Part shown: in pieces, positions 1-64,000 of the stretch
Position numbering within the stretch: the first letter of the stretch is position 1
How the letters are laid out: each line of letters begins with the position of its first letter
Position numbers and translations under genes: made by a program
Assembly: GCA_038503035.1 (NCBI GenBank)
Contig: JAVSML010000996.1
Location: 1 to 64,000 of the forward strand
Reading direction: 5' to 3'
Source: Crocodylus rhombifer
Lineage: Eukaryota > Chordata > Crocodylia > Crocodylidae
DNA length: 64,000 bases
Notes under the pieces: generated by a model
Seen by the model: the letters and a program-made list of their open reading frames with translations, nothing else
Told to the model about the DNA's origin: nothing
Database searches by the model: none

Positions 1-2560
1 TTGTAGACAGCCACAAGATTGCCTCTCAGCCTTCTCTTGCACAGGCTGAAGCGATTCAGGTCCCTCTGTCTTCATAGAGTCTTACCTGCAGGCCCTCAAC
101 CATACAAGTAGCCCTCCTCTGAACCCTTTCCAGATTATCCACATCCATCTTCAAGTGCGGTTCCCCAAACTGGACTCAGTATGCTAGCTGCAGCCTCACC
201 AGTGCCGCATAGAGGGGAAGTATCACCTCCCTAGACCTGCTTGTGATGCACCTACTAATGCAAAAAAGAGTACAGTTAGCCTTACTTGTTACCTCATCAC
301 ATCGGTGACTCACATTCATTTTTGTTTTGATCAAGACCCCAAGATCCCTTTCTGCTGCTGTGCTATTTAGAATGGTACTTCCCAGTCTATAGGTGTCTTG
401 GTGACTCTTTCTCCCCAGGTGCAGCACTTTAGACTTAGCTTTGTTAAATTGCATCCTATTCTGATGGGTCCACTTCCCCAGTCTATCCAAATCCACCTGA
501 ATTCACTCCCTACCCTGTAGTGTGTTTACTATACCTCATAGTTTGGTGTTGTCTGCAAATTTGAACAGAGTGCTTTCTACACCATCATCCAGATCACTGA
601 TGAAGATATTGAACAGTACCGGTCCAAGGACCGAGCCTTGGGGGACACCACTGCCCGCATCTCTCCAGGCAGAGGCTGACCCATCCACCACTTTCTGAGT
701 GCATCCCATAAGCCAGTTTTCCACACACCTGACTGAAAAAATCAACATCACAGCTACTCATTTTGCTTGTAAGAATTGGGTGCAACACTGTCAAAAACCT
801 TTTCAAAATCCAAGTAAATAATATCTACATCTACTCCTGGGTCTAAGCACTCTGTGACCTGGTCATAAAAAGAGACCAGGTTAGTCAGACAGGATCTGCC
901 TGCTATAAACCCATGCTTGTTGCCCCTTTAACATTGTATTACCTACTGCTCCCCCACAAATGTGATCCTTAATGATTTTTTCTAAGGTTTTGCCAAGGAT
1001 AGAGGTGAGGCTAACTGGCCTATAATTACCTGGGTCCTCCTTCCTCCCCTTCTTGAAAATAGGGACCACATTGGCCCTTTTCCAGCCTTCTGGGACCTGT
1101 CCTTGAGAGCCACAGGCACTCAAACAGTTGTACTAGTGGTTTCACTGTGATACCGGCCAATTCCTTTAGTACCCTTGGCGGGGCCTGCCAACTTTAATAC
1201 ATCCAGCCCCTCCACGTGCCCCTTTGCCAGATCAGTGTTAACCATTGGTGGATTGGTATCTCTCTCAAGCCAGACTAAAGTCCACAAGCAGGAACACAAA
1301 TGCAAAGAAATTGTTTAAGGGCTCAGCTTTGTCCACCCTAGCTGCTACGAACTGCCCTAGTCCATCCTGTAGCGGTCCTATGTTACCCTGCACTGCCTTC
1401 TTGCTCCCTATATACTTAAAGGTCTTTTTGTTATCCTTAATCGTAGTAACCAGCCTGAGTTCTGTTTCTGCTTTGGCCTTCCTCACTGCTTCCCTGCAAG
1501 TGCGAGCCAAGCAGGTGTACTACTCCCTGGTGGCAGCCCGCTGCTTCCACTGCTTGTAAATCTCTCTCTTCCCCTATAGGCTTTTCTGGATTTCCCTGCT
1601 CAGTCAAGAGGGTTTCTTGGCTCTCTTTCCTCTCTTGCCTCCCTTCATGTGTACTGGGATGGTCCCGCTTTGTGCCTGCAGGGTCAGTCCATTGAGGAAT
1701 TCCCACCCTTCCTGGACTGCCAACTCACCAAAGTTATAACCCCTCAGTCCCACTCTAACTATTAATCTCCTGAGCTCAGCGAAATTGGCCTTCTGGAAGT
1801 CTGGCACTTCTGCCCTACTAGTTATCTTTCCCACCTTTCACCAGATAGTGAATCCTATCAAGAGGTGGTCACTATATCCTAGGTTGCCTTGTACCTGCAG
1901 ATGCCTGACCAAGTCCTCCCCTGTGGCCAGCACCAAGTTGAGTAACGCATTTCCCCTAGTGGGACTGTGCACCTCCTGTATTGGGTTCAGGTCCTGTATG
2001 TAGGTTAGGAACCTGCGTGAGTGTTCAGACCTGGCCGACTGCTCCTCCTGACACATGTCCAGGTAATTTAGGTCACCCATGACAGCCAGGTCCTTTGAGC
2101 GCACTGCCTCTGAGAGCTGCCTCATGAATTCTAGGTGTAACTTGTCCCCCTGATACAGGGGTCTGCAGTAGACCCCCACTACTAAGTCCTTTTCACCCCT
2201 ACCCACTTGTAATCTGACCCACAGGACTTTGATCTGCCCTTCTCCTGTCCTCACCTTTATTACGGAAGATGTATAATGTTCCTTAATGTATAGAGCAACG
2301 CCCCCCAACCCCCTTCCCCCCCCACCGCCTTTTTCCCCTATCTACCCTGCCTGTACAGCCTGTAGCCCTCGATGTCCACTGCCCAATCGTGGGTAGGGTC
2401 TCACCAAGTTTTTGTTAGCCCAACCAGGTTGAAATCTTGGTCTAAAAGCGGGATTGTAAGTTCCTCCTGCTAATTCCCCTTACTCCTACCATTAGTATAG
2501 AGACACCTAACCCCCCCCAGTACTTGCCCTTAGTACTCCCCTATCCTGATGCTTAGTGAG
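1..2560 (-). mobile_element. CR1 LINE, decayed ORF2 (endonuclease + reverse transcriptase), cut by window edge
   Basis: Minus-strand reading gives pieces of a CR1 non-LTR retrotransposon ORF2 in several frames. Around 2308-1838 there is an APE-type endonuclease part with GGVALYIKE, a GDLN motif and a C-terminal SDH. From about 1640 down to 176 come reverse-transcriptase parts, including [21 protein letters not shown] (about 700-600) and the C-terminal [14 protein letters not shown] segment (about 250-190). The catalytic box reads FADN instead of FADD, and the frame is broken several times, so the copy is dead. The 3' end of the element lies left of the window. Family identity is from established CR1 protein motifs; the exact subfamily cannot be told. 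Confidence 0.85.
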
Positions 2561-4124
2561 CCCATTAGTACTTACCTTGCCTCAAGCACAGTGCCTGCTC
2601 CCTGCTGCTCTCCAGCAGGCCCTGGAGCCCAGCCACTCTCCAGGCCCCAGCTGGTGCAAAGCCCAGAGCCATGGAGATGAACCCACCCCCTGCTGCCCCC
2701 AGGAAAGGGCTGTGGTCTTAGGGTGGGTGCATCATGGGGCTGCAAAGCCAGGACTGGCCGTGTCTGCTGGCCCCATCGCAGGCTGACCCTGGAGCGGGGC
2801 GCAGCCCCTTGCAGGTCAGGGCTCCTGGGGATAGGTGTCATCTGTCCCCGGCACAGGCCCACCTTTGCCCATGGCAGGGACAGGCGGGTGGGGCTGACTC
2901 ACACCTCTGAGCCGCCACCTTGGTGTGTCCTGCTTAGGTGCCCCATGGCCCAGCCATTGCATCCTGGGATCCCATCCACAGCCTTGGGGTTGGTCATCCC
3001 AGTACAGCATGGCTGGTTGCATCTGTGTCCGGCCACCACGGTCGCCTCCCCCAAGCCCAGCTGCCCCGCTGGTTCCGCTTAGGCCCCTCGCTCTCCTCCC
3101 GTGGGCCTGACTCCCTGTGCCTCTGCCAGGTCTGGGCTGGCCCTGGGTCTTTCTGGTGCTGACCCTTGGGGGCTGCACGGCACCACCAGCCTTGGCACGG
3201 AGGCTGCATCTCCACATCGCCGTCAGTGCTGCAGGCAGCACAAGGAGCCCCGGCTACTGGGCTGCTCCCCACGTGCCTGCGCACTCCCGTCCCTGGGGCA
3301 GGGGCCGGACCTGTCCTTGCAGAGGCTCAAGCTTGGGGCCACACGTGCAAGGCGTGCAAGGGGGAGTGTGATGTTCTATGAATACCCGGGGCTGGGGACT
3401 GCTGGAGCCCCAGGCCGGCGCTGGGACAGCTGGGGATCAACTGGCCAGGAATAAACCAGGCTGGGAACGAGTAGCGGGTTCCTGCTGGGAAGAGCTGGCA
3501 CAGAGCCCCTGGCTCCCCCCTCTGAGGCCAGGGCAGGCTTGGTGAGGGCTGGCAAAGACAGGTGCCTGCGGCCCTGACAGGAGGCCGCAGTACCCAGACC
3601 ACAGCCAGGGCAGGGATCGGGAGCCATTTGGCAGGTTCTGGGCCATCCCGAGAGAGGAGCTGAGCCAGGCCATAGTGGGCTGGAGTCCCGGGGATGGATC
3701 ACGGCTGGGTCCCAGCAGTCCCAGGCACCAGTGACGTTCCCTGGGTCTGGGATGCAGCGTGTGGGGCACGGCTGTGGGGAGTTGTGCATGAGCGCAGGTT
3801 CTCCCCGCGCTGCCCTCGGGGGAGCTGAGCGCAGGCCCAGCCCCAGCCCCAGCCAGATCCTCAGACTCCTCCTGCTTCCCCCTAATTTCTTGACCCTGCA
3901 GCCCTGCCCCAAGCCTCTGTGCTGCCTGCTGCAGTGATGGACAGTCTGACCCGGCACTGTGGGGCATTGCCCGCGGGGCTGTGGGCACCGTTTCCATGCT
4001 GAGCTGCCATCAAGTGGGAGCCGAGCGGGGGACAATAGTGCTCAATGCGGGTGGACGGCCCATGGTCCCCAGGGGCTGCCCGGGGTCAGGGGCTGCTCCG
4101 GTGCCTTTGTTCGTGGCTCAGCGG

Positions 4125-4315
4125 GTACACTTGAGTGCACACTTAGCCAATTTGCATAGGACACGGCTGTGGGTTGGGTGCAGACCCTCTGGAGACGGCG
4201 CTGGGGCCCAGACCAGCCTGGGGAGACTGGAGAAATGGCCTCAATCAAATCAGGTGAAATACAGCAGGGACAAGTGCAAAGTGCTGTGTGTGGGGCGGAA
4301 GGGCACGTGGCAGCT
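4125..4315 (+). mobile_element. Short CR1 reverse-transcriptase fragment
   Basis: The plus strand near 4200-4310 reads LGRLEKWPQSNQVK followed by KCKVLCVGRK, the familiar CR1 segment just after the RT active site (a Trp-rich stretch, then [10 protein letters not shown]). Both flanks lose similarity quickly, so this is an old scrap. Confidence 0.6.
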
Positions 4316-4704
4316 GTCTGCAAGTACCTGAAGCGCTGCCATGAGCAAGGGAGCACCTTTCCTCCCTCACCGCAGCACAGGAGATGCAGCAACAGCTTGA
4401 GGCTGCAGCCAAGCAGGTTTAGCCTGGATGTCGGGATACTTCACTGTCGGTGCAGGGAGGCAGGGGACAGGCAGCAGGGAAGGGGGGGACCCTCCGTTGC
4501 TGGAGGCGTCAAGGAGAGGGGGCAACCACTGGCTGGGGATGCTCTTGGCATAGCGATCCCCATGCTCTGCTGTGGGTGTTCCCCAGGCTGCAGGGCAGAG
4601 TGATGGTGTCTGCCTGTCCCAGGCTTTAGGGCTTTACCGGTTGTCGCATGGGGCTGGGAAGGGATTTTCCCCCCTCCTGTTGCTGTTGCTGTTGCTATCG
4701 GGGA

Positions 4705-4890
4705 GGGGGGTGTTCACCTTAGTAGTATTGGGTGTTCGCTGCAGCCCAGGCTGGGGATGAGGCTAGGCTGGGCCAATGCTCCAGTGAGACCAACCCCGCA
4801 GGGTCCTGGTTGGAGGGTCTTGCCCCTGCACTCAGTCTCAGGCCAATGCTGCACTGGGGGAAGGAAAGGATTTCCCCCCTGCTCAGACTG
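4705..4890. repeat. Dispersed repeat family B, copy 1
   Basis: The stretch starting near 'gctgcagcccaggctggg' and ending near a 'ggatttcccccc' motif is recognisably similar to about 41,636-41,860 in the same order: a shared Cag-rich start, then 'cttgcccctg', then 'aaggga-tttt-cccc'. A short (TTGCTG)n run lies just upstream at about 4678-4697. The family is not recognised. Confidence 0.55.
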
Positions 4891-5204
4891 GCCCAGAAGC
4901 GTGCAGGCCGTGCACAGAGTCGGTCATGTCTTTTCCAGGCCCAGCAGTGCAGCTGGAGGATGCTGGCCCAGCCTTCAGCGCACAGCACCCTTCTGCCGCA
5001 GGCAATCTAGAAAGAGTCTGGTGGAGAGCGATGGCTGGGGCCAGGGCCTGCAGGAAAGGCCAGGACACCTGGGAGGAACCGCTCAGGAGAGGAGTCCAAG
5101 GGAGTTGGTATCCAGCACCCAACAAGTGCTTCTGTAGGGGATGGAGACAGGCAGTGGAGATTTTTTTTAATTAATTTGTATCCAAGGCCAAATTAGCCAA
5201 AACT

Positions 5205-5450
5205 AATTCCAAATCCAAGAGTCCAGAACCGTAAGTGGCCCCACTACTGGCAAACATCCTCCACCCGCACCTGGGGCTTCAGATGTTTCCAAATCCTTTG
5301 GTGGGCATCCTAGTTGCAGACCCTAGCCCGGAGGCTTGGGGTTCGGATGCTCCCGAGTTTTGCTTGCCCTCAGCCATACGAACAAGCTAGAGAGTTGATT
5401 TCCATTTCCATAAACTGGCCTTAAAGCCGCTGCTCCTCAGTGGGTGCTGA
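5205..5450. repeat. Dispersed repeat family A, copy 1
   Basis: About 245 bp shared with 27,688-27,885 and 62,321-62,575. Landmarks in order: 'ccgtaagtggcccc', 'cacctggggcttcagatg', 'tttggtgggcatcct', 'cggaggcttgggg', 'ttttgcttgcc', 'caagctag' and 'cagtgggtgct'. It codes for nothing obvious. It may be a SINE or non-autonomous DNA element; class unknown. Confidence 0.65.
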
Positions 5451-8400
5451 ACCAGCCAGGAGAGCAGTTCTTCTGCAGCGTGGTTCAGGAAAACTGCCTT
5501 CACGGGCACAGATACACACTATTTCCCTGCCAGGTTACGAAGCAGGGCCACAGCAGCTGTCTTGCAGCCAGCTCTAAAGGTGGCACCGGGGCTGGAGGCT
5601 GTCTTGGACAAGGGGGTCTGTGCACTGGACATGGTCATGAGACGCATCCCTGCAGCCCCTGGCCCTGCACTCGCTGGCCCAAGCAGGGTCAGTCACCACA
5701 GCCAACAGAGCAAGTGCCCAGGGCCTGGAAAGGGAGGAGCCCCCGCCCTGCTCAGCCCTGCCCCTGCCCCTGCCCCTGCCTTCGAGGAGGAGCACGGTGT
5801 TTGTGGCTCCGGGGTCTGGAGTAGGACTGAGGCTGTGGGCCAGGGCCCTGGCACAGCTTGACCATGCTGGGCCCGAGGCCCACTGTGCTTTCAGCCTGGT
5901 CCCAGAGACACCTGGGGGGGGTTGCCTACTGGTCCCAGCTCTGGGGCACATGGTCTCTCCAGGGGGCTGCCCCACACCTCTTCTCCGTCTTGCCTGCCAG
6001 GTGGCTGGAGCCCTAATAAAAGATATCACCTCTGCCATGAGTTTTGATTCCTTTTGCCTCCAAACCAATACAGCTCCAATCTGGATACCTCTCAGTGCCT
6101 GATGAGCAGGGATGGTTTTGCACGTAAGAAGTTCTACGTACAACAGGTCATTGCTATGATTTAGCAGCTGCTGCCTCAGTCACAGAGAAACAGGAAGGGG
6201 CAGCAAGGCTGTGGGGGAGCTGCCTGGCAGAGCACCAGGGGCCAACGGTGCCCCAGATCGGTTCAGCCCCAGGGCCCAGGCACTGCAGTTGGAGCTGGGC
6301 CTGGGAGAGGAGCTGTACGGAAGCTCCAGCTGGTGCCAGAAGAGGTGAGCGCTAGCCCACGCAATACGTAGATCTATTTTAGTTAGTCTATACGGTGGAA
6401 ATCAACCTGCTTTCCAGCAGACGGATGTTCCAGCTGGAGCTCCCACCCTGCCGACTGCAGAGCTGGTTCAGGGCTCGCCCTTCTGGCTGTTGCACTGGTC
6501 GTGTCCTGGAGCCGAGATGCTGGATGCCATTGACACGGGGTGCTGATAATGGGGCTGGGCCTGGAGCTGTGAGGCTGAGCCCAGCCCCAGGTGCCCGGGG
6601 AGCTGGCAGGGACTCTCCTGAAGCCGAGCCCTGCGCAGGGAGTGACTGCAGGAGGTGCTGGAGCCCAGGGTCGTGGAGCAGGGGCCCCCATGCCGCTGAC
6701 ACCATCCCTGCCTTGCCCCAGCAGGGCCTAGCCGCCAGCAGCTCCATGCTGGCCAGTGCTGAGGAACCCAGCCCCGCTCTCGCAGAGCCGAGGGCTCCAG
6801 CACCGGGGGCTGTACCCAGGCCCTGGAGCCGGGCGTGCTGCCAGCAGGGCCGTGGAGATGAGAGGAGCGTGGCCCAGCCTGGCCAGCCCCACGGGGCTAC
6901 AGAGCTAGGACTGGGTCCAGGGTGGGCCTTGGCTCACCAGCAGTCCTGCCTCCCATCCCAGCCCCTGGCTCCGCAGCAGGGCTCCCCGGCTGCCAGCACC
7001 CGTGCATTCCTGCCCCCCCGGCCCGGCTGCAGCACCATCTTTGGGCGAAGCGCGTCCCCACTCATCAATCTTCCTGGCAGCGCTGTGCTTCCATCCCTGG
7101 GCTGCGGCTTCCAGCTCATGCGGGGGGGGCAGGCAGCCTGGCTTGGCCCCTGGGAAATCGATTGGCAGGGGGGCTCTGTGCGCTCCCTGCCCCAGGTAGC
7201 CTATTCCACCCTTGGCCCACGGCGCGTGGAACAAGGGGCCTGCGCAGCACCGGCTGCCAGTGCTGATATCACACCTCGAAATAGCCCCTGGGGATAACTG
7301 GGTCGTGGGGGGAGACAGCTGCAGTGAGCCCCCCCACACACAACCCCTCGCACCTGTTCCCGCCCTGTCACTCAGGGGTGCGGGCAGGCGCTCCCACCAC
7401 CTGCTTTGCAGCCTGCCCGGCCGGCCTGGCCTCCGTCCCCGCGCCTCGACACCGCCCATCAGGCATGGGAATGGGGGCTCAGCTTCCCCCAGAACAGAAC
7501 CCGGGGGTTGGGCCATGGTGTCCTGCTTGCATCCATCCAGGGGGGTGCAGGAATGGGGGCACTCCCCACTGCTCGCGCGGAGCTGCCAGGAGCAGAGCAG
7601 GGGCCGTATGCCGGGGCCTCCCTGTTGCACCCACACTGGGGTCCTGCCCACTGCCCTCTGCACCCCCTGCCAGTCCTGAGAGAGTCTCCCAGGGCCAGGG
7701 ACAATGCCCTGGTGATGCCCCCTCCCCAGAGGGGCTGGTCTGAGCTGGGGTGCCCCTGCCTTGGCACAGGCCATGGCCTGGACCCTGCTTTCCAGCTTGG
7801 ACTGACAACCCCTTGGCACAGCCTTTCCCCGTGCACTGGCGGTGGGGTGGGGTGGGGGAAATCGTCGTGCACACAGGGCTCGTGTTGGTGGTCTGGGTGC
7901 CAATGGACCGCGTTGGGAGGGGTGTGTCCTGCTCAATGGCCACGTGCACATGCTCGGGCTGGGCTCATCTCCCCTCTGTGCCAACAGAAAAGATTTAGCT
8001 CCTTTAATCTCCCCTCCATGCTCCAGCCTCTGCCCTGGATGGCCGCTGGTCTCCCTGCTGCCCCGGCCTCCTCCCCAGCTGCCCACCACCCCCATGGCCA
8101 TTGCTGAGATTGGCCCCAGGGGAATAACGTGGTCCTGCCAGCACAGGCAGATGTGCTCCGCTGCACCAGCGCCTGCCGCCCTCCAACTGCTCCATGGGGG
8201 ATGTGGGCTGTCCCTCCTGGGGCCATGGCACGTGGTGCAAAGCTGCCCTGCAGCTAGGCCCAGGCCACCCTGGCTCCTTCCAGGGCCCAGGGAGCTGGGA
8301 CGGCACCCACAGCTGGTGCTGGTGGAGGAGGGCTGCAGGCGAGAGCACGTGCGGATGTGGGAGGCCAGGAACAGCCTCGTGGCAGGGGTGGGGGGAGAAG

Positions 8401-9699
8401 AGGGAGCAGCAGGAGCTCCTGCAAAGGACTGGGCATGGGCACAGGTTTGCAGTCCTGCCCCACGCACTTGCACAGCCTGGCAGCGCTGGGGCCGTGGGCA
8501 CGCAGCTGCTGGCAGCCAGGCACGGAGCACAGCCGGCGCAGCTCAGTCTGCCACGGCCAGGGCTGCCCAGCAAGGTCACCGGTCCTGACCGTGGCCTGGA
8601 GCAGCCACAGCCCCAGCCACACTGAGCCAAGCTGTGCGGGCCACAGGGTGGGTGGCCAGGCTGGCAGCGTGAGGCGCCTGCAGCACCTGCCCCTTGAGAC
8701 CACCAATGAGACAGGAGGCAAGGAGCATGGTTGTGGCTGTGGCCGTGCTGCTGGGATCATGGAGGGGGTGCAGGACTGAGTCTCCTGGAGCCCGGGGAGA
8801 AGCGGGCACCAGCAGCTCCAAACTGGGGCCGGGTGCAGTCACCATCCTAGCAGGGAGCAGCCAGGCAGGGAAGGTACGTGTGTGACGGGAGTGTGGGGCA
8901 CATGGACAGCAGCCTCGCCCCTTGACATCTCACCAGCATGTGTCACTGGCCAGGCTGCAGTGCGGGGCAGGTTCCCCCATGGGAAGGAGCTCAGGCAGGC
9001 AGGACAGGGCTCAGGCACCTGCCGGGCTCACTCCTACCTCTGTCGCAGTCCTCGGCAGCCTCACGCCAGGGTGAGGAGGGCAGCTGAGGGGGCAGGCGCA
9101 GGCCAGGCGCCCCTATCCCGGGCAGGGGTGTCTGTCACTGTGCTCCGTGGCCCAGCTCCAGGGCAGATTTGTTCCATGCGGAGGCATCCCAGGCAGGCCC
9201 CAGCTGTCCCCTGGCAATCTGCAACGCCCCACCCCCGGCCCCAGACGCCGTCCAGGTAGCATCACACACGAGCCCGTCCTGACCCGGCACCAAGGGCAAA
9301 GTCAAGGACAAAGCCAAGGGCAAGCAGATGCCAGTGCATGGGGGGGCTCAGCAGGCAGGTCCCTTCTCCAGATGCTCAGCGCCCAGTCTTCGCCCCTGGA
9401 GACAGATGGTCCACTGGGGACTAGGCTGGTCCCCTGGGCATTTTTTGCTGCCACGGCAGTGTGCCTGGGCACCGGGCACATCACGCTCTTGACCGCTGAA
9501 CTTTTGGAGCCTGGCAGCAGACCTCTGGGCCCCACAGCTGGTGAAAGGGAGGAGGCCGAGCTGTGCTGCAAGCAGGTGGGTGGACGCAGAGGGGTGGGGG
9601 CCGCACAGCATCCCTTCCCTTCCAGGCTGGGTCTCCCAGTCATTCCCAAGCTGGGCCTGTGCTGCCAGGGGAAGAATCTGTGCCTGGATCTGTGTTGAC

Positions 9700-10690
9700 C
9701 AGGCAGAGGGTGACTGATGGGTCCCCCCGGGTTCAGTACTTGGACTGGTGCTTTTCAACATCTTCATCAATGATCTGGACATGGGCGGGGGGAAAGCACA
9801 CTGGCAAAGTTCACTAATGACACTAAGTTCTGGGGAGATGCGGCCACATATCAGGGTAGGCTGAGGATCCAGGCGGACATAGACAGTTTAGTTAGATGGG
9901 CAGACCGGAACCAGATGCTGTTCAACACTGAGAAGTGTAAAATGTTCCATCTGGGGAGGAAATATTCACAACAAACTTACAGGCTCAGTGGTGCTACACT
10001 AGCTAGCACCACATCCGAAAGGGACCTGGGGGTCATAATTGACCATAAAATGAATATGAGCCACCCGTGTGATGCTACAGCTAGCAGAGCGAACAATACG
10101 CTGTCATGCATCAACCAATGCATCTCCAGCACAACTAAGGCAGTTACTTTCCCACTCTACTCAGCCTTGGTGAGGCCACAGCTGGAGCACTGTGTCCAGG
10201 TCTGGGCGCTGCACTGCAAGAAAGATGTGGAGAAGCTTGAGAGAGTCTAGAGAAGAGACACTAGTATGATTAGAGGCCTGAAGAGCAAGCCATACGAGGA
10301 AAGGCTGACAGATATGGGACTATTCAGCCTAGAAGACCTCGGGGGGATTTGGTGGCACCTTACAAATATATCAGGGGTAAGCATCAGGGGCTAGGTGAGC
10401 AACTATTCACCAAAGTGCCCCAGGGGAAAACCAGGAGCAACAGTCACCTAGAAGAAGGTTTCAGACTGGATATAAGGAAAAACATCTTCATGGTTCATGT
10501 GACCAGACTCTGGATGAGACTCCCAGCGGGGTGGTGCAGGCACCAACCCTGGCAATCTTCAAAAGGAGACCGGATGCACACCTTGCTGGGGTTCCTTGAC
10601 GCCCGCAAGCATTCCTGCCCAGAGCTGGGGGGCTGGACCCAACAATCTCACGAGGTCCCTTTCAGCCCTAAACTACTGTGAATCTGTGAA
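9700..10690 (+). mobile_element. CR1 LINE 3' part
   Basis: Plus strand, from the RT palm (VLFNIFINDLD near 9750) through 9915-10,250 with MLFNTEKCKMFHLGRK, a CINQCISS segment and [14 protein letters not shown], then a broken C-terminal region. It ends in a typical CR1 3' tail near 'actactgtgaatctgtgaa' (about 10,670-10,690). Stops and frameshifts show it is inactive. Confidence 0.85.
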
Positions 10691-11879
10691 CTTGTTCACA
10701 GGGCAGGCACAGGGCATGAAACTGTCCCTCTGACCGACTGAGAGCAGCTCTTCCATCCCTAAGCTTGACTCTACCTCCTCCTACAGCAGCCAAGGTGCCT
10801 GGACAGCCGGGCTGCCCTGCTCCAAGTGCATGGCTGGTCTGGCTGCTAATGAGACAGAGAAGTCCCGTTAATTATAGCACAATCCCCAGGGCTCCTTTTG
10901 GGTGACGCGGTCCAGCTGTGCCCGTCTGAGTAGCTCGTTAGGGTGGGGAAGGAGCTGCCAAGCTGGGGCTGGCCCATTGGCTCTGGCTGTGCCATGCAGA
11001 AGGCCACTGCAGTGGGCAAAGCACATTGCAGAGCACCCAGTGAGACCCTCCCCAGCCCACAAGCACTGCAGAACTGTTGCCAGACTGCCATGGAGTAGCC
11101 AGTCCCTGCCAGGGTTCGGCCTCGGGCCAGGGACGTGCAAGCGCCTGGGCAGCTCCAGTATGGCACGGAGAAGTGCAGGGGCTGGAACTAGCCCAGCATC
11201 CGTGTACCATCCTTGCACCTTTTCCCTGCTGATTCCAGAGCCCCCCAGTACGGCACCTGGTGCTTGAGGGGCTGGAAGCTGAGACAGTCCAGTAGCCTGC
11301 AAGTCTGGGGCACCTTCAGTCTTCAGGGAGAGAGGAGCGGGGAAAAACCCAGGTTACTCCCTTCCACTCTTGTTTTGTTGCCCGTTCACCGTGTGACACA
11401 GGAAAAGATGGGCAAGAGGGACCTGGGGTCTGAGCCTGTCCATAGTAGCTCCTATGCTTTCATGAGACCCACACAGCCCTGCTAGCGCCCTAGGGCCGGG
11501 GACCAGGGTTCCCTGGGCGGAGGAGTTTGCTCACACAAAGCCGCCTCAGGGTCAGCGCTAGGCCCAGCCTGCCTGGCAGCTCCCAGCACAGAGCTCCACG
11601 TGGGCGCACAGCCATTTTCCTCTGCTCTTTGCCACTATTCCTGGAGTCCTGCGTGGGCCGGTGCAACACGGCTTCACAGACACAGGCCAGGAGGAAAGCC
11701 CTGGGGCGGATCGCAGCCACGGTGCCAGAGGGAGCCAAGGCAGCTGGTGTCGCAGGAAGGAGCTGGCCAACCCAAGCAGCCGTGTGCTCCTCTCAGCAAA
11801 TGCCAGGATTTGTTCCCAGACGGACACGGCTTCCTCGGCCATGGCAGGAGGAAGGTTGTGATCTCGCTGAGGAAGGCTG

Positions 11880-12432
11880 ATGCCTGTACTTGTACATGGC
11901 CTTGGTGAGGCTGCAGCTGGAGTACTGTGTCCAGTTTTGGGCTCCACAATTCAAAAAGGAAGTGGAGAAGCTTGAGAGAGTCCAGAGAAGAGCCACACGC
12001 ACGATCAGAGGTCAGGAAAACAGACCTTATGACACCAGGCTGAGAGTCACGGGGCTCATTAGCCTGGAAAAGCGCAGGCTCAGGGGTGATCTGGTGGCCA
12101 CCTATAAGTTTATCAGGGGTGACCACCAGGATCTGGGGGAACGTCTGTTCACCAAAGCGCCCCAAGGGATGATGAGGTCGCACGGTTATAAGCTACTACA
12201 AGACCATTTCAGGCTGGACGTAAGGAAGAATTTCTTCACTGTCCGAGCCCCCAAGGTCTGGAACAGCCTGCCAGCGGAGGTGGTTCAAGCACAACGCCTT
12301 CAAGAGCAAATTGGATGCTTATCTTGCCGGGATCCTATGACCCCAGCTGACTTCCTGCCCTTTGGGCAGGGGGCTGGACTCGATGATCTCCCGAGGTCCC
12401 TTCCAGCCCTAATGTCTATGAAATCTATGAAA
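11880..12432 (+). mobile_element. CR1 LINE 3' end
   Basis: Plus-strand reading frame 11,890-12,340 carries [32 protein letters not shown] and WNSLPAEVV, the CR1 ORF2 C-terminus. The 3' end is the characteristic 'aatgtctatgaaatctatga' near 12,407-12,430. The copy is 5' truncated. Confidence 0.9.
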
Positions 12433-14165
12433 TCCGTGTGGGACTATGTGGTGGAGGGAGCAGGGCCAACCTTGCACACGTGAGAAACCCCGCTGCAAGC
12501 AGATGGGGTCCAAGGTAAAGTGAGGAGGAAGCCTCAGCCTGAGGAGGGGGCTGCGCAGGAGGCAGACTCCCCAGAGCAGGGACAGGCTGAAGCCATCACG
12601 TGGCCCATCAATAGATCCACGGTGCATGAGGCAGGAGGGCTGCGAGCCCTCATCCAGCACCTGGACTGTGCAGGCTGCTATGTGCTCCCTGCACAGCACT
12701 TTCCTTGGAGGGAGAAGGGGATTCCTCATTTTCATCCCACTTTTCCGTTGTGGAAAAATAATAATTTGCCAACTCTCTACCATAGTGCAGTACTTAGTGG
12801 TGGCATCTGAAGACACTGATATAGACATTTCTCCCCTTTTTAGTGTCCTGATAGAAAGGGGCCATGGCATCAGCATCAGCCAAGGAGGCTGGTTGCAGCC
12901 CTGTCTTGCCCACGTGGCCTGCCTGGCAGCCTGACTCAGGGTGCATGGCCTTGCACTTGGCCCCACTGGAGTGCATTGTGTGCAACCCAGCCCCGTGCCC
13001 CAGCCCTGCTCCCAGGCAGCCCATGCGCCCACTGCCATGAGCCATCCCTGCCTTCCCCTGCCCGGCCTTGCCCCCTGCAATCGTGCCTGGGCTACAGGAC
13101 CAAGTGCTGCTGCCTTCCTGCTGCTGGGCACTTTCCACCCTCCCCACACCTCTTCACTCCCCAGCCATGGCCCAGCCTCCTCCCAGCCCCAGCAGCTTCC
13201 TCCACCTTCTCAGCCAGCCACTGCCCCTGACCCCAGCCCCGCATCCTGGGCCCACCTTCTGATCCAACCACAGCACCCACTCTTTGGGGCCCCATGGAGG
13301 CAGGTGGGAGCAGCGCGGCAGGTGCTATTCTTAGCAGACTGGACCGGAGGGGCCCTGCATTTCTGGCCTGCTGAGCACTGTTTATTTAGGGCCGGATGCG
13401 CTGGCCCCATGTGTCGGCCCCGGCGTGGCCGTGGGGGCGTGCGAGGGGCTGGAATGCACTGGAGCTGCCAGCTCCCAGCCTGCTGCTCTCAGTCACAGGC
13501 CTAGGGGAGGGGGCCCATCCGTGAAAGCATGTGCTCCAAGGTGCTACACGGGTGGGCTGCGGTGGCGCCGTCGTGGCAGCCCGTGTGCGGCAGGCTCTGC
13601 CGTGGGCTCTGCGCAGTGGCCCTGGTCCTGTCAGGGCATCAGGGAGGGGAGGACACAGTTGGGTCAGCTCAGCTTGGGGGGCAGGAACCTGTATGATACC
13701 CAGAACTGCTGCCCCCCACCCCCATGGCAGTGGCACCCAGCTGTGGCTTCCTCTCCCCAGGGATGGAAGTGGGAGCTGGGCACACACTTGCCTTGAGAGG
13801 AGAGTTTCTGCTTGCTTTTCCGGGGAAGATGCACTGGTGTGGTGTGGGCCAGACAACTGGGGATGCAGCTCAACCTGGGGTCCAGAGCCCATCAGCTGCC
13901 TCTTGGGAGCTCCCTGCCTCTGCCGAGGTTCAGGCTGGGGTGCAGGAGGGAAGGGTGTGTGGGCTCTGCCCCGGGGCACTGTCTCACTCCTTCAGGGCAC
14001 CATGGCCATGCCAGGGTGCGCCGAGGCTCACAGGACGCATGAGCCACCAGGTCCCAGACCCTCTGCCCAGCAATGCCCCCAGGGGTCCTATCCTGGAGGC
14101 GGGTGTTGAGGAATGTTGCTATGACAACAGGCTGCACACCAGTCACATCCAGGGAGCCTGGGGCA
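12433..14165. other. Upstream flank of TPM2, nothing recognised
   Basis: GC-rich sequence with a small AT-richer patch near 12,750-12,850. No exon, RNA gene or identifiable repeat was found. It may hold TPM2 enhancers, but no site stood out. Confidence 0.4.
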
Positions 14166-28837
<14,672 letters not shown>

Positions 28838-28839
28838 GC

Positions 28840-29830
28840 TGCCCGCACCTGGACCGCCGGCGCCGCTGGAGGTCACGAGAGCCGCGCCATGGCCAATCGC
28901 GCACCCGGGAGGAGGGCCCCGCGCCGCACCCGGCCCAGGGCGCCGCCCGCCCGCCACGACGGCCCCGCCCCGCCCGTGCTCTGTTCCCGTATTAAAGCAG
29001 TTTGACAAACGCTGGCGGTGTCTGTGCTGGGGCGGGCGCAGCCGGAGCCTCTGGGCCGGCCCGGGATCCTGGGGCCCGCGGCTTCGGCTCGGCGCGTCGC
29101 TGCCCCGCGTGAGCCCGCGCCCGCGAGTGGCGGGCGGGGGTGCAGCGTTATCCGCCCGCCCGGGAGGGGCGCACCGGCACGGGCCCGCACGGGGCCCGGG
29201 CGGGCACGCAGCTCTGCGGCGGGGGGGAGGGCAGGGGTCCGGGAAAGGTCGCGGGGTCACAACCCGCGGGGGGGGGAACGGCGGCGGCGTCAACTCCGAG
29301 CCTGTAGCTCCGTCTCGCGCCGCCCTGCCCGTTCCGGATGTGACGTGCGGGGCGGAGCGGGCACCCGGAAGTGCCGCGAGCGGGGCTGGTGGGGGCAGCG
29401 CCCGAGCCGAGCCGAGCCGGTGCAGGTGCCGGTGTCGCAGGCGGGCCGGGCCGGGCCATGGCGCTGGCCGTGTTCTTCGGCTGCACCTTCATCGCCTTCG
29501 GGCCCGCGCTTGGCCTCTTCCTGCTCACGGTGGCGCGGGACCCGCTGCGCATCATCATCCTCATCGCGGGGTGAGCGCGGGGCGGAGCGGGCCGGGGCGG
29601 GGCAGGCGGCTTGGGCGCCTCGGCCGGGCGCTGCGGGGCCTCCGCAACGCTGATCCCGAGCCCGGTCCCGGCCCCGCGGCGCTGCTCGGCCACGAGCGGG
29701 CCCCGCGCGTCCCCAGGCGGCAGGGGGGCCGTGCCGGTGTGGGGTGCCCTGCGCCGCCGTAGGCCCGGGGCCAGCGCGCTGGCGGAGCCGGGCCCGGCTG
29801 CGGGTGGATCGTAGCCCAGACCCGCCGGCG
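28840..29830 (+). promoter_or_regulatory. CpG island promoter of the APH1-like gene
   Basis: CpG-dense block from the TPM2 3' UTR through APH1 exon 1 and into intron 1. There is a 'gagccgagccgagccgg' run just before the ATG (about 29,404-29,420) and no TATA box. Fits a housekeeping gamma-secretase gene. Confidence 0.65.
28991..28996 (+). terminator. TPM2: Poly(A) signal for TPM2 exon 9d transcripts
   Basis: ATTAAA, 154 nt after the exon 9d stop and only about 460 bp before the APH1 start codon. The TPM2 3' UTR is GC-rich and merges into the APH1 CpG island. Confidence 0.8.
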
Positions 29831-32800
29831 AGGCGGCCGGGTGCCTGTGCACGGAGTGACTGCCCGTCTCCCTCCCAGGGCCTTCTTCTGGCTGGTCTCG
29901 CTGCTCTTGTCGTCGCTGATCTGGTTCATTGCCGTGAAGTCCAGTGACCCCCGCGACGAGCCGCTGCAGAAGGGGCTCCTCATCTTCGGGGTGATGTTCT
30001 CTGTGCTGCTGCAGGAGGCCTTCCGCTTCCTGTACTACAAGCTCCTTAGGTAGGGACCCCGGCACCAGCCAGGCCCTTTGTCCTCGCCCTGATGCCTGCC
30101 CTGCCCTGCCCTGCCCCACCCCATGGCCCACCTGTATCCGTAGGTGCTCCTGCTTCTTGTCATCTGTGCCGCTTGCCAGTCCAAGGCAGGGGCCACCCTT
30201 GCTGTAGGTCCATGCAGGTCCCTTAGCGGGGGCCCCAGGAGGACTGGGAGCAGCAGCACATTGGAACAGCAGTGTCCCCGGGCTCACAGGTTTAGAGCTA
30301 AAGGGGACTGTTCAGCCATTCACCCAGGTAGCCCCTCACTGGCCCCAGGGAGCTGGGTTTGGCCAGTGCTGCCAGCCCCCGGAAGGTGCCCAGGCTGCAT
30401 TGGGAGGCTCCAGGGGATGGCAAGCCTTCCCAGGCAGGTTGCTCCTCGTGGCTAATAGCCTTCCTAGTTTCCAGCGTGGGTTTGCCCAGCTGCACTCTCC
30501 AGCCCTTGGTTCCTTCCCTGCCAGGTTAGTGAGTGCATTGACACCTGTTGTCCCACTTGCCCCTCCCCCCCTCCAGTCTTCTGTCTGAAAAGCCTAGAAC
30601 AAGTCTGCAAGTCCGTCTCGTGTTAGAAGCAACATTTTCATCAGTAAGGAACCAGCTGAGAAATCAGTGTGAAAATGCCCTGTGCGTCTGTAGGTCTGGG
30701 GCTGCCCACATGAGGCCATGATCCTGGCCATAGCCCCACACCCCCAGGCTCCTCTCTGAGTTCTCGAATGTCCCTGCTCTGCAGGTGACCTGCCTTGAGC
30801 CTGTGGCAAGTGTCCTTTGTGAGCACTGGCCCAGGGGCTCGAAGGTCTTGGCCCTTGGGTTCTGAGCCTGTGTAGAAGCTGCGTGTGAAGGACCTGAGCT
30901 CTGGGAGGTCTGGCCCCATGTCGGGCTTGGAGGAGTTGGGCAGCCTGCTCGGAATGGGCATGAAGAGCTCTTCTTGTGAGAGCAGGCTTGGGGCTGGAGG
31001 GTGTCTGCTTGGGGCTGGATGGGTGAGGCCAGAGTCTGGCCTGAGCCCTTTGTAGACAGGCTGAGGGGATGCAGGGGAGGGGCTGATTGGCCTCAGCCCT
31101 GGCCCCGCACAGTCTCACAAGCGCACAGTCTCACAAGCACAGGCCACAGCAGCTGAGTGGGCCCCTTCCCTGGGCTGGGTGGGACAGGCAGGACTATCCC
31201 TGCTGGCCTCAGGGCATGAGAGGAAGTTTCAGGCAGGTGTGGTGGAGGGGTGCATGATGCAGTAGAGCACAAAGGTGAGAAGGGCAGTGCGGGGCCATGC
31301 AGCCACGGTGCAGGAAGGACCAAGCTGCTAGAGGCCATCACCTGCCTAGATACACAGAGCAGTTGTGGTTGATGCCTGCGATGCTGCATGGCTGCAGCAT
31401 CCCTTGGCTCCAGGAATGGGTGTTGCTGTCCCTGCTGCATGGGGCCTGCTCCTGCTAGGGCAGATCAAACAGCACCTTTCTTGCTCATGAGGCTTTATTT
31501 CCCAGTGGGTCAGTGCAGCAGTAGGGTGCTGGTCAGGATCCCCAGCCTGGCTCCTTCCTGCTCTGCTCCATGTGACTGCCACACTGGTGCTGGCTGAGTT
31601 GGCAAAAGGTACGGTGTGCTGGGGCTCCCGGCAAGTCTGGAGTTGCATGCTCCAGACTTGTTCTCTGGAGGAGCAAAGCCAGCACAGTGCCAGCTCAGCT
31701 AGGCCTCCATGGCACTGAGAGATGAGCACCTGCATGATACAGCTCATGCTGCTTCCTGTCGTCCCTGCCTGGAGATGGGACTGGAGCGTGTCCCTTGCTT
31801 CCAGCTGCTGGTGGGACCTGTGCGTTAGGTACAGCCGGGACTTGGGCAGTTGAGCTAAGATGTGGCTGGACAGACCTTGGCCCCTCCCTGAATCTGGGGC
31901 TGCAGCAGTGCTGCTCCACTGCTTTCTTCCCCAGCCCTCCCGTCGCAGAGTCAGCTCGGAGCTGGAGTCAGCACACTTGGAGGGAGAGAGACCTCTTGGG
32001 CCAAAGCACTATGGTGGAAGCAGGTGTGCCACACTGGTCCTTGGGCAGGGAGCTCTGGAGGTGGCTGCACAAGGGACTGAGAGATCTTGTGGCCAAATCC
32101 TCAATGCAGGACAGTAGCAGTTAGGGCAGAATAGTTGACTGGGATGATGGAGAGGGGCTGGATGGCTGCTGTGGAGCATGCCCTGTCTTGCTGTGGAGCA
32201 TGTCCTTGCTCGAGGAGTTGGTGTCCCTGGAAACATCCCAGCTTCCCTGACTTCATAGATTTCGTAGACATTTGGGCTGGAAGGGACCCTGGAGGATCAC
32301 TGAGTCCAACCCCCTGCCCCAGGGGCAGGAAGTCAGCAGGGATCATAGGATCCCAGCAAGATAAGCATCCAAATGCATCTTGAAGGCATTCAAAGTGGGT
32401 GCTTGAACCACCTCCAGCAGCAGTTTGTTCCAGGCCTTGGGGGCTCAGACAGTGAAGAAGTTCTTTCTTATGTCCAGCCTAAATTGCACTGCAGCCGGCT
32501 TCTTCCCTCCTGCTGGTAGTTGGGCACCTGGATGGTCAGCAGATGTCAGTGGTGTGTGTGTGTACACATGTCGCACACCAGAGCCTGTCTGGCAGATAGA
32601 GCACTGGGTGGCATCTGAGCAGGAGGCAGCCTCTCATTTTGGTCTGCCCAAGCAGCTTAGGTCTGGCAAAGAGTGGTGAGCTGATGCCACGAGGGAAGGG
32701 GCCTTGCTGGCACCTGCTTCATCTTTACGTTTCCACCTCTGGTCTGGGCATTGAATATGTGAACCTGTGTTTTGCCTGAGGGCTGGCTGCCACCAGCACA

Positions 32801-33406
32801 ATCCCTCACAGGGACCTGTGTCTTTACACCTGGGGACAGGCTGCAGCCTCCTGGATGAGGCAGCTCTGTAGGTGTGATCCTGCTGTCCTGAGCATGCATC
32901 CCTGCAGGGGGGTGCCTGGATGCTGGCAGGCTGGGCTAGGCTTCCATTTAAAGACCCAGCCCTGCTCTCCCCCCAACTCCAGGCACCATTGTCACAGGGG
33001 TGTGCCTTCCTGGCACATCTCCCAGCTGAGTGCACTTTGCTCCATGCTCTGACAATTGGGCGTTGCCCATGGAGCCCAGGCCAGCTGCCAGCCCAGCCCT
33101 GTCAAAGGGCAAAGTCTGGGCACTGCCTATAGGGGGGCCTGGGAGTGACACCTCCTGCCAGGCAGAGGCTGCTTCCTAGGCTGCTGAGCCTTGGTGCTTG
33201 CAGGCCTGGGTGCTGCACAGACACGTTGCAAGAGGCCATCCCTGCCCACAGCTTGTGCAGGCTGAGGGAGTACTGAGGGGGGGGGCTATCTTCCTCTGGC
33301 TTACTCAGCTGGCCGGGGTGGAGCCAGAAGTGGAGCCCAGGTGTCCAGAGTACCCTTCTCTGCAGTGCCCTGGCTGGCAGTTTGTGACCATTGGGGGCAG
33401 AGGGAG

Positions 33407-33454
<48 letters not shown>

Positions 33455-36400
33455 TGCCCTGCTCTACCCAGTCCAAACCATCCAGGCAGAGAGGGAGGGT
33501 TCCTCTTCTCCTCTCCCTGCAGCACCTGGCTGGCAGTTTGTGATCATTTGGGGGGGGCAGGGTGTGCATGCAGCATCAAGCTCCTCCCCACCCAGGTGCT
33601 GGAGAGCCTGGGGCTGGCAAGACATGTTTCATAGTTTCTAGGGTCGGAAGGGACCTGAGCAGATCATCTAGTCCGACCCCCTGCCATGGCAGGAAAGAAT
33701 ACTGGGGTCACACAGCCAGCATCCCTTGGCCCTTAGAACTACAGCATCATGAGGGAGCTCATGCATGCCTGCCTGTCCCCTGTGGCTCCTCCATCCTCAC
33801 CAGTGTTGCTGCTCTCCAGGGCTCAGCCCTATGGCCATCCAGTCACCCTCACTCTGCCGCCCGCTCCCCGCCCCTCCCATCAGAGCTGCCTGGGGCAAAG
33901 GGTGGTTCCCGTCACTGGTGCCTGGGGACCCTCCAGCCAGGCCTCAGTGGCAGCATCGGACAGGACTGTGGTGAGCACCTGGGCAGAAGCTGTGGCCATC
34001 CTGCCTGTGCCAGTGCCAAGGGGCAGTCAGGAATAAGTGCCCCTTCTCACTGCAGTGTGGGGGCCTCATCTGGGCTGGGATCTGATGGGTGCTGTCTCCT
34101 CTGCCCAGGAAGGCAATCGAGGGGCTGGTGGCGCTCAGTGAAGACGGCTGCTCCCCCCTTTCCATCCAGCAGATGGCATATGGTGAGTCCCGCCCCCTGG
34201 TTGGGGCACAGGGTTAGGGTGTGGCGGGAGCCTGCGGTGCTGGAGGGGGAAGGGAAGGGGGGGCTTCTCCCCAGGAGTCCCTTCAGGATAAGGGTAGGTG
34301 TGTGCAGAAGCCCTCCGCACAGTCTGGGGGCAGGGGTAGTGGGGTGGCTGTGTGCAGGGATGGTCCCTGGGGCATGGCCCCTCCCTTGGGGTGCTGGGGC
34401 CTCTGGCATCTCCAGCTCAGCACCATGCATCTGCCCCTGCAGTGGCTGGCCTGGGCTTCGGACTCATGAGTGGTGCCTTCTCCATGATCAACCTCCTGGC
34501 GGATTCACTGGGGCCTGGCACCGTGGGTATCCATGGGGACTCGCAGCTCTACTTTTTGACCTCGGGTGAGAAGAAATGCCTGTTGCAGCTTCCCTTCTCC
34601 TCCTCCTCCCCCCCCCCCCCCCCCCCAGTGGCTCAATGGCCTGGTCTTGGGTAAGAGACTGCCCTGCCCCTTGTCTTGCCGCTTCTGCACCCCCACCCCA
34701 ACTGCACATCCCCTACCCCTTGAGAGCTCCATTTCATAGATTCACAGACACTAAGGCTAGAAGGGACCCCAGAAGATTGAGTCCAGCCCCCTGCCCCAAG
34801 GGCAGGAAGTCAGCAGGGATCATAGGATCCCAGCAAGATAAACATCCAAATGTCTCTTGAAGGCATTCAATGTAGGTACTTGAACCACCTCCGGCAGCAG
34901 TCTATTCCAAACCTTGGGAGCTCGGACAGTAAAGAAATTCTTCCTTATATTCAGCCTGAAATGGTCACAGAGGAGTTTGTGACCGTTCCATCTTGTCATC
35001 CCTTGTGTGGGGCCTCTGGTGAACAGACGTTTCCCCAGATCCTGATGAGCATCCCGATAAACTTATAGGTGGCCACCAGATCACCCCTGAGCCTGCGCTT
35101 TTCCTGGCTGAAGAGTCCCATTGCTCTCAGCCTGTCATCATAAGGTCTGTTTTCCTGACCTCTGATCATGCGCGTGGATCTCCTCTGCACCCTCTCAAGC
35201 TTCTCCACATCCTTTTTGAATTGTAGAGCCCAAAACTGGATGCAGTACTTCAGCTGTGGCCTCACCAAGGCAGAGTACGATGGGAGAATGACATCCCGGG
35301 ATTTGCTTGAGAAGCATCTGTGGATGCAAGCCAGCGTTTTGCTTGCTTTACTACCAGCTGCATCACATTGAAGGTTCATGTTCATCTTGTGGCCAATCAT
35401 AACCCCCAAGTCCCTTTTGTCTGTAGTGCTAACCAGTGTAGCACTGACGAGCCTATAAGGATGCTGCAGGTGTTTTCTTCCCAGGGTGGTGAACCTTGCA
35501 TTTCTTGGTGTTAAACACTGTCAGGTTCTCACCCACCCATTTCCTGAGCCTGTCAAGGTATGCCTGTACAGTGCCAGTAGCCACGTGACACGGAGTCAGT
35601 TGGGGTACATCTTCCTCCACCGGCTCCAAGGACTCCACTACAACTAGCAGCTCTTCTTCCTGTGGGCTTTGCCTTGCGTGGGGCTTGGGGGAGCTGCTGG
35701 TCTTTTACCGGGACCTCCTCAGGGGGCCTGTGGGGCTGATCTCTGCCTCCAGGTCCCCATTGCGGGTGGCCCAGGGTGCTGACCTACTCACCGAGCCGCT
35801 GCTGTGGAACCCCCAGCTCGTGGTCATGGCAATACCCTGGGCACATCAGAGGATGGCCCGGGTGGGTCTCACCGGGATTGGAGACCTCCCAGACTATGGC
35901 AAGTGGAAGTGGGTAGACTCTGCTGCACAGGCCCAGCACACGTGTCTGCCCACGGAGCGTGTGTCCCGCCTGCATCTAGCCCAGGAGGTGAAAGCTGCCT
36001 TTCCCATTGACGCCCTTGCCTTCCTAGAGCATGTCCTATGTGAGGGTGGTCTCTGCCCCCCCGTGTCCTCCAGCCCAATGGAGTTGCTGGTGGGTCCCAC
36101 ACTGTAGCAGGCCCTGCAGCACTCCCTGCTCTGACAGTGAAGCATCATCTCAGTAGGCTGGAGGACGTGAGCCCGGTTCGCTTCTCCTTGGCCCACCGTT
36201 GCCAGCTCTACACGTTTGTCCACCAAATACTTCACCACGCCACCCTTGCATCCTGCCTACACACCAAGTGGCGGGATGTCTTCAGCAGGGGCAAGGCCAA
36301 TGGACCCTGGTGGCTGAGTCTGTGCTCCACTTTGATCCCCCACACCACTGGGGACCTCGGCTGGCAGCTCCTTCATGGAGTTGTCACCATGGGTTTGTAT

Positions 36401-39400
36401 TTGACATGGTTTATGCCCGCCCCTCAAGCGTACCAGGTTGCAACCCCTGTACCACCTATGCATTTCTTCCCACACTTGTTTATTTTCTCACAGCCCATCT
36501 GTGGCCCCACCAAGTCCTGGGACCTCCTGGGCAACCTCCTCCTGGCCCTGGCCAAGCTGGCCATCTATCTTATCAGGAAGGAGGCTCTGGCCGGGGGTGT
36601 CCCTGAGGACTGTGGGGCCATATTCCTGGGCTTTCTCTATTCCCGTTTCTGAACAGCACCCCTAGGCAGTAGCTGCCCAGTGTCCCCCAAGGGAGAGTCG
36701 GTGGGCACTGTCTAGGCTGCTCTGCTCAGTGTCCCCCTATGGTTCACTTCTTATCAACCTTTGACCCACCTGCACATTCCATTTTTGTCATTTGTTGTCC
36801 CCCAAAATCACTTGTGGTCATTCTGCTCTTGCCGCCACTAAGAGATGGCTCTTGGTACAATAGTGGGCTTTAGGCCCACATAAAGAATGGTCCACATATA
36901 GGCTATTTGTCATTTTTTTTTGTCCCCTGCATTTAGTTGTTTGCCTTCCTCTCTAGCTGCCCCAACAGGTGGTGGCTCTTTGTAACTTGGTGGGTGTTGC
37001 CTATGGTCTGAAGGCATACAAATAGGCCTATTAAAATGCAGTGCCCAGAACTGCACACAGTATCCAGATGAGGCTGAACCAGTGCTGAGCAGAGAAGCAT
37101 TGTCACTTCCCGTGTTTTGTACCTAATGGTTCTGTTGATGCAGCCCAAAACCACTATTGCCTTGTTCAGCTGCATCACACTGCAGTTTCATATCAAGTCT
37201 GTGGTCTACCAAGATCCTTCTGAATTGCCCTCCTGCCCTCCATGTTCACACTCCTTCCCAGTTTTGCGTCACCTGCAGACTTGCTCCAGAAGCTTCCTAT
37301 GCCAGCATCCACGTTGTCAGTAAACGTTCTACACAGCACTGGGTCCAGATCAGGCCCCTGTGGGACTCCACTCAAAATCTCCTGCCACCCTGACATCGAT
37401 CTGTTAATAATTGCCCTTTACTTGCAGCTGTTGAGCCAGTTGTCTATCTGTCTTCTGAGTAGCTTTGACTAGCCCATGTTTCTTCAACTTGTTTATGAGA
37501 AGATCATGCAGGACCTCAATAACAGCCTGGCTGAAGTTCAGATGCACAATACCCACAGCAGGCCCTTCATCCACATCAGTATTTACTTTGTCAAAAAAGA
37601 AGGTTGGGTTTGTTTGCTCCAGTAACTTCCCAGGTATCAAGGGTGAGGCTAACCAGTCTAGTTCTCCAGGTCCTTCTTGCCTTTCTTCAAGAGGGGCACT
37701 ATGTCCATCCTTTCCCAGTCCTCTGGTATACGGCCCATCATCCACAACTTCATGAAGATAATTGCCAGATCCAAGATCTCTGCCAGTTCCTTCAGTACTC
37801 TGGAATGAGGCTTATCTGGCCCTGCTGATTTAAATTCGCTCAGACCCATCAAACCTTTCTGACTGTCTCTTCTGTTATCTCCTTCCTCAGCTTGCCCCTT
37901 CCTTACCTAGACAATCCCTTTTAGGTGTCTGGCTTCAGCTTCTTTTTTTGTGAAGACTGAGGCAAAGTAGCTGTTTAGCAGCTTCACCTCTGTAGTTTCA
38001 TCATTTCATAGATGTTAGGATTGGAAGAGACCTATTAGATCATCAAGTTTGACCCCCTGCCCTGGGCAGGAAAGTGTGCTGGGGTCAGGTGACCCCAGCC
38101 AGGTGTCTGTCCAATCTCCTTTTAAATACCTCCAAGGAAGGGGACAGCACCACCTCCCTTGGAGGCTATTCCATATTTTGGCAACCCTCACTGTAAGAAT
38201 TTTTTCCTGATGCCCAATCTGAATTTGCTCTTTTACAGTTTGTGGCCATTATTTCTAGTTACCCCAATGGGCACCTTGGTAAACATTGTAACTCCTGTTT
38301 CTCATCTTCCCCCCTGCCCCCCCCCCCCAAAGAGTTTGTAGGTGGCCATAAGATCACCTCTCAGCCTCCTCTTGTGTCCCAATTGTCCACATAGGGTTTT
38401 TTCTGTAGGCCTTTAACCAGATGAGTGACTGGGTTGAGAGAAAAGGTGGTGTCACTTTGTGTTGGACACAGATACTCTTGTTCCCTGGTTCAGGAGGAAG
38501 AAGATGGCAAAGCAGAATGCATCAGGGTGAAGATGAAAGGTGAAAGATGCAGCACCAATGTAATGGTGGGGATTTTTTGTAGGCCACCCAGATAGGTTCC
38601 CTGATGCAATGCAGCAAGGATCCCCATGCTTCCAGCCTTTCCATCTTTCCCACCAGGGCAGACGCCAGCTTACACCTGGTACAGCTGAAGTGGTCTTAGG
38701 CCTCCATGAGGAGCAGGACCATGGCACATCCTATTCAGGTCAGAGCTGCTGATCCTGCCTCTGTTTGGGCCTCCTGTGCTTCCAGAAAAGCCTCTTTGCA
38801 GCAGCCCCACTGAGCTGCTTTTCTCGCCCTGTTTGCTGCCCTCTCTTCACCCCCTTCCTCTGCTTGCCCACACTGCCTTCTGCCCGCGTCTCACACTAAC
38901 ATCCTGCTCACACACCAGTCCTTGCTGTCACCACCATGCTCCCCAGCTGTTTGCCCCCTCCCTCCACCACCCCCTCCGCCTGGCTCCCATGGCCTGCCCT
39001 GCAGCTCTTCCCAGGCTGTGTCTGCTCTCCCTGGCCCTGCCTTGCCTGGGGGCACTGGGTGATGGCTGCTTGTGCCCTACACTGACTCTCCTTCGTGCCC
39101 TACACCCTGCAGCCTTCATGACCATGGTGCTGATTTTCCTTCACACCTTCTGGGGGATCCTCTTCTTCCATGGCTGTGAGACCCGGCACTGGTGGGAGAT
39201 TGTGGCTGTCGTCCTCACGCACCTCCTTGTCTCGGGGCTGGTGAGTCCAGGAGCTGCTTGCGGGGGGCTGCTTCCCAGCCTGATGCACCCCTTGACTGGC
39301 CTGGCCAGGGGCAGGGACATGCCAAGGGGAAGTGGGTTGGACAGTTCTGTGCTAGGGATTCACCCAGGAGCTGAGGCATTTGGTGTGTAGGTGCCAGCCT

Positions 39401-40185
39401 AGCGCAGGAGACTCATTCTCCCCAGGAAACGAGGGGTTTCCCTGTGGCCCCAGGGCCCTATACAAGCACCAAGGGTCCTCTGTCACATCCAGACAGTGAA
39501 GCCAGAGGGCAAGATGCTGGTGCCTTGACCCTGCTCCAGGTGCTCTGGCAGGGTGTAGGGCCCAGCCTGGTGCTTGGGACAGCCTCCCAGGATGCCTGGG
39601 GACCCTGCTGCTGTGCCCCTGGCCCAGGGGTTTCCTGAGCACCTGCCCTCATTCCTCTCCTCTCCTCCTGCCCAGACCTTCTTCAACCCACTGTACGTGG
39701 GCAGCCTGGTCCCTGCCTACCTGCTGATGGTCGCCACAGCCGCCTGGGCCTACCTGCTGTCAGGAGGCTCCGCTCAGAACCTGCGTCGCTTCCTGCTGTG
39801 TGAGTGCAGCTGCCCCCAGCCCCGCTCTACCTGGCCTGATGGGGCCCTGCCCCAGAGGGGATGGGTTGCAGGGGTGCGGCATCATCCCGTTCCCAATGAC
39901 TGTCTCTATGTTGGTGGGGAGGGAGGGAGCAGGCACAGCCTGAACAGAGATGCAGGGCAGGCTAGTGGAAGCCTGCCCTGAGCTCTAGTGTAAGCAGTGG
40001 GTTGATCCTCGTCCCAAGCAGGGACTGCCCTTCTTGGTGTTCACTGCAGAGAGATGCTGCTCCCAGCCCTGGCAGGGGGTGAGGAGGGGGCTGGGTGGGA
40101 TGGGGTAGCCAAGTGAGCACTCACCAGCAGCCTCTGCCTCCTCACAGGCCTGCGGAGTGGGATGACCCCACAGATGGGATCCTGA
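29458..40185 (+). CDS. APH1-like: APH1 gamma-secretase subunit, third paralogue between TPM2 and CA9
   Basis: Scaffold subunit of gamma-secretase, the intramembrane protease that cuts Notch and APP. Exons: 29458-29570, 29879-30049, 34109-34182, 34443-34565, 39113-39240, 39676-39799, 40148-40185; all GT/AG with consistent phase; 256 residues (APH1B 257, APH1A short form 247). Starts MALAVFFGCTFIAFGPALGL. Seven hydrophobic segments lie at about 3-30, 32-56, 68-92, 115-138, 158-180, 186-205 and 212-232. Conserved assembly residues keep human numbering: G122, G126, G130 (GLGFGLMSG) and H171 (LHTFWG), H197 (THLLVSG). Exon 3 is APH1A-like (LSEDG-SP-SI-QMAY), while exons 4 and 5 are APH1B-like (DSLGPGTVGIHGDS, FMT, THLLVS). 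It is roughly equidistant from both, hence neither by eye. The last exon gives a short tail, SGMTPQMGS. No disabling change seen. Confidence 0.95.
32252..32525 (-). mobile_element. CR1 LINE 3' end in APH1 intron 2
   Basis: Plus strand 'cttcatagatttcgtagaca' then 'gggctggaagggacc' and 'ggcaggaagtcagcaggg' are the reverse complement of a CR1 3' tail and last coding part. About 270 bp remain. Confidence 0.88.
33345..33565. repeat. (TG)n inside a local tandem duplication
   Basis: A TG run occupies 33,408-33,453. On both sides a similar segment occurs, 'ccctggctggcagtttgtga' at about 33,367 and 'cacctggctggcagtttgtga' at about 33,522, each preceded by 'cttctc-tgcag' and followed by a G-rich stretch. 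The spacing is about 155 bp. Confidence 0.75.
33627..33737 (-). mobile_element. Short CR1 3' end
   Basis: Reverse complement of a CR1 tail: 'tttcatagtttctagggtcg', 'gaagggacctgagcagatca' and 'gaccccctgccatggcagg' on the plus strand. Same subfamily as the element at 45.4 kb by these words. Confidence 0.85.
34735..35570 (-). mobile_element. CR1 LINE 3' part in APH1 intron 4
   Basis: Starts with 'tttcatagattcacagacac' (plus). The minus frame 35,409-34,996 carries KASKTLACIHRCFSSKSRD, ALVRPQLKYCIQFWALQF and [19 protein letters not shown], and further up YLDRLRKWVGENLTVFNTKK. Frame-broken, 5' truncated near 35.57 kb. Confidence 0.9.
35640..36900 (+). mobile_element. Tx1/L1-like LINE, ORF2 C-terminal fragment
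   Basis: Plus-strand frames 35,685-36,107 and 36,137-36,652 join across one frameshift. They read EPLLWNPQLVVM, GLTGIGDLPDYGKWKWVD, LAQEVKAAFP, then TKWRDVF, GDLGWQLLHGVVTMGLYL and LLLALAKLAIYLIRKEALAG. The order 'plw-np-l ... Gi ... DL' then 'GDLsWrLLHGav-tG-yl' and 'LAKLAIY--RK' is typical of the C-terminal region of Tx1-type L1-like elements of fish, frogs and reptiles. About 250 bp of likely 3' UTR follow. Different from CR1 and rare in this window. Confidence 0.7.
36930..37985 (-). mobile_element. Older CR1/L3-like LINE fragment
   Basis: Minus strand: 37,178-36,933 reads KAIVVLGCINRTIRYKTREV; 37,745-37,404 and 37,852-37,658 give more RT parts (GIVHLNFSQAVIEVLHDLL, GPDKPHSRVLKELAE, DWERMDIVPLLKKG). 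More diverged than the other CR1 copies, so older. Confidence 0.75.
38003..38405 (-). mobile_element. CR1 LINE 3' end
   Basis: Plus 'tttcatagatgttaggattg' then 'gaagagacctattagatcat', reverse complement of a CR1 tail, with coding remnants to about 38.4 kb. It abuts or interrupts the older CR1 to its left. Confidence 0.85.
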
Positions 40186-40987
40186 GGCCTTGCCGCGCTT
40201 GTCCCAGAGCCGGCCCCTCCCCTGGGCGCTGGGGGCCTGGACTGCAGCTGTCTCCTCTACACTCTGCCTTGGGGTCTGGGCCTGGAGGTGACACTTGGGC
40301 CCCTTACCTGGGAGCAGCCGGGGAATGTGAGAGCCAGGGACTGGCGCGACCCTGCCTCCACTGCGCAGCCAGAGCACTGCCTGCAAGCTCGACCTGACCC
40401 CAACCCTGTGGTGGGGCAGTGGTGTTGCCTCTCCTCGAGGGCCATCTTGGACTGACTGCCCTGGCACCCAGACACAGCAGAGTTATCCCCAGGCTTGCTC
40501 CCTTGCCCCTAGCAAGCTGGAGTGCTCCTCTCCATGCTGATGGAGGCTACAGTCCCCTCTCCCCAGCCCCAGATGTGCTCAGGTGGGCAGGCCTCTTCCT
40601 GCACTTGCCCCAGCCAGAGACCAAAGGGCTGCCTCGTTGCCCCATCACCCAGCAAAATGGCAGCAGGGGCAATTCCCAGCATAGGCATGGGGACTAGAAG
40701 AGGCAGGGCTGGCAGGGGGTGGGTGCTAAGCAAGAGACAAAAGAGTCCCTGAGAAGTGGGAGTGGAGGGCAAGGGCTGAGCCCCAGCTGAAATGGGGGTT
40801 GCTGTTTGCCTGGTGTTTGCAGGTTGGATGCAGTTGGAGGTGGGGGGTGTTGCCTCCCCCCCCAGTGTCCCAGGGGGGAGGCTGCTCCCAGGTGTGCATG
40901 GGGCTGAGGGAGGGGGTTACAGAAATGGAGCCACGTGCAGGGGTGGGGGCAGAGAGCATGACTGCATCAGCTATGAGCTCTGATATC

Positions 40988-40993
40988 AATAAA
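40988..40993 (+). terminator. Poly(A) signal of the APH1-like gene
   Basis: AATAAA about 800 nt after the APH1 stop codon, followed by a GT-rich stretch ('ccagtgtggtgtgtgcctgg' at about 41,019-41,038). No stronger signal lies between stop and here. Confidence 0.75.
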
Positions 40994-40999
40994 GAGACC

Positions 41000-42490
41000 A
41001 ACCACAAGCCAGATGCCACCAGTGTGGTGTGTGCCTGGTGCCTGCAAGAGCAAAGCAGGGGTGCCTGCAGTGAGGGACCCCTCTAATGAGACAGCACCTG
41101 TCCTCTGGGCCAAGACCAGAACCCCCATCCAGCACGCAGTCAGGGAGAAGGCCAGTGCTGTCCCAGGCTGGCACTGCCATGGTCACGAGGGCAGCAGGGG
41201 ATTGAGCTGAAGTGCACCCTGGGCTGGGGCGCACTGTTGGGCTGATGGGCATGGGGAAGCTGAGTCAGGCATCCGTGGCCGCAGGGGTGGTACTGTAAGC
41301 AGGGTGTTACCCAGCTGTGCTGCAGCTGGTGCTGGGGTGGGATGTGGCTGGAGCACACACAGCAGGAGCATGGCTGGGGACCCATCCTACCTTGACTGTG
41401 ACTCAGGCAGAAGGGCAGGGCCAGGAGCTGGTCCCATATTGGCTGACCCCTGAGCCCTGCAGCACCCAGCCCTGGCAGTCCTGCTGCCAGCCTCCTCTGG
41501 GCTCCAGCACTTGCCATGGCAGGTCCCAGCTCTGGCCCTACTGCCCAGCTCCTGGGCTTAGCTGGTTGTGTCCTGTACACACCCCTGCTTTCCCACCCTC
41601 TGCCCTTTCTGCTCCCTGTGGAGTGGGGAGGCAGGGGGTTTACACCTCCCTCAGGGGTGCTGCTGCAGCCCAGGCTGGGAATGGGATGGGGCTGAGCCAG
41701 TGCTCCTGCTGGAGGTCCTGGCTGGAGGACCTTGCCCCTGTGCTCATGCTTAGACTGACTGTACTGGAGCAAGAAGGGATTTTTCCCCTGGTTGGACGGG
41801 GGGGGGGGGGGGGCATTTTGCCTTCCTCTATAGCAGGGGCATGACCTAGGGTCCCTAGAGAATCCATGAACCCCCCCCCTACCAAGAGCAGGATGTGGGT
41901 GATGCCTGGGCTTTGTGGTGACAGTGTCCCATTTAGGGCATGGGAAACAGTTCTTGTTCCTGTAGTGGTCCACCTTTTTTGGGGGGAGAGCCTCCCCACT
42001 ACCACCCTCCTCCTCCATACCCTTGCCCCCCTTCCAGCTCCTGGGGTCTGGCTCAAGGTCCCTGCCCTGAATACACCTGTCCTCATGCCACACTTTGTGC
42101 TGATGCTCCTCTACAGAGGCATGGCCATATATGCTGTTGACCACATGAAGCAGACAGCCGGGGCTCCCCACACAGCCAGGGGTGACTATGGCCCAGGGTG
42201 TGGGGCTGGCAGGTGCAGGAGGGCTCCACTTCCCCCTGCTGCAACCAAGGCCCAGGGCAGAGCTATGAGTGCCAGGGCTGCTGCCTCATGCTGAGACCCC
42301 CACCAGCTTCTGCTGGGGGGGGAGCAGGGGCAGTGGTCATCTTGCAGCAGGAAGCTATGAGGCTGAGACTCTGCCCTGCCTCATCGCCCTGCCCTGTGGT
42401 CGTGATTTAGGAGCACACAGCTGGCCCAGGCGCAGGGCATGGACAGAGTCCCAAGCCTGGGGCAGGATCTTGGGGTTGAGGGGGTGTTTT
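41000..42490. other. Intergenic space between convergent APH1 and CA9
   Basis: About 1.5 kb between the APH1 poly(A) signal (+) and the CA9 poly(A) region (-). It holds repeat family B copy 2 and a run of about 20 G near 41,798-41,814; no coding exon recognised. Confidence 0.6.
41636..41860. repeat. Dispersed repeat family B, copy 2
   Basis: Matches 4705-4890 in order: 'gctgcagcccaggctggg', 'aggaccttgcccctg', 'agaagggatttttcccc'. After the G run it continues with 'ttgccttcctctatagcagg', which copy 1 lacks. Confidence 0.55.
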
Positions 42491-42498
42491 TTGTACCT

Positions 42499-42513
42499 TT
42501 TATCTTTTTTATA
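42499..42513 (-). terminator. CA9: Likely poly(A) region of CA9
   Basis: Minus-strand TATAAA (42,513-42,508) and GATAAA (42,504-42,499) variants in an A/T-rich patch about 205-220 nt after the CA9 stop. No perfect AATAAA was found nearer. Confidence 0.5.
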
Positions 42514-42717
42514 ACAAAAATATCTGTGTTTTTGTTCCGGGGGTGGGTAATGCATGGACACGGCCCAGAACACAGTCTCTGAGGGGCAGTGGGCAGGATG
42601 GCAGGGAGTGGGGCCACACAGGCAGCTCTGGCAGGGGCGGGGAGTGGGCCCAAGCTGTTGCAGCCTCCAACCCTGGGAGCCGGGCCGTGTTGGTGCAGGT
42701 GCAGGTCCAGGGGGGGG

Positions 42718-45700
42718 CTACGCTGCGTTCTCCTCTGTGGTGGCTGCTGTGTAGATGACCTTGGGCTTGTCCAGGGAGTCCAGCCTGGGGACAACACAAG
42801 GGGGGGGAAGGGGGTGTCAGAGGCAGGGCTCTGGCTCACCCTCACCCCCCAGTCCCTAGCCTGGGGCCCAGCTCCCCCCAGCACACAGCCCCTGCCCCCC
42901 AGCCCCAGCAGCCTCGGGCCCAGTTCCCCCACTGCACAGCCCCTGCCCCCCAAAGCAGCCTGGGCCCCAGCTTTCCCCAGAGCTTAGCCCCCATGCCCTG
43001 CTTCCCCCACAGCACCTGCTCTCAGGGAGGGGGACCAGCCCCTCTGGCCTGCTGAAATAGGGGTCCAGGGGGAAGAGGGGGAAGTAAGGCCACATGAAGG
43101 GGGGAGGTGACACTCCTAGGGCCATGGGGGGGGACCAAGGCAGGGCACACACCTGCGGCTGTGACTCCGCTGCTTGTGGACGTAAACAAGGAAGGCCAGG
43201 GCAGTGACGGCAAACAGCACCCCGAACAGCACAGCCAGCACGTCCCCTGTGGCGACAGCCAGCCCGGGGATGAGGACAGGCAGACACAGCAACCATGTGC
43301 AGAGGGACTGGCAGCATCTGAGGCAGCCCCTGGGATGCAACCGGGAGGGGGGGGGGATGGACAGGACGACTGCCTGCAGAGGGGGGGGGGAAGAGAGGCT
43401 GCAGGAGGCTGGGACGAGCTAGGGCTGGGAGGGAAGGAAGGAAGGAAGGAAGAAAGGAAGGAAGGAAGGGGCAGGCTAGGCACGGCTGGGGGGGGGGGCG
43501 GGGCGGTAGGGGGCGGGCCACTGGCACTCACCTGCCTGAAATGAGGAGCCCAGGTGTGCTTCAGACCCTGGCCAGGGAAGGCAAGAGGGAGCATGAGCTG
43601 TGCTGTGGCAAGTCCACCCCTTCATCCTCCCCCATCCCACAGCTTTGTACCCAGCACCCTCCCCGCAGGCCTGCCCCTGTGAGCATCTTACCTGTGCCCT
43701 CTGGGCTGCTGCCACCTGCCAGAGGCACAGGGTGTGAGGAGGAACCTAGGGCTGTGCATGGGGGCGGGGGGTATCCCTGCCATAATGGGCTGGCCACAAG
43801 CCACCCCCGGCTGAACACACCAGCCACACTCCGCCACTGGCTCTGGGACCAGCCTCAGATGCGACTGCTCTAGCTCTCCCTTCCCCCAGGCACTGCACCG
43901 ACAGGTCCCTGGCTGCCAGCCCCTGCCTTGGCCAAGTCTGCCCCTGCTACCTGCCAGAGCCAGGGACCACCGGGCACTGTGCCTCTGCTGCAGCCGGGAC
44001 GCAGAGACCTGGAGTCCGGTCCAGCAGAGTGCCTGGGGGGACCCGAGCACACGGCCTGCCGGCACCAAGAGAGGAGAGGGCATGGGCAGGGCAAGCGGTA
44101 CCTGGTCCAAGTCCTCGGCCAGCACCGGCCGCTGCGTGGCCATCAGGGACAGGGGTCACGGAGGCTTCCCCATCGTCTGCAGGGAGAATGCAGGGCTCAG
44201 GCACCCGCCACAGCTCCCAGGGACCCCCATACACCCCTGAATCAGGAACAGCCAAGCTCCCCACTCCAGGGAACACAAGGAGGGTGGGGGCAAGAAACCA
44301 GCACAACCACAGGGCCAGGGCTAGGGCCAAAAGCAGCAGGAGGTGGGTGGAGGATGGAAGAGCCACCAGGAAACCCAAGCCCTGCCCACCTACCCCCCCA
44401 CCCCCTTCCCCCCCAAAAACAACCCAGCTCCTATGAGACCCCCACAGTAGCACCTGGAGTACAGCCCATCACCACCGCGTCTCCCCACCCCCGCCCCCCA
44501 GCCGCTAGCCACTACTGGCCTCTAGTGTGGGGGAGGGGAGGGAGAGGCCACCACAGCACAGAGCATCCGGCAGGCAGGGCCTGGGTCGCGCTGACCCACG
44601 CTGACAGCAGGCAGCTGCACCACAGCCCCGTCAGGCAGAGCCCACACAGCCCAGCAAGCCCCGGAGCCAGGCAGACAGACACCAGGAACTGGCAGCAGGC
44701 ACTGCCTGCAGAGCGGTACCTGGTTCGGGTGCTCCACTGGTGCCTGCCCCTGCGGTGTTGTCATAGGCAGGGGGCTCGGGGGACCCCCCACCTGCTGCAG
44801 GGAGAGTGCAAGGCTCAGGCACCCACCAGCGGCTCCCAGATGTCCAATACCACCCCACCCCACCCCCTGGGAGCTTCCCTAGAGCCCCCTGCACCCCTCA
44901 GCATCCTGTGCTTGGCTAGGGCCTATTGCCCCATGGCCAGGGGCTTCCACACCTGCCTCCAGTCTACCGCCTCCCTCCCCTCTCCTGTGCCTGAGCTCCC
45001 CCTCCAGGCCATGCCCCGGTGTGCTGCTGGGAGGACAGAGCAAGGTGAGCATGTGCTGGCCGAGGCCACAGCACGTACACACCGGTGCGCAGCCTGCAGG
45101 TGCAGCCCGGAGGAAGAGCTCTTGGGCCCACAGAAGCCCTGGTGCAGCTGCAAGGGCTGCACGTCCCCTAGCCTCTGCAGCAAGTGCAGTGCTGGGAGCC
45201 TCCTGCAGCCACCCCTTGCTGGCACCCGGCATAGGTGGTACAGGGGCAGGCAAGTGCTGGCAGGACGGTGCCAGCCCTGGGATATAGACAGCCACAGGAG
45301 CTGTGTCCTCCCAAGAACTGCCTGACGCACATGGGACCTGGGAAACCGGTTGGAGCAGGTCCCAGAGCTCACAAAAACAAAGCGCACGACCAACACTAGC
45401 TCTGCTGGGGCAAAGTTTCATAGTTTTATAGTTTCTAGGGTCGGAAGAGACCTGAGTAGATCTTCTAGTCTGACCCCCTGCCGTGGCAGGAAAGAGTACT
45501 GGGGTCAAACAACCCCAGCAAGGTGTTCATCTAGCCTCCTCTTAAAGCCCCCCAGGGTAGGAGCCAACACCACTTCTCTTGGAAGTTGGTTCCAGATCCT
45601 AGCCGCCCTGACAGTGAAGTCGCGCCTCCTGATGTCTAGCCTGAATCTCCCCTCTGCCAGTTTGTGACCGTTATTCCTGGTCACTCCTGGCGGTGCTCGG

Positions 45701-48700
45701 GGGAACAGGGGCTCCCCCAATGCCTGCTGGTCCCCTCTGACTAGTTTGTAACAGGCCACTAGATTCCCCCTCAGCCTTCTCTTGTGAAGGCTGAACAGGT
45801 TCAGGTCCTGCAGTCTTTCAATGTAGGGTCTGCCCTGCTGCCCCCAATCATGCAAGTGGCCTCCTCTGGGCCCTCTCTATGCTGTCCACATCCGTCCTGA
45901 AGTGTGGCTGCCAGAACTGGACGCAGTACTCCAGCTGCGGCCTGACCAGTGCCGCACAGAGGGGGAGGATCACCTCCCTGGACCTGCTCGAGATGCATCT
46001 GTGGATGCACGACAAGGTACTGTTGGCCTTCCTAACCGCGTCCCCACACTGCCGGCCCATGTTCATCTTGGAGTCAATGATGACTCCCAGATCCTTTTCC
46101 ACCTCTGTACTGACAAGAAGGGAGTTCCCCAGCCTGTAGGTATAGTGCTGGCTCTTCCTCCCCAGGTGCAGCACCTTGCACTTGTCAGTGCTGAATCCCA
46201 TCCTAGTCTCATCCACCCACCACTGTGTGGGTGTCGACACCACAGCCCCCCAGTTTCTTAATGAGAATGGGGTGAGAGACAGTGTCGAAGGCCTCCAAAA
46301 GTCCAGGAAGATTACGTCCACTGCTACCCCTGCATGTAAGGATTTGGTGACCGGGTCGTAGAAGGCCACCAGGTTGGTCTAACAGGACCTGCCACTAATG
46401 AACCCGGGTTGGTTGCCCCTTAAGCATGATCTCCCCCCTGGCCCCTCGTGGACATGCGCCAGGATAATTTTCTCAAATTCTGGCTGCAGCGAGTGCTAGG
46501 GCATCTGGGGGGCAGGTGGCAGCAGGAGCCCAGAGGCTGGACCATGGCCCCTGCTGAGCTGGTGGTCCCATGCAGCCCCATATGCACTCCCAAGCTCATC
46601 TGAGCATGGGCGACCTGTGACCCATGCCACAGTCACCCCAGGCCCTGGCCTCACTGTGAGGGAGCTCTAGGTCACATGGCACGGCAGTGGCAAGGGCACT
46701 GTGCTCCCTGCAGCTGGAGGGTGGGTGGGGGGCACTACTCTACCCATCATGCTGCCAGCAGCACCCCAGCTGTGCTTCCCTCCCAGCCCGGGCACCAGTC
46801 CCTGAAGCTCCCAGCAGGTTGCATTTAGCCCTGAACTTCCTGCTGCTCCTGGCACCACACCCTGCCCCAGCCCATGATTCACAGGCCTAGCTCCATCTCT
46901 GGGGCTGACACCTCCATCCTGCCCTGCCTGTGCCAGGCTCCAGCCACATTCAAGCTGCCTGCTTCCACAGTAGGGGTCAGTCACCCGAGCCCAGCCCCTG
47001 CAGGCTGGGAGCAGGTGCAGCCCCTGGCTCTGCAGGCAAATATTTGTCCAGGTGGTAGCACCACTGGCACTGGAGCACTATCGGCATTGTACACTGGCCG
47101 TGTCAGGCACAGGTGCCGGGGCTGTGGGCATAGTACAAAGAACTCCGGGTCTTGGCCCGCTGCTGGGACCTGGCCCCATTGATGCAGTGACCTGGGAGCA
47201 AGACAAGGCGGCTGTGACTCAGGGGAGGTTAATAAAAGGAGCCCGCATGAGCTCTGCCATTCCCTGCAGGGCTGGGAGCATTCCCAGAAGGGATCAAGCA
47301 GGGGACTCCCCGGTGGGGCAGGGTTGAGGCTTGCAGCAATGCAAAGTGCCGTGGCATGACTCTAGACACAGGGTGCAGCAGGCAGGAGAGTGTGGGCATG
47401 AGCATCACCACTGAGGTGGAAGCAACTCTAGACTCCCCTTGCTCCAGGCTGGGGGAGCCAGCTCAGGCCCAGGGCTCTGGAAGGATGGGCAGGGGGGGCC
47501 CAGGCCAGGAGCAGGGAAGTCCAGCAGATTTGGCAATAGCGCAGCTCTGTGAGCTACTTGAGATGAGGGACAGTGCAACTGAGATGAGCAGTCAGCTGGT
47601 CTGGGAACAGGGGCAGAAAAAGGCTTATAGCAAGGGAACAGCAGTGAAACTGGGAGAAAAGGGCCTGGCTCAGGTTGGGCAGTCGGGTTGTCCTCTATTG
47701 ATACAAAAGGAGGAGAGCCACGCGCATGATCAGAGGTCAGGAAAACAGATCTTATGATGACAGGCTGAGAGCCATGGGACTCTTTAGCCTGGAAAAGCGC
47801 AGGCTCAGGGGTGATCTGATGGCCACCTATAAGTTTATCAGGGGTGACCACCAGGATCTGGGGGAACATCTGTTCACCAGAGCACCCCAAGGGATGACGA
47901 GGTCGAACGGTCACAAACTCCTGCAAGGCTGTTTCAGGCTGGACATAAGGAAGAATTTCTTTACTGTCCGAGCCCCCAAGGTCTGGAACAGTCTACCATT
48001 GGAGGTGGTTCAAGCACCTACATTGAACACCTTCAAGAGTAAATTGGATGCTTATCTTGCTGGGATCCTATGACCCCAGCTGACTTCCTGCCCTTTGGGC
48101 AGGGGGCTGGACTCGATGATCTCCCGAGGTCCCTTCCAGCCCTAATGTCTATGAAATCTATGAAAACCCGACACCTTTACGTCCCTTTTTTCTTCGAAGA
48201 GAAAAATAGAGGACATAAAAGGCTCCGGGTTTCGTATCAATAGAGGACAGAGTAGCAGAAAACCGAAATGTCCTCTATGATGGCCGCCCTAGCAGCTGCA
48301 CCCACCCAGGCTCCTTACCTGGCACAGAAGGCACCCCTGAGCCATGGGCCACCAAGAAGCTTGCCAGCACCCTCCGGCCATGCATGGCCTGGGGTAGCCG
48401 GAAGTTGTTCTCCAGGAGTTTGTCGTGGTCTCCATACAGCGTCTCCTCCAGCTTCAAGATCTGCGGGGAGACAGGTATGAGCAGGGCCCAGCTGCGGAAG
48501 CCCAGGGCCACAGGCAGGGCCAGGACTTCCCCAACCACCCCTGTGAGTCCCCACAGCAGAGTAGGTGCCCCCCCCCCCGGCCGACCTGGTCCAAAGACAG
48601 GCGCACAGTCTGGTTGAAGACAGTCCACGTCACAGTCTGGTAGCAGGGCGGGGTGGTCAGGGAGCCATCATACCGGAAGTAGTGGATGAGATTGGCAGGG

Positions 48701-51700
48701 AGCAGCCCAGCAATGTTGAACCCAGGCACAAGTGTATCCTCATCTGGAAGAGAGCAGCAGTCGGCAACCAGAGCCACAGCGCCTGCACCCGCCCACGTGC
48801 CATGTGGCTGGGGCTGCACCTCCCCACAGTCGGGGCCACCGCAGCATGATCTGGAACAGCAAGAGTCAGATCTATACCTGTAGCATTATCTAGAATGGCA
48901 CAATCTAGACCTACACCCACAGCATAATTGAGAACAGCATGATCCAAATTGTGCTGGGAAATCTCAATCAAGAACAGCTCGACTCAGATCCTGACCAAGA
49001 ACTAAGCATTGAGCACAGTTCAATCAGACATGTAGCATGATTTAGAACGGTGCAACCCAGGTCTGGATCCCCAGTGTGATCTAGAACATCACAGTCCCCC
49101 GCCTAGCGTATCTGAGCTAGGACATGCCCAGAGCCTGCCTGCCTTCGGCCCTGCTGCATCGGTGCCTCTAGCACCTCTGGGATTGCCTGGGCCCCTGGTC
49201 CTGGAGCTCAGGAGAGGGCACTGGAGCCAGAGCGGGTTTGGCACTCGGAGCCCCCCAAGGCAAGAGGTGCACACGGGTGCTGGCCCCGCAGCCTGAGTGC
49301 AGCTGGCCATGCAGAGCCTGTTGGCGCAGCCTCCCGCTGCCTGCCTGACATGTGCCATGTCCCCACACAGGTGCAACTCCCAGCCCGTGGGCATAGGGGC
49401 AGAAGGGGTGGTACCTTCCTTAGAGACCTCTTCCAGGTGCTCAAGCACATGCTCATAGGACGGGTTTTTCTCCGGCCCAACCTACAACACAGAGACCTAG
49501 GGTGAGCAGCATGGTTCAGGCCACCCAGAAGTCACCCTGCCCCTGGCAGAGCCTATCCATAGACAGCGAGGGGCCAGGGGACAGGAGGGGCCCCCCCCAG
49601 CACTACCCCCTACAACTGGTGACTGAGGCAGGTCCAGACTGGCACTGCCCCTGCCCCTACCCCTACCCTTCCTCACAAGACCTGCCTGTGCCTAGCCCAG
49701 CCCCAGTCCAGGATTGGGCCCCTAGGCCTCACCTGCAGAAGTGCGGCAAGCACGGCCAGGCCATCAGGTTGGGTCTTGGCTTCATCAAGGTCGTCGTACC
49801 GGGTGTTGTAATGCACCACATGGATCTGAAATCAAGGCAGAGGCCCTGAGCTCTGCCCGTGGGCAGGGGGAGGAGCAGCGGGGCAAGCTCTGCCACTGCT
49901 GGGCCCCCACAGCCACCGGGCCAAGCTCAGTGCCAGGCTCCCACCATGGCCTATGTACAGCATCTCCCCAGGGTCCCTCTGACTGCACCCGCCGCATGCT
50001 CCCCCCCCGCAGCCAGGACGAGGTGCAGCCCTTCCTCCCCTGCCCCGGGCACCACCGCCAGCACGAGGCAAGGGGCTGCACCAGGTCACGGGCTCGGGCT
50101 GAGCCACTGCAGGATCAAGCCACCCAGAACCAGACTGGGGAGTGCAGCATGTCTGTGTACAGGACAAACAGCCCCCAGCAGCGCTGTGGCCAGGCTGCCA
50201 AGCACACAGGAACAGGCACTGGGAGCCAGCCCAGCTGCCCTCCCTGGCCTGGAGACCCTCCAGTAGCACCCCCCACAAGTCACCCCAGAGTGCCAGGGAA
50301 CAGGAGCAGCCACCTGTCCACGAGCAGGGCCCTGCCTCCTCCGGCTCCTTGTGCTGTGCTGGTGCCCGGGCAGTCAGGCTGAGGGGCGAGGGCCTTGCCG
50401 CACTGTGGGCTCTCACCTCTGCATGAGCAGGAGGGGGTGGTGCCCCCTCAGCAGCAGGGCAGCAGTGACTGGGATACCAAACCCCCATGCCCCTGCAGGC
50501 GAGTGGCTGCCATGGGGGCTGGGGCAGTGCCTTACCTCGGCGTGGTAGCGCCGGCCGTCCACAGTGTGCTCAGAGCCAGGTCCGGTGGGGGAGCCCCAGT
50601 GCAGGTGCAGCTGCACAGCCCGGTACTGCTGGCCGTTGCTGCCAGACATGGTCAGGGTTGCAGGCAGACGCAGCATGACTGCAGGGAGTGAAGGGCCAGG
50701 TCAGCGGGACATGGCACCAGGAGAGATGCTTTGTGGGGCTGTGGTCTTTCTTGGGGGTGAGCCTGGAGGCCGATAGGATGGGGGAGGCAGATGGCTGCCA
50801 GAGCCTGCCATGATATACCAGGACAGCACACGTGTGGGGGCTGCGGACTAGTCGGCGCCCTGCAGCCACCAGCAAGGGCGCCCCGAGCAGGGGGAAGCGT
50901 GCCGGGGTGCGTGCCCAGCTTGCCCACAGCAATGCCGCCATCATGGGGAGCAGCAAAGCATGCTGGGAAAGCTCCCAGGTAATGGCACAGGGCTGAACGG
51001 TGAACAAAGGGGAGGGCAGGCGCCGCACGGGGCTCTTGTGACCGAGCCATGAGCAAGAGCAGCAACAGACGCAGCCACAGAGCTGCGGAGAGGGCGGCTG
51101 GGGCTGGCCTGCCTCCATGCTGCCCCCCCACCAAGCATCTGCGCCCAGCACCCGATCACCATGCAGCACGTACCCGTGTGTCCGTTGTTCTTCAGCTTCA
51201 GCTGCTCCGAGGCGGGCAGGTTGTAGCCAGACAGGCGGATGGGCTGCAGCTGGGGGCTGAAGAGTGCTGCCTCAGTGACGATGTTGATGGGCGACTGTTT
51301 CTGGCCACTACAGTGCGGGAAGCCCTGGCTCCACGCTGGCATGTCTGGGAAGGGGAGAGGGTGTGCAAGGCATGAACGCAGCAGGGGCCGAAGGGAGTGT
51401 TGGGGGCCAGGGCACCAATGGGGGGTGGGGGGTGAGCCTGCATGGGGCAGGGTGTCCAGGGGACACCCCGCAGACAGGATCCAGATGCCCTGGCCTGGAC
51501 TTTGCTGCCAAAGCTGGAGAGGGGACGCAATTTCTGGCTGGGGCTCAGTGGGGCCCACAGACCCCGTGCCCCATCTTCTGCTCACTGTCCCACCTCGGGC
51601 TCCAGCTCCAGCTCCTCAAGGTTGCTCAAGGCCTTGGCAGGAGCCGCCTAGGCTGGCAGCACCACGTGCAGCTGTCGCAGGGTCGGAGCGCAGCGCTCTG

Positions 51701-54700
51701 CCTGGAACGTCTATTTTAGGGGCTGCTGGAAAGGCCAAGCAACATGATTTACAGCCCAGCCTGGCAGGCAGACAGGGGCTGCTGGCGCTGCAGCTCAGCC
51801 GTTGGGCACACGCTGCCCCCCCCACAAGAGGCCCCTTGGCTCACGGGGCCCAGCCTGCCACGTGCCCAGATGGGCGAGTGCCAGCACCAGGTCTGTAGCT
51901 GAGCAGCATCTCGCAGAGGGGGACCCAGCCCCTGGGTGCAGGGTGAGGCCAAAGCCCCATGCCAGAGCACAGCAGCCAGGGCCCCCAGGTGACCCCTCCC
52001 TGGGCTCAGCGCAGGGGCAGCCTCCTGTGCTGAGCTGCGGCTGTGGCGCGCAAGTGCCCCAGTCAGGGCTGAAGCCGCAGGGGAGGCAGCAAGCCTTTGT
52101 CAGAGCCCGGGGGACCCCTCAGGGACCCCGCGAGGGAGGAGTTGGGCTGCAGAGCACGCAGCAAGAGCCCCCTCCCAGGAGGAGAGCGGCTGCACATGCT
52201 GCCCAGGCTTGCAAAGTGCCAGGGCAGGGCTGCCGCGGCTGCAGCAGGGCTGGGGCAAGGAGCATGGGAGTGAGCCAGGGGGCCGATAATGATTAACCCG
52301 GGCTGGCAGGGGCCCCACACCACAGCAGAGGAGGCTGGAGTGCCCGCCCTTGGGGCACTTACCTGAATAGCTCCAGTGCTCGTGGGCGGCACCTGGGAAG
52401 GGAAGAGAAAAGGGACTGTGAGTGGAGCCCTGAGCTAGCAGCAAACATACCTGTGGCAGGCTGCGCCCCCGCCTTTCCCCCCGGTTCCCTGCCATCTGCC
52501 CCCTGCCCCAGGAGCCATGGGACCACCTGGGGCTCCAGGGCTGGCCAAAGGGACCAGTGGCAACAGCAGCACCATGCCTTGGGCCTTGGGCCCCTCAGCG
52601 ACGAGGCCAGAGATGCTCCATGCACCGAGGCCCAGTGCGGGCTCTCCCTGGCACATCCCCCCTCGCCTGACCACCCGATCCAAACCCTCTGGCTTGGCCA
52701 GGCCCTGGCTCTGGCTCCTGCTGAGTCAGGTCTGAGGTAGTTGGGGCCGGGAGCCAGCGTGTTTCTCGCTGCTGGCTAATGAGATGCAGATGGCCCTGCG
52801 GCCCAGCACGTCCACCATGGCCCTCAGGCCACAGGCCCAGCACGTCCACCATGGCCCTCAGGCCACAGGCAGCACCGTTCAAACTGGCTTTGGGATGCTG
52901 CACTGGGAACCAGCATCTGCACAGGGCCTGGAGGTCGCATGGGGGGAGCCCCCAAGAATGATCTGTGGGCTGGAGAGGGGGAGGGCTGGGGGTTGGCAGA
53001 CAGCAAAGGGCAGAGCAAGGCCTGGTGGGGGACGATGGCTGGAGCAAAAGATCCTGTGGCCCTGCCTGGCCATCACCTCAGTGACCCAAGCACAGTTCCC
53101 CCCTTCCGCCCCATCATCCCACACACATGGCAGCTCCCTGGCCAGGGGCTGTGCAGCCCCCAGAAGGGGACAGAGCCTCCAGGAGCCAGCATCAGACTCC
53201 AGCCCCCAGGAGCCAGCTGACGGGCTAACAGCTAGAGACAGGCCACCACCAATAATGCAACGACCCTTCCTTGGAAGAGGGGAAAGGAGTAAGGGATCGT
53301 TCTCAGGCTCAGGCTCTGGAGGGCCAGACTTCCTCCCCCGCCACTGGGCGACGTGCATCCCCATCTCAGGGTCGCTGATGGGGGGAACCCCTGCCAATGG
53401 GAGGACCTGGGATGATACAAGCGTCCACCAAGTAGCAGGCCCCCGGCCTTCGGAGCATCCTACCCAGGAAGTGCCACCCTGCAGCTGCTTCTGGCATGAG
53501 TGGGGCACTCAGTGCACAAAGGTGGGGGCAGAGGGGCATCTGGGCCAGTGGCAGCATGGCTTGGGCACCCCATCCTATCCATGCCCAGGGCCAGTGGGGC
53601 AACCCCGGGCAGCTCAGGGACCCCAGCAGCCACACTGGCATTTAGGGTGGGTGAGTTTCATAGATTTCATAGACATTAGGGCTGGAAGGGACCTCGGGAG
53701 ATCATCGAGTCCAGCCCCCTGCCCAAAGGGCAGGAAGTCAGCTGGGGTCATAGGATCCCAGCAAGATAAGCATCCAATTTACTCTTGAACGGACCGAGGG
53801 GCACCTGGTCCTGAACCCTCCCTGCGCAGGACTGATCCAGCCTCCTCCCAAGCTCTCCTGTGCAGGAGACTCCATCCCCCTCTGCCTCCCTACTCAGACA
53901 GCAACGAGGTTCTCCTGGGGCCCATTACAGCCATTGCCAGGTCTCCTGCTTCCAAAGAAGGGGTGACAAGTGTCCTCCTCCTCCTCCCCTTCCATGGCAG
54001 CCTTTCAGGCATTTGCATACTGTTACCATGCCCTCTCTTAAGCTCCTTTTCTGCAAGCTGAACATAGCTTTTCCTTGCACAGCTGCCAAACTCAATGCCT
54101 GAAGGTCTGCAGCACCTGCTAAGTATACACTTGGTCCAACAGCAGTCACCAAGAAAACCAAACCCCACCTCTTGTACATGTCCTGGACTGTCATGAGTAC
54201 ACTATCAGCCCAACCACATTTCAACCCATAGATAATTTTTTCCACCCACTTCTGGACCCTCAAACACCTCTGTGTCCTTAAAGCGTGGAGCCCAGCCCTG
54301 TGCAATGTGGTCTAGAGGAGACCTAAAGTGGTACAGTTGCCTCCTGCATCTTATGCCCAATACTCCTTTGATGCAGCCCAAAACCACACTTGCCTTCTCT
54401 GCTGCGGGTTGCTGCCTCACATCTCGTATGCGGTGCACCCAAAGCCCAGGCCCTGCCTAGCACTGCTGCCGCCCCTCCTGCCCGGTCATCTCCCATTCAG
54501 CACTTGGGCTTCTCATTCTTCACTAGGTGCATCCCCTTGGATGTGCCTGTATAGTCTTCACGGTGATGCCTCCAGCCCTGCCATGCAGGCTTGCAAGATC
54601 TTTCTGGAGTACAAGCCTGTCCTTCCATGCATCTGCAAGCCTTCCAACTGTGTCGTGTGAGAATCTGCTCAGGGAGCTCTCTTCTGGCCCCCAACTCAGG

Positions 54701-57700
54701 AACAGCCCCCTTTGAAACCTCCTGCCATTTTGACATGGACCCATTCGTGGTGACACATTGCTTGGGGTTACCAAGCCTGTTGTGCATTTGCTGGAGAGCA
54801 ACTTTATCCAGCCCACATATCTCCAGTTTACAAATGAGAGCTAAAGCCTCCCTCAAGCAGTCCCTCCATCCACTTGATCTCCTCCTTTGGCACAGAAGAG
54901 GGTTAAGTGGTTGCAGCATGATTTGTTCCTAGCAAATCCACACCGGTGGCTCATGATCACCCTGCTGCCACCAGGTCTCTACAGTTTGCTTCTGTAACTT
55001 TCCAGATACTGCCAGCAGGTTGCAGGGCTGTAAGTCCAGGTGCTCCACCCAGCCTAACCTGGACCTTTCCTCCCAGCCCCTCCCTACATGCCCAGACCAG
55101 AGCTCAGCCCCCTGCATCCACAAAAGAGGGGGGGGGGGGAGGGGAAAGACAGACACCCCTTACCCCAACGCACCCAGCTCCAAAAACTCAGGCCACTGCT
55201 GCCCCCCACCCCACCCACTCTGGGGCAGCCCCATTGCCACCCGCACTGTGGGCACAGTACATCACATTCCCCTGTATCCAGAGCCGAGCTAAATGCCATC
55301 CACACCTGCTATCCCCCTGCCCCTGCCTCTGCCCTTCCTAGCAGGGCAAAGCCAGCAGGACAAGGGCAAGGGCTGTGGGGAAGGGGCCCCTGGGAGGGGT
55401 GTCCAGCAGACATCCAGCACCACAGCCACAAGGGTCACAGCATCAACCCTCCTGGAATCATACATGGCCCCCTTGGGCGGCCCTCTCCTGCATTCCCCAG
55501 CCTACCCCTGCTGCGTTCTCCTGGGCTGCTGCACGGCTCCACCCCAGGGGTGGCTGCCTGCCCTGAACATGCAACAGCATCAGCGTCACAAAGGACCTCG
55601 GCCGTCAGCTTGTCCAAGCCCTGCACGGGGGCAGGCTCCCTGCTTCTTAACTGGCCCCAGCAGGCACCCATCCTGGCTCTCCCCAAACACCTCCAGAGGG
55701 GACTGCCCCTTGCCCTGCTGCCTTGCCCAAGGGCTCTGGCAGCCAGGACATTTTCCCTGAGCTTTGATCCTAATCTGCTTTGCAGCCACTGAAACCCACC
55801 ACCAGGCCACGTGTCCCATCTTCTGCAGGGGCAAAGAACAATGCTTCTCTTTATCTGTCGCAGCAGGCTGGCGGGTCGCTGATGGCTGCCGTTACCCCCC
55901 ACCCCCAAATCTTCTCTCAAAGCTGAACAGTCCCAGTTACAAGAAGGAGTCGCATCCTGCCCTGCCCTGGGACTCTTCAGCATTGCTTTCCAGCTCCACT
56001 GCCATCCACCTCAGTGCCCTTTGCTGGGGGCACCCCAGTCTGGCCTAGTTCCCCCACCTACAAGACAATGCTCCTGTGCTGGGGTGAGCCAACCAGGCTA
56101 GGCCGTGCCAGCAGCAGTGGTGGCAACACCCCCAGGCCTGGCCTGCACTGCAGCTCGGGCCTACACCCCACAAAGCCCCCTGGAACAGCCACCCTGTCTC
56201 CCCAGGGGTGGGATGGGGCACACCGGGAGACTGACCTTCCCCCTCCCCTAGGGTCAGCTCCAAGCTATTGGTCACTGAACCGCACAGGCCCCCTCCCCAC
56301 ACCCCCTCATGCAAGGCTCAGAGCCGCAGCCAGGTGCAGGTGGGAGGGACGGTTAGTTGCAGCCATTTGCCCCTTTTGTCTGCAGCCGGCAACCAGCCCC
56401 TGCCCTCCTGACAGGACAGGGCATGCTCCCACCCTCCAGGAGCCCCAGGACTGGCCAGGAGGGAGCAGGTCTCAGCCCCTGGTTACCATGGCAATGAACA
56501 CGGGGCCTTGCAGGGGGCAGAGGGGATGGGGCTACTCCACAGCCCTTCAAAGTGTTTCCTCCTCTGCGCGGCCTCAGCCCTGCCCGCAAGTCCCCAGCCC
56601 TGGATGCGCACTGGAAGGACGGGGGGACACTGAGAGGAGATAAGATATCCCCTGGCCTGCCCACCCTGTCCCCTTGTGGGGCGGAGCAGGGGCCTGTCGC
56701 TACTCTGGCCTCTCTAGGACAGTGTGGCACGGTGCAGGGGCCCCGGACAGCCAGAGCCAGCCTCGGCCTTACCTCATGTGGTGACTGAATCATGCCCAAA
56801 AGCCTCCTCAGTTTCCTGCCCAAGGCCACTGCAGGGACCCAGGTTCCCGCATGCTGGGGCTATGCCCTGCCCTGGGCACCTGGAGCTCAGGGCACCCCTG
56901 GCTGCTGGGCCTGCCTGCCCGGTAGGAGCCCCGACGGCAGGAGCCTCCATTCCCGGCCATTGGGTTTCCAAGCAGCTGCCCCCTGCATCCCCCTTAGCCA
57001 AGCTCAGTATGGGGGCACACACGGCTGCCTGGCTCTCCCCGTGGGCAAAGCCCGAGGCCACAGCCGTGCTCAAGAACTATTGTGAGCCAACCAGACCCGA
57101 CTCAGCTGTCTTCTCGCCACGCACTGCTGCCCTCCACGGCTGACCCGCAGCCACGCACTCACCAGAGGTGGCCACATGCTGGCAACAGGCTGCAAGACCA
57201 GCCCAGCCCCAGCCAGCCCCATGGAGCGAGTGGTGCAAAATGTTGCCCGTACCCAGGATGGGAGCACAGCCAGACACCCCATCCAGGGGCCACCTCCACA
57301 GGGTAGCCATGGGGCAGGAGTCCTAAAGCGGCAAGGGTAGGGGGCAGGCAGCACCAGGGACAGCTGGCATGGGAGGGCTGCTGCAGTGAGGAAGCAGCCA
57401 CGGCAGCAGAGCTCAGAACATGCTGGGTCCCGCCAGGCAGCGCGAAGTGCCCTCTAAGCCGGGCCCGGCACATCCCCGTCCCCCTCCCCTGCGGGTAATT
57501 CCTCAGCCTGCGGTTCAGCCTGGTCCTTCCGTAATTGCGTCCCCACCCCATGCTTCGAGGAAACCAGTGTAGCAGCCAGCCCTGGCTCCACACCTTCTGT
57601 GACACAAGCAACACAGGCAGGCGCTGCCATTAAGAGCAGGCAGCGTGGCATGTCCACCCCACTGGGCCCGACTGGGCCGTGGGAAGAAGGGGGGGGCCGC

Positions 57701-60700
57701 AGCTCAGAGCTGCGCTGGTTGGACAGAATCGGACCTGGAGGCTGCCTGGGAGCTAGGAGGGGGGGGCACGCTGGAGCTGCCGGGAACCCAGCCCTGGCTC
57801 TGCTCTCGCACGCTGCACAGCCCCCACTGGCACCAGCACCCAGCAGAGGTGACAGGACAGGGCATCAGGGCTTCTGGCCTGTATGTGGCCCCTTGGCCCT
57901 CACCCACTTGCAGAGGTGCATTCAACTGTCCTCAGGGCCCCGGCCAGCCACCCCAGCATTTCTGGGGCCATGTGCCGACTGTTGCGGGCCTAGAGATGGC
58001 CCCAGAGCCACAGGCAGTGGGGTACCAAGTGCAGCAGGCAGTGCCCCCGTGTCCAAGGCCTAAAGGGTGGGAAGAAAGCAGCCCCACACCCTGATCATCC
58101 CCAGGCTTTGCTAAGCGCGGGCTGATGGATTTCCCCACCAGTGTGCACTGGTGCAGCACTGCCCAGCAGCCCCCACACCAAGGTCTGAGTGCCCTGCCCA
58201 CCCCCAGGTCCAAGGGGGTAAAAGCTCAGAGTGGCCCAGCCCCCTCCTCTTCCCTGAGGCATGGTCTCATTACTGCCACAGTGCAAGGCATGCAGAGCTC
58301 CGCACCCCCTGCCTTGTGCTAGGGCTTACAGTTCAGCTTCTCCATCCCAGACCTCCCGCCTGGCACCAGTCCAGGGGAGCTCTGGCCAGGCCCATGTGCG
58401 ACCACCACCAGCCCCCTCCCCAGCTCTGCTGCACGGTGCCCACAGCCTGGCTCACAAGCCGTGTTGGGTGCAAACCCTGTGACCAGCCCCTAATCTGCTG
58501 CCAGTGGTAGCAGAACGTGCATTGTGCTCCCGCATGGTAGATGGAGCAGCATCCAGGTCTGGGACACCAGCCAGCTTCCCACAGAGGCCTCCATGTCTGC
58601 AAAGGAAGGTCAAGGGCATGCACAGCACAGCACCAGCCTGCATTTCCCAGACCCTTCCCTGCCTGTAGGTGTATGGAGGGGGGGGCTCGCTAGCACCCGG
58701 CTGAGAGCAAGGGGAAAGGAGGGGAGCAAGTCACAGCTAACCCTTTCCTGGGAGGTGAACTTGTGGCAGTAGGACACTGGCCAAGGGAAGCCCCAGGTAC
58801 CCCTACACTGCGGAAGCAGGACCTAGGAGTACTCCCTCCACATGCCTGCAGAGCCTGGCCCGTCAGCAAGCTGGGCAGAGGCGTGACACCTACCCAGGGC
58901 CCCTGGCCTCCCAGTTCAGCCTTAGTAGTTATCTACAATGGATCCGAGGCTGGGTTGAGGGGTTGGATGCACGCAGACATACCCTGCCCCAGCAAACTGT
59001 CAGCACAGCATCTGCCTGGCGACGTGGGCGCTGCCTCTCCCCGACACTTGCGGGCAGGCCTTGCTCCCCACCTCCTCCAGAGGCTGCATGGGGGCAACAT
59101 GGCCTTCGTGCATTGCTGGAGGAAGTGACTGCACGGGGGAGGGGGGAATCCAGGATTCTGTGAAGCAGCTAACTCAAAACCATGACTCCAAGCCGCAGGC
59201 CACAACTTCCCCTGAGTCAGAGGCAGCAGAGTTGCCCCACAGCAAGCACAGGGGCAAGAGGCAGGGCACAAAGCCCAGGGCCACAGCCCAGCCACAGGAC
59301 TGGCAGCCTCGCCTGGGCACCAGCTAGGACAACTGGGAGGGGTCCACTGCGGGAGAGCCCTGGGCTGGGAGGACGGGGATGATGCAGGTGATGAGTTATG
59401 GCTGAGACAGAGGGGGTGGGTCAGGGTGAAGCTGACATGAGACCTCGACAGCGCAAGCAGCATGAGGCTATGGGCATGACCCCTTGCACCACCACCCAGG
59501 CCCCCGCCCTGCACCCATCAGTGCCCCAGGCCGGTGCTCAGCCTGATTTGCTCCTGGTCTCAGTTCCAAGCTGCCAGCCTGCATGGAGGATGCGATTGCA
59601 GTGCCCATGCTGCAACAACCATCCTGGAGCTTCCAGCATGCAGCCACAACCACAGCCCCCTGCAGCCACACTGCACCACGGGCTCCAGCACCCTGCCCTT
59701 CGGCTCAGCCCCACTGCCCAGCTGAGAGCACGGGAACAACCCTCCCCCCTCAGCAGGGCACATGTACACCTGAGACCCACACAAGAGCCCCAGTTGGCCT
59801 GGTGCTGCAGGAGTGTGTGGCATAAGCTGTTCAGGTCAGGGCTGACTGCCCTGGGGGTGCAGGTGAAGCAGGACCCACCTGAGCCAACCTCTCCTTGCAG
59901 TTCCCTCTCAGCCCCCATGCTAGAGACACCAGAGCAGCCTCCCCCCTACACACACACACACTCTCTCTCTCTGCAGCCAGTGGGACAGAGGAGAAGAGGG
60001 GAGTCCTAGAGATGTGTGCAGGAGGGGATCCCAGACATCACCTCTAGTCCAATCCCTGCCTGAGACAAGACCAAGCCACCCCAGACAAATGCACTGTCTA
60101 GCCTCAGAGCAGCATTACACCAGCCCCTTGACACAGACACAGGCATCTTTAGTGGGGAAGAAAACTCCCTGGGCGAGCAGGAGGCACCCCAATGACACCA
60201 CCTCTGGCACCAGCTGGGCAGAGCGGCCTGGCCAGAGCAGCAGTAGATGCGGAGCTGCCTGCCACCAGGATGGACCAGGCAGCAAGACACAGGCCCATGG
60301 GCAGCAGAGCCCTGGTGCTCAGACATGGGCAGCACTTGCTTGGCCCGGCCAGAACTCATGATGAAGTCTAATGGGGCTGAAGTGCATCATGGAGCCTGGG
60401 GACCCCCTCACACTCTACCAGCCGGTCAGTGCTGCACCCCAGCCCCAACGCTGCCTGGGCTGCTGCACCCCGCCAGCCTCTTCAAGCCCTGTGACCACCC
60501 CCACCCCGTGAGCCTGGGCCTGGGATGAAGCTGCAGAGGCCCCACCTTGGGCACGGCAGAGCCTGGGAGGATGCTGGGAGAGCCCCACGCTGCTCTGTGC
60601 TCCCAGTGCCCAGTCGCGTCTCCGGGAATCAGAGCACTGCACCCAGGGGCACAGAGGTTAGCCCCGGCATCCAGCCCTGTGGCCACCCACAGAATCAGCT

Positions 60701-61417
60701 CCCCACTGAGGAGGCCCACTCCTCCAAGAGGAGGCCCACCAAGGTCCGTGCCACCAAGCTCTTGCTAACATAATCCCGGCTCAGCTCTGAACCCGCTGCT
60801 CTGGCACAGGCTGGACCCAGAGCCCGTAACCCGGGCTAGCTGCCAGCACTCACTCCAGAGCCGCTCACCCCAAAGCTGCTAACCCAGGCTAGCCGCTAGC
60901 ACGCGCCCCGGAGCCCTCCTGTGGCCCGCCGGCTTCGCAGCGAAACAAAGCCCTGCGGGGGGCCGGGCCGCCGCTCCTCTCCGAGCTGGCAGAGGCGCCG
61001 CCGCTTTCCCGGGGGCGCCGGAACAGCGGATCCTGCCCGGCACGGAGGCAGGAGCCCGAGGGGAGCGGGCGCCGGAAGGTCGCGGTGCCGGCGGGCGGGG
61101 AGCCGAGGCGCTGCCCGCGTGCGCCCGGAGCCCCAAGCGGGGGGGGGTGGTCTGTGCGCGGCCCACAAGCGGGTCCGGCGCCCCCCGCCGACACCTGCCC
61201 GGGGGACTCGGGCCAGGCTCAGCTCAGGGGGCGCTGGCAGCCGCCCCTGCCCGCGCGGTCCCGGCAGAGCCCGGCGCTCACCTGTCCCGGCGTGCGGGGC
61301 GTGCTCGTGCTCCGACTCGGACTCCGACTCGTCCTCCCCCCGGGCCGGCGCCGTCAACAGCAGGAGCGCGAGGGCGAGGGCGAGCCCCAGCCTCGGCCCC
61401 GGCCGGGAGCAACCCAT
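42718..61417 (-). CDS. CA9: CA9, membrane-bound alpha-carbonic anhydrase
   Basis: Extracellular CO2 hydration enzyme. Exons, 5' to 3' on the minus strand: 61417-61282, 52392-52363, 51344-51174, 50678-50536, 49825-49733, 49481-49415, 48743-48586, 48460-48319, 44794-44720, 44176-44102, 43715-43692, 43567-43532, 43246-43153, 42784-42718; 436 residues. Signal peptide about 1-27; short acidic SESESEHEH segment; catalytic domain about 50-312. Zn ligands H137, H139 (QLHLHWG) and H162; proton shuttle H111 (NNGHTV); E149, E160, T243 (SLTTPPC); Cys67-Cys247 pair; N-glycosite N257 (FNQT). Exons 2-7 (30, 171, 143, 93, 67, 158 nt) have the CA9/CA12/CA14 layout. A stalk (314-383), one TM helix (about 386-408) and a short tail follow. 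Called CA9 because [20 protein letters not shown] is close to human CA IX and TPM2 is the neighbour; catalytic residues are intact. The stalk exons rest on splice sites and phase only. Confidence 0.92.
43431..43470. repeat. (GGAA)n microsatellite in a CA9 intron
   Basis: 'ggaaggaaggaaggaaggaa' followed by 'gaaaggaaggaaggaagg', one interruption. Poly-G/C-rich stretches (43,350, 43,381 and 43,489) surround it. Confidence 0.9.
44102..44176 (-). CDS. CA9: CA9 stalk exon 10 (duplicated 75-nt exon)
   Basis: 75 nt, phase 1-1, encoding [18 protein letters not shown] then AGRGLGP. It is the same length and phase as exon 9 and shares end pattern and flanking intron. Low-complexity, Gly/Ala/Pro-rich and possibly O-glycosylated. 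The frame passes cleanly through to the TM exon. Confidence 0.72.
44720..44794 (-). CDS. CA9: CA9 stalk exon 9 (duplicated 75-nt exon)
   Basis: 75 nt, phase 1-1, encoding [16 protein letters not shown] then AGTSGAPEP. First exon after the catalytic domain. The acceptor context 'gcctgagcc-tgca-tctccctgcag' on the minus strand is shared with exon 10, supporting tandem duplication. Skipping either exon keeps frame. Confidence 0.72.
45415..46470 (-). mobile_element. CR1 LINE 3' kilobase in CA9 intron 8
   Basis: Plus-strand start 'tttcatagttttatagtttc' then 'tagggtcggaagagacctga'. Minus frames: 45,855-45,505 with [20 protein letters not shown] and [20 protein letters not shown]; 46,369-45,848 with [20 protein letters not shown] and [20 protein letters not shown]. 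One of the better-preserved copies, but the two frames are out of register and it is 5' truncated. Confidence 0.92.
47689..48249. repeat. 16-bp inverted repeat flanking a CR1
   Basis: 'tgtcctctattgatac' at 47,689-47,704 and its exact reverse complement at 48,234-48,249. The CR1 3' end lies between them, followed by a 60-bp A-rich stretch with further 'atagaggaca' and 'tgtcctctat' words (about 48,207 and 48,269). Confidence 0.8.
47705..48165 (+). mobile_element. CR1 LINE 3' end in CA9 intron 8
   Basis: Plus frame 47,726-48,073: [36 protein letters not shown] and [20 protein letters not shown], to a TGA, then the 3' tail ending 'aatgtctatgaaatctatga'. Closest to the 11.9-kb copy by eye. Confidence 0.93.
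52801..52868. repeat. Exact 34-bp tandem duplication
   Basis: Two perfect head-to-tail copies (52,801-52,834 and 52,835-52,868) beginning 'gcccagcacgtccaccatgg' and ending 'ctcaggccacag'. No third copy. Confidence 0.95.
53655..53792 (-). mobile_element. Short CR1 3' end in CA9 intron 1
   Basis: Plus 'tttcatagatttcatagaca' then 'ttagggctggaagggacctc' and 'gggtcataggatcccagcaa'; about 135 bp of CR1 tail on the minus strand. Confidence 0.9.
53940..54960 (-). mobile_element. Old, diverged CR1-type LINE fragment
   Basis: Minus strand: [20 protein letters not shown] (about 54,085-54,025), [20 protein letters not shown] (about 54,400-54,340) and upstream scraps to about 54.95 kb. Many stops. Diverged like the 36.9-kb piece. 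Confidence 0.65.
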
Positions 61418-61477
61418 CTCCCCGCTGGTGCGGAGCAGCCGGCCCCGGAGCCGCCCGGAGCGGAGCGGAGCAGAGCG

Positions 61478-61537
61478 GCGTGTGCGCGAGGCGGGAGAGG
61501 GCAGGGGGCCGTGACTCACCCGCGCTCACCTTTTATA
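61478..61537 (-). promoter_or_regulatory. CA9: CA9 promoter: TATA box, AP-1 site, GC boxes
   Basis: The minus strand has TATAAAA at 61,537-61,531, about 115 bp before the ATG. A TGACTCA AP-1 palindrome (61,512-61,518) and a GCGTG hypoxia-core match (61,478-61,482, plus orientation) lie near the likely start site. 'gcggggcggggcggggcgg' GC boxes sit upstream at about 61,590. The whole 60.9-62.0 kb is a CpG island. Human CA9 is driven by SP1, AP-1 and a HIF site at the start of transcription. The GCGTG is a weak candidate for the latter. Confidence 0.5.
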
Positions 61538-62320
61538 GCGGCCGCGGGCTGGAGCCAAAGTCCCTGCCCGCCTGCCCGGCCGGCCGGAGCGGGGCGGGGC
61601 GGGGCGGACCGAGCCCCCCACGGGCCCCTCCGCAGTGCCCCGACGGCAGCTTCGCGCAGCTGGGGCCCGCTGCCGGGCCGGGCCGGGCCGGGCCGAGCCG
61701 AGCCGGCTCCCGGAGCTGCGCAGGTACCAGTGGGCCGGGCTCAGCCTCTCCCTGCCCGGCGCGCCGGGGTCGCGGCCACGGGGCTGCTCCGCTCCCGCAG
61801 TGGCCCGGGCAGCTCAGCCAAACCGCCCCCAACGCCGGCCACGCGCATCGCGGCGCTGCGTCCCGGCCCCACTCGCCCGAGCCGCGCGCGGGGACGGCTC
61901 CGCTCCGTGGGTGACGCGGCTGCTTGTCCCGCGGGTCTGTCGGCCGGTGTGTGCGGGGCTCCAGCACCCGGGGGAAACTGCGTCCTGCTGCCCAGCTCCA
62001 TTCGTGGAGGGAACCAGCTGTGGGGTGGAAACTGCTGCTGGGGCAGTGGCCACCACCCACGAAGGACTGTAGGGTTCAGAGCAATACCGCACCTCGGCGG
62101 ATGCCTGCCCTGGGCCCCTGGCCGTTGGCCCTCCGGGAGCTGCAGAGCACAGCCCCAGCTCTGCCATGGGCCACCAGTCCCAGTCCCTTCTCTGCAACAT
62201 TCAGGATGGCACCACGGGCTCAGAGCCAAGCCCAGGACACTGTGCAGACTCAGGGCTGCAGCAGGGCCAAGGGCAGGCAGCTTTTTTGGGCAGGGTGGAA
62301 ATTGTTCATGTTTCAAGCCA

Positions 62321-62575
62321 AATCCAAATCTGTGAGTCACTCAAGAACCATAAGCGGCCCTTCAACCAGCAGACATCTTCCACCCCACCTGGGGCATCAG
62401 ATGTTTCCAAATGCTTTGGCAGGCATCCTACGTGCAGGCCCAAGCCTGGAGGCTTGAGGTTCGGATACCCTCAAGTTTTGCTTGCCTTCAACCTTATGGC
62501 TGCAGAAGCAAGCTAGGGAGGAGTCTCCCATGTCCATAAAATGGGTGTAAAACTACGTTACCTCTGTGGGTGCTA
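62321..62575. repeat. Dispersed repeat family A, copy 3
   Basis: Shares with copies 1 and 2 'aaatctgtgagtcac', 'gaaccataagcggccc', 'cacctggggcatcagatgtt', 'ctttggcaggcatcct', 'ggaggcttgaggttcggat', 'ttttgcttgccttcaacc' and 'gtgggtgct'. Lies 0.9 kb upstream of CA9. Confidence 0.7.
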
Positions 62576-63110
62576 CCCCATGCCAGGAAAGCGGTTATCC
62601 CTGGGTGCAAGTAGGACACCACCTTGGTCACGGTGTTTCCCCTGCCAGGGCAGGCAGCTCCTTGGGATCAGCGTGGGTCAGAGGGGCAGGTGAGGCAGGC
62701 TGGATGGCCTCAAGGGCAGTGACTGAGCAGGCCACCTGGGCCCGCTGCCTCCTGCATTTGTGGTTGCAGTGCTGTGACTGCTGCAGGCACCTTCTGCAGC
62801 TAGGAACTGTCATGCCTGGAGGCATGCACCCCCCCACAGCCTCGAGCCTGGCTGCATGTCCCCCCTCCCCCCCCGGCCCCAGGCTTGACCAGCACAGTCC
62901 TCCCAGCCCCTGGAGGGAATGGCACAAACACAGCCCGTGAGCTCCTGTTGGCATGGGGCTAGTCTGCTGCTGCTGCAGGGAGGGGAAGGGGGAGGCCAGT
63001 GCATGAGCCTAGGGGAGCCTTGAATCCGCCTGACCCTAGCTGCTCCACAGGAGAAGAGAGCGTGGCAAGCACTGCAGTGGCACAGCACTGCCCACCCTGT
63101 ATCCAGGCTG
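62576..63110. other. Upstream flank of CA9, nothing recognised
   Basis: Unique-looking GC-rich sequence with no exon, RNA gene or identified repeat. The same holds for 63,370-64,000 to the window edge. Confidence 0.4.
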
Positions 63111-63369
63111 CCTTAGGGCAGAGGTTTCCAACCACCGGGCCATGGCCTGGGCCGCAAAGGGTTAGCTGCCAGGTCATGTCAGGAGCCACTGGCTTGCCCT
63201 CCCCTTTCCCCCCAATCTGTCCACCCAGGTGAGCATGTTCTGGGGTTAAAGCTGAGCTTCCAGGGTTAAAGCTGGGTGGTGGGGCAGCCCTGGGAGACAG
63301 GCAGCCCCATCCCACTTCTGCTCCCACCAGTTCGTAATTTTAAAAAGGTTGGGAACCACTGCCTTAGGC
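63111..63369. mobile_element. Non-autonomous hAT-type element (MITE) with target-site duplication
   Basis: Inverted ends CAGAGGTTTCCAACC (63,119-63,133) and GGTTGGGAACCACTG (63,347-63,361) are those of Charlie-like hAT elements. The 243-bp body is flanked by 8-bp duplications, ccttaggg (63,111-63,118) and ccttaggc (63,362-63,369), differing at one base. It encodes no transposase, so it was moved in trans. It lies about 1.7-1.9 kb upstream of the CA9 start codon. Confidence 0.85.
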
Positions 63370-64000
63370 CATCTCCTGTACCTGGACTGATGCCTCCCTG
63401 CTGCTGGCCACAGACTTCCTTATGGGCTGCTTGGTGCTGTGGCCCCAACCTGAGGCCCTCCCCCCAGAACAGGACCCACAGGCCTGGACTGGGCACCGCA
63501 GCTCTCTCTGGTGCCAGGGTTACAGCCCAGAACAGGATCCAGGCAGCAGGAACCAATCATCATCCACAAGTGCAGTGTATGGCTGGCTAGAGCCAGTCAG
63601 CAGGAGGCAGAGCACAGGGCATGTCTGAAATCCCAGCCCCTGTTCTGGGCATAGGCTGAGGAGGTGCCCCCCCCAATCCCATCCTCCCCACTCCCTGCCC
63701 AGCCCGGCCCCCCCAGCTCAGTGCTGGACCCATCTCCTCCTGGAGCTAAGAAGGTCACTCCATGCATTTACAAGGCCTGAGGAGGAAGTGATGCTTGGCC
63801 TGTGCTTCAGTCCACCTGCCCAGCACTGATAGCCCTGCCTGTGATCTGTGCTTCCCCAGCCTCTGTAGGGATCCATGCCTCTGGGAGCCTTCCTGATCTG
63901 CTGGGGCAGGAGCCATTGCAGCAACTTCATCTGGAGCCACTCCGCCCTGCACCAGAGGCTGCTTGGAGGTGGGGTGCAAGCATGCACATGCAAGACTGAA

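Follow-up and report, generated by a model that had tools for sequence, protein, structure and literature searches.

A probable third vertebrate APH1 ohnolog beside TPM2 and CA9 in Crocodylus rhombifer

Two APH1 types, A and B, are described in human, and mouse Aph1c is regarded as a rodent duplicate of Aph1b, in a section of PMC4073283 which also reports a division in mouse between Aph1a complexes, on which Notch depends, and Aph1b/c complexes, which act on neuregulin-1. Elsewhere APH1 is spoken of as one component (a passage of PMC2770060), and zebrafish aph1b is given as the orthologue of human APH1B (a passage of PMC4075077). A literature search by title and start of abstract, mostly outside subscription journals, found no report of a third vertebrate APH1 ohnolog. 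In the human genome APH1A presumably lies beside CA14 and TPM3 (1q21) and APH1B beside CA12 and TPM1 (15q22); to our knowledge there is no APH1 in the human CA9-TPM2 interval. Here we describe an APH1 gene from this interval in a crocodile. Database entries of its type are already known, under names such as Aph-1b or APH1A.

APH1 loci in the Crocodylus rhombifer genome

The window, a stretch of 64,000 nucleotides of Crocodylus rhombifer (contig JAVSML010000996.1), carries on its + strand an intact APH1 gene of seven exons (Table 1), which encodes 256 amino acids in a frame free of internal stops and has GT-AG boundaries at all six introns. The protein matches the Pfam Aph-1 profile (PF06105) over residues 3-239 with 309.8 bits (cut-off 25.6), covering positions 2-231 of 231 so that the first position alone is unmatched, and in a PDB search it recovers human APH-1A at 350 bits and APH-1B at 303 bits. 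Five positions which we take to be functionally important in APH1, namely the glycines of helix 4 at 122, 126 and 130 and the histidines at 171 and 197, are all present in it; across 35 vertebrate APH1 proteins G122, G126, G130 and H197 are invariant and H171 is nearly so. The candidate polyadenylation signal is the sole AATAAA or ATTAAA between the stop codon and position 42500.

TPM2 lies upstream on the same strand, its end (28837, placed by motif) being 620 bases from the APH1 gene, and its first two coding exons have the tropomyosin beta chain as their best PDB match (135 bits versus 116 for alpha-1). A run of 100 N at 25344-25443 falls inside TPM2 and adjoins a simple repeat. Downstream, on the opposite strand and tail-to-tail with APH1, the joined carbonic anhydrase exons score 169 bits to CA9 as against 139 to CA14 and 138 to CA12 in the PDB. 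Splicing, Pfam and the PDB matches of both neighbours are thus in agreement with the sequence-only reading, which had proposed an intact seven-exon APH1 between TPM2 and CA9.

Table 1. Features of the window and the APH1B relic on contig C7378
Feature	Position	Strand	Basis or remark
TPM2 (tropomyosin beta), first coding exon to non-muscle last coding exon	14886-28837	+	first two exons by PDB search, rest by motif only
TPM2, muscle last exon	~25630-25713	+	motif only
Third-type APH1 exon 1	29458-29570	+	start codon at 29458; Pfam match above cut-off in genome search
Third-type APH1 exon 2	29879-30049	+	Pfam match of 60.2 bits in genome search
Third-type APH1 exon 3, 74 nt	34109-34182	+	splicing; same length as exon 3 of C. 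rhombifer APH1A
Third-type APH1 exon 4	34443-34565	+	carries G122, G126, G130; Pfam match in genome search
Third-type APH1 exon 5	39113-39240	+	carries H171, H197; Pfam match in genome search
Third-type APH1 exon 6	39676-39799	+	splicing; turtle APH1B query of genome
Third-type APH1 exon 7, including stop codon	40148-40185	+	splicing
AATAAA, candidate polyadenylation signal of third-type APH1	40988-40993	+	motif scan
CA9 catalytic exons	51169-51336, 50530-50673, 49727-49828, 48583-48744	-	Pfam matches; best PDB match CA9
APH1B exon 3 relic, 70 bases	C7378:679032-679101	-, opposite to CA12	B-clade exon 3 model, E 7.9e-10

A Pfam search of the whole genome (2.2 Gb in 14,832 contigs; 26 candidates scored) yielded eight matches at E 0.001 or better, and these fall on only two contigs, that of the window and C5462. 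The gene on C5462 is APH1A, its exons matching Alligator APH1A at 84-98% in tblastn, and its tail-to-tail neighbour is a carbonic anhydrase with a diagnostic exon that scores 63 bits to CA14, versus 53 to CA12 and 50 to CA9. CA12 is found on C7378 (207 bits to CA12 versus 142 to CA14), with RAB8 exons beyond it on the other strand at 690-697 kb. RAB8A was the only RAB8 protein among the matches listed for these exons; from its position we take the gene to be RAB8B. Carbonic anhydrase exon matches are also numerous at about 1.15-1.47 Mb of C14641, on both strands and some with stops, as in a multi-copy array.

Between CA12 and RAB8, in the slot and orientation expected for APH1B, lies a relic of exon 3 (Table 1) which scores 36.2 bits with the B model, 11.4 with that of the third type and 4.9 with that of A. 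It keeps its acceptor and donor sites but falls four bases short of exon 3 in the third type and in APH1A (74 bases in each), so that its frame is broken. Chance is ruled out as its source: in two controls, 17 other stretches totalling 98,756 bases and the reversed CA12 stretch, the same 21 exon models reached E-values no better than 0.054 and 0.059, as against 7.9e-10 at the relic. No other APH1B exon was recovered from the 59 kb read at CA12, where the next B-exon match has E 0.086 and is on the wrong strand; the stretch from the relic to RAB8, the expected place of exons 1 and 2, is gap-free, and the side expected for exons 4-7 holds a 10-N gap at C7378:670616-670625. Among the 12 matches at E 10 or better to a turtle APH1B query of the whole genome, those with several exons are confined to the window locus and APH1A. 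Two further single matches were obtained, one on C8930 (E 0.447, with stops) and one on C6592. The latter is an isolated 138-bp duplicate of third-type exon 2, of which it covers the 3' part (C6592:604107-604244, minus strand, 90.6% identity); no further APH1 exon lies in the surrounding 10 kb. The Pfam and turtle APH1B searches, which give multi-exon matches at two loci only, speak against an APH1B hidden elsewhere in the genome. Since the APH1B slot holds a frame-broken exon and there is no further multi-exon match, the APH1 genes of the present assembly number two rather than three, and APH1B is a relic in it.

The sequence-only reading had proposed a search of the same genome for APH1A and APH1B at their own loci; the former is indeed beside CA14, and the 59 kb read at CA12 holds only the broken exon 3. 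Its prediction of an extra type of gamma-secretase complex in this lineage is not supported: the crocodile has two types as mammals do, A with the third type instead of A with B. It had also reckoned a lack of separate APH1B near TPM1/CA12 as evidence against a third ohnolog. A working gene is lacking there, but the ohnolog is not thereby refuted, because the relic shows that the site once held an APH1B and other vertebrates have all three types.

Three APH1 clades among jawed vertebrates

Protein searches with three queries, the window protein, platypus APH1B and Alligator APH1A, gave 279 different proteins when the best 120 of each were taken. Our main tree, which joins the window protein to 65 of these vertebrate proteins and is unrooted with no outgroup, separates into three groups (A, B and a third type), each supported at 100/99 and each containing cartilaginous fish, ray-finned fish, coelacanth and tetrapods. 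Members of the third clade include skate, elephant shark, gar, bichir, teleosts, coelacanth and salamanders, and within it the window protein is sister to Alligator P0003, 98% identical to it and bearing the database name 'Aph-1b isoform X2'. Latimeria contributes one protein to each clade and the caecilian Geotrypetes has members in all three, as do turtles, bichirs and cartilaginous fishes when close kin are pooled. B and the third type occur side by side, in separate clades, in Latimeria, Erpetoichthys, Callorhinchus, Geotrypetes, Scleropages, Chanos and Megalops; by profile class the turtle Caretta likewise has both (P0122 and P0025, respectively). Branching within the clades mostly follows the species tree, with departures in the B clade, where ray-finned rather than cartilaginous fishes branch first (97/77), and in the third clade, where among sauropsids the turtle groups with squamates (94/90). 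The same three groups were recovered by FastTree from the window protein and 224 of the 279 proteins, the other 55 having been left out by length, in a tree that supports A at 100 and the third type at 99, but B at only 21.

Of the three clades the third has evolved fastest, with a mean Latimeria-to-sauropsid path of 0.77 versus 0.51 in A and 0.40 in B. Long-branch effects are nevertheless an unlikely cause of it, because its members range from cartilaginous fish to crocodilians. Its diagnostic residues are K58, A59 (S in the window protein), R95, A121, M134 and S232. AU tests, limited to two alternatives named beforehand in the sequence-only reading, rejected the union of the third type with sauropsid A (p 8e-6) and with sauropsid B (p 5e-10) as one clade. 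The main tree, these tests and trees of the gene halves all place the window protein outside the APH1A and APH1B clades. The proposals that the gene is neither APH1A nor APH1B, that APH1 forms three clades and that this gene is not nested as a recent copy in either sauropsid group are therefore borne out, on an unrooted tree in which every clade has cartilaginous, ray-finned and lobe-finned fishes. As cartilaginous fish occur in each group, the three APH1 genes are, to judge from the tree, older than living jawed vertebrates, unless the root falls inside one group.

The B clade is also joined, by a long branch, by P0077, an APH1 protein of 258 aa derived from assembled reads; it groups at 97/92 with the 20 B rows, which stay together when it is removed. 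This protein, the sole one of the 279 within 15 bits of two class profiles, may belong to a lineage other than the jawed vertebrates sampled here and might be of use in rooting the family.

Profile classes divide the 279 listed proteins into 101 of A, 99 of B and 79 of the third type; since each search contributed its best 120, these lists are a good guide to presence but only a partial one to absence. Within these best-120 matches, the 73 named third-type proteins (six more are unnamed) include none from a mammal or frog; the 86 named B proteins (13 unnamed) none from a crocodilian, bird, squamate, frog or salamander; and the 96 named A proteins (five unnamed) none from a teleost, gar or bowfin. 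These distributions suggest lineage-specific sets, with B and the third type in teleosts and A and the third type in crocodilians, birds and squamates, and they suggest that turtles, caecilians, the coelacanth, bichirs and cartilaginous fishes have all three. That mammals have lost the third type appears probable from the same best-120 lists, whose lack of mammals among the named third-type proteins supports the earlier proposal of an ohnolog absent from them.

Origin of the third type

We consider it highly probable (about 0.9) that the third-type APH1 is a third vertebrate ohnolog, in age on a par with APH1A and APH1B, which emerged before living jawed vertebrates, with the early whole-genome duplications as its most likely source, and is likely to be a gamma-secretase scaffold, with crocodilians having kept A and the third type and mammals A and B. 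The same events would have given rise to CA9, CA12 and CA14 and to TPM1, TPM2 and TPM3; subsequently crocodilians would have lost B and mammals the third type. The age expected of such a 2R ohnolog is seen in the presence of skate, elephant shark, ray-finned and lobe-finned fish in the third clade. The expected block structure is seen in a single genome, which pairs APH1 with CA9, APH1A with CA14 and the relic with CA12; on the tropomyosin side it is represented by TPM2 only.

The rival explanation that retains most weight, although still an improbable one, is that this ancient paralogue came from a local or small-scale duplication before the jawed vertebrates rather than from whole-genome duplication. 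It draws on the fact that the genomes compared include no lamprey or invertebrate and that TPM1 and TPM3 are unplaced; against it, CA9, CA12 and CA14 each partner one APH1 locus, with the relic counted as such, always in the same tail-to-tail order, which is the pattern that block duplication predicts. A different source, gene conversion between APH1A and APH1B, might be thought of on account of the exon-by-exon mixture. At columns distinguishing A from B, exon 3 is A-like at four of six and B-like at none (the other two are neither), exons 4-5 are B-like at four of six and A-like at two, and the five columns of exons 1-2 are split into two A-like, two B-like and one other, which upholds the impression, gained earlier by eye, of an A-like exon 3, B-like exons 4-5 and mixed exons 1-2. 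Such a mixed look is what one would expect of an independent lineage that retained ancestral residues. Moreover, trees of the two gene halves both keep the three groups and place the window protein in the third clade separately, at 92/84 for exons 1-3 and 99/94 for exons 4-7; they rule out a conversion mosaic of the halves, and a mosaic origin in general is very unlikely.

There is even less to recommend two explanations which would derive the gene from a known type. The Alligator orthologue bears the name Aph-1b, as might a gene that was recently copied from APH1A or APH1B within sauropsids and had moved beside CA9. However, a clade reaching from cartilaginous and ray-finned fishes to coelacanth and salamanders, together with the rejection of both unions by the AU tests, rules out such a copy unless tests and clade membership were both misled by the model; we regard it as scarcely credible. 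Hardly better is the view that this gene is APH1B proper, moved here from the CA12 region, and that the third clade is merely APH1B evolving fast. The high rate of this clade would fit, as would the lack of crocodilians, birds and squamates among the 86 named B proteins of the best-120 lists. Yet seven species of the main tree, and Caretta, carry both B and the third type, and this coexistence within single species rules out the relocation; in the crocodile genome itself a B-like relic exon is still in place at CA12.

Likely function, naming and comparison with known APH1 proteins

The fold was examined on a model of P0003, the Alligator orthologue, as a stand-in for the window protein. It has a mean pLDDT of 86.1 and displays seven long helices and a C-terminal helix; its best PDB matches are 5a63_C (TM 0.86), 8oqz_C (0.83) and 8oqy_C (0.80), the first being the APH-1A chain of human gamma-secretase. 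Given this fold, the conserved residues and the intact frame, the simplest reading is that the third-type protein would be a working alternative APH1 subunit, its expression and assembly being presumed. Most likely it would serve as a seven-helix scaffold that binds presenilin and nicastrin in the same place as APH1A and APH1B, and would thereby make one of the animal's two APH1 kinds of gamma-secretase.

In view of the division between Aph1a and Aph1b/c in mouse, lineages with other APH1 sets must split the work differently. It is conceivable, and we offer this only tentatively, that three interchangeable but distinct subunits were present at the start of the jawed vertebrates and that the make-up of gamma-secretase has since come to differ, with A and B in mammals, A and the third type in crocodilians, birds and squamates, and B and the third type in teleosts. 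The third type might then do non-Notch work, such as neuregulin-1 processing, in birds and crocodiles as Aph1b does in mouse, and in teleosts either B or the third type might do the Notch work. Such reciprocal loss provides a natural experiment on which APH1 Notch needs and which can be swapped, from which one might also learn whether the third subunit alters neuregulin processing or the length of amyloid-beta.

Third-type proteins of birds, crocodilians, turtles, squamates and fishes are entered in databases under names such as Aph-1b, Aph-1b-like, APH1B secretase, APH1A secretase or APH-1A, and because they carry these names orthology by name is unreliable. The genes called APH1B in birds, crocodiles and mammals are not one and the same; many 'Aph-1b' genes of birds, lizards, crocodiles and fishes are not orthologous to human APH1B, so that a shared name is no sound basis for comparing function.

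Mouse Aph1c resembles the third type in being an APH1 gene besides APH1A and APH1B, but it (P0167) falls within the B clade of the main tree; since it is there, as a rodent duplicate of Aph1b, the third ohnolog should not bear the name APH1C. With APH1A the third type shares the Pfam family, the fold and the tail-to-tail arrangement with a carbonic anhydrase gene, and it is 62.5% identical to the Alligator protein, which is 265 aa long versus 256. It differs from APH1A in its separate clade, its own diagnostic residues and its locus, CA9/TPM2 rather than CA14. With APH1B it has in common the family, the fold, a similar length and a database name, with 58% identity to the turtle protein. Unlike the third type at CA9/TPM2, however, APH1B belongs to the CA12 locus, where this genome has only a relic exon, and it forms a separate clade whose members coexist with the third type in coelacanth, bichir and elephant shark.
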